Program-made: the position numbers and the translations under genes | Shown here: piece by piece, positions 1 to 64,000 of the stretch | Numbering within the stretch: the stretch's first letter is position 1 | Layout: each line of letters starts with the position of its first letter | Notes under the pieces: generated by a model | What the model was told of the DNA's origin: nothing | Seen by the model: the letters and a program-made list of their open reading frames with translations, nothing else | Databases searched by the model: none | NCBI RefSeq assembly: GCF_900111195.1 | Contig: NZ_FOGL01000001.1 | Coordinates: forward strand, 434,001 to 498,000 | Direction of reading: 5' to 3' | Source of the DNA: Gracilibacillus ureilyticus | Lineage (GTDB): Bacteria > Bacillota > Bacilli > Bacillales > Amphibacillaceae | DNA length: 64,000 bases

Positions 1-499
1 TCTGTACAAGTAAAGGTACTTCCTGATCACCTTGTCTTAATATCACAACAGTCTGCTCTCTCGTTTCATCATCAATTCTTCTCTCTCCGCCATTTTGATC
101 CGTTTCATTCGTTACCTGTGATCCTATTATTAAGTTTTTCTCATATACCTGTTCATTCGTTGCATCAAGGTTGACCATAACGTCCACATTAGAGACACCA
201 GTTATTTTTTCCAGTAAATTGTTTAAATCATTTTCATACGCCTCCTCCAATCCTTTAATTTTTGTTGTCGCATTAGATGATTCCTTCTGTTTCCAGGTTT
301 CTTCATCTTCTGTACTTTTTAATTCTTCATCTAAAGGTTTAAAGTTCTGTTCCTGATCAGTTGATTCTGACTGGAACATGTTGCTAACTAAAAGAAGAAA
401 GACACCAACTAGTCCGATTAATGCAATATAATGAAGTTTCGTTGGCTTTTTTTCACGAGATTTTAAAGATGATAAAAATTGCTTCAGTTTATCAATCAC
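1..499 (-). CDS. spoIIIAG: Stage III sporulation protein AG, 3' end cut by window edge
   Basis: Component of the SpoIIIA-SpoIIQ channel that links mother cell and forespore; the AG family forms a large ring in the intermembrane space. About 166 codons are visible. The start is GTG at 499, preceded by GGAGGAGG, and overlaps the end of spoIIIAF by 8 bp. The protein opens with a short basic cytoplasmic stretch, one transmembrane segment at about residues 23-40, then an acidic linker and the beginning of the ring-building domain (a VSNVDVMVNLD segment). The C-terminus lies beyond base 1. Position as the seventh gene of the spoIIIA operon makes the call firm. Confidence 0.9.
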   Translation of the reverse strand, partial: MIDKLKQFLSSLKSREKKPTKLHYIALIGLVGVFLLLVSNMFQSESTDQEQNFKPLDEELKSTEDEETWKQKESSNATTKIKGLEEAYENDLNNLLEKITGVSNVDVMVNLDATNEQVYEKNLIIGSQVTNETDQNGGERRIDDETREQTVVILRQGDQEVPLLVQ

Positions 500-1112
500 T
501 TTCTTCCTCCTCCCATTCTATGATGATGTTCTCTTCACTCACCTGCCATTCTTTCGCAAGAAACTCCAGGACTTCTTTATTTTCCGGATGTTGTTCTTCC
601 TGATCAGCTGCTGGTTCACCCACTTCAATCTCAATTGTTTCGACAGTTTTCAGAACACCCTCTTCATATGGAATAACTTGTACGAAAACATTATCTATAC
701 TGGCCTGTTCATCATTTGATTCACTATCCAGTGAAACTTCTAAATGTGAAATAGATAATTGAAAAGTTGATTTAAGCTCCTCCTCTACTATATTTTCCAT
801 TTGGACAACCACTTCTTCTAATACATATGCTTGATTGACTGATTCTATTTCACTTTTCTTTGTATTTGTTTCATTTTTAATCAGTTGATCCAGTGACTCC
901 ATTTGTTGGGATTCAATCATAGGTGAAATAAATTGCTCCAGATCTACCTTAAAGAGAGACAACACTGGCTGAAGAATGATCAAAATTAATAATACTCCGA
1001 TCACTAATTTGGCGTATTGTTTCATTTTAGAACTGGGAAGAATTAAATCAACGATTAATGCTAAAATCATGTATATAATGATTTGAAGAATCCAGCTTGT
1101 CACATACTCCAT
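492..1112 (-). CDS. spoIIIAF: Stage III sporulation protein AF
   Basis: Membrane-anchored component of the SpoIIIA-SpoIIQ complex, acting in the outer forespore membrane. Two N-terminal transmembrane segments (about residues 5-25 and 35-55) are followed by an extended acidic region and a C-terminal domain of the ring-building type. I chose ATG 1112 because an AGGTGGAG site sits at good spacing; GTG 1118 abuts that site. The resulting 206 residues match the B. subtilis length as I recall it. It overlaps spoIIIAG by 8 bp and follows spoIIIAE after a 11-bp gap. Confidence 0.93.
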   Translation of the reverse strand: MEYVTSWILQIIIYMILALIVDLILPSSKMKQYAKLVIGVLLILIILQPVLSLFKVDLEQFISPMIESQQMESLDQLIKNETNTKKSEIESVNQAYVLEEVVVQMENIVEEELKSTFQLSISHLEVSLDSESNDEQASIDNVFVQVIPYEEGVLKTVETIEIEVGEPAADQEEQHPENKEVLEFLAKEWQVSEENIIIEWEEEESD

Positions 1113-1123
1113 AGTCACTCCAC

Positions 1124-2296
1124 CTACCTCACCATCATTGTTATATTGCTGGAGACTATGAGAATAACTACAGTGAAGAAAAACATGAAAGAGACGAGCA
1201 GTAATGCGGCAAATAAGTACAGAATGTGCTTACCAATAATATCTAAACACTCAATTACCGGTCCGTCCCCGATTGGCTGAAGAATTGCTGTTGTTACCTT
1301 ATACATTAATGAGATGATGAATATTTTTATTGCCGGAAACATCACAATAATAATCAGAATAACTATACCTATAATCCCTATACCGTTTTTAATTAGTATG
1401 GTTGCACTCAAAACCGTATCCGTTGCGTCCGTGAATATCCTTCCAATAACCGGTATAAAATTTCCTGTTACAAATTTAGCTGTCTTCATTGCTATTCCAT
1501 CCTGAATGGCACTAGCAGCACCCTGAACTGATATAACTCCCAGAAAAACAGTCAGCAAAATCCCCATAATGCTTATAGCAATGTTTTTAATTAAGTTGGC
1601 AAGCTTTGTTGCCTTGTATTCTGAATTCAGTGTACTAACAATCTGCAGAATGGCGGATAGTAAAATTAACGGGAGAACTACTTTGGAAACAACAAAGACA
1701 CTTGTATGGATAAGAAAAATAATGATTGGATGAAAAAATGAAATCGATAAAAGATTTCCCAATGAGGCTAATAACCCTAGAAGTAATGGAATTAGAGCAA
1801 TTAAAAAGCTTTGCGCCATGTCAATTGTATCGGTAACATAAGTTGCGGCGAGTTGAAAACTTTTCATTGCAATGATGATTAACATTATATACACAACGGC
1901 ATATGCTACTTTACTGACAACTTTTCTTTCAAATGCATTCTGAATCGTTTGCAATAATAAACAAAACAATGTCAGCAGCATCAATGTAGCAAGTAATTTA
2001 CCATTCTCAATAATTTCATATAAGAAAAAGCGGATAAAGCCTTTGAACCATGATTTCAAGCTGATTTGATTCTGGTCTCTCACCATTGTCCAAAAATCAC
2101 TTTTCCTAAGCTCAGGGAATACATTACTGTATTGTTCAGAAAGATGTTCCCAGTAACTTTCCAGTTCACTACCTGTAAGAACTTCCTGATAACTTCTTAA
2201 AGCTTCATTCGATTCTTCTGCTGCAATAGTTTCAATTGGTTGTCCAAATATTAATAATAAAATCAAAATGCAGACTGATATATTGCAAAGTTTCAT
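1124..2296 (-). CDS. spoIIIAE: Stage III sporulation protein AE
   Basis: Polytopic membrane protein of the forespore-mother cell channel, about 390 residues. An N-terminal hydrophobic segment resembling a signal peptide (ending near IETIAAEES) precedes a soluble region of about 70 residues and then some seven hydrophobic segments from about residue 95 to the end. ATG 2296 is preferred over an in-frame start at 2311 because GGGAAGG lies 6 nt upstream of it. The family is thought to provide the transmembrane conduit of the complex. Fourth from the end of the visible operon, between spoIIIAD and spoIIIAF. Confidence 0.93.
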   Translation of the reverse strand: MKLCNISVCILILLLIFGQPIETIAAEESNEALRSYQEVLTGSELESYWEHLSEQYSNVFPELRKSDFWTMVRDQNQISLKSWFKGFIRFFLYEIIENGKLLATLMLLTLFCLLLQTIQNAFERKVVSKVAYAVVYIMLIIIAMKSFQLAATYVTDTIDMAQSFLIALIPLLLGLLASLGNLLSISFFHPIIIFLIHTSVFVVSKVVLPLILLSAILQIVSTLNSEYKATKLANLIKNIAISIMGILLTVFLGVISVQGAASAIQDGIAMKTAKFVTGNFIPVIGRIFTDATDTVLSATILIKNGIGIIGIVILIIIVMFPAIKIFIISLMYKVTTAILQPIGDGPVIECLDIIGKHILYLFAALLLVSFMFFFTVVILIVSSNITMMVR

Positions 2297-2311
2297 AATA
2301 ATCCTTCCCAC

Positions 2312-2704
2312 TTACGATATTGGAAAAAGGTGAATAATTGTTTCTATCAGTGACTGAAATATAGGTATGGCTAAAATTAATATAAATATCTTTCCAATGA
2401 GTTCTATTTTATAGGCGACAGACTCCAGTCCTGCATCTTTAACTATATTTGATCCTATTTCTGCGATATACGAAATGCCGATTATCTGCAGGATTGTTTT
2501 AATATAAAAACTTTGTATTTTTGCTTCCTCTCCGAGATATGTTACTAGTTGCAGGATCTCCTTCACATAGTGGATAGTAAATATCAGAAAATAAAGTACC
2601 GTAAGAACGATAATCAGGTAAGCAATGGCAGGCTGACTATCTTTCAGTAAAAGCACAAGCACTGCTGAAACAATACCTATGCTGACAACTTCAAATATTC
2701 CCAT
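2312..2704 (-). CDS. spoIIIAD: Stage III sporulation protein AD
   Basis: Small integral membrane protein of 130 residues with about four hydrophobic segments. The family belongs with SpoIIIAC and is part of the mother-cell side of the SpoIIIA channel. A conserved stretch around SYIAEIGSNIVKDAGLES is visible before the last hydrophobic segments. It lies 5 bp downstream of spoIIIAC and 15 bp upstream of spoIIIAE in an unbroken operon, so translation is probably coupled. Length is close to the family norm. Confidence 0.93.
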   Translation of the reverse strand: MGIFEVVSIGIVSAVLVLLLKDSQPAIAYLIIVLTVLYFLIFTIHYVKEILQLVTYLGEEAKIQSFYIKTILQIIGISYIAEIGSNIVKDAGLESVAYKIELIGKIFILILAIPIFQSLIETIIHLFPIS

Positions 2705-2709
2705 CCTGA

Positions 2710-2916
2710 TTACCCTCTAAAAAAAAATACAGCCCGAATCTGTTCAAACAGGTCAGAAATGCTGTTGATTACAAATAATAACACGATGATAAAACCAACA
2801 AGACTGACAAACTGGGCAAACTCTTCTTTCCCCATCTGTTTTAAAACAGTATGAATCATTGCTACAACAATCCCGATGCCCGCAATTTGAAATAATATAC
2901 TTGTATCACCAACCAT
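2710..2916 (-). CDS. spoIIIAC: Stage III sporulation protein AC
   Basis: Very small membrane protein (68 residues) with two hydrophobic helices separated by a short polar loop (KQMGKEEFAQ), as in the SpoIIIAC family. GTG 2919 and ATG 2916 are adjacent; I give ATG 2916 because it yields the usual 68-residue product, and an AGGTG site serves either. Part of the spoIIIA operon, 14 bp after spoIIIAB and 5 bp before spoIIIAD. Its exact role within the channel is not settled. Confidence 0.92.
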   Translation of the reverse strand: MVGDTSILFQIAGIGIVVAMIHTVLKQMGKEEFAQFVSLVGFIIVLLFVINSISDLFEQIRAVFFFRG

Positions 2917-2930
2917 CACTAATCACCTTT

Positions 2931-3443
2931 CTATAGCAAGAGTAATGCAATAAATACTCCAGATAATAATCCTAAGCTGCCAGATACTTTACCGTAGCGC
3001 TGATTCATTTCAATAGATTCTTTATGTTTATTTTCCAGGTGAACGATCGCTAATTGGATATATTTTTTCTGTTGGATAATATCGTGTTGACCTAGGGTTT
3101 TGCCAAATTGCTTTATAATTTCTTTGTCTTCTTTACTTAAAGCTGCTCTTGTCCAAAACTGATCCACTTCTTCTTCCCAGATTAGATATAAATCGGTCTT
3201 TTCATACTGTAACCTTTTACTTACACTAAGAAAGAATCCTGAAAGTGGATCACCGATTTGCTTTGCAATATTTTCACATGCATTTTGTACAGTTGCATGA
3301 CTGTATACCATTTCCGCTTCAAGTATTAGTAATGCATTTTTCCATAACCGCAATGCTTTAGGACGTTGCGCTAATCTTCTGGAATAGTCCATCCCGGTAA
3401 AAAAACAGGTTAGGATAACTAATAATGCTCCAATCCATTTCAA
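2931..3443 (-). CDS. spoIIIAB: Stage III sporulation protein AB
   Basis: Membrane-anchored component of the SpoIIIA channel, 170 residues, with one N-terminal and one C-terminal hydrophobic segment and a helical soluble domain between them. The start is TTG at 3443 behind a GGGGAG site; the TTGA overlap with the spoIIIAA stop points to translational coupling. The family has structural similarity to type II secretion and pilus components (GspF-like), and its partner SpoIIIAA is the ATPase. Complete, no irregularity seen. Confidence 0.93.
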   Translation of the reverse strand: MKWIGALLVILTCFFTGMDYSRRLAQRPKALRLWKNALLILEAEMVYSHATVQNACENIAKQIGDPLSGFFLSVSKRLQYEKTDLYLIWEEEVDQFWTRAALSKEDKEIIKQFGKTLGQHDIIQQKKYIQLAIVHLENKHKESIEMNQRYGKVSGSLGLLSGVFIALLLL

Positions 3444-4363
3444 TATACTCCCCTGCCTCGTTGAGCAATTTTGTTACCATCGCAATCAAGAACCTCGATC
3501 ACTTCTCCGGCCTGACAGGTATTTGACAGTACAAGCATTCGGCTAAAAACCTTTTGATCGATTAACGATGATAATGCCGGTCTCCTCCGTATTTCTTCAT
3601 AGCTTCTTCCATGAACGGAACACATAATCGTTACACCTGCATTAATTACTTCCAGAATGGCTTGTACATCTTTTTCGCTCCCAATTTCATCAACAATAAT
3701 GACTTCAGGCGACATTGACCTTACAAACATCATCATACCTTCCGATTTGGGGCAATGGTCTAGCACATCTATACGTAAACCACTGGATTCTTGCGGGATA
3801 CCATTTAATGAGGCACAAATTTCTGACCTCTCATCAACAACTCCGGTTTTTTGGGCAGGAAGTTCTTTCCATCCACTAGAGGTGAATCTTGCCAAATCTT
3901 TTAGTAGTGTCGTTTTTCCTGATTGTGGCGGGCCAATGACTAACGTGTTCATATAACGATTATCGTAAAGTAAAGGAAGGTATTGCTTAGAAATTCCAAC
4001 TACCTCGTTCGAAATTCGGATATTGAAAGAGGAAATATGTTTTATCGCCTTTACTGAACCATTTTCGACGATAACAGAACCCGATATCCCTATACGGTGA
4101 CCGCCTTTAATCGTGATATAACCCTGCCGTAATTCTTCTTCCAGCCGGTAGATAGAATGCTCACTAATTCTGTTTAAAATATATTTCGCTTCTTGCTGTG
4201 ACAATCTCTGGTGGGTAATCCAGTGTATATCACTGCCACTATTTATTTCGATGGGCCTGTTAATTCTGAGGCGTATTTCCTGAGGTGTGAAAGAATGTGA
4301 ATGAATATAATTCTGTATATCTTTAGCCATTTGATCTGGTAATAAGGAATAAATTACTTCCAT
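3440..4363 (-). CDS. spoIIIAA: Stage III sporulation protein AA, ATPase
   Basis: ATPase of the SpoIIIA channel, related to type II/IV secretion ATPases, acting in the mother cell during engulfment and forespore maturation. A Walker A motif GPPQSGKTT sits near residue 152 and a Walker B segment PEVIIVDEIGS near residue 226. I place the start at ATG 4363, which gives 307 residues and an N-terminus MEVIYSLLP like the B. subtilis protein, with GAGG upstream; an in-frame ATG at 4384 would lie only some 14 nt from the start of transcription predicted from the sigma-E-like promoter upstream. First gene of the spoIIIA operon. Confidence 0.94.
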   Translation of the reverse strand: MEVIYSLLPDQMAKDIQNYIHSHSFTPQEIRLRINRPIEINSGSDIHWITHQRLSQQEAKYILNRISEHSIYRLEEELRQGYITIKGGHRIGISGSVIVENGSVKAIKHISSFNIRISNEVVGISKQYLPLLYDNRYMNTLVIGPPQSGKTTLLKDLARFTSSGWKELPAQKTGVVDERSEICASLNGIPQESSGLRIDVLDHCPKSEGMMMFVRSMSPEVIIVDEIGSEKDVQAILEVINAGVTIMCSVHGRSYEEIRRRPALSSLIDQKVFSRMLVLSNTCQAGEVIEVLDCDGNKIAQRGRGVY

Positions 4364-4404
4364 AGTACATTGCCTCATTTCCATTAAACCTTTTTTCTCT
4401 ACCC

Positions 4405-4432
4405 ATTCTATGCATAAAGATATTAGTTATTA
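4405..4432 (-). promoter_or_regulatory. Sigma-E-like promoter of the spoIIIA operon
   Basis: On the minus strand, TAATAAC is followed by 13 nt and CATAGAAT. The family consensus I compare with is KMATATW-N13/14-CATACAMT, so the -10 is 7 of 8 and the -35 about 5 of 7. It sits 42 nt before the chosen spoIIIAA start. The B. subtilis spoIIIA operon is known to be sigma-E dependent, which supports the call; the -35 is weak. Confidence 0.5.
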
Positions 4433-4465
4433 CAGGAAAAGCCCGTACAAAAGATATTTGCAAAT

Positions 4466-4508
4466 AAAAAAAAGAGAGGAACAAGTGTTTCCACCTGTCC
4501 TCTCTTTT
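4466..4508 (-). terminator. Rho-independent terminator after efp
   Basis: On the minus strand a stem AAAAGAGAGGACAGGTG closes on CACTTGTTCCTCTCTTTT with a GAAA loop and one bulged T, followed by a run of T. It lies 15 bp beyond the efp stop and separates efp from the spoIIIA operon. Confidence 0.85.
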
Positions 4509-4522
4509 GAAAAATCTATCTC

Positions 4523-5080
4523 CTATGCACGGGAAACATATTTCCCTTCACTTGTACTGATTACAAGCACATCCCCCTCATTGACGAAGAATGGTACCTG
4601 TACTACCAGACCTGTTTCTAATGTGGCAGGTTTCGTACCACCGCTAGCAGTGTCACCTTTAATACCAGGTTCCGTTTCTGTTACTGTCAATTCAACATTG
4701 TTTGGTAAATCTACTCCAATCGTTTCACCCTGATAGGAAAGAATGTTTACTTCCATATTTTCTTTAATAAATTGAAGTTCTCTTTCGATTTGGCTAGCTG
4801 GAAGTTCTGTCTGTTCATAACTATTTGTATCCATAAATGTATGAGTATCCCCGGAAGCATACAAATACTGCATTTTGCGGTTCTCAATATGTGCACGATT
4901 TACTTTTTCCCCGCCGCGGAAAGTTTTTTCCTGTATACTGCCATTTCTTAAGTTACGTAATTTGGAACGGACAAAAGCTGCACCTTTACCTGGCTTAACG
5001 TGCTGAAACTCCATTACCTGCCATATTCCGCCATCCACTTCAATGGTTAATCCTGTTTTAAAATCGTTTACTGAAATCAT
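4523..5080 (-). CDS. efp: Translation elongation factor P
   Basis: Cytoplasmic factor that binds stalled ribosomes between the P and E sites and relieves pausing at polyproline stretches. At 185 residues it has the normal length, with a KOW-type N-terminal domain and two OB-fold domains. Lys32 in VKPGKG is the position that is modified in B. subtilis EF-P. A GAGGAGG site precedes the ATG at 5080. It is last in a run papA-efp (30 bp apart) and ends at a strong terminator. Highly conserved, no oddities. Confidence 0.97.
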
Positions 5081-5110
5081 GCTATTCCTCCTCTTTGTAT
5101 GTAAAGAAAA

Positions 5111-6181
5111 CTATGAAACAGGAATTGTAATTAATTCCTTCGGTGCGTGTGTCAACCGTTCGTTTCCGTTTTCTGTAATAAATATGTCATCTTCAATTCT
5201 GCATCCACCTGTTTCAGGAACATATATCCCTGGTTCTACTGTTACCACCATACCTTGTCTTAACACTTCATCCGATCGGAATGAAAGGCCTGGGGATTCA
5301 TGAACTTCTAATCCAAGACCATGACCTGTGGAATGACCGAAGTATTCACCATATCCTTTACTTTTTATATAATCTCTTGTTAATGCATCCGCTTCTTTCG
5401 CAGACATACCTGGTTTAATTCCAGCCACACCCCTTTTTTGGGCTTCTAAGACAACATCATAAATTGTATGTAATTCTTCAGAAATTTCTCCAACAGCAAC
5501 TGTCCGGGTTATATCAGAACAATACCCTTGGTATAAGGCGCCAAAATCCATTGTCACAAGCTCCCCGGCTTTTATTTCTTTTGATGAAGCAACACCGTGA
5601 GGTAATGCGGACCGGAAACCTGAGGCAACAATTATGTCAAAGCTTGAAGATTGTGCACCTAGTTTTCTCATATGGAACTCCAGTTCATTTGCAACATCGA
5701 TTTCTTTCACACCGGGCTTAATATAATTCAGAATGTGTTCAAATGTACGGTCAACAATATTACAAGCTTCCTTTAATATATTAATCTCATCTTCTGTTTT
5801 AATCAAGCGGATTTTTTCAATGATTGGCCCTGTCGGAATAAAATCCGTATCAATTTTTGCCTGGAATTGTTCATATCCTTCATAAGATAAAGTTGATTTT
5901 TCGAATCCGACAGACTGGATTTGATTTTCTTTAACAATACTACCAACAACATTAGGAATTGGTTCCTTATGCTCGATAATTGTAAAACCTTTTACTTGTT
6001 CCTGTGCCTGCTGCGTATACCTGAAGTCTGTAATAAAATAGGCTTTATCCATTGTTATTAATGCAGCACCGGCTGTTCCAGTGAATCCCGTAATATACCG
6101 TCTGTTAACAGAACTCGTTACAAGCATTGCCTCTATTTTTTCTTCTATTAACAACTCACGCAACTGGTCAATTCTATTCAC
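5111..6181 (-). CDS. papA: Xaa-Pro aminopeptidase, M24 family
   Basis: Metallopeptidase that removes N-terminal residues preceding proline, acting in the cytoplasm. The 356-residue protein has a creatinase N-terminal domain (about 1-125) and an M24 catalytic domain; metal-binding residues are visible in TMDFGALYQGYCSDITR, GHSTGHGLGLEVHE and VTVEPGIY. The start is GTG at 6181, overlapping the aroQ stop by 4 bp (GTGA), with GAGAGG upstream. It corresponds to YqhT of B. subtilis. Grouped with efp, plausibly because both deal with proline-containing proteins. Confidence 0.93.
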   Translation of the reverse strand: MNRIDQLRELLIEEKIEAMLVTSSVNRRYITGFTGTAGAALITMDKAYFITDFRYTQQAQEQVKGFTIIEHKEPIPNVVGSIVKENQIQSVGFEKSTLSYEGYEQFQAKIDTDFIPTGPIIEKIRLIKTEDEINILKEACNIVDRTFEHILNYIKPGVKEIDVANELEFHMRKLGAQSSSFDIIVASGFRSALPHGVASSKEIKAGELVTMDFGALYQGYCSDITRTVAVGEISEELHTIYDVVLEAQKRGVAGIKPGMSAKEADALTRDYIKSKGYGEYFGHSTGHGLGLEVHESPGLSFRSDEVLRQGMVVTVEPGIYVPETGGCRIEDDIFITENGNERLTHAPKELITIPVS

Positions 6182-6630
6182 ACTTTTCCTCTCCCTTCAG
6201 CGGATAGCTGCAAAAAGTAAGCAGCGGCTAATTGATAACCTTTTATTCCTAGACCCACAATTTGCCCTGCACAGACAGGGGCAAGTATGGATGTATGACG
6301 GAATTCCTCTCTTGCATGAACATTCGATATATGTACTTCAACTACTGGAATATTAATAGAACTGATAGCATCCCTCAATGCTATACTTGTATGGGTATAA
6401 GCACCAGGGTTAAAAATGATTCCGTCGACTACACCCTCTGCTTCATGTATCCATTCAATGAGTTGACCTTCATGGTTGGATTGATGTGCAGTTAAAGAAT
6501 GGCCTGCTCTGTTAAGTGTTTCCTCAACACTTTTCACAACATCTTCCAGAGTTTCATGGCCATACACATCAGGTTCCCGTTTACCGAGTCGGTTTAAATT
6601 CGGTCCATTTAACAATAAAATATTCCCCAT
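6178..6630 (-). CDS. aroQ: 3-dehydroquinate dehydratase, type II
   Basis: Catalyses the dehydration of 3-dehydroquinate to 3-dehydroshikimate in the shikimate pathway. Length 150, as expected for the small dodecameric type II enzyme. The N-terminal LLLNGPNLNRLGKREPDVYG holds the catalytic Tyr and Arg; HQSNHEGQLIEWIH, NPGAYTHTS and EVHISNVHAREEFRH are the other conserved blocks with the catalytic His. Its start at 6630 follows GGTGAAAAT. Translationally coupled to papA. AroK, another enzyme of the same pathway, lies at 12640-13137. Confidence 0.96.
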   Translation of the reverse strand: MGNILLLNGPNLNRLGKREPDVYGHETLEDVVKSVEETLNRAGHSLTAHQSNHEGQLIEWIHEAEGVVDGIIFNPGAYTHTSIALRDAISSINIPVVEVHISNVHAREEFRHTSILAPVCAGQIVGLGIKGYQLAAAYFLQLSAEGRGKV

Positions 6631-6681
6631 ATTTTCACCATCCTTACCAAAACAAATTCAGTACTATTATCATAACATAAT

Positions 6682-7173
6682 TTATCCGGTGTTATCATCT
6701 TTCAGTTGCTGGTCATATGCAAATGAAATAGAATAACTAATAAAAACGCTATAAATAATAAGTAAGCAAATGGTTGTTACGATGGTATCACTGTCCAACA
6801 TATAAAATACAGGAATATTTGGAAAGATGGGCTCAAACAGCCAGAAAATAAGAAACCATAAAACAAAGCCTATTATTACACCGACCCATATACCCTGTAC
6901 TTTCTTTAAAGTTATATAGTACAGTAATGCCAGTAAGATAGAGAGCAAACTTAATACAAGAATGGAAATAAGTTGTCCTAACCACTGATCCGTCCAGCTG
7001 GTTTGCAGCCATGACCTTAAAACAAATGTTTTTGGGGAAACAGCAGTAAAATTAAAATAGGCCGTAATACTAGCGACCAGACTCCAAATCAATCCCCCAA
7101 AAAACCCAATACTTATAACTTTAGGGATCATAACTTGTCCAATCGGCCCTTTATTTTTTCTTCGGTATCTCAT
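6682..7173 (-). CDS. yqhR: YqhR family membrane protein
   Basis: Integral membrane protein of unknown function, about 163 residues. A basic N-terminus (MRYRRKNKG) is followed by four hydrophobic segments at roughly residues 20-45, 65-85, 95-120 and 125-150. Three ATG codons in a row follow GAGGTG; the third, at 7173, has the best spacing. The position upstream of aroQ-papA-efp matches yqhR in B. subtilis, where it is followed by yqhQ; yqhQ is not present here. Function cannot be assigned. Confidence 0.82.
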   Translation of the reverse strand: MRYRRKNKGPIGQVMIPKVISIGFFGGLIWSLVASITAYFNFTAVSPKTFVLRSWLQTSWTDQWLGQLISILVLSLLSILLALLYYITLKKVQGIWVGVIIGFVLWFLIFWLFEPIFPNIPVFYMLDSDTIVTTICLLIIYSVFISYSISFAYDQQLKDDNTG

Positions 7174-7353
7174 CATCATCACCTCTTTCTGTAGAGTAAC
7201 CAAAAAAAATAAAAATCATGCTATTTTGGAAACAAATCTAGCCAATTTCAATAAAATTTATTAAAATAGTGTTAAGAAATTGTAAGGTTAACCAATTTAA
7301 AGCGGTTTCATAAATGATGTCCACTTAATTTTTCATGAATTTACTATTTCCTG

Positions 7354-7379
7354 TATAATTACCTTTTAGTTTCGGGTAT
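7354..7379 (+). promoter_or_regulatory. Promoter region of yqhP
   Basis: A TATAAT at 7354-7359 could be a sigma-A -10, with a poor -35 (TTTCAT). Alternatively GTATAA at 7353-7358, 15 nt, then GGGTAT at 7374-7379 resembles a sigma-B promoter (GTTTAA-N12/15-GGGTAT). The sequence does not decide between them. The rest of the spacer from 7174 to 7430 holds nothing else I can name. Confidence 0.4.
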
Positions 7380-7430
7380 AACTATGTAACAAGATCAATG
7401 TTCGTTGCATCATTGAAAGGAGGAAAACAA

Positions 7431-7820
7431 ATGTCAAGAAATTTCATGACTTGGCTGGTTTACGGGTTAATTGGCTTAGCGGTTATTGGTTTTACCGCTT
7501 CTCTGTTTACTGATACAATTGGTTTATTAAAGAACCTGTTTATCGCTGTTCTGACAGGTGCTCTGATTTTTGCTTTAGTATACTTTCTGTTTATGAGAAA
7601 AAGGACGACAAATGAATTAAAAAAATATCGAAAAGCTGTCAAACAATCGAAGCAAAAATATAAAACAAATCAGCATATAACACCTATCTCTAAAACAACG
7701 AAGGCAACGAAACCAATCCAAAAAATTAAAACGAAGCATAAAGAAAGAAAAGATATTCCCCATTTACGCGTAATTGAAGGGAATAATAATAAAAAACGAA
7801 AAAACAGAGCATCCCTTTAA
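7431..7820 (+). CDS. yqhP: YqhP-like membrane protein
   Basis: Small membrane protein of 129 residues with two hydrophobic segments (about 5-25 and 30-52) and a very basic, lysine-rich cytoplasmic tail of about 75 residues. ATG 7431 follows GGAGG at 7 nt; a longer reading from 7398 lacks a site. Identification rests on position next to yqhO and on the two-helix plus basic-tail architecture. No function is known. Its last codons form part of a terminator shared with the convergent yqhO, whose stop overlaps by 4 bp. Confidence 0.72.
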   Translation: MSRNFMTWLVYGLIGLAVIGFTASLFTDTIGLLKNLFIAVLTGALIFALVYFLFMRKRTTNELKKYRKAVKQSKQKYKTNQHITPISKTTKATKPIQKIKTKHKERKDIPHLRVIEGNNNKKRKNRASL

Positions 7821-7832
7821 GCTCTGTTTTTC
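7799..7832. terminator. Bidirectional terminator between yqhP and yqhO
   Basis: AAAACAGAGC (7801-7810) pairs with GCTCTGTTTT (7821-7830) around a 10-nt loop, with A and T runs outside. The stop codons of both convergent genes fall in the loop, so the hairpin serves both strands. Confidence 0.8.
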
Positions 7833-8725
7833 CATTTTGTCAGAAACTTTTTTGTTCTTTTATATCCATAGACAATTAAATCTGCCCGCTTATTTGTTGG
7901 TATATCAAAATCCGTAGCTTCTACTTCATCCACAGGGAAAAATAAAATCTGATCAGCAATATTCTTATGAATATACCTTTGATCTGTTGCTCTTCTCATT
8001 GTCGAAATCATTGCTTTTAACAAATCAACTGAATTATTAATTTGCTTCATATTGGAAAATGGAGTTGGACTGGTAAGCTGCATTCCCAGGATTGGCCGCT
8101 CTTTCCTGCCACTGGTGTTTTCAAATATCCATATAGGAAAATTGCTCAATATCATCCCGTCTACTATAAGACTTTTTTGTTTTGTTAACGGATTTAATAT
8201 ATTGGAAGGGCGAAAAAAGTAAGGAATGGAAATACTGCTTCTAAGTGCTTTACTGATCGAGTAAGAGGAAGGATTAATATGGTATGCTGTCATTAGATCA
8301 TCAGGAAAGACAATCACGCGGTTCAAAGTTATGTCTGCCGCCACAATTTTCAATCGTTCTAACCCTATATCTGAAAATGTATAAATTCCTTTATCTTTTA
8401 ACAGCCTTTCTATCCATTGTTCAAACTTCCCGCCGCGGTATAACCCCATTGTTTTATAGAGAGTTACCCATTTTAGAAATGGCAAGGCAGAACTAAGTCG
8501 CGACTGATCCTGAAATTGAGTAATTTCTATTTCCAAAAACAGTTCTTTTATTTCTTTTGCCCGGTAACCTGCAGCAATCAAAGCAGCAAGCAGTGCACCT
8601 GCTGAAGTTCCTGCCACACGCTCGAAATATATGTTCTCTTCTTCTAATGCCTGCAAAGCACCGATAAAGACAAATGCTTTAACCCCGCCTCCTGAGAAAA
8701 CTCCATCAACCTTCACATACATCAT
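7817..8725 (-). CDS. yqhO: Patatin-like phospholipase YqhO
   Basis: Predicted serine lipid acyl hydrolase of the patatin family, about 302 residues. The oxyanion motif FSGGGVKAF is near residue 10, the nucleophile elbow GTSAG near residue 40, and the Asp of the Ser-Asp dyad in VDGMILSNFP near residue 190, so the active site looks intact. No signal peptide is seen, suggesting a cytoplasmic or membrane-peripheral enzyme. Start uncertain: ATG 8725, ATG 8722 or GTG 8716 all fit the AGGA site. Substrate unknown. Confidence 0.85.
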   Translation of the reverse strand: MMYVKVDGVFSGGGVKAFVFIGALQALEEENIYFERVAGTSAGALLAALIAAGYRAKEIKELFLEIEITQFQDQSRLSSALPFLKWVTLYKTMGLYRGGKFEQWIERLLKDKGIYTFSDIGLERLKIVAADITLNRVIVFPDDLMTAYHINPSSYSISKALRSSISIPYFFRPSNILNPLTKQKSLIVDGMILSNFPIWIFENTSGRKERPILGMQLTSPTPFSNMKQINNSVDLLKAMISTMRRATDQRYIHKNIADQILFFPVDEVEATDFDIPTNKRADLIVYGYKRTKKFLTKWKNRA

Positions 8726-8788
8726 CCTAACATCAGGCTACTGTTTGTAGATATATATACAAAATAAGCCAAACATAGAACGATTCTA

Positions 8789-9214
8789 TTACTCGTTTTT
8801 ATCACTGATACGCTGGATTTGTTTTAACTGTTCAATTCTGTCATTGTCTTCCTCTAAAAACTGTACTAAATCACCGATTCGATCAATAGAATTCCAGCTT
8901 AAATGGTGTTCAATGCCTTCCACATCTGTATAAATATTCTCTTCATTTACACCAATCAGGCGGAGAAACTGCTCTAGCAATTCATGACGGTAAACAAGCC
9001 GTTTACCCATTCTTTTGCCTTTTGGCGTAAGAACAAGCCCCTGGTATTTTTCATAATTCAAATACTCATCTTTATCTAACTTCTGAACCATCTTGGTTAC
9101 AGACGAGGGTTGTACTTGCAATGCTTCAGCAATTGCTGATACTCTTGCATATCCTTTTGTTTCTATTAGTAAATAAATTTGTTCAATGTAATCTTCCATT
9201 GTTGGTGTTGGCAT
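8789..9214 (-). CDS. mntR: Manganese-responsive transcriptional regulator MntR
   Basis: DtxR-family repressor that binds Mn(II) and controls manganese uptake genes. The 141 residues comprise an N-terminal winged helix (recognition region around [17 protein letters not shown]) and a C-terminal metal-binding and dimerisation domain; the Asp, Glu and His ligands are visible in [17 protein letters not shown] and [14 protein letters not shown] 9214 follows GGAGG at 6 nt and gives the family's usual [12 protein letters not shown] start; a longer reading to 9280 has no support. No transporter gene lies next to it here. Confidence 0.95.
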
Positions 9215-9429
9215 AATTATCCTCCATCCATACTGTTGTCTCTGTCCAATCTGCTCATCTTCGTAAATAAAAGCATACAATAGAAAGCAGAATCAGACAA
9301 GTACACTCCAGGAATTTTACTTTTTTTGAAACATCCCTTTTAAAAATTTATACATATTTCTTTATTTAGAGCTGAGAAATGGTATAATCCTCTTTAGTAG
9401 TATTTTAAATATAAATGGGGGAAATAAGC

Positions 9430-9825
9430 ATGACAGAATTATATATTTTAATAGGGATATTAGTGGTATTTGTCCTCTTTACACTTTATCGTTATTTTAA
9501 ACAAAAAAAGATATTAAAACCGTTAAATGAAGAAGAGTTCAGAAATGGTTATCGTAAAGCACAGCTAATTGATGTGAGAGAACCAAAAGAATATGATGGC
9601 GGTCATATTCTTGGTGCGAGGAATATCCCGTTAACACAATTGAGCCAGCGTTTAACAGAACTTAGAAAAGACCAGCCAGTATATCTGTATTGCCAAAGCG
9701 GATCACGGTCTGCTCGTGCAGCTCTCTTACTAAATAAAAAAGGCTATCATCAGCTGTATCATCTCCAGGGCGGCTTTAAAAAATGGTCAGGTAAGATAAA
9801 AAAATCCAAAAAGTTAGACTTTTAA
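9430..9825 (+). CDS. yqhL: Membrane-anchored rhodanese-like protein YqhL
   Basis: Single-domain rhodanese (sulfurtransferase fold) of 131 residues, tethered by an N-terminal transmembrane helix at about residues 3-22. The active-site loop CQSGSRS with the catalytic Cys is present, as are the LIDVREPKEYDGGHILGARNIP blocks. ATG 9430 follows GGGGGAAA; the upstream in-frame start at 9415 lacks spacing. Physiological sulfur acceptor unknown. In B. subtilis the gcv operon lies between yqhL and yqhH; here they are about 100 bp apart. Confidence 0.9.
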   Translation: MTELYILIGILVVFVLFTLYRYFKQKKILKPLNEEEFRNGYRKAQLIDVREPKEYDGGHILGARNIPLTQLSQRLTELRKDQPVYLYCQSGSRSARAALLLNKKGYHQLYHLQGGFKKWSGKIKKSKKLDF

Positions 9826-9838
9826 TAGCTTTCTTTAA

Positions 9839-9869
9839 AATAATCAGGTTAATCCTGGTTATTTTTTTT
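9839..9869 (+). terminator. Rho-independent terminator after yqhL
   Basis: AATAATCAGG pairs with CCTGGTTATT over a 5-nt loop, followed by eight T. It ends yqhL transcription before yqhH. Confidence 0.82.
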
Positions 9870-9928
9870 ATTTCTGTAGAAACTAATTAGAAAAATGACT
9901 AAATTCTACTCAAGGTGGTTGATAAATC

Positions 9929-11560
9929 ATGATACCTGTTGAAAAAGATTTAAATTTCGTAGCAAATTTTACTAACATGACTAACAATCCTAATCAGTTA
10001 ACCACTTGGGAAATGTTCCAGCAATCTTATCAAATAGCAGAAACATTAAAAATTGAATCATTTCATTCATTAGTTTCTATGAATTTTTTACCACATATGA
10101 ATTTTTTGCCCCATCAGGTTAAATGTGCGGAAAGAGTAATCCAGGATATGAGTGGCAGAGCTCTGCTGGCTGATGAAGTAGGACTCGGGAAAACGATTGA
10201 GGCAGGCTTGATTCTAAAAGAGTATTTAATTCGAGGTGTTGTAAAGAAGGTACTAATTTTAGCACCAGCTTCACTGGTCAACCAGTGGGCGATGGAATTA
10301 AATCAGAAATTTTATATACCTGCAGTAACTGCAGGCAAAAGAGTTGATTGGGCACATTCCAATATTATTATCGCAACAATGGACCTGGCGAAGCGTGAGC
10401 CTCACAGATCCGCTATTTTGGGCCAGGTTTATGATATGGTGATCATTGATGAAGCCCATAAATTAAAAAACCATCAGACAAAGAATTATCAATTTGTTCA
10501 GGCCCTGCAGAAAAAATACTTTTTATTGCTGACAGCCACCCCTGTTCAAAATAAACTGACAGACATTTTTAATCTTATCAGTTTATTAAAACCGGGTTAT
10601 TTGGGAACTTACGAGAATTTTAATAAGAAACATCGTGCTGACCCATACTTGAAACAACTAATTCAGCAGGTAATGATTAGAAACAGACGGGAAGAAACGG
10701 GTGTCAATTGGACTGACAGGCATGTTTCTACTATCTGGGTTGATTTTACTGATCAGGAACTTCAGACATATGAGAGAATTGAGGAAAGCTGCCGGGACAT
10801 TCAAGTTGTCTCATCTATCACTTACAAACGGGAATTCTGCAGCTCCAGAGAAGCATGCTACTTATCGTTGAAAAAATGGATAGAAACAAAAGAAGAACTA
10901 AATAATCAGACTACTCTGCTACACCATTTGCTCCGTGATATTGAGCAGCTCCCCCATCACGCTAAAGCGCTAAAACTGATAGAGTTAATAAAGAACCATA
11001 CTGATGAAAAATTCATAGTCTTTACAGAATACAGAGCAACACAGATTTACCTTCAATGGCTGCTGCAGCAAGAAGGTATTCGAGCAGTTATTTTCCGTGG
11101 CGGATTTAAAAAAGGAAAAAGAGACTGGATGCGGCAACTGTTCCATGATCATGCACAGGTAATGATCGCTACGGAAGCAGCTGGGGAAGGTATAAACCTG
11201 CAATTTTGCCATAACCTGGTTAATTATGATTTACCATGGAATCCGATGCGTTTAGAACAACGAATTGGCAGGATTCATCGTTACGGCCAGGAAAATGATG
11301 TAAAAATATATAATTTAGCCATTCGACATACGATGGAAGAACATGTAATGGAACTGCTTTATAATAAAATACATTTGTTCGAGAACGTTATTGGCCAACT
11401 GGATCAGATTCTCGCAAAGCTTGAAATGGATAACCTTGAGTCTGAAATCAGTCAAATATTTAATGAGTCCAGAACATTCGGTGAAACGAAGATTAAACTG
11501 GATAATCTTGTCTCAGTGATATCATCTGCAGCAGAAGTTGAAGTTGGTGAATCTATATGA
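9929..11560 (+). CDS. yqhH: SNF2-family helicase YqhH
   Basis: Superfamily 2 ATPase of the SNF2/RapA type, 543 residues. Motif I LADEVGLGKTIEAG lies near residue 88, motif II as VIIDEAHKL near 172, motif III LLTATP near 201, and the C-terminal lobe ends with ATEAAGEGINLQFCHNLVNY and the arginine-finger block MRLEQRIGRIHRYGQ. AAGGTGG precedes ATG 9929. It overlaps yqhG by the ATGA tetramer, so the two are translated together. By analogy with RapA it may act on DNA-protein or polymerase complexes; the role is unknown. A tandem 18-bp duplication lies at 10079-10114. Confidence 0.9.
   Translation: MIPVEKDLNFVANFTNMTNNPNQLTTWEMFQQSYQIAETLKIESFHSLVSMNFLPHMNFLPHQVKCAERVIQDMSGRALLADEVGLGKTIEAGLILKEYLIRGVVKKVLILAPASLVNQWAMELNQKFYIPAVTAGKRVDWAHSNIIIATMDLAKREPHRSAILGQVYDMVIIDEAHKLKNHQTKNYQFVQALQKKYFLLLTATPVQNKLTDIFNLISLLKPGYLGTYENFNKKHRADPYLKQLIQQVMIRNRREETGVNWTDRHVSTIWVDFTDQELQTYERIEESCRDIQVVSSITYKREFCSSREACYLSLKKWIETKEELNNQTTLLHHLLRDIEQLPHHAKALKLIELIKNHTDEKFIVFTEYRATQIYLQWLLQQEGIRAVIFRGGFKKGKRDWMRQLFHDHAQVMIATEAAGEGINLQFCHNLVNYDLPWNPMRLEQRIGRIHRYGQENDVKIYNLAIRHTMEEHVMELLYNKIHLFENVIGQLDQILAKLEMDNLESEISQIFNESRTFGETKIKLDNLVSVISSAAEVEVGESI
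10079..10114 (+). repeat. Tandem 18-bp duplication inside yqhH
   Basis: Two consecutive 18-bp units each encode the hexapeptide MNFLPH and differ at only two synonymous third positions (TTA/TTG and CCA/CCC). The second unit joins directly onto HQVKCAERV, the Q-motif region just before the first helicase motif. Confidence 0.85.
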
Positions 11561-12354
11561 AAATAGAGAATCTGCATCAATTTCTATATCAATTTTTTCA
11601 AAGTACCGGCTGCCAACTATCAGAACCTGCTGAAAATGAATTACTAATACAGCTGACAAAAGACCTGGATATCGCTTTAATGAATCGCCCCTTTTACTGG
11701 CACTATATGGATAAGATTGGCCAGCAAGGGAATCCAATGTCATTGCATCTTTATACAGGTGAAAGCCAGAATGATCCGGGGAAGGAGTGGATACATTATG
11801 GCAGTCCCAGACTTCATCAAATTTTTCAGTATATACAATCACATGCAAAAGTTACCGTACTCTATGAAAAATTGAACAGTCAGGAAAAGACGGCTCTCTA
11901 TCCATGGCTCGTCGTTAACTTAAAAGTGGAGTATATTGGCAAACAAAAGAAAGAAGAAATTCATTCATTTGGACTTCAGTTAATTAATGGTACGATGATT
12001 AGTAATATGATGACCCTGTTACAAGACACAGATTTAGGAGAAATAGTATCTGACTATACTTATACGATCACACCACTTATCAGCCCTTCCAGCGGATTTC
12101 AGCGGATTTTCCGGTATTTGGAGGATGGCTTAGCTAAAATGGATCAATCGTGGGTCACTCAGGCAAAGAAAGCACTGGATGAGGAATTAAGTTTACTCGA
12201 ACATTTTTTTTCTGATAAGGAATCTGATGAAGAACTCTATCAAAACGAGATCATGCGCCTAAAAGAAAGACTAGAGCCAAAGATCAACATGCATATTATC
12301 AACGCTGGACTTTTTTATTTAAGTGATCAGGTAATGAACAAAATACTTCATTAA
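11557..12354 (+). CDS. yqhG: YqhG family protein
   Basis: Soluble protein of 265 residues, no transmembrane segment or signal peptide. It is conserved as the partner of the yqhH helicase; the two are coupled by a 4-bp overlap, which suggests a joint role. A run of charged residues in the C-terminal third (around ELSLLEHFFSDKESDEEL) may form coiled coil. I see no catalytic motif. In B. subtilis sinI-sinR follow; here the gene ends at a terminator facing yqzE and aroK. Confidence 0.85.
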   Translation: MKIENLHQFLYQFFQSTGCQLSEPAENELLIQLTKDLDIALMNRPFYWHYMDKIGQQGNPMSLHLYTGESQNDPGKEWIHYGSPRLHQIFQYIQSHAKVTVLYEKLNSQEKTALYPWLVVNLKVEYIGKQKKEEIHSFGLQLINGTMISNMMTLLQDTDLGEIVSDYTYTITPLISPSSGFQRIFRYLEDGLAKMDQSWVTQAKKALDEELSLLEHFFSDKESDEELYQNEIMRLKERLEPKINMHIINAGLFYLSDQVMNKILH

Positions 12355-12371
12355 ATGGTAAGGAATTAAAT

Positions 12372-12413
12372 AAGGCTAAAACCTGATGGATATCGGTTTT
12401 AGCCTTTTCTTTT
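12372..12413 (+). terminator. Terminator after yqhG
   Basis: AAGGCTAAAACC (12372-12383) pairs with GGTTTTAGCCTT (12395-12406), followed by TTCTTTT. The stem overlaps the last codon and stop of yqzE on the other strand and may terminate both. Confidence 0.82.
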
Positions 12414-12581
12414 CTGCCAAAACAGTCTGACAGCAAATGGCAGTACTCCAAACCAGCGATTCGAATAAAATTGTACATCTTTTTCCCTGTCGCTCCGGTC
12501 TCTTCTTCGTTCATGTTTAGGAGTATCCATATATTTGACGATCCGCTGGGTAACATATTTTACATAATCATCATTTGCCAA
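12399..12581 (-). CDS. yqzE: YqzE family small protein
   Basis: Basic protein of 60 residues beginning MANDDYVKYVTQ, with a charged middle (KHERRRDRSDREKD) and a conserved YSNRWFGVLPFAVRLFW segment. It matches YqzE, which in B. subtilis is found at the 3' end of the comG operon. TTG 12581 has AAAAGGA at 10 nt; GTG 12590 lies on top of that site. Here the gene sits upstream of and divergent from comGA, next to aroK. Function unknown; a link to competence is only inferred from location. Confidence 0.8.
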   Translation of the reverse strand: MANDDYVKYVTQRIVKYMDTPKHERRRDRSDREKDVQFYSNRWFGVLPFAVRLFWQKRKG

Positions 12582-12639
12582 TATACTCACATCCTTTTAT
12601 GAATATAGTTGACCTTTCTGATTGTGGTTATACATAAAG

Positions 12640-13137
12640 TTACAATTTAATCTGACTAAGTATCTCATTTACGATCATCTCAAGTTCTTTGCCATCAGTA
12701 GTGACAACAATATCTGCTACTTCTTTATATTTCGGTGTGCGGTCATTAAGCAGCTTTTGTTTATCTCTTGACTGGTTATTCCAGATAGGTCTTGATTGAT
12801 CATCGATTAAGCGGCGATTTATTTCATCCCATGATGTTTGCAGGAAAATGACTTTTCCGTTTTCTTTTAACCATTTCCGGTTTTCCTCTTTCTCGATAAT
12901 GCCGCCGCCTGTTGCGATAATAGCATCATGTACCGGGGTATTTTTAAGAATCGATGACTCGTATTCCCTGAACACCGCTTCCCCTTTTTGCTCAAAAATT
13001 TCAGGAATAGTTAATCCGTATTCCTCAACAATTAGTTGATCTGTATCCAGTACTATCTTATTTGTTTCTTCTTTCAACTTTTCAGCGACACTCGTTTTGC
13101 CACTCCCCATAAAGCCTACTAAATAGATACTTTGCAT
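12640..13137 (-). CDS. aroK: Shikimate kinase
   Basis: Phosphorylates shikimate at the 3-hydroxyl with ATP, the fifth step of chorismate synthesis. Length 165. The P-loop is GFMGSGKTS near residue 8; the substrate-binding Asp is in VLDTDQLI, with Arg in FREYES and the GGG motif at IATGGGI; the lid carries DDQSRPIW. It lies between yqzE and the divergent comG operon, on the minus strand, about 59 bp downstream of nothing else in its direction, so it is probably monocistronic or followed by yqzE. Confidence 0.95.
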   Translation of the reverse strand: MQSIYLVGFMGSGKTSVAEKLKEETNKIVLDTDQLIVEEYGLTIPEIFEQKGEAVFREYESSILKNTPVHDAIIATGGGIIEKEENRKWLKENGKVIFLQTSWDEINRRLIDDQSRPIWNNQSRDKQKLLNDRTPKYKEVADIVVTTDGKELEMIVNEILSQIKL

Positions 13138-13171
13138 AAATTTAAGCCTCCGATATTTTTTTCATTATTTT

Positions 13172-13198
13172 GCAGGAATTACTAAATGCATGTCGAAT
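13172..13198 (+). promoter_or_regulatory. Sigma-H-type promoter of the comG operon
   Basis: GCAGGAATT, 11 nt, then GTCGAAT. This fits the sigma-H consensus RNAGGAWWW-N11/12-RNNGAAT at every defined position. A transcript would start near 13205, leaving about 37 nt to the TTG of comGA with the AAAGGAGG site in between. I could find no paired AAAA-N5-TTTT element (ComK box) in 13138-13242. Function as a promoter is inferred. Confidence 0.6.
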
Positions 13199-13241
13199 AA
13201 TAATTATTGTAGCACGTTTAAAAAAGGAGGTGAATAATAAA

Positions 13242-14231
13242 TTGAAAGAGCCTGCTCATCATATTATTCTGGATGCAATTAGCCAATCCGCATCAGACAT
13301 CCATTTCCACCCCACACCTAATGAAGTGGAAATCCACTTCAGAATTAATGGCCAGCGGCACCTATACAAAAAAATTGCGCTCACTAAATATAAAGTTATC
13401 TTAGCATATTTCAAGTATACCGGGAAACTGGATATTGGTGAATCACGTCTCCCTCAGCAAGGTTCCTTATCCTTTGAAGAAAATAAGTTAAGTTACTCAT
13501 TAAGAATCTCCACATTACCTGCCAATTCTCTTGAGAGCCTTGCTATTCGAATTCTTCCGCAAAAAGACATTCAATCCCTTCATGAGTTATTTTTATTTCC
13601 CAATCAGTTTAAACAAGTCAGGAAATGTCTCAAAAATAAATCTGGAATTATTCTGCTTACAGGGCCAACAGGATCTGGTAAAACAACAACACTTTATGCC
13701 ATTCTAAAAAGTTTCATGGAGGATAATAACTATCAGACCATAACATTAGAGGATCCTGTTGAAAAAAGTTTTGCACAGGCCGTGCAAGTACAGATCAATC
13801 CGGAATCCGGACTCACTTATGATGAAGGATTAAAAGCTGCATTAAGACATGACCCTGATATTATCATGGTTGGTGAGATTAGAGATCAATCTACTGCCGA
13901 GTTTGTATTTCGTGCGGCATATACCGGACACCTCGTTTTATCAACCCTCCATGCAAAAGACACTTTTGGTACCATTCTCCGGCTTTTGGACATGGGAATA
14001 AAGAAACTGGAATTAGAGCAAAGCCTCCTTGCTGTTGCTTCCCTCGAATTACTGCCATTACAATTACGGAAATTCAAAAACCAGCGTGCTGCGATAATTG
14101 AATTATTAGAAGGAGAAATACTTTCAGAGGCGATTAACAAACAACTATCACCCTTAACAGCCATTGATTTTCAGAAATTAAGGAGGAAAGCTTTTGCATA
14201 TGGGTATATTAGCGAGGAAAACTGTTTTTAA
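13242..14231 (+). CDS. comGA: Competence pilus traffic ATPase ComGA
   Basis: Secretion-type ATPase that powers assembly of the transformation pilus at the cytoplasmic face of the membrane. 329 residues. Walker A GPTGSGKTTTLYAIL is near residue 144, the Asp box and Walker B in DPDIIMVGEIRDQ near 205, and the His-containing motif HLVLSTLHAKDT near 230. The start is TTG 13242, placed by AAAGGAGGTGA at 13223-13233; a longer frame from 13170 would begin inside the promoter. The zinc-binding tetracysteine element of some GspE relatives is absent, as in other ComGA. Overlaps comGB by 38 bp. Confidence 0.94.
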   Translation: MKEPAHHIILDAISQSASDIHFHPTPNEVEIHFRINGQRHLYKKIALTKYKVILAYFKYTGKLDIGESRLPQQGSLSFEENKLSYSLRISTLPANSLESLAIRILPQKDIQSLHELFLFPNQFKQVRKCLKNKSGIILLTGPTGSGKTTTLYAILKSFMEDNNYQTITLEDPVEKSFAQAVQVQINPESGLTYDEGLKAALRHDPDIIMVGEIRDQSTAEFVFRAAYTGHLVLSTLHAKDTFGTILRLLDMGIKKLELEQSLLAVASLELLPLQLRKFKNQRAAIIELLEGEILSEAINKQLSPLTAIDFQKLRRKAFAYGYISEENCF

Positions 14232-15255
14232 AAGGAATGCCGGAAAACTTTCCATCCAGAAACAATATAAATTTATGTACAGACTAATACAATTATTAGA
14301 ACGAAAATACAATCTCCGAGAAGCATTGGAAGTTATTAGCTGGGACAAGGAATTAATCAACATGACGGAAGCAATCAGCCATTCCATGTTTATCGGAAAT
14401 ACTTTTGACAAATCATTAAAAGATGCAGGTTTCCAATCAAATGTTATTAATTTTTTAGCTATATCTGCTCAATATGGCAACCTTTCATATGGTGTAAAAC
14501 ACTGTTGTTATATTCTCAGGCAGCAGATAGATTTAATAAAACGCTTTAAACAACTATCTACGTACCCAATTCTGCTTTTTATCTTCTTTCTCATTATTTT
14601 ATATGTATTGCGAACATTTATATTCCCTTCATTTCAGTCATTATTAACAGCAGAGGCCTCAACCACATCGGTTTTCTATACCACCTCCCTCATAGTAGAT
14701 GGTATATTTTACGGGCTGATCACTCTCTTCACTGTTATAACACTTATCTATATTCTTTACCCATACTTAAAAAAACACCTAACTATTGAACAGAAAATTA
14801 ATATTACTGTAAAACTACCTTTCTGGTGTAAGTACAAAAAAATGCAACTTACTTTCCTTTTCACCACTCATCTTGCTTCTCTTCTTCACTCAGGGCTTAA
14901 TATTAAAGAATGTCTGCAAGTACTGCGTGAGAGTAATATTGATCCTGTCATCACCCACTATGTAAAAATGATGGACCTTCATTTAAATAAAGGGTTTTCA
15001 GCTAACTCCATCCTCCCCATCTTCCAATTATTCGAAAAAGATTTACAAAGTATTATGCAGAAAGATCATAATGTAATACAACTTACAGAAGAATTACACC
15101 TTTTCTCAGACCATTTATTAAGAATGATGGAAGAACTACTGCAGAAATGGTTAAAAATACTTCAGCCAGCTCTTTTAATTTTTCTGGCTGTTTTAATCGT
15201 ATTTGTTTACTTAACAATGATGTTCCCGATGTTTGATTATATACAGACAATATAA
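14194..15255 (+). CDS. comGB: Competence pilus inner-membrane platform ComGB
   Basis: Polytopic membrane protein of the GspF/PilC family, the platform on which pseudopilins are assembled. About 353 residues with hydrophobic segments near 125-145, 165-190 and 325-350, and two cytoplasmic helical domains. TTG 14194 has AGGAGG 7 nt upstream; ATG 14200, two codons later, is the alternative. The gene overlaps comGA and precedes comGC by 16 bp. Normal length and architecture. Confidence 0.92.
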   Translation: MHMGILARKTVFKRNAGKLSIQKQYKFMYRLIQLLERKYNLREALEVISWDKELINMTEAISHSMFIGNTFDKSLKDAGFQSNVINFLAISAQYGNLSYGVKHCCYILRQQIDLIKRFKQLSTYPILLFIFFLIILYVLRTFIFPSFQSLLTAEASTTSVFYTTSLIVDGIFYGLITLFTVITLIYILYPYLKKHLTIEQKINITVKLPFWCKYKKMQLTFLFTTHLASLLHSGLNIKECLQVLRESNIDPVITHYVKMMDLHLNKGFSANSILPIFQLFEKDLQSIMQKDHNVIQLTEELHLFSDHLLRMMEELLQKWLKILQPALLIFLAVLIVFVYLTMMFPMFDYIQTI

Positions 15256-15271
15256 GAAATGAGGAAAAACT

Positions 15272-15589
15272 ATGTTAAAAAATGAATCAGGTTTTACATT
15301 AATAGAAATGCTAATTGTTCTAGCTGTGATTAGTTTACTGCTCATCTTATTCATTCCTAATCTGGCAGACAAAAATAATTCCATTCAGGACAAGGGGTGT
15401 GAAGCGTTGATTGCTTTAGCTGAAAACCAGTTACTGGCATATCACCTTGATGAGAAGGACTCCATTACAACAGCAAAAGATTTAGTTGATGCTGGTTATT
15501 TGAAATCTACGGAGTGTGCCAATGGGTCAAAAAAGATTGTCTATCAGAAGGATAGTGATATTCATTTTACACTTGAAGAAACGAATTAA
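15272..15589 (+). CDS. comGC: Major competence pseudopilin ComGC
   Basis: Major subunit of the transformation pilus that draws DNA to the membrane. 105 residues. The class III leader is short (MLKNESG) and cleavage by the prepilin peptidase ComC would expose F of FTLIEMLIVLAV; Glu at mature position 5 is present. Two cysteines (KGCEAL and STECAN) match the intramolecular disulfide of the ComGC family. AGGAAA precedes the ATG. The gene overlaps the start of comGD. Confidence 0.95.
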   Translation: MLKNESGFTLIEMLIVLAVISLLLILFIPNLADKNNSIQDKGCEALIALAENQLLAYHLDEKDSITTAKDLVDAGYLKSTECANGSKKIVYQKDSDIHFTLEETN

Positions 15590-16022
15590 TGGATCGGAGA
15601 AAGGATTTACAATGATCGAGATAATTATTGTATTGTCAATCGCTGGAACCTTGTTTTTATTGGGAAGAAGCTTTACTGTCAGTACAATTGACCATCAGCA
15701 GTTCCGCCATTTCCTTAATCAGTTCAATCAGGATCTGCTTTATTTACAGCAATTGAATCTCACTTCAGCTTCCAGCTACTCTTTAAATTTTGAGCTGGAT
15801 AAAAATAAGTATCATATCAGATCGACCGGCAGAGGAAAAATTATCTTATCAAGAGATTACCCGGAAGACTGGATAGTTGATCCTAACACATTGAAGCTAC
15901 CCATTAACTTTTCTCATGAGGGTACCCTTAAACAGCCAGGTACTTTAAAAGTAAAAACCAGTTACTCCACTCACTTTATCACATGTCCTTTTGGAAAAGG
16001 GAGGTGTTATTCTGCCAAGTAA
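15573..16022 (+). CDS. comGD: Minor competence pseudopilin ComGD
   Basis: Minor pseudopilin of the transformation pilus, about 149 residues. The leader ends SEKG followed by FTMIEIIIVLSIAG, a standard type IV prepilin processing site with Glu5. The start is uncertain: the reading frame is open back to 15516, but TTG 15573 yields a leader of normal length (MKKRINGSEKG). No good ribosome binding site is seen, so translation is probably coupled to comGC, which it overlaps by 17 bp. Confidence 0.85.
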   Translation: MKKRINGSEKGFTMIEIIIVLSIAGTLFLLGRSFTVSTIDHQQFRHFLNQFNQDLLYLQQLNLTSASSYSLNFELDKNKYHIRSTGRGKIILSRDYPEDWIVDPNTLKLPINFSHEGTLKQPGTLKVKTSYSTHFITCPFGKGRCYSAK

Positions 16023-16335
16023 TAGAGAAGGTGGTTACTTTATGTTAGAAGCGGTGTTAGCAATATTTATTTTCTTTAGTATCCTGTTCACACTGCTTCC
16101 ACTTATTTATCAATTAAAGCTGGAAAACCAGAAACTATTGGACAGATCGATTGTAACACACCAGTTATACCAAACTCTTATAACAGAAGATATTTCACCT
16201 GCCGGTACATATCACGACTGGATTGGTGCCTCTGTTATCCTGACAATTGATTCTGTGCCACCATACAGGAAAGGATGTGCCACATGGACAAATGTTAAAA
16301 CAAATCCCGAAACAATTTGTCTTTACAGTTACTAA
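16012..16335 (+). CDS. comGE: Minor competence pseudopilin ComGE
   Basis: Minor pseudopilin, about 107 residues, with a leader ending REGG followed by YFMLEAVLAIFIFF, a prepilin-type hydrophobic segment. The start is unusual: a strong AAAAGGGAGGTG site at 15995-16006 is followed by GTT ATT CTG, so initiation at CTG 16012 (or ATT 16009) is the best reading. TTG 15991 lies in front of the site and ATG 16042 falls inside the hydrophobic helix. Overlaps comGD by 11 bp. Assignment to ComGE is by order and shape. Confidence 0.8.
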   Translation: MPSNREGGYFMLEAVLAIFIFFSILFTLLPLIYQLKLENQKLLDRSIVTHQLYQTLITEDISPAGTYHDWIGASVILTIDSVPPYRKGCATWTNVKTNPETICLYSY

Positions 16336-16741
16336 TAGGAAAGATGCTGGTTTTACTTTAATCTCATTAATTGTGACTATGGCAATTATAATGACAGTCC
16401 TCCTGTTTTCCGCCCAATTGCTCCATACTGCACTCCTGCAAGACAGATCCAGTGACTTTAAAACACTTCAATTTTTTCACTTTTTAGAGGAGGAACTTTT
16501 TATGGCCAGTCAATATTATATAGACAATAATAAATTAGTGTTTATTACTGACAGTGATGAGAAAGTTACCTATTCACAATACAATGATGTAATCAGAAGA
16601 CAAGTGAACGGCAGAGGACATGAAATTATCCTAAGGAACGTAGAAAAGGTGTTAATGAACCGTCTGGAAGGTGAAAAATTACTTCTTATTGTGGAAACAG
16701 AAGGTGGGCAGCGGTTTGAGAAAATTCTTGCAGCAATATAA
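16292..16741 (+). CDS. comGF: Competence pseudopilin-like protein ComGF
   Basis: Membrane-associated minor component of the transformation pilus, about 149 residues. A hydrophobic segment GFTLISLIVTMAIIMTVLL follows RKDAG, close to a prepilin leader but lacking the usual Glu at mature position 5 (Ser is there instead). ATG 16292 is the first plausible start; the frame is open to 16247 and no strong binding site is seen, consistent with coupling to comGE, which it overlaps by 44 bp. The C-terminal VETEGGQRFEKIL is typical of ComGF. Confidence 0.85.
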   Translation: MLKQIPKQFVFTVTNRKDAGFTLISLIVTMAIIMTVLLFSAQLLHTALLQDRSSDFKTLQFFHFLEEELFMASQYYIDNNKLVFITDSDEKVTYSQYNDVIRRQVNGRGHEIILRNVEKVLMNRLEGEKLLLIVETEGGQRFEKILAAI

Positions 16742-17096
16742 AAAAGAACATGGCTACATCTTTCCGTATATCCTTTTTATCATTACATTACTGTTTTTAA
16801 TAATAATGCATACAATTAACCAATATGAAGTAAATCAGCAGATATCTTCTCTGGACATTGAACAATACCGCCTTCACACATTGTACCGTATGGCTAATCG
16901 GCATTTTGATTTAGAAGAAATAAAGCCAGTAGAAACGACTTATAATTTCCCTGGTGGTAATGTGAAGATTACTTACCAGAACAATATTGGTAAAATAGTA
17001 TATTATCTGGTAGAAATTACTACATTAGAAGGAAATACTCAGCAAAGGATTATGAGAAAAAAAGCGTTAGAAATAGATGAATTAATTGAAGAGTAA
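16716..17096 (+). CDS. comGG: Competence pilus protein ComGG
   Basis: Last gene of the comG operon, about 126 residues, with one hydrophobic segment (about 15-35: YIFPYILFIITLLFLIIM) and no prepilin cleavage motif, as in other ComGG. TTG 16716 has AAGGTGGG 7 nt upstream; GTG 16671 overlaps its own binding site. It overlaps comGF by 26 bp. Sequence similarity within this family is low, so the call relies on position and architecture. Confidence 0.83.
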   Translation: MRKFLQQYKKEHGYIFPYILFIITLLFLIIMHTINQYEVNQQISSLDIEQYRLHTLYRMANRHFDLEEIKPVETTYNFPGGNVKITYQNNIGKIVYYLVEITTLEGNTQQRIMRKKALEIDELIEE

Positions 17097-17158
17097 AAGG
17101 AAAAGTTATCATCAGGAATAAAAGAGTACCGGAGATCCGGAAAGATGGCCAACAATAA

Positions 17159-17187
17159 TTTACTTTTTTCATTTTGTCGTTTATAAT
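17159..17187 (+). promoter_or_regulatory. Sigma-A promoter of yqgY
   Basis: TTTACT, 17 nt, TATAAT, located 37 nt before the yqgY ATG with GGAGGGGG in between. The -10 is perfect and the -35 is 4 of 6. Confidence 0.5.
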
Positions 17188-17223
17188 AGTTTTGATACAT
17201 AGCAGAAAGAAGGAGGGGGAACA

Positions 17224-17466
17224 ATGGATCGTGTTTTTCGTATGCTTTCCTTTTGGACAGGGATTTTTGCAGTAATGTTTTATGTTGGTCATATGGAATC
17301 TATGGCATATTTATTCTTAGCTCAAACGATCTTTTTCTTGGGTGTTGGCTTTTTAAAATTGTCTGAAAGAATGTATATTTATTTGTTCGCAGCATATTGT
17401 ACCGTATTTTTTGTAGGCTTCACGTTCTACTCAAACTTTATTCTTGTTCCTGGATTCGGACATTAA
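17224..17466 (+). CDS. yqgY: YqgY, DUF2626 membrane protein
   Basis: Small membrane protein of 80 residues with three hydrophobic segments and almost no soluble part. The conserved blocks MDRVFRMLSFWTGIFAVMFY and KLSERMYIYLFAAYCTVFFVGFT identify the DUF2626 family found throughout Bacillaceae. A strong AAGGAGGGGG site precedes the ATG. Function unknown. It stands alone between the comG operon and the convergent yqgX, with its own promoter and terminator. Confidence 0.9.
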   Translation: MDRVFRMLSFWTGIFAVMFYVGHMESMAYLFLAQTIFFLGVGFLKLSERMYIYLFAAYCTVFFVGFTFYSNFILVPGFGH

Positions 17467-17509
17467 TCAATAAAAACGCTCTGATTGTTGATCAGAGCGT
17501 TTTTATTGA
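17467..17509. terminator. Bidirectional terminator between yqgY and yqgX
   Basis: A perfect 19-bp stem with a TGTTG loop, A-rich on one side and T-rich on the other, directly after the yqgY stop and 18 bp beyond the yqgX stop. Confidence 0.93.
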
Positions 17510-17527
17510 TTTAAAAATCAGATATGT

Positions 17528-18154
17528 TTAATCCATTGTAATAAACGGGTTATTATGTTTTTCATGATATATGGTGGTAGATGGTCCATGGCCAGGGTAG
17601 ACTGTAAATGAGTCTGGCAATGAGAACAGTTTTAACCTGATACTTTCCTGAATATCCGAATAGCTTCCCCCAGGCAAATCTGTTCTTCCTATCCCTTCCC
17701 GGAATAAACAATCTCCCCCAATGACCATAGAAGACTGTGGAAAAACAAATGCAATACTTCCAGGTGAGTGACCAGGTACATGCAAAACATCTATGGAAAA
17801 ATTGCCAATCTTTAAATTCCCATCATGTACTTCATGATCTGCTCTTTCACAGATCAGTGGATCCATTCCAAAACGAGCGGACCCATTTAGTTGTGGATCA
17901 GTAAGCCAGTCACTTTCAGCTAGATGGATATAAACCGGAATGCTGAATTGGTTTCTTACAGCTTCTAGTGCACCGATATGATCAAAATGAGCATGGGTAA
18001 GCAAGATGGCTTTTACTTTCACTCCGAGATTATCTATCATCCCCACTATCTGTGGAGCATCTCCAGAAGGGTCAATAATAATTGCTTCCATGTGATTATG
18101 TATAATATAACAATTGGTGTGCAGTGGACCTAATGTCAGTTTTTCTATTTCCAT
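17528..18154 (-). CDS. yqgX: MBL-fold hydrolase YqgX, glyoxalase II-like
   Basis: Metallo-beta-lactamase-fold hydrolase, 208 residues. The metal-binding motif THAHFDH is near residue 57, with further ligands in VPGHSPGS, GGDCLF and YPGHGPST. Relatives include glyoxalase II, which cleaves S-lactoyl thiols, and persulfide-related enzymes; the actual substrate here is not shown by the sequence. ATG 18154 gives the family's MEIEKLTLGPLHTNCY start, with GGAGAG upstream at a longish 12 nt. Cytoplasmic. Confidence 0.87.
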   Translation of the reverse strand: MEIEKLTLGPLHTNCYIIHNHMEAIIIDPSGDAPQIVGMIDNLGVKVKAILLTHAHFDHIGALEAVRNQFSIPVYIHLAESDWLTDPQLNGSARFGMDPLICERADHEVHDGNLKIGNFSIDVLHVPGHSPGSIAFVFPQSSMVIGGDCLFREGIGRTDLPGGSYSDIQESIRLKLFSLPDSFTVYPGHGPSTTIYHEKHNNPFITMD

Positions 18155-18315
18155 ACTTTTATTTATCTCTCCTTTGCGCATAAATACTATCACTTGTAAT
18201 TATCGATTTTTAATAGACAAAACTTCACTTTTGTTTTAGAATGTAAAGGTGAATAATAATACATATTATAACGTGAATTAGTTGTATTGAAAAGTAAAGT
18301 AAGGAGGATTAACTT

Positions 18316-18498
18316 ATGGTACTGGGACTAATTTTATTAGCTGTAGCCATTATTTGTTTGATAGCAATTTTCCGTGAGTTTAAAAGACAAAATATGTTTG
18401 GTGCTGCTTTCTCTGCAATCTCTGCATTAGTGTTTGGTTTTTTCTCTATCGCAACACTATACTGGGAACTTATTCGACCACTTATTACAGGTGAATAA
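18316..18498 (+). CDS. yqgW: YqgW, DUF2759 membrane protein
   Basis: Protein of 60 residues with two hydrophobic helices (about 2-18 and 30-50) separated by a basic loop (REFKRQN). It sits where yqgW is in B. subtilis and has its size. AGGAGG precedes the ATG. No function known. Flanked by a bidirectional terminator shared with the LtaS-type gene. Confidence 0.8.
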   Translation: MVLGLILLAVAIICLIAIFREFKRQNMFGAAFSAISALVFGFFSIATLYWELIRPLITGE

Positions 18499-18505
18499 AG
18501 ATAAA

Positions 18506-18541
18506 AAAGAAAAGACACTGGAATTCCAGTGTCTTTTCTTT
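18506..18541. terminator. Bidirectional terminator between yqgW and yqgS
   Basis: AAAGAAAAGACACTGG pairs perfectly with CCAGTGTCTTTTCTTT over an AATT loop (16-bp stem). Confidence 0.93.
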
Positions 18542-18548
18542 ATGAAAA

Positions 18549-20453
18549 TTATTCTTCTTCTTCTGGTAAATTCATTGTATTATCCTTAAAATCGTAGAAC
18601 CTGAACAAGTCTCCAAAAATAATCTGGTCCGAATAAGACAATTCTTTCTGTACTTGTTCAATATACGGCTGACATGCTGATGTTTCTTCATCTAAATCAG
18701 TAGCAGTGTCAATTAACTCCCCTGTTTCTCTGTTATAACACTGATCTTTTGTATAAAGATATTCATCTGTTACAAAACTTCCATCACGAAATGCGATAAA
18801 ATCTTTTCTTTCCTCTGCAAATAAATTGGTACCAAAAGAAAGATCGTTCGAATCGTCTATTCCTAGTAAATGAAGAAGCGTTGGCTTCACATCTATCTGG
18901 CCCGCAATTTTGGAGATAGTCTCTCCTTCTTGGCCCGGAATATGAATATAGAACGGTACTCTTTGCAGCTGAAGGTGAAGATAGTCTGTATACTCTTCCT
19001 CTAAATAGGTGCTCATTGCCTTTTTATGAAAGTCACTAATACCATAGTGGTCTCCCATTAATACAATGATAGAATCCTCATATAATCCTGTTTCTTTAAG
19101 ATAAACAAAAAACTCTTCAATTGATTCATCCATATATCTTGCAGTCTGGAAGTAACTGTTTAACGTATTAGAGTTCGAATCATACTTTTCAATTGTTGCA
19201 TCCTCTTCATCCAGTTCAAACGGATAGTGATTTGTCAGTGTAATAAACTTTGCGTAAAACGGTTGTTCCATTGATTGCATATATTTCATTGATTGACGGA
19301 AAAAGTCTTTATCTTTCAATCCCCAGCCAATCGAATTTTCTTCTGTCACTTCATATGCATCTACATCAAAAAATCTGTCATAACCGATATTATCATACAT
19401 TACATCACGGTTCCAGAAACTTTTGTTATTTGCATGGAAAACTGAACTGTAGTACCCTTCATTGCCAATAATCTCAGGTAGTGAATGATAATCGTTCTGA
19501 GCATGGGTAAAGTATACAGCCCCTCTTGGCGATGGATACAGTGAATTTTCAATAATAAATTCTGAATCCGATGTTTTTCCCTGTTCTGTCTGATGATAGA
19601 AATTTTCAAAATAATAACTGTCATCAATCAGATCATTAAGGAATGGAGTTACTTCTTCTCCATTCATCGTGTTATTTATCACAAACGTCTGCAATGATTC
19701 TAGTGAAATGAAAATCACATTTTTATCTTTCGCGATGCCGTATAATTCTGTTTCCTGCTGTATCGATGTCTCATCTTTCATATACTCTTCTATTTCTGTC
19801 AGTTCATTGCCATCAGCAAAAACCCTTTGTGCTTTTGATTTAGAATGCATAACAGCATCGTAAATGTGATAACTGAACAATCCCAGGTTCTTAACAAGAT
19901 ACTCCCTGTCAAATGTTCTCTGCAACAATTGCGGGCGTTCTATTTCCGCTAACACATAATTACCAACAAGAAAGGCAATTGACATTGTCAGTACAGCTGT
20001 TTTGTATCTGTGTTTAAATGAAGCCATTAATTGGTCACCATGTTTAATTGTCAGGAACCATACGATAACTACATCTAAAAACAGCAGAATATCCCATACT
20101 TTAATCAGACTTAGAACACTTGATCCAAGGTCTGCTGCATTACTTCCCTGAAACAGCAGCGGAATTGTAATAAAATCAGTGAAATTACGGTAAAACACAA
20201 TATTAAAATAGATAATTAATGAACCTATTAAAATCATATATTTAATATATTTCTTTTGTCTTCTCTCTTTAAACCATATACCAATTGCAAATAAAAAGAA
20301 TGACACAGCAAAAGCATTAATTAATAAGATCAGCTCCTGCATCGTATTATCAAGTGAAATATTAAACACAAATCGATAAACAATATATGTCTTTAAACCA
20401 AAAAGTAATGCTGCAATTAAAAAGAGCGGCATGTGCAGCTTTTTGTTAAACAT
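18549..20453 (-). CDS. yqgS: LtaS-family lipoteichoic acid synthase or primase (YqgS)
   Basis: Polyglycerolphosphate transferase of the LtaS family, using phosphatidylglycerol as donor on the outer face of the membrane. 634 residues: five hydrophobic N-terminal segments (to about residue 165), then an extracellular sulfatase-fold domain. The catalytic Thr lies in FISLESLQTF near residue 260, and metal ligands in MGDHYGISDFHKK and the HANNKSFWNRD region. B. subtilis has four LtaS paralogues; position makes this YqgS. Preceded by an ECF-type promoter, hinting at envelope-stress control. Confidence 0.88.
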   Translation of the reverse strand: MFNKKLHMPLFLIAALLFGLKTYIVYRFVFNISLDNTMQELILLINAFAVSFFLFAIGIWFKERRQKKYIKYMILIGSLIIYFNIVFYRNFTDFITIPLLFQGSNAADLGSSVLSLIKVWDILLFLDVVIVWFLTIKHGDQLMASFKHRYKTAVLTMSIAFLVGNYVLAEIERPQLLQRTFDREYLVKNLGLFSYHIYDAVMHSKSKAQRVFADGNELTEIEEYMKDETSIQQETELYGIAKDKNVIFISLESLQTFVINNTMNGEEVTPFLNDLIDDSYYFENFYHQTEQGKTSDSEFIIENSLYPSPRGAVYFTHAQNDYHSLPEIIGNEGYYSSVFHANNKSFWNRDVMYDNIGYDRFFDVDAYEVTEENSIGWGLKDKDFFRQSMKYMQSMEQPFYAKFITLTNHYPFELDEEDATIEKYDSNSNTLNSYFQTARYMDESIEEFFVYLKETGLYEDSIIVLMGDHYGISDFHKKAMSTYLEEEYTDYLHLQLQRVPFYIHIPGQEGETISKIAGQIDVKPTLLHLLGIDDSNDLSFGTNLFAEERKDFIAFRDGSFVTDEYLYTKDQCYNRETGELIDTATDLDEETSACQPYIEQVQKELSYSDQIIFGDLFRFYDFKDNTMNLPEEEE

Positions 20454-20507
20454 TTGATTTCCTCCTCAAAAGATTGCCCCAAATTCAGTTTTATTTGTTT
20501 TCTCTCT

Positions 20508-20540
20508 ATTATAGACGTAGAATATCTCAATAAAGTTTCA
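20508..20540 (-). promoter_or_regulatory. ECF-type promoter of yqgS overlapping a sigma-A -10
   Basis: Minus strand: TGAAAC, 17 nt, CGTC, as recognised by sigma-M or sigma-X type factors, immediately followed by TATAAT. It lies about 60 nt before the yqgS start. Spacing is at the long end for ECF factors, and the TATAAT could belong to an overlapping sigma-A promoter with a poor -35. Confidence 0.5.
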
Positions 20541-20583
20541 TATTTCTTAAAAAAAGTTACATTTTTTTTACAAACTTAATAAT

Positions 20584-21555
20584 TCAGTTACTATTAACTT
20601 GCTGTAATACTAGATAGGCTCCCCCATAAACACCTGCATCATTACCAAGTTGAGCTATTACAATATCACAAGCTTCATTAATCCTTGGAAGGGCATATCT
20701 ATCAAAAGCTTTCTTTAATGGTGTAAGTAATTGCTCCCCAGCTTTGGAAACACCGCCACCAATTACAATTTTAGCAGGATTAATGGTTACGGCTATGTTT
20801 GCTAAAGCTAAACCAAGCTGATCTGTAATACTCTGGATAAGCTTATTGGCAGGTTGATCACCTTCTCTAGCTAAATCAAAAATATCTTTTGTAGTAATCG
20901 ATCCGGATTCCTGTTTTATTTGTTTTAAACCTGGTGCATTCCCTGCATCAATCCATTCATTGGCTTGTCTGACGATCCCTGTAGCTGAGGCTACCGTTTC
21001 CAGACAACCTGTTCTTCCACAATTACAAGGTGCACCGCCTTCTGTCACTACTGTCATATGGCCAATTTCCGCACCAGTTCCATTAGTCCCTGTTACAATA
21101 TGACTGTTAGCAATAATGCCTCCCCCAACACCTGTTCCTAATGTTACGGCAAGCATATTCTCCACCTGATTACCGGAACCCTTCCAATTCTCTCCTAAAG
21201 CTGCAATATTAGCATCATTATCAACAAATACAGGAATCCCAGATAATTTTTCAAGAATTTCTTTTAGCTCAAAATCTCGCCATCCAATGTTTACAGCAAT
21301 TGCCACTACTCCGGTATCTGGTTCAATAAATCCTGGGGCTCCTACACCCATACCTACTATTCTATCTTTCCCTATTTTCAATTCTTCTAACCTATCTCTT
21401 ATTGATTGCCAAATATCATTAGGTACACTGGCACCTTGGTTATTTATATTGGTTTCAATTTCCCACTTCGCAATCATTTTTCCTTCCACACCAATTATGG
21501 CATTTTTCACGGTTGTTCCGCCGATATCAATTCCAATTAATAAATCCTTAGTCAC
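20584..21555 (-). CDS. glcK: Glucokinase, ROK family
   Basis: Phosphorylates glucose with ATP in the cytoplasm. 323 residues. The ATP-binding motif LIGIDIGGTT, the sugar-binding GTGVGGGI and EIGHM blocks, and the zinc motif CNCGRTGCLE of ROK proteins are all present. GTG 21555 has AGGTG 6 nt upstream and gives MTKDLLIG; an in-frame GTG at 21564 overlaps that site. It overlaps yqgQ by 8 bp and is probably translated with it. Not a ROK repressor: no helix-turn-helix domain. Confidence 0.94.
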   Translation of the reverse strand: MTKDLLIGIDIGGTTVKNAIIGVEGKMIAKWEIETNINNQGASVPNDIWQSIRDRLEELKIGKDRIVGMGVGAPGFIEPDTGVVAIAVNIGWRDFELKEILEKLSGIPVFVDNDANIAALGENWKGSGNQVENMLAVTLGTGVGGGIIANSHIVTGTNGTGAEIGHMTVVTEGGAPCNCGRTGCLETVASATGIVRQANEWIDAGNAPGLKQIKQESGSITTKDIFDLAREGDQPANKLIQSITDQLGLALANIAVTINPAKIVIGGGVSKAGEQLLTPLKKAFDRYALPRINEACDIVIAQLGNDAGVYGGAYLVLQQVNSN

Positions 21556-21763
21556 AATTGTCACCTAACTCTCTTTTCGTTTTTTCCATTTCCCTTTTTA
21601 ATAATAACTTTGATTGGATATATTGCTCTTTTGTGATCATCTTCACTTGATAAAGCTCTACAATTTCTTCTTCCATTAATTCCAAATCTGCAAGACGATC
21701 ACCTGTATAGATGATCGTCCCAAAGTTTAATAATAATTTTCTGATATCATAAATACTGTTCAA
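21548..21763 (-). CDS. yqgQ: YqgQ, DUF910 protein
   Basis: Soluble, mainly helical protein of 71 residues. The start is TTG 21763 behind AAGGTGATTAACA. It resembles the YqgQ/DUF910 family (segments LLLNFGTIIYTGDRLADLELM and KEQYIQSKLLLKREM), which is regularly linked to glucokinase and suggested to bind nucleic acid; function is unknown. Coupled to glcK by an 8-bp overlap. Confidence 0.88.
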   Translation of the reverse strand: MNSIYDIRKLLLNFGTIIYTGDRLADLELMEEEIVELYQVKMITKEQYIQSKLLLKREMEKTKRELGDNCD

Positions 21764-21828
21764 TGTTAATCACCTTACATATTATATCAAAACAAATTTT
21801 AAAAGGGAACAAAAAACTTTACCAACAT

Positions 21829-23283
21829 TTAACGATCAGGGTCCTGAGGGTTTAAGAAAGATGGCCTTGAGTTAGCTGTTGGCAATGGCTGCCTTATTAA
21901 TACATTTAACATTGCTTTAAAATCAAATGGAATAAATGGCCAGAAATACCCAATATAAAATGTCTTTAATTGAATTAAATACAGTAAATAAACTGTGGCA
22001 GAAATCATAAATCCTTTCACACCAAATATCGCAGTAAGGATTAATAATATCATACGAATAATCCGGTTGGCCAGACTTAATTCATAACTTGGGGTTGCAA
22101 ACGTTCCTAATACTACGGCAGCCAGATAAAGAATGACCTCATTAGAAAACAAGCCAACTTCTACAGCGATTTGTCCAATTAAGATGGCAGAGACAAGACC
22201 TAATGCAGTCGTTAAGGCAGAAGGCGTATGAATAGCAGCCATTCGTAAAACATCCACACCTACCTCTGCAATCAGAAATTGGAATACTAACGGAATGAGA
22301 CCAACCTCTTTTGGACCGATGAAATGGAGTGCCTCCGGCAGTAATTCCAATTCTGTTGACAATAAATAATATAGCGGCAGAAGGAAAATGGAAGCAAAAA
22401 TAGCGATAAACCTTACAAATCTTAAGTAAACACCGACAAATGGTTTCTGGCGATATTCCTCCGCATGCTGCATATGATGCCAAAAAGTTGCTGGAGTAAT
22501 CATTACACTAGGTGACCCGTCAATGATAATGAGGATATGTCCTTCATATAAATGAGAAGCTGCAGTGTCCGGCCTCTCTGTATAACGAATAGTAGGGTAA
22601 GGATTCCATGCCTTTCCACTTAAAAATTCTTCAATCGTTTTTTCGGCCATTGGCAAACCGTCAGTATCAATCTGCTCCAGACTATCTTTTAATTGCTTTA
22701 CTTTCTTCTGATCAGCAATATCATCAAGATAACATACACAAATATCAGTCTTCGATCTTCTTCCAATCGACATATACTCCATTCTTAAAGACCTGTCACG
22801 GACTTTCCTTCTAGTTAAAGCCGTATTGAATACGATTGTTTCCACATATCCATCACGCGAACCCCTGACTACTTTTTCCAGATCTGGTTCTGCAGGACTG
22901 CGCACAGGGTATGTTCGTGCGTCGATAAGAATGATTCGGTCTATCCCTTCTACCACTAATGCCGTTGGTCCTGCCAGCACTAAATCTGCGGCTTTCTCTA
23001 AATCTTGTTCCACATCAATTTCTACGTAAGGAATATACCTTTTTAACAGTAATTGCAGCGTGTCACCCGCTAAGTCTTCTTCTTCTAACTCTGCAAGAAA
23101 CCGCATTAAATAATGCAGAATATCATCCTTGACAAATCCGTCAACTAAAAATAAGGACATTTTCCGTTTGGCATATTCCAGATCTAAATGTACTAGATCG
23201 AAACTTTTCTCAACATCTAAATAATCGCGTATATATTGGACATTTTGTTCATAATTATCTGATAAATACTTTTGTCCAACCAT
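21829..23283 (-). CDS. SpoVAF-like / GerA-family spore germination protein
   Basis: Membrane protein of 484 residues in the GerA A-subunit family, closest in my judgement to SpoVAF. The N-terminal two thirds are soluble (to about residue 285) and include the conserved YIPYVEIDVEQDL, DRIILIDARTYPVRSP and ILIIIDGSPSVMITPATFWHHMQHAEEYRQ region; about five hydrophobic segments follow. Expected in the inner spore membrane, aiding germination or DPA channel function. AGGTG precedes the ATG. It stands alone between yqgQ and gluP, away from any spoVA genes; B. subtilis has no such gene here. Confidence 0.82.
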   Translation of the reverse strand: MVGQKYLSDNYEQNVQYIRDYLDVEKSFDLVHLDLEYAKRKMSLFLVDGFVKDDILHYLMRFLAELEEEDLAGDTLQLLLKRYIPYVEIDVEQDLEKAADLVLAGPTALVVEGIDRIILIDARTYPVRSPAEPDLEKVVRGSRDGYVETIVFNTALTRRKVRDRSLRMEYMSIGRRSKTDICVCYLDDIADQKKVKQLKDSLEQIDTDGLPMAEKTIEEFLSGKAWNPYPTIRYTERPDTAASHLYEGHILIIIDGSPSVMITPATFWHHMQHAEEYRQKPFVGVYLRFVRFIAIFASIFLLPLYYLLSTELELLPEALHFIGPKEVGLIPLVFQFLIAEVGVDVLRMAAIHTPSALTTALGLVSAILIGQIAVEVGLFSNEVILYLAAVVLGTFATPSYELSLANRIIRMILLILTAIFGVKGFMISATVYLLYLIQLKTFYIGYFWPFIPFDFKAMLNVLIRQPLPTANSRPSFLNPQDPDR

Positions 23284-23390
23284 TTAATCAACACCTGCTT
23301 TGTTATATTTTTGACTAGTTTATACGTAATTAAATGATTCATGCAGATAAGTTGGACATGCCGATAATTTTTTTATGAGGAGAATTTAAT

Positions 23391-24254
23391 ATGCGCGTAT
23401 TATATACAGCTACTGCATTTTTTACCATTATTGCTCTTACGTTAATGATAAACAGTAATAAGAGCACTGAAATTATGAAATACTTTCCTATTGATGAAGA
23501 GATTCAATTCTCTGAAGCTTCCACCAGTCTGTCTCTTTTACAGCAATTAAGCAATGACAGATATCAAATCAGGTGGATTTCTTCAAGTAAAACAACTGTC
23601 CCTGTTTACTTAAGACAGGATATCTCCCTTTTATATATGGATGGCAAATTAAAGGGTATCAAAGGATTGTGGAAAGAAAATGAACAGGATATATATTTGC
23701 AGGCAGACTTTGAAGAAACAGACAGCAGCCATTTTCAGACAATAAGCTTCCACCACGGCGAAGTTCATTATCCGAACGATGTGATTAAAAGTGTACAAAC
23801 GATGTCTCATAATAACTTATATGTGATAGATTCCCCATACTCACCATTGGAAGCATTTCATACCGCTGAGTCGCAACTAGAAAAAAACTGGCAGGAAACA
23901 TTGAATCATGCTACGAGTCAGCAATTAAATTTTCGCTGGAAAGAGTGGATAGATCGTCTGAAGATCGATTCACAGAAATATGACTTAGTACCGCTGACTT
24001 CATTATATGTGTATAATAAAAAGCCAATCCAGGGTCTGAGTCAGGAAGAAACAGACCGGGTTGTTGGCCAGTTATGGGAAGGTTTGTACAGGGAATACAT
24101 TTTACCAATCTCTGATACTAATCGAATCTCTCAACAAATTATCCCAATTATTCTTATTGATAAAAACAGAGAACATCTCTATGTATTATTTAATGATCAA
24201 AGAGATGAACTGAAACTGTTAAAACAGAATATAAAAGCAGCCGATCAGACCTGA
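23391..24254 (+). CDS. Unrecognised exported or membrane-anchored protein
   Basis: I do not recognise this gene. It encodes 287 residues with one N-terminal hydrophobic segment (about 1-21) and a long hydrophilic remainder, so the protein is probably membrane-anchored with an outside domain. There is no lipobox cysteine. A clear GAGGAG site precedes the ATG. It is divergent from the spoVAF-like gene (107-bp spacer) and convergent with gluP, with a 10-bp overlap at the stops. Codon use and base composition look like the neighbours. Confidence 0.75.
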   Translation: MRVLYTATAFFTIIALTLMINSNKSTEIMKYFPIDEEIQFSEASTSLSLLQQLSNDRYQIRWISSSKTTVPVYLRQDISLLYMDGKLKGIKGLWKENEQDIYLQADFEETDSSHFQTISFHHGEVHYPNDVIKSVQTMSHNNLYVIDSPYSPLEAFHTAESQLEKNWQETLNHATSQQLNFRWKEWIDRLKIDSQKYDLVPLTSLYVYNKKPIQGLSQEETDRVVGQLWEGLYREYILPISDTNRISQQIIPIILIDKNREHLYVLFNDQRDELKLLKQNIKAADQT

Positions 24255-25765
24255 TCTTGTTTTATCAGATCATACAACATTTGAATGTCCTGATTATCCG
24301 GATTTAGTTTTAATGCTTTTTCAATTAACGGCAGAGCATCACTATTACGGTTATTCTTTCTGTATAATTGTGCTAAATTAAATAATGCCTCTTCAAAGTC
24401 AGGTTTTAATTCTAAGCATGCTTCCAGATCATCGATAGCTTCCGGATCGTTTTTTAAATGTATATGGGCAAATGACCGGTAAAAATATAACTCAGCCTTC
24501 CATTCTTCGGCATATGGAATAATTTCGGATGCTGAATGAATAATAGCGTCGTAATTCTCCTCCTTAATAAGCTGCTGAATCACCTGTAACCGCACACTTT
24601 CATTATAATGATTCGCTTCATTATAATACCCATATGTGCCTAGTATAGATAGAAGGAGAACCAGACATACTGTCGCAGTGATCTGGATCAACTTGCGTCT
24701 ATACTGCCGGAACATCACGATTCCAGAGGCAGCAAAACCACCAATTAATCCACCAATATGTGCATCATTATCAATCTGATCAACAGTAAAGCCAAACACA
24801 ACATTCAAGCATACAACAAAAATGACATTCCAACCAATTGTTCTGAAGAAGTCTTTAGGAAATTGGGTTCCAAAAAACAGTAATGCTCCAAACAAACCAA
24901 AGATTGCTCCGGATGCACCTGCAGCAATACTGTCATTCAATGCAAAACTTGCAATCCCGCCAGCAATACCGGAAAGAAAATAGATTAAAATAAAACGCAA
25001 GTTTCCGTAAATTCTTTCTACAAGCGAACCTATAAAATATAATGCCATCATGTTTAAAACAATGTGGGGAATTCCGATATGAAGAAACATAGATGTAAGG
25101 ATTCTCCACCATTCACCTTCTACAATTGCTAAGTTGTATTTAGCACCGAATGTGAGTAAGGTATCGGTAGATGTAGAGCCGCCGAAGAATTCCAGTAACC
25201 CGAACATGATAACATTCATTGCCAGAAGAATGTATGTAAAAAAAGGCTTCCCCTGTTCAAACAACTTTTTTCTTTTATCCATTTCTGCTGTATGCATCAG
25301 AATGATCTTTTGTTTAAGTGTATAAACTGACTGTTCCAGATCCAGCAAGTTATCCGGTACACTTGTATCAAGCTGATTAAGCTGGAGCCGTTCGTTTATA
25401 TCAATCCAGGTACTCGATTCATCTACCATAAAAACGGAAATACCCTTATTTGCAGAGTAAACACTCATCCAATCATCTACAGGCGGATAATCCACAATAT
25501 ATATATGAAAGAACTGCGTCTTTTTCCTTGAAAGGAAGTTAGGTTTCGCTTCTTTGTATTTTCGTTCAACCTGAATAATATGCTGTTCCATATCCCTCTT
25601 CCAATCGTGTTGCAACAGCGAAACATGGACAACATCCACAATTGAGTTACTGTTTCTCAGAAGTAGATATTCATCTTGTGAGCGGTTCGTTGAAATTAAT
25701 TCAAAGCCTTCCTTCATTAAATTTAAGACAAACTGATTTTGCAAATATTGTTTTCTTATATACAA
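24245..25765 (-). CDS. gluP: Rhomboid intramembrane protease with TPR domain (GluP/YqgP)
   Basis: Intramembrane serine protease; the B. subtilis relative cleaves membrane proteins and takes part in magnesium transporter quality control. 506 residues: a cytoplasmic N-terminal domain of about 185, six or seven transmembrane segments with catalytic Ser in AAGASGAIFG and catalytic His in DNDAHIGGLIGG, and a C-terminal TPR region (about 400-506). TTG 25765 behind GGTG gives the same N-terminal length as the B. subtilis protein; ATG 25795 lacks a site. Confidence 0.93.
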   Translation of the reverse strand: MYIRKQYLQNQFVLNLMKEGFELISTNRSQDEYLLLRNSNSIVDVVHVSLLQHDWKRDMEQHIIQVERKYKEAKPNFLSRKKTQFFHIYIVDYPPVDDWMSVYSANKGISVFMVDESSTWIDINERLQLNQLDTSVPDNLLDLEQSVYTLKQKIILMHTAEMDKRKKLFEQGKPFFTYILLAMNVIMFGLLEFFGGSTSTDTLLTFGAKYNLAIVEGEWWRILTSMFLHIGIPHIVLNMMALYFIGSLVERIYGNLRFILIYFLSGIAGGIASFALNDSIAAGASGAIFGLFGALLFFGTQFPKDFFRTIGWNVIFVVCLNVVFGFTVDQIDNDAHIGGLIGGFAASGIVMFRQYRRKLIQITATVCLVLLLSILGTYGYYNEANHYNESVRLQVIQQLIKEENYDAIIHSASEIIPYAEEWKAELYFYRSFAHIHLKNDPEAIDDLEACLELKPDFEEALFNLAQLYRKNNRNSDALPLIEKALKLNPDNQDIQMLYDLIKQDQV

Positions 25766-25854
25766 AATAAAACACCAGCCTTCTAATAACATCATATCAT
25801 TACAGCAAGTTTTTGCGAATCAATATGATTAGACTGGTTTAAATCTCGTATATG

Positions 25855-26037
25855 CTATTTCCCTGAAAAAATCGACTGCATAAATCTATTCCTCAGGAAA
25901 GGAATTTTCATCGCTATTCTTATCGATACTTTTCGCAAAATTGGGACAGATGCTAAGATATTAATTATTCTGTTTCTATACTGATAGATGACTGTGGCTA
26001 TTGTAAATAAACTAACGATAATTTTCCATAAACGCAT
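25855..26037 (-). CDS. yqgO: Small membrane-associated protein at the yqgO position
   Basis: Basic protein of 60 residues with one or two hydrophobic stretches (IIVSLFTIATVIYQY and NILASVPILR) and an arginine-rich C-terminal half. AGGAGT precedes ATG 26037. The symbol is given by position between gluP (yqgP) and yqgN and by size; I see no informative motif. Function unknown. Confidence 0.62.
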   Translation of the reverse strand: MRLWKIIVSLFTIATVIYQYRNRIINILASVPILRKVSIRIAMKIPFLRNRFMQSIFSGK

Positions 26038-26069
26038 ATCCAACACTCCTGTTCACTCGTGGAATATGC

Positions 26070-26660
26070 TTAATTTTCCCCTGAGGACTTCTTTTTATGT
26101 ATATTACAATCGATAATTGCTGTTTCTGTTACAATATAATCTACAGGGATATCATGAGCTTCGCTATGAATGTGATCAATGACTTGAAATTCAGCTGCCA
26201 AAGCAATTTTTATACCTTGAAATTTTGTCAAATACCTGTCATAATACCCCCCACCATAGCCAATTCTATGACCAGAAAGGTCAAACACTAATCCAGGTAC
26301 TATCATAACATCTATTTTACAATGTTCCATTTCCGGACATTTTTGAGGATCTGGTTCGAATAGATCCAGATAAACATTCTCCAGTTGATCAAAGGAAGTG
26401 ACTTGATAAAATACCATTTCTGCGGTCCTGGGAGTACACCTCGGTATCCCTACCTTCTTTCCTGTATCCCATGCTAATTCAATGATTGAGGATGTATTCC
26501 ACTCGGTTTTCCGTGCTATCGTTATTCCAACAGCTTTTGCATTCTTCCATATGTTGAAGTTAATTAAGTTACTGATTATACGATATTCTGTTTGATTTTT
26601 GTTTTCATGCTTTTGAAGAAGCTGTTTCATTTCATCCCTTATCATGCCTTTTTCGTTCAT
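26070..26660 (-). CDS. yqgN: 5-formyltetrahydrofolate cyclo-ligase
   Basis: ATP-dependent conversion of 5-formyl-THF to 5,10-methenyl-THF in one-carbon metabolism. 196 residues. The phosphate-binding GYGGGYYDRYL motif near residue 150 and the basic KNAKAVGITIARKTEWNT region are conserved. ATG 26660 has AAGGGG upstream; the frame is open to 26732 but that part runs into the rpmG end and has no site. It lies 33 bp downstream of the yqgO frame's neighbours in a loose cluster yqgN-yqgO-gluP. Confidence 0.93.
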   Translation of the reverse strand: MNEKGMIRDEMKQLLQKHENKNQTEYRIISNLINFNIWKNAKAVGITIARKTEWNTSSIIELAWDTGKKVGIPRCTPRTAEMVFYQVTSFDQLENVYLDLFEPDPQKCPEMEHCKIDVMIVPGLVFDLSGHRIGYGGGYYDRYLTKFQGIKIALAAEFQVIDHIHSEAHDIPVDYIVTETAIIDCNIHKKKSSGEN

Positions 26661-26736
26661 AAACGTCCCCTTCTCTTCCATGTAAAATAAATATGAAAAG
26701 ACTCTTACTTTTAATAAGTAAGAGTCCTTCATTCAA

Positions 26737-26886
26737 TTATTTAGTTTCACGGTGTAACGTATGTTTTTTCAAACGCGGGCTGTATTTTTTCAGCTCCAAA
26801 CGCTCTGGGTGTTTACGTTTATTTTTAGTCGTAATATAATTACGGTCACCTGTTTCAGTACAAGCTAATGTAATGTTAACGCGCAT
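26737..26886 (-). CDS. rpmG: 50S ribosomal protein L33, zinc-free type
   Basis: Ribosomal large-subunit protein of 49 residues. It begins [17 protein letters not shown] and ends HTLHRETK. Only one Cys is present, so the two CxxC pairs of the zinc-binding form are missing; this corresponds to RpmGA of B. subtilis. A second, zinc-containing copy is expected elsewhere. Too short for most gene callers but very well conserved. Confidence 0.96.
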
Positions 26887-26987
26887 GTTTATCCCTCCAA
26901 ACTATCACAATCATCATAATAATTTCAAAATCGAATCTTTACCTACAATATAATAGCAAAAACTGATGATAATTTCAAGTACATGTT

Positions 26988-27015
26988 TTCACTGATTGCC
27001 CAGATGTGGTATAAC
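26988..27015 (+). promoter_or_regulatory. Possible sigma-A promoter upstream of 27060
   Basis: TTCACT, 16 nt, TATAAC, 44 nt before the ATG at 27060. Each box has four or five matches to consensus. Confidence 0.4.
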
Positions 27016-27059
27016 TATATTTACAGAACATTTTAAATTACAGCAGGGGGGAAAGAATA

Positions 27060-27293
27060 ATGATATTAGTTGCAGTTTGTTCTATTCTATCAGTAGCCGT
27101 TATACTATGGATCCTATCCTTTTTTATGCAAGACAGATTCAAGCAGCTGGAAGACCAGTTTGAGCAATTTTCTATTTCTACATTGCAAGAGACGTATCAG
27201 TTAAAGAAAAAAGTAAATATTCTTGAAGAAGAATTGTTAATTAATGAAAATTTCATTGATGAAAATTCATATAATCAATCAAAGCAGAATTAA
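27060..27293 (+). CDS. Small membrane-anchored coiled-coil protein, unknown
   Basis: 77 residues: one N-terminal transmembrane helix (about 3-22) followed by a heptad-like region (QLEDQFEQFSISTLQETYQL) that may form a coiled coil. A strong GGGGGG-rich site precedes the ATG. I do not recognise a family. It is 36 bp upstream of the MltG-like gene and probably co-transcribed with it; together they face the pbpA-yqgE pair. Confidence 0.68.
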   Translation: MILVAVCSILSVAVILWILSFFMQDRFKQLEDQFEQFSISTLQETYQLKKKVNILEEELLINENFIDENSYNQSKQN

Positions 27294-27329
27294 TAAATAA
27301 TTACTGCCATAACTGAATGAGGGATATAA

Positions 27330-27833
27330 ATGAAACAAATTGTTAGAGCTTTTGCCCTGGGGTTGTTCACATCGTCCTTAATTATTGGAGCTGTCTATTT
27401 TTTCACTGGTAATAATGGTAACCAAAATAATAATGCCGCCCAACCATCAGATACTGAAATAGACGTTGTAGCAGAAGCAAGAAAACAGGGATATTTTGTG
27501 TATAACGAAGATATGGATGCTAAAATTACAGAGCTGGAAAATGAAGTTGCTCGCATTACCAGTGAAGCAGAGAATGAGACCAGTGAAAGTACGAATGACG
27601 AAACAGGAAATATAACCCAATGGATCTTCACGATTGATCAAGGGACACAGTTGAGTGAGATTGCAGAAAGACTTGAACAGTACGGATTTATTTCCAACCA
27701 GACGAAATTAATTCAATATTTAGAAGAAAACCAGCTTACGAGACAAGTTCAGCCTGGTGAGTATTTGTTAAATGACCAAATGACAATCGGAGAAATTGCT
27801 TCTATTATTACTAAAAGCCCAAATGAGGAATAA
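27330..27833 (+). CDS. Membrane-anchored protein with MltG-like N-terminal module
   Basis: 167 residues: transmembrane anchor (about 5-25), Asn-rich linker, a helical stretch around MDAKITELENEVARITSEAENE, then about 65 residues (from WIFTIDQGTQLSEIAERLE to IASIITK) that resemble the LysM-like module at the start of YceG/MltG endolytic transglycosylases. The catalytic YceG domain itself is absent, so this is not a full MltG. Expected outside the membrane, perhaps binding peptidoglycan. GAGGG precedes the ATG. Related stand-alone proteins are common in Bacillaceae but uncharacterised as far as I know. Confidence 0.7.
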   Translation: MKQIVRAFALGLFTSSLIIGAVYFFTGNNGNQNNNAAQPSDTEIDVVAEARKQGYFVYNEDMDAKITELENEVARITSEAENETSESTNDETGNITQWIFTIDQGTQLSEIAERLEQYGFISNQTKLIQYLEENQLTRQVQPGEYLLNDQMTIGEIASIITKSPNEE

Positions 27834-27857
27834 ATTAAATTCCTCATTTGGGCTTTT
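27813..27857. terminator. Bidirectional terminator between 27330 gene and pbpA
   Basis: An 18-bp perfect stem AAAAGCCCAAATGAGGAA with its complement and a 9-nt loop. The left arm includes the last codons of the plus-strand gene. Confidence 0.92.
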
Positions 27858-27876
27858 TACTAGTAATCTATTAAAC

Positions 27877-30009
27877 TTATTCTGTAACAGCAGTTTCCCC
27901 ACTATCTTCTGATTCATTTCCGTTATTCTCTTTTAATTCATAGTACTTGCTGACAATTCTCTTCCCAATCTCATGGTGGACAGGATGCTGTGTGGCACTT
28001 GTGCCGCCATTGTTTGGTACTACTACAGCAAATGCGATTTCCGGATTCTCTTCAGGACTGTATCCGACAAGTGTCAGGTTTTCCGTATATGCCACTTGCT
28101 GTCCATCTTTATATTTCGGATTTTCTGCTGTTCCCGTCTTCCCTACTACTTCATATGGAAAACCGGACCATCTTCCACTTGCTGTTCCTTGTGTAAATAC
28201 ACGCTTAAACCCTTCTTGAACTCTATCAATATATTGCGAGTCCATTTCCACCCTGTTTAACACTTCCGGTTCTTTTACTTCTAGTACAGGACCTAGCGCT
28301 TCCCCATTGGAACCAGGTTCACGGATTTCTTTTAGCAAGTGCGGTTTCACACGATACCCTTCATTTGCGATTGTTGACACATATTGTGCTAACTGTAATG
28401 TAGTATACGTATCAAACTGCCCAAATGAAAAGTCGAGCAGGTTACCTGCATTTGATGGAACACCGACTACACCAATCGATTCAAATGGCATATCAATTCC
28501 TGTTTCTACACCTAATCCAAATTGATTGTAATAGTATCTCAATTCATCAAAGGTATCCCAATCAAAATTATATAGAGGTTCATTATAACTATAAGTTGCA
28601 CCACTCATCATGATTGCAATCCGCATCATATAGATGTTCGAAGATTCCTGAAGTGCCTGCAGATCATTTAGTGCTGAACCGAGATTTCTATGCGATTTTT
28701 TTTCTTCTGATCCCTTAATTTTAATCGGGCTTTCACTTAACACATTATTGTTAAGTGTTATCACTCCTGACTGATATCCAGCCAAAACAGTTGCCCCTTT
28801 AATAGAAGAGCCAGGTGCATGTGCATCATAAATCACCCGATATGAGTTATTAAGGAATTCGTTATTTTCACGGTCATAACGAATAGCAGACATACCGAGA
28901 ATTTCGCCGGTTTGCGGGTTCATCATTACAGCCATCGCATCTTCCAGATAGCCGTTATTATTCGATGAAGCCAGTGCGTTTCTTAGCTCTTCCTCCACAA
29001 TCTGATCCATTGCCTCCTGAAGGTCCATATCAATTGTTAATACTAAGTCTTTCCCCCGCTGCCCTTCGACTACAACTTCTGAGCTGATCACATTCCCGTT
29101 AGAATCTGTTGTATACTGTACCTGTTCTTTTCTTCCCCGCAATACATGTTCGTAGTACTGCTCAAGGCCACTCGTACCAACTCTGTCATTCCGAGTATAG
29201 CCATTTGCCAAATAAAATTCTTCATTCTCTCGTGGAATTCCTTCATCAGCACTGGTGATATTCCCGAGAAAAGAAGATAATGTTTCACCATACACTTTGT
29301 TTCTTTCCCAGTCAATTGCTGCATCAATTCCAGGCAGGTCATAAAGGTGTTCTGCAACTTTTGCATATTCCTCATCCGTTATCCCTTCATTTACAATTAC
29401 ATGTGGGGAAAGTTCATATGCCGAATCTAGTTCCTTTTTAATTGCAAGGATATTCAGCAATTCATTAGACCATTCCATTGTATTTAAATCTGCTTCTGTT
29501 ATCTTCTCCAGTTCAGCCTGATATCTCTCACCAGCCTCCAACTCTTTCTCCTCATCAGATAGTCTGTCGGCTACCTCTTGAGAATTTAGCAGATAGAAGT
29601 ATTCTTTTTTGTCTCTTTCTTTAATTACTTTCTCCAGCTCTGCAGGATCTTTTATAATCGTTACGTACTTAGCTAATTTTTCAGCCAGTTTTAACCTGTC
29701 TAAAGCTTTATCACCATTCTTGGGAGGTGTATAAGTGATCGACTTTACGGCAACATTATCTAAAACCAGTTCATGATCTCTGTCATACATTTTTCCCCTT
29801 GGCACTGGTTTCTCTGATGGTGTATTTTCAGTCTGGTCAATCTGACGCTGCGCTTCTTCCCCATTTATAATTTGAACAACACCTAACTGGACAATTAATA
29901 AGGAAAAAACTAAAAATACCGCAACAAACAGAATGTTCAACCTGAAAGGTAATTGGGCTTTTTTCTTTCTTTTTTTTCTTTTATTTAATAATTTATTTTG
30001 ATTTACCAT
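27877..30009 (-). CDS. pbpA: Class B penicillin-binding protein 2 (elongasome transpeptidase)
   Basis: Monofunctional transpeptidase for side-wall peptidoglycan synthesis, partner of RodA. 710 residues: basic cytoplasmic tail, one transmembrane anchor (about 24-46), a dimerisation/pedestal domain to about 330, then the transpeptidase domain with the active-site Ser in PGSSIKG, SSN in ESSNIYM and KTGTAEN. ATG 30009 follows GGAGGAG at good spacing and is preferred over 30033. Synteny with yqgE and sodA marks it as PBP2A (PbpA); PbpH would be the alternative paralogue. Confidence 0.92.
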   Translation of the reverse strand: MVNQNKLLNKRKKRKKKAQLPFRLNILFVAVFLVFSLLIVQLGVVQIINGEEAQRQIDQTENTPSEKPVPRGKMYDRDHELVLDNVAVKSITYTPPKNGDKALDRLKLAEKLAKYVTIIKDPAELEKVIKERDKKEYFYLLNSQEVADRLSDEEKELEAGERYQAELEKITEADLNTMEWSNELLNILAIKKELDSAYELSPHVIVNEGITDEEYAKVAEHLYDLPGIDAAIDWERNKVYGETLSSFLGNITSADEGIPRENEEFYLANGYTRNDRVGTSGLEQYYEHVLRGRKEQVQYTTDSNGNVISSEVVVEGQRGKDLVLTIDMDLQEAMDQIVEEELRNALASSNNNGYLEDAMAVMMNPQTGEILGMSAIRYDRENNEFLNNSYRVIYDAHAPGSSIKGATVLAGYQSGVITLNNNVLSESPIKIKGSEEKKSHRNLGSALNDLQALQESSNIYMMRIAIMMSGATYSYNEPLYNFDWDTFDELRYYYNQFGLGVETGIDMPFESIGVVGVPSNAGNLLDFSFGQFDTYTTLQLAQYVSTIANEGYRVKPHLLKEIREPGSNGEALGPVLEVKEPEVLNRVEMDSQYIDRVQEGFKRVFTQGTASGRWSGFPYEVVGKTGTAENPKYKDGQQVAYTENLTLVGYSPEENPEIAFAVVVPNNGGTSATQHPVHHEIGKRIVSKYYELKENNGNESEDSGETAVTE

Positions 30010-30062
30010 AACTTCTCCTCCCCGACCATACATTCCTATTGTATTATATCATGAGGAGGTAT

Positions 30063-31271
30063 CTAATTTACAGTTTTTCTTACAATTAGGGCTGCAATTA
30101 AATTGCCGCAACCCAGACTTAAAATTAATACCGGAATAATGAAGGAAGGTGCAGTTGTCATCACACCTAAAATAAAGATGGTAATTGCTGTAATTCTGCC
30201 GATGTTGATATAGATCTCCCTGACAATAATATACTCTATTCTTAAGTCACGGGCTTTATAGGATTTCCCAATAATATCATAAGTTAGTGAAACAAATGCC
30301 ACATTAAAAACTGGATAACTTACACCAACGATTACCCCATAGGTGAGAAGCATGATATAGTTTGTCTGAAAAACAAACACCGCTACTGCAACATAAAGAA
30401 GAATTCCTCCTGCAAGAATCATTCTCTTTCTGTGAATGCTTTTAGTTAATCTTGAAATCAGTATGTAGCAGATAAGAGAACTGAAAGAGAAAAGTAAGTT
30501 ATAAACACCTAATGCGAATTCACTCCCTGTTTCAATATAAACCCATATAGCAATGATAAAAATAAACAAGCCTTCCCTTAAACCCTGTGCAATATGTGCA
30601 AGTAATATACTGTTCCAATTTTTATTCCTCTTTTTTTCCGCAAGAACGTCCCGAAACATAAATTTGCCTGTTGCTTTCCTTTTTTGCAAGTATAGCGAAC
30701 AAACTACCGCAATTCCGAACAGAAAAAAAGATAATAAGAAAATAACCGTATAACCTGTGAAATTATTCATCCTTGAAATAATGTATCCTGCAAATAAAGG
30801 TCCAATCATCCCGCCAAATGACTGAAAAGTACCAAGCAGTCCATTAAAAAAGTCTCGGGTTTCCGGTTCTGTTATCTCAAAGGTTAATACATTGAAGGAA
30901 AGCCAGTAGAAACCGTATCCCATACCGAGTAAACTTCCCAACAGATATGGATAGGTAGTAGCTTTATCACCGGACAATAAGACTAAAATGTAAAATAAGG
31001 ACAGGACAATAACACCAATCCGGAGAATTAATGCTCTATCCACCCTCTTGGCACATTTACCGGCAACAAAGAATGCGATTGGCTGTACAAGATAAATAAA
31101 CAAGTTATATGTAGCAATGTCAAGATACTCTCCTGACTTTTTCCATAAAAAGATATTAACAAATGTATTGGATAAAAAAGTAGCCAGCGCGTACAATCCA
31201 CCAATTATTAATAGAAGCTTCAAGTCCCGACTGACCGGAATGTCACTATTCTGCTTCGGTAAAAACAACAT
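30063..31271 (-). CDS. yqgE: Major facilitator transporter YqgE
   Basis: Membrane transporter of the MFS, 402 residues with about 12 hydrophobic segments in two halves and a basic central loop (KRKATGKF, AEKKRNKN). ATG 31271 follows GAGGTG. It lies 53 bp upstream of pbpA on the same strand, as in B. subtilis, and is probably in one transcript with it. Substrate unknown; the sequence does not indicate whether it exports a drug or a wall precursor. Confidence 0.87.
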   Translation of the reverse strand: MLFLPKQNSDIPVSRDLKLLLIIGGLYALATFLSNTFVNIFLWKKSGEYLDIATYNLFIYLVQPIAFFVAGKCAKRVDRALILRIGVIVLSLFYILVLLSGDKATTYPYLLGSLLGMGYGFYWLSFNVLTFEITEPETRDFFNGLLGTFQSFGGMIGPLFAGYIISRMNNFTGYTVIFLLSFFLFGIAVVCSLYLQKRKATGKFMFRDVLAEKKRNKNWNSILLAHIAQGLREGLFIFIIAIWVYIETGSEFALGVYNLLFSFSSLICYILISRLTKSIHRKRMILAGGILLYVAVAVFVFQTNYIMLLTYGVIVGVSYPVFNVAFVSLTYDIIGKSYKARDLRIEYIIVREIYINIGRITAITIFILGVMTTAPSFIIPVLILSLGCGNLIAALIVRKTVN

Positions 31272-31350
31272 CTCCAAACACCTCATTTTCCATCTAAATT
31301 ATATTGTTAACCAGATGTGATGAGATATGCAGGAGAATGACTGTGAGCAT

Positions 31351-31384
31351 AAAATAAAAGGATACCTCTTTAAAAAGGTATCCT
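31351..31384 (-). terminator. Terminator after sodA
   Basis: Minus strand: AGGATACC pairs with GGTATCCT over a 10-nt loop, followed by TTTATTTTATG. It begins 10 bp beyond the sodA stop and lies just before the yqgE start region. Confidence 0.82.
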
Positions 31385-31393
31385 CAACATTCA

Positions 31394-32005
31394 TTATTTC
31401 GCTTCTTTATACAAGCTTGCTACTTTATCCCAATCCACTACATTCCAGAATGCTGCAATGTAATCAGGACGTTTGTTTTGATATTTTAAATAGTATGCAT
31501 GTTCCCATACATCAAGTCCTAAAATTGGAGTCTTGCCTTCAGAAATAGGAGTATCCTGATTTGGTGTACTTGTGATTGCTAATTCTCCATTATCTACAAC
31601 CAGCCAAGCCCAACCGGATCCAAAGCGGTTTGCACCTGCATTAGCAAATTCTTCTTTGAATGAATCAAAGCTGCCAAACTTGCTGTTAATCGCATCAGCT
31701 AATTCGCCAGACGGTTCTCCTCCGCCATTAGCTGATAAAAGCGTCCAGAATAAACTGTGGTTAGCATGACCCCCACCATTATTCCGTACGGCTGTACGAA
31801 TATTTTCAGGTACAGCATCAAGGTTTGCCAAAATCTCTTCAATAGATTTGCTTGCAAGATCATCATGACCTTCTAATGCCGCATTCAGCTTTGTTACATA
31901 AGTATTGTGATGTTTAGTATGATGGATGTTCATTGTTTCCTTATCAATATGCGGCTCAAGTGCATCATATGCATAAGGTAAATCTGGTAAAGTAAAGTTT
32001 GCCAT
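31394..32005 (-). CDS. sodA: Superoxide dismutase, Mn type
   Basis: Converts superoxide to hydrogen peroxide and oxygen in the cytoplasm. 203 residues. Metal ligands: His in [11 protein letters not shown], His in HANHSLFW, Asp and His in [11 protein letters not shown]. The [12 protein letters not shown] and the [18 protein letters not shown] blocks are typical of the Mn/cambialistic form. ATG 32005 follows TAGGAGG; the longer frame to 32056 has no site. A likely promoter is at 32057-32086. Confidence 0.96.
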
Positions 32006-32056
32006 GTTTATTCCTCCTATTTTATAAAATGAAAGTATTAATTCTTTCCATAACAA

Positions 32057-32086
32057 ATCTTATCAAATATTCAGAATAAATTGCAA
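32057..32086 (-). promoter_or_regulatory. Likely sigma-A promoter of sodA
   Basis: Minus strand: TTGCAA, 18 nt, TAAGAT, about 50 nt upstream of the sodA ATG. Confidence 0.4.
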
Positions 32087-32103
32087 ATGATACGAATTTT
32101 ACC

Positions 32104-32135
32104 AAATAAAAAACAAGCTCTTCATTCAGCTTGTT
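32104..32135 (-). terminator. Terminator of the tRNA operon
   Basis: Minus strand: AACAAGCT pairs with AGCTTGTT over an 8-nt loop, followed by TTTTATTT, 5 bp after the CCA end of tRNA-Phe. Confidence 0.85.
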
Positions 32136-32139
32136 AAAA

Positions 32140-32215
<76 letters not shown>

Positions 32216-32242
32216 AAAGTATAATTTTGTTTTTAATATGTA

Positions 32243-32335
32243 TGGAGGAGGAAGAGGGATTCGAACCCCCGCGGGCTTTGACACCCCTGTCGGTTTTCAA
32301 GACCGATCCCTTCAGCCAGACTTGGGTATTCCTCC
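32243..32335 (-). tRNA. tRNA-Ser (UGA)
   Basis: 93 nt including CCA, with the long variable arm expected of serine tRNA. Anticodon loop CTTGAAA, acceptor GGAGGAA/TTCCTCC. Confidence 0.96.
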
Positions 32336-32345
32336 GTATATATAA

Positions 32346-32422
32346 TGGTGGACCCTGCAGGACTCGAACCTGCGACCGATCGGTTATGAGCCGATAGCTC
32401 TAACCAACTGAGCTAAGGGTCC
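32346..32422 (-). tRNA. tRNA with CAU anticodon, probably tRNA-Ile2 (lysidine)
   Basis: 77 nt including CCA; anticodon loop CTCATAA. The acceptor stem GGACCCT and the CTATCGG anticodon stem resemble the B. subtilis tRNA-Ile whose C34 is changed to lysidine by TilS so that it reads AUA. The separate CAU tRNA at 32533 fits elongator Met. Ile2 rather than Met is therefore inferred. Confidence 0.8.
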
Positions 32423-32435
32423 TTCTCATTAAACA

Positions 32436-32512
32436 TGGGGCGACCGGTGGGGATCGAACCCACGCATGTCGGAACCACAATCCGATGTGTTAACCACTTC
32501 ACCACGACCGCC
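32436..32512 (-). tRNA. tRNA-His (GUG)
   Basis: 77 nt including CCA; anticodon loop TTGTGGT. The gene encodes the extra 5' G opposite C73 that is diagnostic of tRNA-His. Confidence 0.95.
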
Positions 32513-32532
32513 ATTGATTTTAGTATGTTATA

Positions 32533-32609
32533 TGGTAGCGGCGGAGGGGATCGAACCCCCGACCTCACGGGTATGAACCGTACGCTCTAGCCAGCTGAGC
32601 TACACCGCC
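32533..32609 (-). tRNA. tRNA-Met (CAU), elongator
   Basis: 77 nt including CCA; anticodon loop TTCATAC, 5' GGCGGTGTAGCTCAGCTGG as in B. subtilis elongator Met. It lacks the mispaired first position and GGG/CCC anticodon stem of an initiator. Confidence 0.92.
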
Positions 32610-32611
32610 AT

Positions 32612-32686
32612 TGGCTCCACAGGTAGGATTCGAACCTACGACCGATCGGTTAACAGCCGATTGCTCTACCACTGAGCTACTGTGGA
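32612..32686 (-). tRNA. tRNA-Asn (GUU)
   Basis: 75 nt including CCA; anticodon loop CTGTTAA, acceptor TCCACAG/CTGTGGA. First gene of the six-tRNA operon. Confidence 0.96.
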
Positions 32687-32721
32687 ATGTTTATTATGTA
32701 ATCACCGAAGCGACATTTAAT

Positions 32722-32750
32722 AATTTATCATATATATGAAACACCGTCAA
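32722..32750 (-). promoter_or_regulatory. Promoter of the tRNA operon
   Basis: Minus strand: TTGACG, 17 nt, TAAATT, 36 nt upstream of the tRNA-Asn 5' end. The remaining 32751-32804 holds nothing else I can support. Confidence 0.6.
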
Positions 32751-32804
32751 TAGTTTTATTAAGTTTTTTTAATATTTTTATTACTATCCATAATAAAGGT
32801 AAGA

Positions 32805-32830
32805 AATGACTAGTATTTACACTAGCCATT
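32805..32830 (-). terminator. Hairpin after the Na/Pi cotransporter gene
   Basis: AATGACTAGT and ACTAGCCATT pair (one G-U) around a 6-nt loop; only a broken T run follows, so it may be a weak terminator. Confidence 0.6.
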
Positions 32831-32846
32831 CCCTACTTTAACATGT

Positions 32847-34478
32847 TTAATGTTTTTCACCAAGTACTTCGTCTGCTATATTTACTGCATGGTCTCCTAT
32901 TCTTTCTAAATTACTAATAATATCTGCAAAAACAATTCCGGCTGCCCCTGTACATACCCCTTCGTTTAGACGAATAATATGCTTCTTTCGATAAGCTCTC
33001 TCCATGTTATCTATCTCGTTTTCCTTCTGCACAACAGACAATGCTGCTTCTCGGTCCATTTGGTCCAATGCGCGAATAGCTTCTTTTACAGTAATTATCG
33101 TTAAATCAAACATCTCATTCAGATCAATCATTCCTTGCTCTGTAATGTCTACTTTATTGGAAATTTTATAATTAATCAATTCTACAATATTTTCGAAATG
33201 GTCCCCCATTCTTTCGATATCTCTAACCGAATTAATTAACGTAGAGTGATTTAATCTTTCCGCCTCAGAAAAATTAGTACCGGATAATTCTACTAAGTAG
33301 GAAGTTATTTCTCTGTCCAGATTGTTTAGCGCGCCTTCTAACTGCATCGCCATCTCTTCATGTTTTGTACTGTTTGTATTAAGAAATGTGCTCGTTTCTT
33401 CTAATCCTTTTGCGGCATACTCACCCATTCGTACAATCTCTGCCTTTGCCTGATCAAGGGCAACGGAAGGTGATTGTTTGATAAAGATAGGATCTAGATG
33501 CTTCGGTTTATATTCTACGATTGCATCCTCACCAGGTATAATTTTCGTAACAAGCAATGCTAATAGTCCAATAAATGGAAACTGAATAATCGTATTCAGC
33601 ACATTAAATATCCCATGTGAAAATGCGACCGTCATTGCCGGATTCAGCTCAAGAGCTGCCTGAATATTCTCCATTAAAATCGTGTAAAAGTTTATAAAAA
33701 TAATGACTACAGTAGCACCAATTACATTAAAGATTACATGTGTAAGGGCTGCTCTTTTTGCTGCAACACTTGCGCCAATGGCTGCTAATACTGCAGTAAT
33801 GGTTGTTCCGATATTATCCCCGAATAATACTGGTAACGCTGCTTTCAGTTCAATAGCACCTTCCAACATGAGACTCTGCAATATTCCGATTGTTGCACTT
33901 GAACTTTGAACAAGAATTGTAAAGACAGTACCAATTACCACACCTAAAATAGGGTTTTGGGACATACTGACAGTTAAGTCATGGAACATTTCAACTTCTC
34001 TTAAAGGTTTAAGACCTGAACTCATCAGTTCCAACCCGTAGAATAGCGATCCGAAACCAAAAATCGTTAAACCGATATTCGTCAATTTATTATTTTTGAA
34101 GAAGAATAGTAAGAATGCACCTATCCCGATTATTGGCAGAGAGTATGCGCCAAGATCAAACCCGATGATAAACGCCGTAACCGTTGTACCAATATTGGCA
34201 CCCATTATGACACCGATGGATTGCCTTAATGTCATGAAACCTGCATTCACAAGGCCTACAGTCAGTACAGTGGTCCCTGAACTTGACTGGATAAGGATTG
34301 TAACGACTATACCTGCAAGAACCCCTAAAAAAGGATTGCTGGTTGTCTTATCAAGGATGTCTCTTAACCTGTCTCCAGCGGACTTCTGCAGTCCTTCTCC
34401 CATGTACTTGATACCTAGAAGGAAAATACCGAGCCCGCCAATAAATTCAAATATCATTGCTTGTACATTTACATCCAA
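32847..34478 (-). CDS. nptA: Na/Pi cotransporter family protein with PhoU domain
   Basis: Sodium-coupled phosphate transporter of the NptA/YjbB type, 543 residues. About nine to ten hydrophobic segments to residue 315 include the two inverted repeats with QSSSGTT and QSSSATI motifs that bind phosphate; a PhoU-like helical domain follows (about 340-540). The start is TTG 34478 behind AAGGG. No other gene in its transcript. A PhoP-box-like array lies upstream (34600-34649), fitting induction by phosphate limitation. Could act in export rather than uptake, as YjbB does. Confidence 0.9.
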   Translation of the reverse strand: MDVNVQAMIFEFIGGLGIFLLGIKYMGEGLQKSAGDRLRDILDKTTSNPFLGVLAGIVVTILIQSSSGTTVLTVGLVNAGFMTLRQSIGVIMGANIGTTVTAFIIGFDLGAYSLPIIGIGAFLLFFFKNNKLTNIGLTIFGFGSLFYGLELMSSGLKPLREVEMFHDLTVSMSQNPILGVVIGTVFTILVQSSSATIGILQSLMLEGAIELKAALPVLFGDNIGTTITAVLAAIGASVAAKRAALTHVIFNVIGATVVIIFINFYTILMENIQAALELNPAMTVAFSHGIFNVLNTIIQFPFIGLLALLVTKIIPGEDAIVEYKPKHLDPIFIKQSPSVALDQAKAEIVRMGEYAAKGLEETSTFLNTNSTKHEEMAMQLEGALNNLDREITSYLVELSGTNFSEAERLNHSTLINSVRDIERMGDHFENIVELINYKISNKVDITEQGMIDLNEMFDLTIITVKEAIRALDQMDREAALSVVQKENEIDNMERAYRKKHIIRLNEGVCTGAAGIVFADIISNLERIGDHAVNIADEVLGEKH

Positions 34479-34585
34479 AAGTTTTCATCCCTTCACTTAT
34501 AGCTTCTATGTATTATGATGTATCTTTGCTCGAAGTTAATGACATTGTCAGACATAATTCGCAAACACACACGATTCTAATATTA

Positions 34586-34649
34586 ATTATATATTAATGT
34601 TTTGTAAAGGTGTTTACGGAAAATTTACACTAAATTAACAAAGTGTTAA
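34586..34649 (-). promoter_or_regulatory. PhoP-box-like direct repeats and -10 upstream of nptA
   Basis: Reading the minus strand: TTAACA (34649-34644), TTAATT (34638-34633), TAAATT (34627-34622), TAAACA (34616-34611), ACAAAA (34605-34600), each exactly 11 bp after the last, then TATAAT at 34591-34586. TTAACA-like hexamers with 11-bp phase ahead of the -10 are how B. subtilis PhoP-activated promoters are built. Function is inferred. Confidence 0.6.
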
Positions 34650-34700
34650 TCACCAGATTTTTACTGTTCCCTTACTACTTTAGCTTTACCTCTTTTCAAC

Positions 34701-34728
34701 AAAAAAAAACATAGAGTTTTCCTCTATG
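34701..34728 (-). terminator. Terminator after the short NfeD gene
   Basis: Minus strand: CATAGAG, loop GAAAA, CTCTATG, then nine T. Confidence 0.9.
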
Positions 34729-34732
34729 CTCA

Positions 34733-35362
34733 TTACGATCTTTCTTTCACCAGAATTCTTGTTCCATCAACGGATTCAACCTTTATTTCTGTATCTTTTT
34801 TTAACCATTTGCCCTGGGTAATAGCGCTGTATTCCTGGTCTTCTATGATAACCGTGCCAATCGGTCTCATGTCCGTTTGCGTCATCCCTGTTTTGCCCAC
34901 AAGGGACTTGTACGTTTGATTGATGCTGGAATAGCCTGCTTCATCTGTTAACTGGTCGAATAAAGTCATTTTTGTCCACATATTACGCTTTTTAAACACT
35001 TTAAGGAAAAACAGTGAAGAAATACCTCCAATCAATACACCTAACACAGCATAAGTTCCTGCAAGCCAGTTAGGTGAAGCAAAACCTACAGAAACAATCA
35101 TCAGAACAGTACCAATAACTGCTAAAGTTCCGTCATTCAGTACTTTTCCGTCAATCACAATCAGTAGTAATCCAATAAAATAGATTAATATCATTACAAA
35201 AAACATACCAACATCCAGGAAGCTTGAAAAATATACGGTTATAAATCCTAAACCGAGTATACTGAATATTCCTTTCGCATTAACTAATATTTCCCCAACA
35301 AGGAATAATGTTGCAAAACCTACAATTAATAAACTTATCCACTCTGCTTCAATATTAAACAT
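34733..35362 (-). CDS. NfeD-like membrane protein, short form
   Basis: 209 residues: about five hydrophobic segments to residue 130, then a C-terminal OB-fold-like NfeD domain (from about 145: SLVGKTGMTQTDMRPIGTVIIEDQEYSA). It lacks the N-terminal ClpP-like protease domain of long NfeD (61712-63046). Such proteins partner flotillins or remodel membranes; no flotillin gene is adjacent here. AAGAGGTG precedes ATG 35362. A sigma-W-type promoter is upstream and a terminator downstream, so it is monocistronic. Confidence 0.85.
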   Translation of the reverse strand: MFNIEAEWISLLIVGFATLFLVGEILVNAKGIFSILGLGFITVYFSSFLDVGMFFVMILIYFIGLLLIVIDGKVLNDGTLAVIGTVLMIVSVGFASPNWLAGTYAVLGVLIGGISSLFFLKVFKKRNMWTKMTLFDQLTDEAGYSSINQTYKSLVGKTGMTQTDMRPIGTVIIEDQEYSAITQGKWLKKDTEIKVESVDGTRILVKERS

Positions 35363-35401
35363 CTCATCACCTCTTAAGGCATTTTTCCTTATATAACAAC
35401 A

Positions 35402-35428
35402 TACGATTGGAAAACATAACGGGTTTCA
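35402..35428 (-). promoter_or_regulatory. Sigma-W-type promoter of the short NfeD gene
   Basis: Minus strand: TGAAAC, 17 nt, CGTATG, about 40 nt before the start codon. Sigma-W promoters are TGAAAC-N16-CGTA; the spacer is one longer than usual. Confidence 0.55.
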
Positions 35429-35463
35429 CAATTTTAAAAAAAGATGAAAAAAAGTGTTGTTAC

Positions 35464-35492
35464 TTCTCATTTTAGCATTTAAGCATTATAAT
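35464..35492 (+). promoter_or_regulatory. Sigma-A promoter of ispG
   Basis: TTCTCA, 17 nt, TATAAT; GGGAG and the ATG at 35557 follow. The -10 is perfect, the -35 is 4 of 6. Confidence 0.5.
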
Positions 35493-35556
35493 GGACAGAG
35501 ATGAGTAATAGCCTATTGATCATTTAGGCCAATATACAAAGGGAGCGATATATTTT

Positions 35557-36660
35557 ATGGCATTAATACATCGAAGGGATACAAGACCTGTTAAAGTGGG
35601 GAATGTAATGGTTGGTGGTAAAGATGAAGTAGTTATTCAATCAATGACCACAACAAAAACCCATGATGTGGAAGCAACTGTTAATGAGATTAATCGTCTT
35701 GAAGAAGCAGGTTGTCAAATCGTTCGTGTAGCATGTCCTGATGAACGTGCAGCGAATGCCATTCCGGAGATCAAAAAAAGAATTAATATACCATTGGTAG
35801 TTGATATACATTTCAATTATAAGCTGGCTTTGAAAGCAATTGAAGGCGGCGCTGATAAAATAAGAATAAATCCTGGTAACATCGGAAAAAGAGATAAAGT
35901 GGAAGCTGTTGTAAATGCAGCCAAAGCAAAAGGTATTCCAATCCGTATCGGGGTGAATGCAGGATCACTTGAACGCCATATATTAGAAAAGTATGGTTAT
36001 CCTACTGCAGATGGTATGGTGGAGAGTGCTCTGCACCATATTAAGATATTAGAAGATCTTAATTTCCATGATATTGTCGTATCATTAAAAGCATCCGATG
36101 TCAGATTAGCGATTGAAGCATATGAAAAAGCGGCAGAAGTTATTCCATATCCCCTGCACCTCGGGATTACAGAATCCGGTACATTGTTTGCGGGCAGTAT
36201 TAAAAGTGCTGCAGGTATGGGTGCCATTCTAAGCAAAGGTATTGGAAATACAATGCGTATTTCTTTAAGTGCAGACCCGGTTGAAGAAGTAAAAGTCGCA
36301 AGAGAATTGTTAAAAACTTTTGGCCTTGCGTCAAATGCTGCAACACTCATTTCTTGTCCAACATGTGGCCGGATCGAAATTGATTTAATAAAAATCGCCA
36401 ATGAAGTAGAAGAATATATTTCCACTATTAAAGCGCCAATAAAAGTAGCCGTTCTTGGATGTGCAGTAAATGGCCCTGGTGAAGCAAGAGAAGCAGATAT
36501 CGGTATTGCAGGTGCTCGCGGAGAAGGTTTGCTTTTCCGACATGGTGAAATTATAAGAAAAGTACCGGAAGAAACAATGGTAGAAGAGTTGAAAAAAGAA
36601 GTTGATAAGATTGCAGAAGAGTATTTAGAAAAACAAAAAGCGGAAACTCAGGAAGTTTAA
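35557..36660 (+). CDS. ispG: 4-hydroxy-3-methylbut-2-en-1-yl diphosphate synthase (GcpE)
   Basis: Iron-sulfur enzyme that reduces methylerythritol cyclodiphosphate to HMBPP in the MEP isoprenoid pathway. 367 residues: TIM barrel with the [17 protein letters not shown] and [17 protein letters not shown] blocks, and a C-terminal [4Fe-4S] domain with ligands in SCPTCGR and [12 protein letters not shown]. Normal length for the flavodoxin-type bacterial enzyme. Its pathway successor IspH is at 40825-41769. Single gene with promoter and terminator. Confidence 0.97.
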
Positions 36661-36675
36661 CTAATATTCAAAAAG

Positions 36676-36712
36676 AAGCAGCATACCAGATAATTCTGGT
36701 ATGCTGCTTTTC
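36676..36712 (+). terminator. Terminator after ispG
   Basis: AAGCAGCATACCAGA pairs with TCTGGTATGCTGCTT over a TAAT loop (15-bp stem), then TTTCATTT. Probably also used by convergent yqfX. Confidence 0.93.
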
Positions 36713-36714
36713 AT

Positions 36715-37122
36715 TTAAAATAGTGGCAATAATATTATTGAAACAATCAGTGATATAACAGATATCACAATTGCTGAATTACCTAATGTGTCTGCACCTT
36801 GTTTCTTGGAAACAAAACCAAAAATCAAACCACCTGCTGCCATTAATAACGGCCATACAAAGAAAGAAGCAAGCGCCATTATCAAACCGATCCACCCGAA
36901 CACGGAGTTTACATTTGTTTGCATTTGCGTTCCCTGTTCCTCGTTTGTTACAGGACGGTTGAATTCATTTGCTGTTAATTCCTGTGAGGCTTCCGCTTCC
37001 CTTTTATATGCTTCATCTACCGCATAAAGTTCATCGGTTGGCGCAATCTGATTCATATTCTGGTCATTATTATTAATTTTTGGTGCATCCTCTACTCGAT
37101 TTTGCTCATGTTCATTTGACAT
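36715..37122 (-). CDS. yqfX: YqfX-like DUF4190 membrane protein
   Basis: 135 residues: a long acidic, Asn/Gln-rich cytoplasmic N-terminus (about 1-72) then two hydrophobic helices (VFGWIGLIMALASFFVWPLL and a C-terminal IVISVISLIVSIILL) around a GLIFGFVSKKQGAD turn. This GxxxGFV/KKQGA pattern is typical of DUF4190-type proteins. AAGGAGGG precedes ATG 37122. Position next to ispG matches yqfX. Function unknown. Confidence 0.78.
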   Translation of the reverse strand: MSNEHEQNRVEDAPKINNNDQNMNQIAPTDELYAVDEAYKREAEASQELTANEFNRPVTNEEQGTQMQTNVNSVFGWIGLIMALASFFVWPLLMAAGGLIFGFVSKKQGADTLGNSAIVISVISLIVSIILLPLF

Positions 37123-37209
37123 ACTGCAACCCTCCTTGTTATTTAGAGGTACATTACTAGTATGTCTATCCACTAATGATAATTTCGTGGTAATATTTCT
37201 CTGTCATTC

Positions 37210-37914
37210 TTATTTCGCTATTGCTAATAAATCATGTTTCTCTGCATTTGTTTGAATCATTAAAGCATATTCACTTTTCGCATGCCCATTCTTTAATTTA
37301 TACCGTTTCATTCCGGTCATTCCTCTGTGATAAGCCGTTAATGTTTCATCCCAATTCTGGTATTGATCATACAAATAGTCCAGATATACGAGAGAAAGTT
37401 TTATTGAATAATATGGGTCATACAGCAACTCATCTTCATAAGGAAGTTTTGCCATATCTGCAACCCAAGGCGCCGTATTTTTCATAAATTGTGCTAATCC
37501 GTGTGCATGGCCATACCTTGTTTTTGGCCCAATTAATGTTGGATTAAAAGTGGCACCACTCTCCACTTTAAGCAGTTCATAAACCAGGAAAGGATCAATA
37601 TCATATTTTTCTGCTTCTTTAACTAAAAAAGTGGCCCACGGCCTTAGAAAATTACCTCCACTGTCCTTTACCATAATTTCAGCAGTTTCAAAATAATTTG
37701 ACCATGATTCAAAATTAGATGAGTCCAGTTTCGTTGGATTATTATTTAATAAATATGCCGTCTGTGTTTCCATTTGACTGATTTTGTTGGTCAATTCCAC
37801 TTTATCGACTTTTAAATTGTCAATTTGTGCTTTGTATTGTGTTATTTTATACATAGAGAAACCGGCAATCAAAAACACAAAACAAGTCATGACCCATAGC
37901 AGTTTTTTCACCAA
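37210..37914 (-). CDS. Lytic transglycosylase with SLT domain
   Basis: Membrane-anchored peptidoglycan lyase, 234 residues. An N-terminal transmembrane helix (about 5-25) and a short coiled-coil stretch (IDNLKVDKVELTNKISQME) lead to an SLT goose-type lysozyme domain (about 85-215). The catalytic Glu is in LLKVESGATFNP; HAHGLAQFMKNTA, YYSIKLSLVYLDYL and ETLTAYHRG follow in the normal order. It acts outside the membrane, cleaving glycan strands. I do not recognise a B. subtilis counterpart at this position. Confidence 0.88.
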   Translation of the reverse strand: MVKKLLWVMTCFVFLIAGFSMYKITQYKAQIDNLKVDKVELTNKISQMETQTAYLLNNNPTKLDSSNFESWSNYFETAEIMVKDSGGNFLRPWATFLVKEAEKYDIDPFLVYELLKVESGATFNPTLIGPKTRYGHAHGLAQFMKNTAPWVADMAKLPYEDELLYDPYYSIKLSLVYLDYLYDQYQNWDETLTAYHRGMTGMKRYKLKNGHAKSEYALMIQTNAEKHDLLAIAK

Positions 37915-37973
37915 ATCCTTGCACTCCTTTACTGTTTAGTTCCCTTCCGATAATTGACTTCTTTTACGAGAAA

Positions 37974-38003
37974 ATTATGTAAGACACTATCGAAAACTGT
38001 CGA
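37974..38003 (-). promoter_or_regulatory. Likely sigma-A promoter of the transglycosylase gene
   Basis: Minus strand: TCGACA, 18 nt, CATAAT (each 5 of 6), about 60 nt upstream of the start at 37914. Confidence 0.45.
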
Positions 38004-38135
38004 TTTGAGCAAAATCATACATTTTAATATATAACCAAATAACCAAACATCTAAACATATTTTTCATATAATATAAATAAAATGTATTATCGGGATTTGA
38101 TCGTCATTATGGATAGTAAAGGAGTTATAAATAAT

Positions 38136-38420
38136 ATGAATGGTTTTAAGAAGATGATTCTTTTACGTAAATTGCAATCAATTGAGGCGGAGACGCTATA
38201 TAATTATGCCCAGCAATATAATATTTCCATCACAAAAAATCAGGCAGCTGAAATCAGCCAGCACCTGAAAAACCATCAATACGATCCCACTAAGGCGAAC
38301 GATCGTACGAAAATGCTGAAAAAGTTAGCTCAAATTACTGACCTGAAAACAGCACAAAAATGCCATCATCTTTTTCAAAAATTAATTAAAGACTACGGAC
38401 TGGAAGATATGTTTGAATAA
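38136..38420 (+). CDS. yqfT: YqfT-like DUF2624 protein
   Basis: Soluble helical protein of 94 residues (MNGFKKMILLRKL..., with an ISITKNQAAEISQHLKNHQ region). ATG 38136 has AAAGGAG 11 nt upstream; the longer frame to 38082 lies in the promoter region. Identified by position next to nfo, as yqfT in B. subtilis, and by size. No function known. yqfU, zur and yqfW, which lie nearby in B. subtilis, are not here. Confidence 0.75.
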   Translation: MNGFKKMILLRKLQSIEAETLYNYAQQYNISITKNQAAEISQHLKNHQYDPTKANDRTKMLKKLAQITDLKTAQKCHHLFQKLIKDYGLEDMFE

Positions 38421-38437
38421 CTGCTTCCTATAGGAAA

Positions 38438-38460
38438 AGCTTGACATATGTCAAGCTCTT
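38438..38460. terminator. Terminator between yqfT and nfo
   Basis: AGCTTGAC and GTCAAGCT flank ATAT in a perfect 20-bp palindrome, followed by CTT; convergent genes end on both sides. Confidence 0.65.
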
Positions 38461-38461
38461 C

Positions 38462-39355
38462 TTATTGCGCCATAATTTTATTTTTTAAATCCTCATCAAA
38501 TGTTCCTGTTTTGATCATGTCTATCTCAAATCTGTATGGTGCTTTTTTGTTTTTCTTATCCTCACCTACATACGGAGTTTCTAATATTTTCGGTAAATTC
38601 TCCAATTGTGGATGATGAATGACTTTGTGTAATGCTTCAAATCCTATATGGCCGAATCCAATATTTTCATGTCTATCTTTCCCTGCACCCTGAATATTCT
38701 TGCTGTCATTCACGTGGACAACTTTAATACGGTCGATGCCTATTATTTTATCAAATTGATTAAGGACACCATCAAAGTCCTCCATAACATTATAACCGGC
38801 ATCATGAACGTGACAGGTATCCATACAAACTGATAATTTTTCATTATGGGTAACACCATCAATTATTTGTGCCAGTTCTTCAAATGAACGTCCGATTTCT
38901 GAACCCTTTCCAGCCATTGTTTCCAAAGCAATCTGAACATCCTGTTCTGGATCCAGCACTTCATTTAATCCTTCAATGATCTTCTTAATGCCAGTTTCTG
39001 CCCCTTCCCCAACGTGCGCTCCTGGATGAAGGACAATTTGTTTGGCACCAAGGGCTTCTGTTCTGTCGATTTCATTCTTTAAAAAGTTTACACCTAACTC
39101 AAAGGTTTCCTTTTTCACTGCGTTTCCGATATTTATTATATATGGGGCATGGACGACGATATCATTGATGTCATTTGCCTCCATAAATTTTGTTCCTGCT
39201 TCAATATTTAATTCTTCAATTGGTTTTCTTCTCGTATTTTGTGGTGCCCCTGTATAGATCATAAACGTATTTGCACCATAAGAAATTGCTTCCTCAGCTG
39301 ATGCAAGTAACATTTTTTTCCCGCTCATAGATACGTGTGACCCTATTTTCAACAT
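38462..39355 (-). CDS. nfo: Endonuclease IV (AP endonuclease)
   Basis: Zinc-dependent AP endonuclease of base excision repair that incises 5' of abasic sites. 297 residues, TIM barrel. Metal ligands are seen in [53 protein letters not shown] and LETPYV. GAGAGA precedes the ATG at 39355. It follows cshB by 19 bp on the same strand and is probably in one operon with it, as in B. subtilis. Confidence 0.96.
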
Positions 39356-39374
39356 ATATCAATCTCTCCCTGAA

Positions 39375-40688
39375 CTATTTCTTTTTAAATGTATTTCTTT
39401 GGATTTTCTTTTTTGCTTTCAATTGCTGCTGCTTCATTTTCTTTTTATAGCCTGGTTTAACACTTTTTGGTTTTCTAACTTGTTTCCATGCTTGTTTCTC
39501 TGTTTCATTTTCATGCTTAGCTCTCTTCTGTCTTGCATTAAATGCTTTTGATTCCTGCCACTCGCCCTTTACGATATCGTAAAATGTGTAGGTAATCCCT
39601 TTTTTCTCAAGCTTTTTAACCAGCTCTATATCCTGATCTGTATATAAGTTAATTGCAGTTCCTTCCATACCCGCTCTCGCTGTCCTGCCAACTCTGTGAA
39701 TATAAAAGCTTTCTTCTTTTGGTAACTCTGCATTAATTACATGACTTACTCCCTTAATATCGATTCCCCGTGCTGCAAGGTCTGTTGCCACTATATACTG
39801 ATATTTCAATTGCTGTATTTCTTTTAATACTCTTTTCCGCTCTCTTTGAGAAAGTCCTCCGTGGATTAGTCCAACATTCAGTCCTTTTTCCTGCAGCTGG
39901 TCTGCTAACTCATTTGCTTTCTCTTTCCCATTGGTAAAAATAATTGCTAAATATGGGTGGATTACTGTAGATATTTGATATATTACATTGGCCGGCTCAC
40001 GGTGTTTTAAATGAATCATCCGGTGTTCCATGTTTTCAGGTGCCAGACGGTCATCCATTTTAATATACTTTGGTGCGTGCAAATATTTTTTTAAAAACGG
40101 CTGTAGTTTCTCTGGAATGGTTGCAGAGAATACCATTACTTGTATTTTAGGATCTGCTTTAGATAAAATACGGTCAATTTCGTCAATTAAACCTAATTCA
40201 AGCATTAAATCAGTTTCATCCATAACAAAAGCTTTCGCTGCATAAATATCTAAAACATCTTCATTTAACAAATCAAGAAGCCTTCCTGGTGTTGCCACAA
40301 TAATATGTGGAGGCTCTTTTATTTTTTCAATCATCCGCTTTTTATCAGTTCCGCCAATAATCAGCTTTGCACGCCAGGTATCTTCCTTATCAGCAAATTG
40401 CATAATTTTTTTTACTTCATCATATATCTGAATAGCTAATTCCCTTGTCGGTGCGGTTAATATCACCTGTGTCTGCTGTAATTTTTCGTCAAGGTTGTTT
40501 AACAATGGTATAAGAAAAGCGTGTGTTTTTCCAGAACCAGTTTCAGATTGTCCGATGATATTTTTACCATGTAATGCTTCAGGGATGACTTTGGACTGAA
40601 TCGGTGTCGGTTCATAAAATCCTAGTTCGCCTATTACGTCATACATCCACTCTTCTAATGCATACTGTTTGAATAAATGTTTTTTCAT
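39375..40688 (-). CDS. cshB: DEAD-box RNA helicase CshB, with DETD motif II
   Basis: ATP-dependent RNA helicase of the DEAD-box family, 437 residues, linked in B. subtilis to cold growth and RNA turnover. Q motif PTPIQ, motif I SETGSGKT, Ia PTRELA, Ib ATPGRLLDLL, III SATIP, V ATDLAARGIDI and VI HRVGRTAR are intact. Motif II reads VMDETDLML instead of DEAD; the catalytic D and E remain. The C-terminal 60 residues are very basic. ATG 40688 follows AAGGAG. Confidence 0.94.
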   Translation of the reverse strand: MKKHLFKQYALEEWMYDVIGELGFYEPTPIQSKVIPEALHGKNIIGQSETGSGKTHAFLIPLLNNLDEKLQQTQVILTAPTRELAIQIYDEVKKIMQFADKEDTWRAKLIIGGTDKKRMIEKIKEPPHIIVATPGRLLDLLNEDVLDIYAAKAFVMDETDLMLELGLIDEIDRILSKADPKIQVMVFSATIPEKLQPFLKKYLHAPKYIKMDDRLAPENMEHRMIHLKHREPANVIYQISTVIHPYLAIIFTNGKEKANELADQLQEKGLNVGLIHGGLSQRERKRVLKEIQQLKYQYIVATDLAARGIDIKGVSHVINAELPKEESFYIHRVGRTARAGMEGTAINLYTDQDIELVKKLEKKGITYTFYDIVKGEWQESKAFNARQKRAKHENETEKQAWKQVRKPKSVKPGYKKKMKQQQLKAKKKIQRNTFKKK

Positions 40689-40824
40689 TATGATCTCCTT
40701 CTTACTTACAAATATCTTTGTCAATTGGTGAAAATACCTTTATAATAAAAGTATTGGACAAAAGCGTGTCCATTATTTAATATTCTACTTTATCTGAGAT
40801 AGAAAGTACAGAGGGGGAAGCCGA

Positions 40825-41769
40825 ATGGAAGTAATCAAAATCGCTCCACGTGGTTATTGTTATGGAGTTGTTGATGCAATGGTTATTGCACAGAATGCTG
40901 TTAAGGATCCCAATCTACCTCGACCTATTTATATACTTGGTATGATTGTTCATAATTCACATGTTACAAAAGCCTTTGAAGAACAGGGCGTATTTACATT
41001 AGACGGAAAAAACCGCTCTGAGTTATTAGATGATATTAATGAGGGTACAGTTATTTTCACCGCACATGGTGTGTCACCAGAAGTGAAACAGAAAGCAAAG
41101 GATAAAGGATTAACCGTCCTTGACGCAACATGTCCCGATGTAACGAGAACACATGATTTGATCAGAGAAAAAGTCAAAGAGGGTTATCAGATTGTCTATA
41201 TTGGCAAAAAAGGGCATCCTGAGCCGGAAGGTGCGATAGGAGTTGCGCCTGGTTATGTCCATCTGATCCAGACTGAAGACGATGTGGAACATCTGGAAAT
41301 AGACCCATCAGCTAAAATTCTTGTTACAAATCAAACTACAATGAGTCAATGGGATGTCTATGATGTGATGCAGAGAGTAAAGGAAAAATACCCGCAAACG
41401 GAAATGGAACAGGAGATCTGTATGGCTACACAAGTTAGACAGGAAGCTGTCGCAGAACAGGCTAAGGAAGCTGATCTGACTTTAGTTGTAGGTGATCCCC
41501 GCAGTAACAACTCAAATCGCCTTGCACAGGTCTCTATCGAGCATGCAGGTACACAGGCGTACCGAATTGCTGATGTAACAGAAATTGATTTAAACTGGCT
41601 GGATGGTGTGAAAAAAGTGGCAATTACAGCCGGAGCTTCTACACCTACGCCAATAACGAAGGAAGTTATTACTTTTATTGAAAATTATGAAGCAGCAAAT
41701 CCGGATACATGGGATTTAACTTCAAAAGTAAAAAAAGAAAAAATATTACCAAAAGTAAAAGCGAAATAA
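40825..41769 (+). CDS. ispH: 4-hydroxy-3-methylbut-2-enyl diphosphate reductase
   Basis: Last enzyme of the MEP pathway; a [4Fe-4S] protein reducing HMBPP to IPP and DMAPP. 314 residues. Cluster ligands lie in [15 protein letters not shown] and EQEICMATQ; catalytic residues in [29 protein letters not shown] and [16 protein letters not shown] precedes the ATG. Divergent from cshB with a spacer of about 136 bp holding a TGGACA-N6-TGTCCA inverted repeat. Confidence 0.97.
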
Positions 41770-41771
41770 CA

Positions 41772-41796
41772 AAAAAGCCGGAGTCACCGGCTTTTT
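41772..41796. terminator. Terminator between ispH and yqfO
   Basis: AAAAAGCCGG and CCGGCTTTTT around AGTCA, T-rich on both strands; shared by the convergent genes. Confidence 0.93.
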
Positions 41797-41797
41797 G

Positions 41798-42910
41798 TTA
41801 TTTCCATTGAAATGGTTCTGTTGATATCTCTGAACTGATCACTTCAATTTTGTTCGGAAGTTTGCTGATATTGTTTTCAAAAAACTCTTTGACTCCAACT
41901 TTCATTACCTGTTCAATATGATGTCCCGGGTCTATTAATCCAATTCCTTGTTCCTTGGCATCAAGGGCTTCGTGGAATGTTAAATCACCTGTTATATAGA
42001 CATCTGCGCCATGCCTGATAGCATCCTCTATGTATCCTTTTCCACTGCCGCCAAGCACGGCCACTCTTCTAACTACCTTGTAAGGATCTCCAACAAATCG
42101 GACAAACGGAAGTTGAAATACCTTTTTCACATGCTCGGCATAATCAGCAAGGTTTCTTTCTTCCTCAATTTCACCAATCCTGCCTAATCCCAATACCTCT
42201 CCACTATTTTTCATTGGTAAGATATCGTAAGCCATTTCTTCATACGGGTGAGCTTTCTTTGCTGTTTCAATAATGTGATTCAGTTGTATTTCTTTTACTA
42301 TCGTCTCCACTCGATCTTCTTCCACTTGTTCTAATTTCCCTTGTTCACCGATATAAGGATTAGTACCTTCCAGTGGTTTAAAAGCTCCTGTTCCAGCTGT
42401 CCGGAAAGTACAGTGGCTGTAGTTGCCGATATGTCCCGCACCAGCTTGTCCAATTGCCTCAATAAAACTTTCTGTATGGGTTTGTGGAACATATGCTGCA
42501 AATTTATATAACTTTTCAGTGAATGACGGAACAAGTAGTTCCCTGTTCTTTATTTGCAATAGGTCTGCAAGCAGGTCATTCACTCCTCCATTGACAATAT
42601 CCAGGTTGGTATGTGCTGCATAAACAGAAATATCATGCTTAATTAATTTATGAATCACTTTACCTTTAAAGTCATTTTCTTCAATCTGCTTTACACCTTG
42701 GAATAATAAAGGATGATGAGCCAAAATGAAATCTGCCTTCTTCTCTATTGCCTCATCAGCAATTTGCTCCGTGACATCTAATGTTGTCATTACTTTCGTT
42801 ACCTGATTATTAAGATTGCCAATTTGAAGACCGACGTTATCCCAAGATTCTGCATAACCTGTTGGAACCCACTGTTCAAATAATTCAATGATATCTCTTA
42901 CTTTAGTCAT
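41798..42910 (-). CDS. yqfO: NIF3/DUF34 family metal-binding protein YqfO
   Basis: 370 residues, dinuclear-metal NIF3 fold interrupted by a PII/CutA-like insert (about 130-235), the architecture of B. subtilis YqfO. Metal ligands are visible in ILAHHPLLF, YAAHTNLD and in the C-terminal GDLTFHEAL and DPGHHIE. Often annotated as GTP cyclohydrolase I type 2; this activity is doubtful. It overlaps trmK by 8 bp and is the second gene of that pair. Confidence 0.93.
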   Translation of the reverse strand: MTKVRDIIELFEQWVPTGYAESWDNVGLQIGNLNNQVTKVMTTLDVTEQIADEAIEKKADFILAHHPLLFQGVKQIEENDFKGKVIHKLIKHDISVYAAHTNLDIVNGGVNDLLADLLQIKNRELLVPSFTEKLYKFAAYVPQTHTESFIEAIGQAGAGHIGNYSHCTFRTAGTGAFKPLEGTNPYIGEQGKLEQVEEDRVETIVKEIQLNHIIETAKKAHPYEEMAYDILPMKNSGEVLGLGRIGEIEEERNLADYAEHVKKVFQLPFVRFVGDPYKVVRRVAVLGGSGKGYIEDAIRHGADVYITGDLTFHEALDAKEQGIGLIDPGHHIEQVMKVGVKEFFENNISKLPNKIEVISSEISTEPFQWK

Positions 42911-43595
42911 AGGGGCTGATTACCTCCTCTATCATTTGTATTTCTTTTTCCCAGTGTGCTATTTTGTCGCTCGGAACTTGTTTTGCTTTTTTCATAGATT
43001 CCAGTAATTTTATTCTTTTTTCTCGCTCTGATTTCCACTTTTTCAGGAACACTTTATTTCTTTCCATTAATAATTTGGGTCCAAATAAACGCTCTTTTTC
43101 TGTCAGCACAGCTTTTTCATTTACCTTGTCTGCGACCAGAATCTCATAAATATACCCGTCTTCTTCTAGTATTTCTTCTGCAGCAATGTGATAATAATTA
43201 TTCACCAGCCATCCTCTTAGAAGATCTGCATCAATATTTGGCTGTAATATCAATCTGGTTACATTCATTAATTTTTCTTTGTCTTTATCAAGAATACTCC
43301 TGATTAGCTTACCACCCATCCCAGCAATGGTAATCTGGTTAAGCAGATCTTTTGGTGAGATAATCTCCAATCCATTTCCTTTTCTAACCTGAATTCTATC
43401 TGTTAACTCATTTTCTTCCACTGTTTTCTTAGCTCTATTATAAGGACCATCATTTACTTCCCCTGCAATCGCTTTTGCTTCAGGATCCTCTCTGCAAATA
43501 TAGCAAGGTAAGTATGCATGATCTGATCCGATATCAGCGAAATATACCGGATGCTGCAAATAATCTGCCACTCTTTTTAACCGTTTGGATAACAT
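42903..43595 (-). CDS. trmK: tRNA (adenine(22)-N1)-methyltransferase TrmK
   Basis: SAM-dependent methylation of A22 in bacterial tRNAs. 230 residues: Rossmann domain with SAM-binding motif FADIGSDHAYLP near residue 19, catalytic-region IAGMGGKLI near 90, and a C-terminal helical coiled-coil domain rich in Lys and Glu. Start at ATG 43595 behind GGAAGGG. Coupled to yqfO by overlap; the pair is conserved across Bacillota. Confidence 0.94.
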   Translation of the reverse strand: MLSKRLKRVADYLQHPVYFADIGSDHAYLPCYICREDPEAKAIAGEVNDGPYNRAKKTVEENELTDRIQVRKGNGLEIISPKDLLNQITIAGMGGKLIRSILDKDKEKLMNVTRLILQPNIDADLLRGWLVNNYYHIAAEEILEEDGYIYEILVADKVNEKAVLTEKERLFGPKLLMERNKVFLKKWKSEREKRIKLLESMKKAKQVPSDKIAHWEKEIQMIEEVISPYD

Positions 43596-43636
43596 CCTTC
43601 CTATCCCTTCCTAACATGTATTATTGAGCTCATGGT

Positions 43637-43678
43637 AATAAAAAGCTTCCTGTTAAATATAACAGAAAGCTTTTTATT
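43637..43678 (-). terminator. Terminator after cccA
   Basis: A 19-bp stem with AATA loop ending in TTTTTATT on the minus strand, one mismatch at most. It lies 10 bp past the cccA stop. Confidence 0.9.
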
Positions 43679-43688
43679 TTACATATAA

Positions 43689-44093
43689 TTAGTGACCTTC
43701 TTCTTCTGCAGCTTCCTCTGATTCACCAGCAGCTTCGCCTGTTTCACCAGTTACCAGCCATTCAGCCAGTATTGCCGCTTCTTCAGATGGTACTATACCT
43801 CCCTGCATTGCAGTCCCTTCAATACCATTATTAATGATATCTTCTACTTCCTCAACAGAATATTTACTTTCCAGATTCTGTAAGCTCGGGGCTGAAGCAC
43901 CTTCTAAATCACCGCCATGACAGCCTATACAACTTTGTGCAATTGCTTCTGGATCGGTATTAACGGTTTCTCCCTCTTCTCCACCATTTGCAATCCTATC
44001 TTGTTCATCCAAACCTATAACTGACAAAACAATCATTGCCACAATACCTAATACTGCAATTAATGCAAATGGTATGACCGGATTCTTTTTCAT
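43689..44093 (-). CDS. cccA: Membrane-anchored cytochrome c550
   Basis: Electron carrier on the outer face of the membrane. 134 residues: N-terminal anchor (about 8-28), acidic linker, and a c-type heme domain with CIGCH near residue 56 and a Met axial ligand in GTAMQGG. An acidic Glu-rich C-terminus follows. ATG 44093 has AAGGAGG 7 nt upstream; ATG 44099 is too close to it. The position next to sigA matches cccA in B. subtilis. Confidence 0.93.
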   Translation of the reverse strand: MKKNPVIPFALIAVLGIVAMIVLSVIGLDEQDRIANGGEEGETVNTDPEAIAQSCIGCHGGDLEGASAPSLQNLESKYSVEEVEDIINNGIEGTAMQGGIVPSEEAAILAEWLVTGETGEAAGESEEAAEEEGH

Positions 44094-44228
44094 GATCATT
44101 CCTCCTTCAGTTCACCGAATCTTCTTCATTCCCTCATTATGTATAGGAAAACATAATACAAAACCATCTCTATTTTACTTTAAATTTAGCAAATAGAAAA
44201 GCAAAACAAAAAAATTTCATCAAATTGT

Positions 44229-44765
44229 CTAAAAATAATAAAAACCTGTGAGAATACATGCAATAATAAATACAAATACACCCGCTACCTGTAAAAAGAA
44301 ATGATTTTTCCATTTTCCAAAAACTATCCATGATATACTGTTAATAAAAATCCAAGCATATGTGATAAGTACTTCCTTAAATAAATCATTTAAGTAAAGC
44401 GATGTTGATATTAGGAAATTAACGAGCAATGTCATTACAGCATAACCTTCGTTTAATTGTTCATTTTTCTTAAAAATACCAATCATCCACATATTTGAAA
44501 GCAGTACAAGTAATATTCCGATTATTTGCCATGTAACAGATTCAACAAGTAAATAAATTAACATTGGCATGATTAACAAAAGTGTATTAAAAAAGTAAAA
44601 TAGTAAATAATATGGTGTCTTTTTAGATTTTGTCTGGCTTTCCTCGGTGCCTTCGCCTTCTGTATACAAAGCAATTAAAAAATCACAATATTGTTCAGGC
44701 AAAAGATGATGGGACTTCCAGTAATTAATTTCTTTTACAATAACATCTTTTCTTTCAGCATCCAT
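44229..44765 (-). CDS. Uncharacterised five- or six-helix membrane protein
   Basis: I do not recognise a named family. 178 residues: a soluble N-terminal helix pair (MDAERKDVIVKEINYWKSHH and EQYCDFLIALYTEGEG) then five or six hydrophobic segments from about residue 55 to the end. ATG 44765 is preceded by AGGGATGG; the longer frame to 44876 overlaps the sigA terminator and is unlikely. It lies between cccA and sigA. The N-terminal motif is of a kind seen in several Bacillaceae membrane proteins of unknown function. Confidence 0.75.
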   Translation of the reverse strand: MDAERKDVIVKEINYWKSHHLLPEQYCDFLIALYTEGEGTEESQTKSKKTPYYLLFYFFNTLLLIMPMLIYLLVESVTWQIIGILLVLLSNMWMIGIFKKNEQLNEGYAVMTLLVNFLISTSLYLNDLFKEVLITYAWIFINSISWIVFGKWKNHFFLQVAGVFVFIIACILTGFYYF

Positions 44766-44849
44766 AAGACCATCCCTAATCGAATATTTTCCTACATATC
44801 TATATATCGGTTTATCTTGGCGATTATTTAGGGAAGAAAGTCGATAGAT

Positions 44850-44882
44850 AGAAAACAACCTTCCATGAAAAGACACGGAAGG
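44850..44882 (-). terminator. Terminator of the dnaG-sigA operon
   Basis: Minus strand: CCTTCCGTG pairs with CATGGAAGG (one G-U) over TCTTTT, then TTGTTTTC. Begins 12 bp beyond the sigA stop. Confidence 0.85.
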
Positions 44883-44893
44883 CAGATTTTATT

Positions 44894-46009
44894 TTATTCC
44901 AAAAAGTCTTTTAGTCGTTTGCTCCGGCTAGGATGACGAAGTTTTCTTAATGCTTTTGCCTCAATCTGACGAATCCGTTCTCTCGTTACTCCGAATACTT
45001 TCCCTACTTCTTCCAGTGTTCTCGTTCTGCCATCATCTAATCCGAACCTTAATCTTAGTACATTTTCTTCTCTGTCTGTTAACGTGTCTAAGACATCTTC
45101 CAGTTGTTCCTTTAACAGTTCATATGCTGCATGATCTGAAGGAGAGGTAGCTTCCTGGTCTTCAATGAAATCACCTAAGTGGGAATCATCTTCTTCACCA
45201 ATTGGTGTTTCCAGGGAGACTGGCTCTTGAGCGATTTTAAGAATCTCTCTTACTTTATCTGGTGTTAACTCCATTTCTTTTGCAATTTCTTCAGGAGATG
45301 GTTCCCTGCCTAGATCCTGTAGTAACTGTCTTTGGACACGGATCAATTTATTAATTGTTTCAACCATATGAACAGGGATACGAATTGTACGAGCCTGGTC
45401 TGCAATCGCTCTTGTAATCGCCTGACGGATCCACCATGTTGCATACGTACTAAATTTGAACCCTTTTCTGAAATCAAATTTTTCGACGGCTTTAATCAGA
45501 CCCATGTTCCCTTCCTGAATAAGATCCAGGAATAACATACCCCTTCCGACATATCGTTTGGCAATACTGACAACAAGACGAAGGTTTGCTTCAGCGAGAC
45601 GTTTTTTTGAATACTCGTCGCCTTCTTCAATCTTCTTTGCCAGTTCGATTTCTTCTGATGCAGATAACAAGTCTACCCGTCCGATTTCTTTTAAGTACAT
45701 ACGTACAGGATCATTTATTTTAATTCCGAGCGGAACACTTAAATCGTTTAAGTCAAACTCTTCCTCTTTTGATAATTGCTGTAATGTAGGGTCCTCTTCA
45801 GCATCACCTACTATTTCAACACCTTGTTCACCTAACTGTTCATAAAATTCATCCATCTGATCAGATTCTAATTCAAAATTTGACAATCTTTCTGCAACTT
45901 CCTCATATGCTAATACACCACGTTTCTTACCGATCTCAACTAATTGCTCTTTTGCCTGCTCCAGTGTTAAATCAGATTCTTTAGAACGTGACGGTTTATT
46001 ATTTGCCAT
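44894..46009 (-). CDS. sigA: Primary sigma factor SigA
   Basis: Housekeeping sigma subunit of RNA polymerase. 371 residues, the same as B. subtilis SigA. Region 1.1 is followed by 1.2 ([17 protein letters not shown]), region 2 with [19 protein letters not shown] and the -10 recognition helix in [15 protein letters not shown], region 3, and region 4 with the helix-turn-helix [23 protein letters not shown] 46009 follows GGAGGGGC. It lies 21 bp after dnaG, the conserved macromolecular-synthesis arrangement. Confidence 0.98.
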
Positions 46010-46030
46010 GAGTGCCCCTCCTTCCAAAAG

Positions 46031-47866
46031 CTAACTTCTACTTCCTCTTTTTGATTGTTGCCTTATCTTTATGATTTCCATTGCAATTTGGGCTGCCTTT
46101 ACCGGGTCGTTTTTCTCCATTGCTTTTTGTTCTCTCTCTAGCTGTTTGATTTTGCTGTGGTCGTCTTGCTCAGCTAAAATCGTCTGAATGTAATCTTCTA
46201 ACTCTCTATCTGATATTTCCCAATTACAGTCGAGCATAGATAGTTCTACAACTAGCTTCTGTATTGGCTCATCCTCTATAAATGTAAGAAAATGGCTTGG
46301 ATTTGGTTGGTTCCCAGCCTCATAAAAGCCATATAGATAGGTTACAATAATTTGATGCTGTTCCATATTAAATTTCGAACCTAATGATTCCTGCACTCTT
46401 TCCGCGATTTGAGCATTCTGAAGCATAAATGCAATAAGGCGTCTTTCCGCATTTTGATAGGCAGGTAAAACTTTTTGCTTATTTTGGTAATTGTTTCGAA
46501 TTCCTTCATTAGTATTACCAAAGTTTTTGCGGTTATCATCATTTTTTTTGCTATTTTGCAATTTTACTGCCAGATCCTGCTGTAATGCTTCATATGATAT
46601 GGAAAATTGTTCGGAAAGTTCCCTTAAATAATGATCCCTTTGTATGGAACTTTCAAGTAGTGCTATTTCACTAATAATATTTTCGACGTATTGCAGTCGA
46701 TCTCCTTCTGAATTTAAATTATAATCTTTCTTCAAATGGCTAATTAAAAAAGTCATTTCAGAAGCAGGTGTGTCCAGTATAGATTGATGAAAGGCCTCTG
46801 CGCCAAATTCCTGAATATATTGATCAGGGTCATAACCATTAGGCAGCATCGCAACTTTCACATAGCAGCCTGCTTTTTTTAACAGCTTTAATGTTTTGTA
46901 TGTCGCATTCTGGCCTGCAGTATCCCCATCAAAACAAATGATAACAGTATCAACATATCTTCTCAGTATACTGGCATGTGAATCAGTAAATGAAGTACCT
47001 AAGGAAGCGACTACGTTCGCAGCTCCAGCCTGGTGAAGGGCGAGAACATCAGCATATCCTTCTAACAGAATTACTTCACTTTTTCGTCTGATTTCACTTC
47101 TGGCATTGTCAAAATTATAAAGAAGCTTACTCTTTTGGAAAAGGTCCGATTCTGGACTGTTTAAGTATTTGGGTTCCTGCCCATCCATAGACCGACCGCC
47201 AAATCCAACTGTTTTGCCTATCGCATTTCTGATGGGAAAGATAATTCTGCCACGAAAACGATCATAGTAATTTGTCTGATCGTTTGTTGTTAAAAACCCT
47301 GCTTTCACCATTAGCTGGCGATGATATCCTTTCTTCTCCAGAAATTTAACGATAAAATCTTTGGAAGGCGGGGAGTAACCTATTTGGAACTTTTCAATCG
47401 TCTCATCAGAAAAACCTCTCTGATGTAGATATTCCAGACCTTTTTTCCCATCTTTTGTATGATACAGCAAATGATGATATAATTTAGCTAACCATTGATA
47501 AGCTTCCAAAATCGTCTGGTCTTCAGACTTAGGCCGGTCTTCCATTTCACTTAAATGCTGCGGCAAATCCAGCTGATGGCCGGATTTTTCAGCTAAATGA
47601 TGGACAGATTGTGGAAAAGTAAACCCCTCCACTTCCATCAAAAAGGTGAAAACATTTCCACCTTTTCCGCAACCAAAACAGTTAAATATTTGCTTTTCCT
47701 GATTAACTGAGAAAGATGGTGTATTTTCTGAATGAAATGGGCATAATCCGAAGTAGTTTCTTCCTTGTTTCTTTAATTGTACATAGTCACCAACAATATC
47801 TACGATATCATTCGAAGTCTGGATCTCAGCAATCGTCTGATCATCCAAGTGATAGTGATTAGCCAT
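46031..47866 (-). CDS. dnaG: DNA primase
   Basis: Synthesises RNA primers for replication. 611 residues: N-terminal zinc domain (CPFHSENTPSF...CFGCGKGG, CHC2 type), catalytic TOPRIM core with LLEGYADV near residue 260 and FDGDTAGQ near 310, and a C-terminal DnaB-binding helical region. ATG 47866 has GGTGA at 6 nt; ATG 47878 falls on that site. Together with sigA it forms a two-gene operon under promoters in 47867-48238. Confidence 0.96.
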   Translation of the reverse strand: MANHYHLDDQTIAEIQTSNDIVDIVGDYVQLKKQGRNYFGLCPFHSENTPSFSVNQEKQIFNCFGCGKGGNVFTFLMEVEGFTFPQSVHHLAEKSGHQLDLPQHLSEMEDRPKSEDQTILEAYQWLAKLYHHLLYHTKDGKKGLEYLHQRGFSDETIEKFQIGYSPPSKDFIVKFLEKKGYHRQLMVKAGFLTTNDQTNYYDRFRGRIIFPIRNAIGKTVGFGGRSMDGQEPKYLNSPESDLFQKSKLLYNFDNARSEIRRKSEVILLEGYADVLALHQAGAANVVASLGTSFTDSHASILRRYVDTVIICFDGDTAGQNATYKTLKLLKKAGCYVKVAMLPNGYDPDQYIQEFGAEAFHQSILDTPASEMTFLISHLKKDYNLNSEGDRLQYVENIISEIALLESSIQRDHYLRELSEQFSISYEALQQDLAVKLQNSKKNDDNRKNFGNTNEGIRNNYQNKQKVLPAYQNAERRLIAFMLQNAQIAERVQESLGSKFNMEQHQIIVTYLYGFYEAGNQPNPSHFLTFIEDEPIQKLVVELSMLDCNWEISDRELEDYIQTILAEQDDHSKIKQLEREQKAMEKNDPVKAAQIAMEIIKIRQQSKRGSRS

Positions 47867-48008
47867 AATATTCACCATTTTCCATCAATTCTGTTTCATT
47901 CTTTTTGTTTCGACATTTTTCTCACCTGATGCTAAATGAAGCTAAATAAAACAATGAATTAATGTTCTCTATACTTCTATAGCCTTTGTAATAGAAATTA
48001 AACTTTTA

Positions 48009-48036
48009 AGTATAACATCCATGGATTTTTGTCGAA
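48009..48036 (-). promoter_or_regulatory. Candidate sigma-A promoter of dnaG-sigA
   Basis: Minus strand: TTCGAC, 16 nt, TATACT with an extended -10 (TGT before it). About 135 nt of leader to dnaG. Confidence 0.4.
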
Positions 48037-48060
48037 AAAAATAAATAACTTATGATAACA

Positions 48061-48087
48061 ATTCTACAAAAATGAATAAATTCCTTC
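48061..48087 (-). promoter_or_regulatory. Sigma-H-type promoter of dnaG-sigA
   Basis: Minus strand: GAAGGAATT, 11 nt, GTAGAAT, matching RNAGGAWWW-N11/12-RNNGAAT in full. The B. subtilis sigA operon is known to have a sigma-H promoter. The rest of the 410-bp spacer (47867-48276) is AT-rich, with no gene I can support. Confidence 0.5.
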
Positions 48088-48238
48088 TTTTACTGAAAAT
48101 TTTATAGAAAAATTAGAACATTTGCTTTAAAAAATGTAAGTATAAGAAAATATATTCTATGATATCCTTATTTCACAAATTCTAATTATAAAACAAAACA
48201 TGTTAATTTTCCAATTATAAGCTTTTAAGAAGAACAGA

Positions 48239-48256
48239 AAGGGGGACTTCCCCCTT
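48239..48256 (-). terminator. Terminator after yqfL
   Basis: Minus strand: AAGGGGG, loop AAGT, CCCCCTT, then TCTGTTCTTCTT. Confidence 0.8.
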
Positions 48257-48276
48257 CAAAAGCTGCGGAATATCCT

Positions 48277-49110
48277 TTACTGTTCTCTAGTATCCATATT
48301 CCAGTAAGGTTGATTGATCATATTAAGAATAATATTAGCGGTCTCTTCAACTGCTTTGTTGGAAACATCTATTACAGGACAGCCAATTCGCTGGATCAGT
48401 TGATCAAAGTAATTCAGTTCTTCCTGGATTCGCTCCATATTTGCATAGCTGGCAGTATCATCAAGTCCCAGGCTTTTTAATCTTTCTTTTCGTATACTGT
48501 TTAGTTTTTCAGAACTGATTCTTAGCCCAATGCATTTTTGCGATGGGATTTTAAATAAAGTTTCCGGCGGATCAACTTCAGGGACAATAGGTATGTTCGC
48601 TACTTTTAAACGTTTATGTGCTAGATATTGTGATAAAGGTGTTTTCGAAGTTCTCGAAACTCCAATTAAAACAATATCCGCCTGCATTACTCCCCTGGGA
48701 TCGCGGCCATCGTCATATCTGACTGCAAACTCAATGGCTTCCACCCTTCTGAAATAATCTTCATCCAACCGGTGGATTAATCCTGGTTCTTCCTTAGCTT
48801 TTCTGTGGAATTTTCTTTCCATCGCCTCAAGCATTGGTCCAAGAATATCGACACATTCTACTTGTTTATTCCTTGCTTCCTGAATCAGAAATTCACGCAG
48901 GACAGGATTAACTAAAGTAAAACCTATCATTGCCCCTAATTGTTTTGCATGGTACACGGCACCACGCAAAACTTCTATATTTTCTACATATGGAATGCGA
49001 TATAAGTCATACGCATTCTCATCCATAAATTGACTCAATGCTGCTTTTGTCACAAATTCTGCTGTTTCTCCTACTGAATCAGAAACAACATAAATGATTG
49101 CTTTTTCCAT
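48277..49110 (-). CDS. yqfL: Pyruvate, phosphate dikinase regulatory protein family (YqfL)
   Basis: DUF299 protein, 277 residues: bifunctional kinase/pyrophosphorylase that acts on a dikinase (PpdK or PEP synthase) or, in Bacillus, is reported to affect gluconeogenesis through CcpN. The N-terminal [13 protein letters not shown] block and the P-loop-like [16 protein letters not shown] near residue 150 are conserved. Start ATG 49110 behind GGAGG at a long 12 nt. It directly follows glyS; ccpN, which lies between them in B. subtilis, is missing. The actual target here is unknown. Confidence 0.9.
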
Positions 49111-49137
49111 ATGTTCATGCTTCCTCCTGCATTCTAC

Positions 49138-51231
49138 TTATGCTTGCGATTGTTTCCAATTAATTTCAGCAAGGTCAGCAAACTTAATTATTTCTTGTGC
49201 AATGGCTAAGAGCAGAGCCAGTCGATTTTCCCGTATTTGTAAATTCTCATCCATAACCATCGTATTGTCAAAAAACTGATGGATCGGATTAACAAGACGG
49301 CCCAACACTTCGAGTGCTTCTTCGGCTGCTTGTGACTGAAGAGTGGCTGCGTAGTCCTCTTTCATCTGATTATACGCCTTGTAAAGATTATGCTCTTCCT
49401 CATTAACGAAAAGCTCCTGGTTAACAAGATAATGCGGCTCAGCCTTTTTCGCTAAGTTTAATACTCTGACAAACGCTTCCTGCTTATCCTTAAATGCTGT
49501 ATCATTCCGTTTTGCACTTAATAAGGACGCTTTTGCGAAAAGGAAGGAAACACCTTTCAATTCAGTCGCAAGAACTGCATCAATAATATCTGATTCAATT
49601 TTTTCCTCTTTCATAATATATGCTGTTCTCTGCTTGAAAAATGTTTCTAATTGATGATGAACCTGTTTTTTTTCAGCTTCTTCCTTAACATGTGATTCAA
49701 ATAAGACTTGAATCTGTTCCAGAATGTCACTTATATTCAGCTTCCATTTTCTATCACTGACAATTTGAACGACACCAAGTGCTTGTCTTCTTAATGCATA
49801 AGGGTCCTGTGAACCACTTGGAATCAAGCCAACAGTGAAACACCCAACGATGGTATCCAGTTTATCGGCAATACTTACTACCGCTCCTGTAACCGATTCC
49901 GGTAACTTTGCATTAGCGTTTTTTGGCATATAATGCTCTTCAATTGCTTGGGCCACATCTTTATCTTCTCCAAATATTTCGGCATATTTACGGCCCATGA
50001 CACCTTGCAGTTCTGTAAACTCTGTTACCATGTTTGTCACAAGGTCAAATTTACAAATTTCCGCTGCTCTTTTGACTTTACGCAACTCCTGGTCATCAAG
50101 GCCTAATTTACTTGAGATCATTGCAGCTATTTCAGTGACACGGCTGACTTTATCTGCAATTGTTCCAAGTTTTTCCTGAAATACCATGCGGGATAATTGT
50201 TCGATATTTCTGTCGATGGATAGTTTCTGATCCTCTTCATAGAAAAACTGTGCATCTTGCAGCCTTGCTCTCAATACTTTCTCATTACCGCGTGAAACTG
50301 TTTCGATATGTTCATCCGTTCCATTCCGGACTGCAACGAAAAATGGCAGCAAATCACCATTATTATTTGTCACAGGAAAATATCGCTGGTGTTCTTTCAT
50401 TGATGTAATCAGCACTTCTTTCGGAATTTCCAGAAATGATTCATGATAGGTACCGGAGAAAACAGTCGGATATTCTACCAGATGTTTTACTTCGTTTAGT
50501 AACTCATAATCAATGGGAATAGTCCATCCTTTATCTTTTTCTAATTGTTTAATACCATTCACAATTAACTGTTCTCGCTTAGCGGCATCTGCTATGACAT
50601 ATTCCTGTTCCAATAGCTGTTCATATTGCAAAGGATCACTCAATACAGTTTTGCCGCCGAGAAACCTGTGCCCATATGTAACTTGTCCTGTTTTCACTCC
50701 TGTGATATCAAATGGAATGACATTTTCATTATTTAATGCAACAAGCCACTTAATCGGGCGGATGAAACGCAGATTCTGGTCAGCCCAGCGCATATTTTTC
50801 GGGAAATGAAGATCGAGAATGATATCTTTAAATGCAGGCAGTAATTCATCGACACTTTTTCCTTCGATAAATTTCTTCACAAAAATATAATTCGTGCCAT
50901 CGATGTCTTTTATGTAGATATCTTCTACATTTTTTCCTTGTCCTTTGGAGAAACCGACAGCTGCCTTGGACCAGTCACCATTTTCATCTTTTGCAATTTT
51001 CTCTGCAGGCCCTTTTACCTCTTCTTCCTGATCGTCCTGTTTTGACTGCAATTGTTTTATCACAACAGCAAACCTTCTCGGTGTAATATACGTCGTAATT
51101 GAATCATAATTTAACCGAAGATCATTTAACCATGCTTCCGTTTTCTCTTTTAACTGTGCTTCCGTATCATTCATAAAACGAGCAGGCATCTCTTCTAAAC
51201 CAACTTCAAATAAAACATTAGTTGTTGTCAT
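49138..51231 (-). CDS. glyS: Glycyl-tRNA synthetase beta subunit
   Basis: Larger subunit of the alpha2-beta2 bacterial glycyl-tRNA synthetase; binds tRNA-Gly. 697 residues, the usual size. The N-terminal [14 protein letters not shown], the [20 protein letters not shown] block and the HD-like region ([34 protein letters not shown]) are conserved, ending in an anticodon-binding DALR-like domain. It overlaps glyQ by 14 bp and has AAAGGAG upstream. Expressed from the glycine T-box promoter. Confidence 0.97.
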
Positions 51232-52111
51232 TTGTCACACTCTCTCCTTTCAACATCGGGAATCCAAGTCTTTCACGTTCAGCCACATACAGTTTGGCAA
51301 TTTCTCTTGCCAGATTTCTCACTCTGCCAATATATCCCGTACGTTCGGTTACTGAAATTACCCCTTTCGCGTCAAGCAGATTAAAGGTATGAGAACATTT
51401 TAGTACATAATCATATGCAGGAAAAACGAGCCCTTTCTCCATTGTTCTTTTCGCTTCTTCTTCATATGTGGTAAACAGGGTAAACAGCATGTCTGTATTG
51501 GATTCTTCGAATGTATATGTGGAATGTTCAAATTCCGGCTGGTAAAAAATATCTCCAACTGTAACGCCACTTGTCCATTCTAATTCGAATACATTTTCCT
51601 TATCCTGAATATAAGAAGCCAGCCGTTCAATACCATATGTAATTTCCACAGCGACTGGTTTTGCTTCAAGCCCGCCGATTTGCTGGAAATAAGTGAACTG
51701 AGTGATTTCCATCCCATCAAGCCATACTTCCCATCCCAAACCTGCTGCACCAAGTGTTGGATTTTCCCAATTGTCTTCAACAAAACGGATATCATGTTCT
51801 TTTGGATCAATCCCTAATTTCTCCAGTGATTGTAAATAAAGATCCTGAATATTATCAGGTGACGGCTTCATAATCACCTGAAACTGATGGTGCTGATACA
51901 GGCGGTTTGGATTTTGACCATAACGGCCATCCGCAGGTCTTCTGGATGGCTCCACATAAGCGACATTCCATGGTTCAGGTCCCAAACTGCGAAGCAATGT
52001 CATTGGTGACATTGTTCCTGCACCTTTTTCGACATCATATGCCTGCATTAAGATACAGTTTTGATCAGACCAGTGCTTTTGTAATGTTAATATCATTTCT
52101 TGTATATTCAT
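51218..52111 (-). CDS. glyQ: Glycyl-tRNA synthetase alpha subunit
   Basis: Catalytic class II aminoacyl-tRNA synthetase subunit, 297 residues. Conserved [38 protein letters not shown] (motif 2), and [13 protein letters not shown] (motif 3) blocks are all present. ATG 52111 follows GGAGGG; the open frame continues to 52261 through the T-box leader and is not coding. Translationally coupled to glyS. Confidence 0.98.
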
Positions 52112-52154
52112 GATTAAATCCCTCCAATTTACGATAATTTGTTTTTTCCACATT

Positions 52155-52390
52155 GAAAACCCGTCCCTATGCTTTATCAGTATTATTGATAAAGCATAGG
52201 GACGGGTTCTCCGCGGTTCCACCCTATTTGTTGTCTCTTCTATAAAAAAAGAAACAACCACTTTTAGAATTAACTGCTCCAGAGCGCCTTCCTAATGATT
52301 CCAATACCCGGCTTCCACCACTCCGGACTCGCTTAAAATGGAAAACAATCAGTACTATTCTCTTTCAATACAGACAATGTTTAATTTATT
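52155..52390 (-). promoter_or_regulatory. Glycine T-box riboswitch upstream of glyQ-glyS
   Basis: Minus-strand leader of about 235 nt. It contains the T-box sequence AGGGTGGAACCGCG, which pairs with the uncharged tRNA acceptor end and forms the antiterminator, directly ahead of a terminator. A GGC glycine specifier candidate lies at 52286-52288 in the stem I region (AGGAAGGCGCTCT). Uncharged tRNA-Gly would permit read-through into glyQ. Confidence 0.93.
52158..52208 (-). terminator. T-box terminator
   Basis: Perfect 22-bp stem with a 7-nt loop, ending in GGGTTTTC on the minus strand. Unusually long for an attenuator stem. Confidence 0.93.
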
Positions 52391-52395
52391 ACTAA

Positions 52396-52424
52396 ATCAT
52401 ACGAAATATCTTTTTTATTGTCAA
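52396..52424 (-). promoter_or_regulatory. Sigma-A promoter of glyQ-glyS
   Basis: Minus strand: TTGACA, 17 nt, TATGAT. The -35 is perfect and starts at the base next to the recO stop codon. Confidence 0.85.
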
Positions 52425-53189
52425 CTAGTTTCTATCCTGCAACTGATCCATTTGCTTTAAGAACCGCTTTGATTTCAGAAAATATCCGCCATATCTTTCA
52501 TAGTATTGGTCCATAAGCTGTTTTAATATACGCTTATTTTCTTCTTTTACTGATATATTGCCAATCCGCTCCAATTCGACCCATGAGAAAATTTTGAGCA
52601 ATTTATACAGATTTTCATTCAGAAAGAAGGCGTAAGCATCCTTCTGCTGACAGCTGCTGCAAAGGACTCCGCCTTCCTGAATGGAAAAATGCGACAAATT
52701 CTCTTTTCTTCCGCAATTCACACAATGGTCTATTACCGGAGCTATCCCTGCAGCCTGAAACATTTTCCATTCATAAATCATGGAAAGAATCTCAGGGTCT
52801 TTGTCCTGTTCAAGCCATTTTAATGTTTGCAAAAGCTGGGTATAATAAATGGGATTATATTTTTTCGGGTCAAGTACTTTGTCTGTTAACTCTGCTATAA
52901 AACTAGCATATGCTGTGAGAAATATATCCTCACGTATTTTGCGGAAAGAATGAATGACTTCCCCTTGCTGAATTGTAGCAAGGTTCGACCCTGGCTGAAT
53001 TAAAAAAGAACCATGAATAAATGGCTGCGTAATCGCAGCCATTCTGCTTTTTGTTTTTTTTGCACCTCTGGCAATTGCTCCGATTTTCCCCATGGTCGGT
53101 GTAAGAAGTGTTACAATTTTATGCGTCTCCCCATAATCTTGTGTTCTTAAAACAAAAGCTTCCATTTTTTCAAACACAAGCTTCACCAT
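52425..53189 (-). CDS. recO: DNA repair protein RecO
   Basis: Mediator that loads RecA on SSB-coated DNA, in recombinational repair. 254 residues: N-terminal OB fold (EAFVLRTQDYGETHKIV), central helical region, and a zinc site CVNCG...CSSCQ near residue 150. The start is uncertain: ATG 53189 sits almost on its AAAGGG site, whereas GTG 53177 has GGTGA at 5 nt and fits the B. subtilis N-terminus better. The gene ends immediately before the glyQ -35. Confidence 0.92.
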   Translation of the reverse strand: MVKLVFEKMEAFVLRTQDYGETHKIVTLLTPTMGKIGAIARGAKKTKSRMAAITQPFIHGSFLIQPGSNLATIQQGEVIHSFRKIREDIFLTAYASFIAELTDKVLDPKKYNPIYYTQLLQTLKWLEQDKDPEILSMIYEWKMFQAAGIAPVIDHCVNCGRKENLSHFSIQEGGVLCSSCQQKDAYAFFLNENLYKLLKIFSWVELERIGNISVKEENKRILKQLMDQYYERYGGYFLKSKRFLKQMDQLQDRN

Positions 53190-53202
53190 TCCCTTTCTTT
53201 AT

Positions 53203-53346
53203 TTAAAAATGTGTATCTTCTAATAATGGATCGTCTATTGATTGCTGTTCAACCTCGGATGTTTCTTCTAGTTCGATTTGTTTCATCCATAAGTATGCTT
53301 CTATATTCCCTGTTTGACTGAAAATTTTCCATGGTACATCGATCAC
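53203..53346 (-). CDS. yqzL: YqzL family small protein
   Basis: A 47-residue protein beginning at GTG 53346 behind GAGGT. The conserved start VPWKIFSQTGNIEAYLWMK is typical of the YqzL family, found between era and recO in many Bacillaceae. A short acidic tail follows. Function unknown; the constant position with recO suggests co-transcription. Confidence 0.85.
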   Translation of the reverse strand: MIDVPWKIFSQTGNIEAYLWMKQIELEETSEVEQQSIDDPLLEDTHF

Positions 53347-53468
53347 AATAAACCTCACCTTTCCTTTTGGTTGTCTTTCATTGTGCTCACTAATAGAATT
53401 ACCTAAAAACAGACTTTCAATTAGTAATAATATTTACCATGTATGATCATTGCTGGACAGAAAACAAC

Positions 53469-54374
53469 CTAGTATTCATCTTGTTTAAATCCAAATTCAT
53501 ATAAATGATGGGGTTTGTTACGCCAGTTTTCCTGTACTTTCACCCATAATTCAAGAAATACCTTGGAGCCAAGCAGACCCTCTATATCTTTTCTCGCTCT
53601 TTGTCCGATTTCTTTTAACATCTGTCCCTGTTTTCCGATAATAATTCCTTTTTGGGATTTACGCTCAACGATAATACTTGCCTGTACAAGCAATTTATCG
53701 TTACTATCTCTGTTTTTAATCTGGTCAATAACAACCGCAACAGAGTGAGGGATTTCTTCTCGCGTTAAATGAAGAACCTTCTCCCTAATTAACTCTGCGA
53801 TTATAAATCTCTCCGGATGGTCTGTAACCTGGTCTTCCGGATAGAACTGCGGACCTTCGGGCAGAAAATCTGCAAAAACGTCCATTAAATGTTCTACATT
53901 ATTCCCTTCCAGAGCAGAGATCGGAATTATTTCCTGAAAAGGGTACTTGTCCTTATATTGCTCTATAAGAGGCAATAATTCATCTGGCTGTACAAGGTCA
54001 ATTTTATTAATCACTAAAAATACGGGCGTCTTATTTGATTGCAGCCTGTCAATGATATACTGATCACCACGACCGTAACCTTCATCAGCATTGATCATAA
54101 ACATGATCGCATCCACTTCATTTAACGTATTTTCAGCTATCTTTACCATAAAATCCCCAAGTTTATGTTTTGGTTTATGAATACCAGGTGTATCGATAAA
54201 CACAATTTGTTTATCCTGATCCGTATAAACACCCTGTATTTTATTTCTTGTAGTCTGTGCTTTGTCACTCATAATTGCAATTTTTTGTCCGATTACCCGA
54301 TTCATAAAAGTAGATTTTCCTACATTCGGTCTGCCAATAATTGCTACAAATCCTGATTTAAAAGTTTTTTCCAT
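53469..54374 (-). CDS. era: GTPase Era
   Basis: Essential GTPase in 30S ribosome assembly that binds the 3' end of 16S rRNA. 301 residues: G1 [10 protein letters not shown]3 DTPG, G4 NKID, G5 SAL, then a C-terminal KH domain with the [15 protein letters not shown] loop. ATG 54374 follows GGAGG at 7 nt. Downstream of dgkA and ybeY; the cdd gene found between in B. subtilis is absent. Confidence 0.97.
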
Positions 54375-54493
54375 TAAGTTTCCTCCGTTATTCATGTTGC
54401 CTTGTATATGTATATCATACAATAAATTTCACTTCATTTCATACTTTCGACAAAACTAGTGGTAATGTTTTCACAACTGTTATTATTTGCAAA

Positions 54494-54865
54494 TCAGTTT
54501 ATCCAATGCGGCAAAAAGATACAGCAACCAATGATAATTGCAAAGATTGCTGTCACTAAAACTGCCCCTGCCGCCAGGTCTTTCGCGAGACCAACAGCTA
54601 TTCTCTTATTTGGCTCCAGATAATTTAATGCGGTCTCCACCGCAGTATTCATAACCTCCATACCTATCACTGTACCGCATGTCAGACTAAGCACAGCCCA
54701 TTCAATAAAGGATAGTTTTGTCCAGATACCGAGAATAAAAACCACTGCCGTTGCGAGAAGATGTATCTTTACATTGCGTTCTTTTTTAATGGCATACATT
54801 AAACCGTTTAATGCATACTTGAATCCAAAGTGAAAGCACTTTTTACCTTGATAATCCGAAGCCAT
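54494..54865 (-). CDS. dgkA: Undecaprenol kinase (DgkA family)
   Basis: Membrane kinase phosphorylating undecaprenol, in Gram-positives, to recycle the lipid carrier. 123 residues with three hydrophobic segments and the conserved [14 protein letters not shown] and [12 protein letters not shown] signatures that hold metal-binding Glu residues. Start ATG 54865 lies within the 3' end of ybeY (23-bp overlap), indicating coupled translation. Confidence 0.94.
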
Positions 54866-55310
54866 TTAAGATCTCCTCTTGTCTACCGAACATCTTTTTC
54901 TCTTCTTCCTCTTCCATATGATCGTACCCTAACAAATGCAAAAAGCCATGCAATGCTAAAAAACCTAGTTCTCTGGATAATGTGTGGTTATAATCATTTG
55001 CCTGTTCCTCTGCTTTATCAAGCGAAATAATGATATCACCAAGCATAACAGGCATATCTTCTCCCACAATTTCTATTTCTTCCTCTGTTTCTTCTTCTAA
55101 TGCAAAAGACAAAACATCTGTAGGTTTATCTAAATCCCGATACTGCTTATTCAAACGCTGAATTTCATTATTATCCACAAAAGTAACAGAAAGCTCTGCT
55201 AAACTGGATACCTCTTCTTCTTTTGCCGCATATACTAACAGGTCCTCTATTAGCTCCATATGATCTTTAGCTACTTTTCCTGTATCGTCTATAAAATCAA
55301 TTTCCATCAT
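54843..55310 (-). CDS. ybeY: Endoribonuclease YbeY
   Basis: Single-strand endoribonuclease needed for 16S rRNA 3' maturation and ribosome quality control. 155 residues. The zinc motif [11 protein letters not shown] (H-x3-H-x5-H) is near residue 120 and [12 protein letters not shown] near 62 is conserved. Start ATG 55310 overlaps the yqfF stop. Middle member of a phoH-yqfF-ybeY-dgkA-era cluster. Confidence 0.96.
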
Positions 55311-57442
55311 TACCTGGCCTCCTTCATTTTCTCTTCCTTAGGGTATTGAATTCTCGAATGGTATATCCCTTTTAATGTTTCACATATCACGTTTTTCATC
55401 TGCTCTAGTTCCATAAAAGTCAATGAACTGTCACTTAACTGCCCATCAAGCATACGATCCTGAAAAATAGCAGAAACGATCTTTTCAATCTCTTTCTGAT
55501 CGGGATTTGATAATGACCGGACTGCTGCCTCAATCGAATCACATATGGAAACAACGGCTGCTTCTTTCGTGGCAGGCTTCGGACCATCATACCTGAAATC
55601 TTCTTCTTTCACTTTTTCATTTTTTTCTTTTGCTTTATAGTAAAAAAACTTAAGCAGTGTTGTACCATGATGCTGCAAAGCGATATCAATAATCTCCTGT
55701 GGCAGCTTTTCTTTCCTAAGTAAATTAGCCCCATCGGCAGGATGCTGTAAAATGATTTCAGCACTCTGGTATGGATCAAGGTATTCGTGCGGATTCTTCA
55801 TACCCATCTGGTTTTCGATAAAATAATGCGGCCGGACGGTTTTCCCCAGGTCATGGTAATATGCTGCTACCCTTGCTAATAAGCCATTTGCGCCAATCGC
55901 CTCACAGGATGCTTCACTTAAATTAGCAACCATAATACTATGATGGTAGGTTCCTGGTGCTTCAATCAACAGCTTTCGTAATAATGGCTGATTAGGACTG
56001 GAAAGTGTTAATAACTTTGCATCAGATAATATACCTAAACCTGATTCGAAAAACGGCAGCATACCTACTGTTAATATTGTTGCAATAATTGCTGATAAAA
56101 AACCGTAACTTCCAAACAATAAATAATCAGACCAGTCATATTTTTCGAAAGATAATAATAAAAATAGAAATACAGTGATAGCATTCATTAATGCAACCCC
56201 AACTCCTGTTTTTACAACAGCAGCCTTATCTTTCACAATTGCCAGAAAATAAATACTTACCAGTTGTGTGATTAGAAAATAAATGCCTACTTCCATATTA
56301 AGCAGCCCAGGCAAATTCGCATTAAACACCACACTGCCGACAATCGCATAAATAATCGAAAAAACGATTGCTATACGTTCTCTTATTAGTATTTTCAATA
56401 ACATGGATACCGTTGCGATCGGTGTAATAAAGTACAGGGGATTATCTGTTGTCACATATAAACTGATGACTTTCATTACGCTTACAATCACACCACTCAT
56501 AATAATAATTGCTACTAGCTTTCTTAATGAATAGGTTGTTTTTTTCGCATGGTTCAGTTCAAGGAAAATCAACATACCTAAAAGCAGCATGAGGATTAAA
56601 AGTCCAATCAGTGGAAAGACGTTTCTTTCTTCATTAAGCAATCCTGTAATTTCCAATTCCTCATATATCTCATTTGTAATTAACTGTCCCTCTTCCACGA
56701 TCAGTTCTCCCGCCCGAATGAGGACAGGCTCTACCCCTTCTCTCGCCTGTTTTTGGGCCTCGTTTGTCTCATCTGCAGAAAAGAATGAGTTTGGCTCAAC
56801 TCCAAATACAATCAGTGGCTGTAATGATTGAACCAGTGAGTAATCCAGTGTGGAATAGCTTAATTTCTGTTCAATTCTTCTAATTACCTGTTGTTCTTCC
56901 CCTACTTTTATTCCAGTATGGAATGCGTCGTATAAAGAAGAGTTAAGTAGCTCTTTAGCAAGTAAACGATCTGCCGGTTCTGCTCTGAATAAGGCTGTAA
57001 AAACAGCGGAATCCATTTCCCTGACCGATTCTTCTTCCACCAGCTGTTTTAAGTAAGAAACTTTATCACTAATGGAAATGGTCGGTTTGGATAATTCTTT
57101 TTTCAAATCTTCTGATTCAATCTTTTCTATCACTTCAAAAATTTCATTAACGGAAGCTACCTGTTCTTCTGTTACATCTGAAGAAATCTCGTAATGATCT
57201 TCTACAGACTGAACAGCATCCCTGATTCTTCTTTCCGTTTCCTTTGTATGTTCAATGGTAATCGGAGATCGTATCGTTTCTTTTGCGGTCGAAAACTTCT
57301 CAATATCATATGTTTCCATATAAACATTTGTATAAGTTAAAGAAAAGAAAATGACAGTACAGACTATGGCTGTCATTAGATAACGAAGCCAGTCATGACG
57401 AAAAAAATGTGTTAGTAACTGTATGATACGATCTTTGTTCAT
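55310..57442 (-). CDS. pgpH: Membrane HD phosphodiesterase PgpH/YqfF, c-di-AMP hydrolase
   Basis: Degrades cyclic di-AMP; named PgpH in Listeria, YqfF in B. subtilis. 710 residues: N-terminal transmembrane helix, a large extracellular 7TMR-HDED domain (about 45-270), seven transmembrane helices (about 275-470), and a cytoplasmic HD domain with His in [14 protein letters not shown] in AAYYHDLGK and DGANLL. ATG 57442 follows GAGGG at 6 nt. The phoH gene is just upstream with an inverted repeat in the gap. Osmotic and wall homeostasis are its usual context. Confidence 0.93.
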
Positions 57443-57467
57443 ATCCATCCCTCATTTATTTTACAAA

Positions 57468-57512
57468 GACTTGGATCCAAATACTATCCCCTCTGCATGA
57501 TCCAAGTCTTCT
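57468..57512. repeat. Inverted repeat between phoH and yqfF
   Basis: AAGACTTGGATC (57468-57479) and its exact complement (57501-57512) around 21 nt. No T run follows on the minus strand. It may be an RNA-processing stem or partial attenuator in the polycistronic transcript. Confidence 0.8.
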
Positions 57513-57517
57513 GATAT

Positions 57518-58477
57518 TTATATATTATTTTCATATGCTTCGATAATTTTCTGGACAATCGGGTGTCTGACAACATCCGCCTGAGACAAGTAAACAAAAC
57601 TGATCCCTTTCATGCTGGTCAGTTTATCCTTCGCTTCCACTAAACCGGAATAAACACCTTTCGGTAAGTCAACTTGTGTAATATCCCCTGTTATTACCAT
57701 CTTTGAACCAAAACCTAGGCGTGTGAGAAACATCTTCATTTGGGCAGCTGTTGTATTCTGGGCTTCATCTAAAATGACAAAAGCATCATCCAGTGTACGG
57801 CCTCTCATATAAGCTAACGGAGCGATTTCAATTGTTCCTCTTTCGATTAATCGCATCGTATGCTCCGTACCAAGAACGTCGTGTAAAGCGTCGTATAGTG
57901 GCCGCAAATAAGGGTCAACTTTCTCTTTTAAATCACCTGGCAGAAACCCTAAGCTCTCTCCTGCTTCTACTGCTGGTCTTGTCAAAATTATCCGTTTAAC
58001 TTTACCGCTTTTTAACGCCTGTACCGCCATCACTACAGCTAAATACGTTTTACCTGTCCCAGCAGGTCCAATACCAAACACGAGATCATTCTGCTTCATT
58101 GCCTGTAAATAATTTCGTTGACCTAACGTTTTTACCCGTATGGATTTTCCTTTTGCTGTTTTTGTAATTTCATCTTCAAACAATGTGGCAAGCTGATCAA
58201 TTTTTCCCCTTTTCGCCAGCTCAACCGCATAGATTACATCACGTTCAGAAACAGAAATTCCCTTCCGGATGATAGTTAATAACCCATTTAATACTTCTTC
58301 GATGATTGTAATGTCAGCATCGCTTCCTGAAACACTAATCTGTTCTCCTCTCGAAACAATAGACACAGCCAATTGCTCTTCTAATTGTTTCAGATGTCTA
58401 TCCTCTGTTCCAAATAAGTCCAATGCTTCATTTGCATTTTCTAATTGCAGATCAATTACTCTTAAATCTTCTGGCAT
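57518..58477 (-). CDS. phoH: PhoH-like ATPase
   Basis: Cytoplasmic P-loop ATPase of 319 residues, with Walker A GPAGTGKTYLAV near residue 137 and Walker B FVILDEAQNTT near 233. An N-terminal KH-like region (about 1-95) is seen in the long PhoH (YbeZ) group that partners YbeY; ybeY is two genes away. RNA-related function is inferred. Start ATG 58477 behind GGAG. Confidence 0.94.
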   Translation of the reverse strand: MPEDLRVIDLQLENANEALDLFGTEDRHLKQLEEQLAVSIVSRGEQISVSGSDADITIIEEVLNGLLTIIRKGISVSERDVIYAVELAKRGKIDQLATLFEDEITKTAKGKSIRVKTLGQRNYLQAMKQNDLVFGIGPAGTGKTYLAVVMAVQALKSGKVKRIILTRPAVEAGESLGFLPGDLKEKVDPYLRPLYDALHDVLGTEHTMRLIERGTIEIAPLAYMRGRTLDDAFVILDEAQNTTAAQMKMFLTRLGFGSKMVITGDITQVDLPKGVYSGLVEAKDKLTSMKGISFVYLSQADVVRHPIVQKIIEAYENNI

Positions 58478-58479
58478 AA

Positions 58480-59706
58480 TCAGTCTCCTTGAGTTAATGG
58501 TTGTCGCTTCGTAATATCTTCTAGTACAGTATAATATATGGTTAATTTTACTTTACCATTCTCTACCCTTTCGTGCAAAACTTTTTCATCTTCTATTTTT
58601 GCATCAAGTGGAATCATTTGTTTTAACCGTCGTAATGCTTGCTCTTTTGCCAATGCCATTGCAGCTTCTTCTGTTCTCTTTTCGTGAGTTTCTTCTTTCT
58701 CCAGAATCGTCCGTTTAACATAGCTTACAGGTATTTTCCAGTTGAGGAAATAAAACTCTTTTTCATCTGCCTCTACCTGTGTTTTCTCAAATTCCGGATT
58801 ACGGAAATTCCATACAGGAACTAATAAATCAAATACATTCACATAATGTCTGACGGACGTTTCCCCTGTCAACACGTCATATTTATCTTCCAATGGTACA
58901 GAGATGGTACTCTTGTACCATACTTTTGCAATTACTTCCCCTTCGGCGATAAGAGGAGGTGATTTAAGTTCTTCATCATCGTCTTCCTCTGGTTTTTCCG
59001 CTTGGGTGTTATCATTCAGATAAGCAGATATAAGGATATCATTCTTTTTTACCACATCATTCACTTTCACTAAAGGTTGTCCTTTTTCAGCATAAATATC
59101 GACAATGACCCCTTCCTTTGTCGCAACAAGGTGACCGGGTACTCCTTCTTCATCTTTTTCCACCCTTGTTTTCTCCACACCTTCCAGGTGATAGGCTGTC
59201 CCATTCTTTGTTACACCAATCCATAGCAATTCAGGTATATCTTTAATAAGCTGATCCTGTATATCTCCAGGCGATCCGATATTCCACTGGAAATTTCCTC
59301 TTGTAACACCATAGCTTTGCAGCTGTTTCATTACTTTGTTTTCTAATTCTTCGTCCAACCCGGAAACATCCACTCTCCAGACCATATTAGATAATAAAAA
59401 AATAAAACACACAGCTATCATAAATCCAATGAGAAGTGGTTTTTGATATAACGTATGTTTTAATAAAAAAGGAAGCCCCTGTTTGTCTTTAAAATATACT
59501 TTGTGGATGGTTTTCCTTTTTACTTTTCTCAATTTTGGTATGTCACGAAGATCGATATCTCCTAAACATGTTGTCCGGTCCGTTTTTACAATGTCCCATA
59601 CTTTAATCCCGTTTCTTGTACATAAATCAAAGAATAATTCTGGATATTCCCCAATTACTTTAATTGTGATTGTACCAGAGTACCAGTTCTTCTTTTTATA
59701 AAACAT
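58480..59706 (-). CDS. yqfD: Sporulation protein YqfD
   Basis: Protein of 408 residues with one transmembrane helix (about 88-112, PLLIGFMIAVCFIFLLSNM) between a cytoplasmic N-terminal domain and a large outer domain with POTRA-like organisation. YqfD/YqfC is needed for efficient sporulation in B. subtilis, expressed from sigma-E. ATG 59706 directly follows the yqfC stop, with AAAGG upstream. Conserved length. Confidence 0.92.
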   Translation of the reverse strand: MFYKKKNWYSGTITIKVIGEYPELFFDLCTRNGIKVWDIVKTDRTTCLGDIDLRDIPKLRKVKRKTIHKVYFKDKQGLPFLLKHTLYQKPLLIGFMIAVCFIFLLSNMVWRVDVSGLDEELENKVMKQLQSYGVTRGNFQWNIGSPGDIQDQLIKDIPELLWIGVTKNGTAYHLEGVEKTRVEKDEEGVPGHLVATKEGVIVDIYAEKGQPLVKVNDVVKKNDILISAYLNDNTQAEKPEEDDDEELKSPPLIAEGEVIAKVWYKSTISVPLEDKYDVLTGETSVRHYVNVFDLLVPVWNFRNPEFEKTQVEADEKEFYFLNWKIPVSYVKRTILEKEETHEKRTEEAAMALAKEQALRRLKQMIPLDAKIEDEKVLHERVENGKVKLTIYYTVLEDITKRQPLTQGD

Positions 59707-60018
59707 TTAACCTTTCCCTCCGATTTCGGGCTTAACACTTTCATCTTGAAAGGTTATATCCTTTATTTTTCCTTCTAATAAGATTTCCTGTCCCACCATC
59801 ATTTTTAAAACGAAGTCGGTACCAATGATGCGAACATAACCCTGATGTACTTTTAACAGCAGCTCGTCGGTCTGGAAAATGACTAATCCCTGATGGTTTT
59901 CGATATAAAAATGAATGGAGCCTATCATGGTAATGCGAGGGAGCTCCAGCATAACTTCGGAAGGAAGATCAAATGTTTTGGTTATCATTCTGGTTAGTTT
60001 TTCTTTCCATTGTGCCAA
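59707..60018 (-). CDS. yqfC: Sporulation protein YqfC
   Basis: 103 residues, soluble, beginning MAQWKEKLTRMITKTFDLP. The start is TTG 60018 behind AGAAGGGGG; a longer frame to 60081 would run through the promoter. YqfC family proteins are small beta-rich sporulation factors that work with YqfD, which follows at once. A full-consensus sigma-E promoter lies 24 nt upstream. Confidence 0.88.
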   Translation of the reverse strand: MAQWKEKLTRMITKTFDLPSEVMLELPRITMIGSIHFYIENHQGLVIFQTDELLLKVHQGYVRIIGTDFVLKMMVGQEILLEGKIKDITFQDESVKPEIGGKG

Positions 60019-60041
60019 CAGACTTCGCCCCCTTCTCCAAC

Positions 60042-60070
60042 ATTGTATGACCAAGACAAAGGGTATATGC
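60042..60070 (-). promoter_or_regulatory. Sigma-E promoter of yqfC-yqfD
   Basis: Minus strand: GCATATA, 14 nt, CATACAAT. It matches KMATATW-N13/14-CATACAMT at every position. Confidence 0.8.
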
Positions 60071-60147
60071 CAGAAAAACACGACAAGCTAAATAACCGGT
60101 GAAAATAAAATTTGGAGCGTAATTGAGGGTGACTTTACGGGAATAGA

Positions 60148-60180
60148 AAAAGACCGCAGATAGAGTTTCTGCGGTCTTTT
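60148..60180 (-). terminator. Terminator after yqfB
   Basis: AAAAGACCGCAGA pairs with TCTGCGGTCTTTT over 7 nt, T run after it on the minus strand; it closes the nfeD-floA-yqfB operon 2 bp after the yqfB stop. Confidence 0.93.
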
Positions 60181-60182
60181 GG

Positions 60183-60638
60183 TTAATAAGGTCTTTTTTT
60201 ATAGGCGCGTGGTTTCCCGAGGACTTCTGCCATTATAATCCCCTGGGCCACACCTTTTCTTGTTAAATTGTTTTTAATCGATAACTTTGCCTGTTCCTTG
60301 CTTACTTTCTTGTTTACATGTTTAATTGGTGAATTATCTAACATTTCCTGCTGTTTCTTCGTAAGTGACTGAGACTTGTTCAAACCTTGCTTCAAACGGT
60401 CCATTTGCTTTTGTTTCTGATCAAGAAAACTTGTCTCGTCAATATCCTGCATATTGTAATGGTGGTCTTCTTCGATTGAAGCAGGTTCAGTCCTTATCGT
60501 TGTCGATTCATTATTATTCGTATTAGGAACTCTCTTAACTGGTTTAGACTGGTCTTCATCTTGATTTTTATTAAAAAGTCCTGCCAGCCAGATAATTGCA
60601 CCAATTATTGGAACTAAGTAACCAAATAATTCTTCCAT
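60183..60638 (-). CDS. yqfB: YqfB-like protein
   Basis: 151 residues: N-terminal hydrophobic helix (about 6-22), a long polar low-complexity region, and a conserved basic end (KGVAQGIIMAEVLGKPRAYKK). ATG 60638 follows AGGAAGAG. Third gene of the nfeD-floA-yqfB operon, matching yqeZ-yqfA-yqfB of B. subtilis. Its role with flotillin is not established. Confidence 0.82.
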   Translation of the reverse strand: MEELFGYLVPIIGAIIWLAGLFNKNQDEDQSKPVKRVPNTNNNESTTIRTEPASIEEDHHYNMQDIDETSFLDQKQKQMDRLKQGLNKSQSLTKKQQEMLDNSPIKHVNKKVSKEQAKLSIKNNLTRKGVAQGIIMAEVLGKPRAYKKRPY

Positions 60639-60704
60639 CAATCTCTTCCTTTCTAGCAAACATAATAGAGTTGCTGACAGGATTTATGATCAATCAACTT
60701 ACCA

Positions 60705-61700
60705 TTACTTGTCTTCTTCTTCATCTGTATCACTCAGTTTGCCAATTGCATCACGCATATCTGTATCTGCATCAATATTCTTATAGTTCATATAATCCAT
60801 TACACCCATTTTACCTGAACGCAAGGCTTCTGCCAGTGCTTGAGGTACCTCTGCTTCTGCTTCCACAACTTTCGCGCGCATTTCCTGAACTTTGGCAACC
60901 ATTTCCTGCTCTTGGGCAACCGCCATTGCACGACGTTCTTCTGCTTTAGCCTGGGCAATGTTCTTGTCTGCTTCAGCTTGATCTGTCTGAAGAATTGCTC
61001 CAATGTTTTTGCCGATATCCACATCCGCGATATCAATCGATAAAATTTCAAATGCAGTTCCTGCATCAAGTCCACGATCTAAGACATTATGAGAGATCGA
61101 ATCAGGATTTTCCAATACTTCCGTATGAGCTTTTGCACTACCAATCGTACTGACAACCCCTTCACCAACACGGGCAATAATGGTATCTTCACCCGCACCA
61201 CCGACTAATCTGTCGATATTGGCACGAACGGTAATTCTTGCTTTCGCTTTTACTTCGATCCCGTCCATGGAAATACCTGCGATAAATGGTGTTTCAATTA
61301 CTTTCGGATTAACACTCATCTGTACAGCTTCTAACACGTCCCGGCCTGCTAAATCAATCGCAGCACACCGTTCAAAACTTAATTCAATATTCGCTCTCTG
61401 TGCAGCAATAAGAGCATTTACTACACGATCTACGTTACCACCTGCTAAAAAGTGGCTCTCCAATTGATTTGTTGTTACATCAATACCTGCTTTATGCGCC
61501 TTAATTAATGGATTAATTACTCGTGATGGCACTACCCTTCTCAAACGCATCCCGATTAATGTAAAGATACTGACTTTTACACCTGCAGCTAAGGCACTAA
61601 TCCAGAGCATCACCGGAATAAATGTAAATAAGACAGCAACTGCAATTACGATTAGACCAATAATGATAATAGGGAAAAGCATTTCAAATTCTGTTGACAT
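60705..61700 (-). CDS. floA: Flotillin-like protein FloA
   Basis: Membrane scaffold forming functional microdomains. 331 residues, the same as B. subtilis FloA. An N-terminal hairpin (about 5-45) is followed by an SPFH-type domain and a coiled-coil rich in EA/AQ repeats ([20 protein letters not shown]). AGGAGG precedes ATG 61700. It is 11 bp downstream of nfeD in an operon under a sigma-W-type promoter. Confidence 0.97.
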
Positions 61701-61711
61701 ATTATATCCTC

Positions 61712-63046
61712 CTATATACTTTTAATTTCTCTTACTACTATACGTGAACCTTCTACCTTAATGATTGTTACCGGTTGATTTACACCAATAAATCCACCTT
61801 CTGATACGACATCCAACCTTTCCGAACCGAACTCCGCTGTGCCTGATGGCCTCAAAGGAGTTACCGTAACCCCTTTCTGATGAAGCAGCTCCGTCCGGTT
61901 CACTGTTGACACATAACCCTTGTCAGTTGATGTCGCATCATTCAGGATGATATGTCTTAAAAATCCTTTTTCCAGTCCAATTGTCCGAAACAGAATAATC
62001 GAGACAACAATGGCTGATATAAGAGCAATGGCGATACTCATAGACATATGGCCAACATCATTTGTTGACATGAATAGAGCGGCAACCATTGCTCCTATAC
62101 CAATGAATCCGATAATACCGCCAGGGGCAAATATCTCAATAATTATGAGTACGAAACCTAACACTAATAAGACAATCGCTTCATAACCAGCCAGTCCTGC
62201 AACGATATGACCGTAAAAATAAAGTATTAATGAAACAATGCCGATGGAACCAGGAATACCAAAACCAGGTGAGTATAATTCAACAACCAATCCTATACTT
62301 GCAAGTGAAAGCAAAATAGGGACAACAACTGGATGTGTTAAAAAACGCGCAATCCCTTCTGCAACAGTCGGTTCCAGTTCCACCACTTCCGCATTCGAAA
62401 GTGATAGTTCATTTAACAGTTCTGTTCGATGGTCGACAATACCCTCGGCATATCCTACTTCGACCGCTGAGTCTGGCCCTAATGTCAGAAAATCTCCTTC
62501 AGGTGCCCCGTATTCCGGTAAGTCTATACCAGGGTCTGCCATCGCTTCAGCATAGAGAGGATCTCTGCCCTTTGAACTTGCCGCACTTTTTATACTCGCA
62601 ATCCAGGCAGATTGAGCTTTCTTGTCAGCAGCCGTTCCGTCAGAATTAATTACACCGCTGGCCCCCATGCTCGCTTGCGGTTTCATGTAAATATTATCCG
62701 TATTTAAGGCAATATAGGAACCGGCAGATAATGCTTCAACCGTAATAAATGAGGTTGTTTCTATCTCCAGGTCCTGGAGTATCTGGCCAATATTCTTGGC
62801 AGCATCTACCCGTCCGCCTGGTGTATTGATTTCAAATATGATGTGATTCGCATCCGCTTCTGCCGCCTCATCCGTCGTCCGACGTATAAAAGCTTCCAAT
62901 CCCCGCTCCACTGTATTTTCAATTGGGATAACATAAACAAGTTTCCCTTCCCCGTCCTCTGCTTGAAGCGTATGATTTACTGAAAAAAACAACAGGACAG
63001 ACATAAGAAGAAGACCTGTTAAAATAAGTGATTTTTTGACCACCAT
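61712..63046 (-). CDS. nfeD: Long NfeD protein with ClpP-like protease domain
   Basis: Corresponds to YqeZ. 444 residues: signal peptide (about 1-28, ending LQAEDG), a ClpP/SDH-like serine protease domain (about 35-215) with [11 protein letters not shown] and the MGASGVI block, four to five transmembrane segments (about 235-350), and a C-terminal OB-like NfeD domain. Partner of flotillin. Start uncertain between ATG 63046 and GTG 63052; both fit the GGAGGGG site. Confidence 0.93.
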
Positions 63047-63093
63047 TTGCACCTAACCCCTCCTCTCTGTTTTTATTTTATGTACTATAAATT

Positions 63094-63119
63094 TACGATT
63101 AACTATGTGAAAGGTTTCA
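63094..63119 (-). promoter_or_regulatory. Sigma-W promoter of nfeD-floA-yqfB
   Basis: Minus strand: TGAAAC, 16 nt, CGTA: full match to the sigma-W consensus at standard spacing. The B. subtilis yqeZ operon is in the sigma-W regulon. Confidence 0.85.
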
Positions 63120-63232
63120 TTTTTTTCTGCTGAAAATAGTTTACCATAAGAATTGTTAGAAAGAAAACAATTGCAGAGCAGGAGCAGCTTGAAAAATTCA
63201 CAGGATAATTTCCCGCATAAATAGGTATAATA

Positions 63233-63260
63233 AAAACCCCCAGCTAATGCTGAGAGTTTT
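63233..63260 (-). terminator. Terminator after yqeY
   Basis: Minus strand: AACTCTCAGC pairs with GCTGGGGGTT (G-U pairs included) over ATTA, then TTTATTAT. Confidence 0.78.
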
Positions 63261-63304
63261 TATACTATATAGTGAGAGCAAATGACTCAATTTATTCGAT
63301 TCAG

Positions 63305-63751
63305 TTACTGTAAGTGCTGTTGAACAAACTGATTCACTCTTGCTCCTTCTGCCTTTCCTTTTACCTTTGGCATTAGAGCGCTCATCACTTTTCCCATATC
63401 TTTTTTTGATTCTGCTTGAACTTCTTCGATCGTCTGAACAACTATTTGTTCCAATTCATCATCAGATAATTGTTCAGGCATATAAGCCTGTATGATTTTA
63501 ATTTCTTCTTCTAACTTGCTTACAAGATCTTCGCGTCCAGCTTCTTTAAATTCGTGGAGGGAATCTTTTCTTTGTTTCAGCTCTCTGGCTAAAACAGTTA
63601 GTTCTTCTTCTTCAGACAATGCATCTTTCTTCTGTTTAATGGCTTCATTTTGTATCGATGCTTTGACCATTCTAATTACACTAAGTTTTACTTTATCTTT
63701 GTCCTTCATCGCCTGCTTCATGTCCTGGTTCAAAAGTTCAATGATTGCCAT
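63305..63751 (-). CDS. yqeY: GatB/YqeY domain protein
   Basis: Soluble helical protein of 148 residues, similar to the C-terminal tRNA-binding tail of GatB (amidotransferase). Segments [22 protein letters not shown] and [16 protein letters not shown] are conserved. Presumed to bind tRNA; activity unknown. It follows rpsU by 17 bp and is likely co-transcribed with it. Confidence 0.93.
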
Positions 63752-63768
63752 TATTTATTACACCCTCT

Positions 63769-63945
63769 TTAAAATTTACGCTTTCTAGCTGCCTCAGATT
63801 TCTTCTTACGGCGAACACTAGGTTTCTCATAAAATTCACGCTTGCGATATTCAGATAATGTACCAGACTTCGATACACTACGTTTAAAGCGACGAAGAGC
63901 ATCTTCAAGTGACTCGTTTTTACGAACGCGAGTTGTGTTAGACAT
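63769..63945 (-). CDS. rpsU: 30S ribosomal protein S21
   Basis: 58-residue basic protein, [20 protein letters not shown] to SEAARKRKF, the complete S21. GGAGGGA precedes the ATG at 63945. The rpsU-yqeY order is standard in Bacillota. In other Bacillus, rpsU dosage affects the sporulation and motility of cells; nothing unusual is seen here. Confidence 0.97.
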
Positions 63946-64000
63946 GCTAATTTCCCTCCCTCCGAAGCATACAACAAAATTAATCTGACATATGTAACCA

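Follow-up and report, generated by a model that had tools for sequence, protein, structure and literature searches.

The question raised by this locus is whether the gene of a Na+/Pi cotransporter in Gracilibacillus ureilyticus, a salt-loving relative of Bacillus, is under the control of the phosphate regulator PhoP and, if so, through which boxes and on which strand. We analysed a window of 64,000 nucleotides, that is, the whole stretch of DNA to which the positions below refer unless a contig is named. The gene, nptA, lies on the minus strand (32847..34478), starts with TTG and encodes a protein of 543 amino acids that scores above the cut-offs of TIGR00704, PF02690 and PF01895. Both the Na_Pi_cotrans repeats and a C-terminal PhoU domain are present, an architecture shared with the S. 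aureus counterpart. There is one nptA match in the 4.07-Mb genome, and the closest named relatives of the protein are from Gracilibacillus (92% protein identity). Downstream of nptA, six tRNA genes (Phe, Ser, Met, His, Met, Asn) are clustered on the minus strand (32140-32686).

Promoter and repeats upstream of nptA

The gene upstream, which encodes a protein with an NfeD domain (PF01957), also lies on the minus strand. Since it is ended by a terminator-like hairpin (34707..34731, minus strand; one found by the hairpin scan versus 0.1 expected), nptA is probably read from its own promoter. A promoter scan predicts a conserved -35 element, TTTACA (34603..34608, minus strand), and a -10 element (34579..34585, minus strand) that is either TAATAT, with a spacing of 17 bp, or AATATT, with one of 18 bp, and reads TTAATAAT in most orthologs. 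The transcription start is predicted to lie a few bases downstream of 34579.

The original prediction placed nptA in the Pho regulon on the basis of five TTAACA-like hexamers at minus-strand positions 34649, 34638, 34627, 34616 and 34605, followed after 8 bp by a TATAAT. The letters, the coordinates and the 11-bp phase are correct, but only one of the five hexamers is perfect: in this order they read TTAACA, TTAATT, TAAATT, TAAACA and ACAAAA, and score 6, 5, 4, 5 and 3 of 6 against TTHAYA (23 of 30 in sum). A five-box score of at least 23 is found at 15 of 127,902 window positions, and 187 of 2000 shuffled versions of the AT-rich, 254-bp gap had a best five-box score of 23 or more (single bases were shuffled, with dinucleotides not kept), so that this array is within chance. 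The TATAAT is indeed present at 34591-34586, but in 0 of 16 other orthologs from the genus, where the five hexamer registers score on average 2.6, 4.1, 4.0, 3.6 and 2.6 of 6. The prediction was to stand or fall with its 11-bp register in sister species; that register is not kept there, while the register of an inverted pair, described below, is. Both the proposed register and the TATAAT were therefore ruled out as functional elements, by conservation and by the shuffles.

The strongest pair of boxes is found on the opposite strand. It reads TTTACA-N5-TTAACA on the plus strand (34624..34640), or TGTTAA-N5-TGTAAA towards nptA; it lies just upstream of the -35 element and faces away from the gene. 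It is part of a wider plus-strand array at 11-bp phase, TTTACG, TTTACA, TTAACA and TTAATC (34613..34651), which matches at 22 of 24 positions. This is the single best four-box array among 127,924 window positions, and was equalled in 0 of 2000 gap shuffles; a looser two-box statistic is weaker, being reached in 36 of 2000. In other words, the tandem TT(A/T/C)A(C/T)A boxes at 11-bp phase that are typical of PhoP do occur upstream of nptA, but the strong, conserved pair is not on the coding strand, where the other recognised phosphate genes of this genome have theirs. That the inverted boxes serve a divergent gene was ruled out, because the genes flanking the gap are both on the minus strand.

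A second array, TTTACA-N5-TTAATA-N5-TTAATA, was found on the coding strand (34581..34608, minus strand), offset by 3 bp from the register originally proposed; its middle box is at 34592-34597. No other three-box array in the window is exact (the sole score of 18/18 among 127,946 positions), and 1 of 2000 gap shuffles reached it. The three-box pattern with two mismatches is not enriched across the whole window (49 matches versus 47.7 expected). This array overlaps the -35 and the -10 elements. In the usual Pho layout the -10 element stands some 9 bp downstream of the final coding-strand box and there is no -35 element, whereas at nptA the third box falls on the -10 region itself, and TTTACA forms a -35-like element.

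Conservation in Bacillales

We collected 77 nptA upstream regions. A search of 61 genomes (59 of which have an nptA match) supplied 30 loci and 26 further stretches, and named genomes supplied another 21 loci out of 23. L031 and L032 were dropped as duplicates, having the same contig coordinates as L003 and L002, a stretch with two tandem nptA copies (L155) was counted once, and about 30 distant NptA-like and PhoU-only matches were left out. Note that there is some redundancy, so that rows do not count as independent: L017 and L038, L035 and L036, or L048 to L051, for instance, are near-identical.

The pair TGTWAA-N5-TGTWAA, read towards the gene, occurs in its exact form in 59 of these 77 regions, where shuffling gives an expectation of 0.075; this count is independent of any alignment anchor. 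With a looser anchor (a spacer of 12 to 18 bp allowed, and a slight preference for 15), 65 of the 77 regions could be aligned. In 64 of the 65, a spacer of 15 or 16 bp separates the pair from TTTACA, and a TTAATAAT-like -10 element starts 16 bp after TTTACA in the aligned rows, which is partly so by construction. Since the pair and TTTACA served as anchors both in this alignment and in a smaller one of 55 rows, part of the sharpness of their columns is by construction as well, and in seven of the 65 rows (L046 and L048 to L053) the anchor sits on a weak and probably wrong place. The sequence on either side of the pair is little conserved in the 65 rows. In the 55 rows, 109 of the 110 half-sites have A as their sixth base. 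The two half-sites score on average 5.94 and 6.00 of 6 in the 16 other orthologs from the genus, values that are partly due to construction since the rows were anchored on the pair.

The full pattern, TGTWAA-N5-TGTWAA-N14-16-TTKACA, is found at nptA in 16 of the 17 genomes of the genus, whereas the backwards control gave no match in any of the 17. Three further matches were seen, two of them away from nptA in G003 and the third within the nptA promoter of G004, on its opposite strand. The exact pair is missing in 18 of the 77 regions. Among these, L002, L034, L035, L036 and L039 are one base off and have kept the core promoter; L150, L153, L156, L161 and L162 have forward arrays in its place; L158 has an inverted array with looser boxes; and L045, L142, L147, L151, L160, L163 and L164 have neither an inverted pair nor a forward array in exact form. 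L046 and L047, on the other hand, have three exact inverted boxes.

For the coding-strand boxes, we calculated the TTHAYA score at each offset from TTTACA. Leaving self-overlap aside, maxima are seen only at +11 and +22, with 4.81 and 5.88 of 6 in the 16 other rows of the genus, and 4.11 and 4.95 of 6 in 38 rows from outside it. Since the box at +22 is also the -10 region, the spacer box at +11 alone counts as independent evidence. Its score is above all of 5000 row-wise shuffles. When columns were permuted so that relatedness was kept, the score was reached at that offset in 13 (genus) and 25 (outside) of 5000 permutations, and at any offset in 163 and 242. We regard the evidence for the +11 box as suggestive.

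The Staphylococcus-like genomes, recognised by a match to TIGR01889 above its cut-off, differ in polarity. A full-length NptA was found in 12 of 23 such genomes, and 11 of these 12 nptA genes have the exact pair in forward orientation. The inverted TGTWAA pair was seen in 0 of the 12; L216 has, far upstream, a pair that fits the looser TGTWAH. Both these genes and Gracilibacillus nptA have PhoP-type boxes at 11-bp phase, but in the former they point towards the gene, while in the latter the strong pair is inverted and lies upstream of a full -35/-10 promoter. Six Staphylococcus-like nptA genes carry TTAACATTAAATTTACA; in six Bacillales rows the site is exactly this sequence in reverse complement.

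Pho-type boxes elsewhere in the genome

In the genome as a whole, the loose pair pattern has 70 matches, compared with 61 for the backwards control. By a crude ORF rule 32 of the 70 are intergenic, and 16 of these have A in both half-sites. Seven of the 16 lie at recognised phosphate genes: those of pstS, a PhnD-like protein, PhnG, polyphosphate kinase (Ppk), a UgpC-like ATPase, an aminoethylphosphonate-type binding protein, and nptA. The genes of pstS, PhnG and Ppk pass the NCBIfam cut-offs, the PhnD-like protein is above the cut-off of Pfam and below that of NCBIfam, and the UgpC-like ATPase and the aminoethylphosphonate-type binding protein are both below their family cut-offs. At the other 16 intergenic sites, among which family models were run on L184 and L079 only, we recognised no phosphate gene. 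At the six other phosphate genes the boxes point towards the gene, and among the seven nptA alone is inverted.

The pstS gene (C34:83477-84292), which is on a different contig from nptA (C23), follows the usual layout: TTTACA, TTTACA, TTAATA and TTAATA on the coding strand at exact 11-bp phase, then 9 bp, then TATGAT. The rule that the -10 element lies about 9 bp below the last box thus holds here. The half-sites (TTTACA, TTAACA, TTAATA) and the phase are those of nptA, but there is no inverted pair: in the 17 genomes of the genus that were checked, it is absent at pstS from all 17, and the exact forward pair is found in 16. In several members of the genus pstS is 5 to 8 kb away from nptA.

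Some further sites may be mentioned. Pho-type boxes point towards the genes of a GT4 glycosyltransferase (L182, C30; possibly acting on a membrane glycolipid), a choice-of-anchor I protein (L197, C35) and a GGDEF-CBS protein (L064, C18), which are candidates for new members of the Pho regulon. An inverted TGTAAA-N5-TGTAAA (L173, C27:34698-34714) was found 103 bp upstream of a Bmp-family lipoprotein gene, without the -35 spacing seen at nptA.

Regulator and sign of control

From the sequence, we consider it likely that nptA is a Pho-regulon gene with a sigma-A-type promoter of its own and with PhoP on the inverted pair. Phosphate probably regulates it, as is known for the S. aureus counterpart, which requires PhoPR and whose expression rises as Pi falls (extracts of PMC13170248). 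The membership originally predicted is backed by conservation, by the Pho-type boxes of the same genome and by PhoPR dependence in S. aureus, but not the boxes that were named for it, nor their strand and register. According to a paper on Bacillus, which cites work on S. aureus, P limitation typically induces nptA; in B. licheniformis its expression persisted at full phosphate (both from extracts of PMC12676729).

We infer that the bound protein is PhoP, although the pair fits two regulators alike. The consensus of PhoP is TT(A/T/C)ACA-N4-6-TT(A/T/C)ACA (extracts of PMC12404567), that of WalR is TGTWAH-N5-TGTWAH (extracts of PMC5405149), and the two are nearly reverse complements of each other. 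Possibly WalR (YycF), alone or jointly with PhoP, acts at nptA; that the inverted pair is a WalR site, with nptA in the regulon of the cell-wall regulator or shared between WalR and PhoP through cross-talk, we regard as unlikely. Upstream of the -35 element, the pair agrees at every position with the WalR consensus, read in the direction in which that consensus is given, so that nptA pair and WalR box are one 17-bp pattern when read towards the gene (extracts of PMC5405149). Cross-phosphorylation between PhoR and YycF, and between YycG and PhoP, has been reported in B. subtilis (extracts of PMC13403408). Furthermore, an NlpC/P60 wall-hydrolase gene of the same genome (L184) has a pair in the same orientation, but with C and T as the sixth bases, whereas at nptA this base is nearly always A and the gene serves phosphate uptake. 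A similar split is seen among the sites predicted, not footprinted, in S. epidermidis, which we counted by eye from the extracted part of a table in PMC5405149: the sixth base is A in 8 of 8 cases at pstS, phnD, pitA and pitR, and in only 2 of 14 at seven wall-hydrolase sites. Orientation was ruled out as proof of WalR, since the predicted wall-hydrolase sites face either way (PMC5405149) and the mode of WalR is set by position, not by sequence or orientation (PMC10746227; both papers in extracts). In the main text of the latter, a WalR ChIP-seq paper, nptA has 0 occurrences. The presence or absence of PhoR is uninformative as a test, because a PhoR-type kinase (NF046044) is above cut-off in 61 of 61 genomes, including this one. 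PhoP is favoured over WalR by the sixth base, by the A/A sites at phosphate genes with their forward boxes, by the ordinary forward Pho arrays of the Staphylococcus-like relatives, and by the PhoPR dependence of S. aureus nptA.

If PhoP is the regulator, then under phosphate limitation PhoR would phosphorylate PhoP, and PhoP~P would bind head-to-tail on the TTTACA/TTAACA pair just upstream of the -35 element, facing away from nptA, and perhaps also, more weakly, on the coding-strand boxes in phase with the -35 element. The effect would most likely be activation: transcription from the sigma-A-type promoter (TTTACA, 17-18 bp, TTAATAAT-like) would be raised, and more of this Na+-coupled importer of phosphate would be made. 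The forward boxes that overlap the core promoter are weaker; they may make binding tighter or put an upper limit on expression.

The sign of the control may nevertheless be the reverse, since the orientation is opposite to that of the other Pho-type sites of the genome. This same orientation, with upstream boxes that face away and coding-strand boxes (the +11 and +22 maxima) that cover the -35 and -10 elements, would also suit a PhoP that binds but represses, in which case nptA would be the importer of phosphate-replete cells, turned down when Pst is turned up. PhoP~P does repress tagAB in B. subtilis (extracts of PMC6232261). Such a role seems improbable to us, because S. aureus nptA is induced and not repressed (extracts of PMC13170248), the box at +22 is the -10 element itself, and the independent box at +11 was reached by some of the permutations given above. 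Finally, that the repeats are a chance product of an AT-rich promoter and nptA has no phosphate regulation is very hard to believe: the register first proposed is at chance level and unconserved, and most genome-wide matches of the loose pair are chance, but the 59 exact inverted pairs, with flanks that are little conserved, already contradict it.

While the control of nptA by PhoPR is already known from S. aureus, the inverted, conserved geometry appears to be new by our analysis. Searches of largely open-licence literature brought up neither a description of a conserved inverted Pho pair upstream of Bacillaceae nptA nor any report of Pho boxes there. The counterpart gene in B. subtilis is presumably yqeW, and no paper with both yqeW and PhoP was found in the extracts of open-licence literature searched. 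The comparison is weak, as the B. subtilis protein is of the type without the C-terminal PhoU domain (extracts of PMC13170248), which Gracilibacillus NptA has.

Our results suggest that the Pho control of a Na+/Pi importer extends to many Bacillales. A scan for PhoP boxes on the coding strand only, or one that assumes the layout of pst, would misread the nptA promoter, as happened in the original prediction. Nature also provides, in the nptA promoters, a test of whether activation or repression is decided by the polarity of tandem response-regulator boxes. A bolder reading, which we consider rather improbable, is that in Bacillaceae-like families PhoP acts on nptA through boxes of reversed polarity, opposed by a second set in forward orientation at the core promoter. 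The regulator that activates pst would then set nptA by another rule (the opposite sign, a ceiling, or a joint input of WalR), and the polarity would differ between Staphylococcus and Bacillaceae, while the 17-bp site can be identical.

Two minor observations were made in the window. A WalR-like pair, TGTAAA-N5-TGTAAC (20556-20572, minus strand), lies 119 bp upstream of the gene at 18549-20453, which is lipoteichoic acid synthase-like and below the family cut-off on the part scanned. In the leader of nptA, just below the promoter, there is a direct repeat TGTC-N6-TGTC (34541-34554, minus strand), possibly a second operator, which is present in 14 of 17 rows of the genus and in 0 of 48 aligned rows from outside it.
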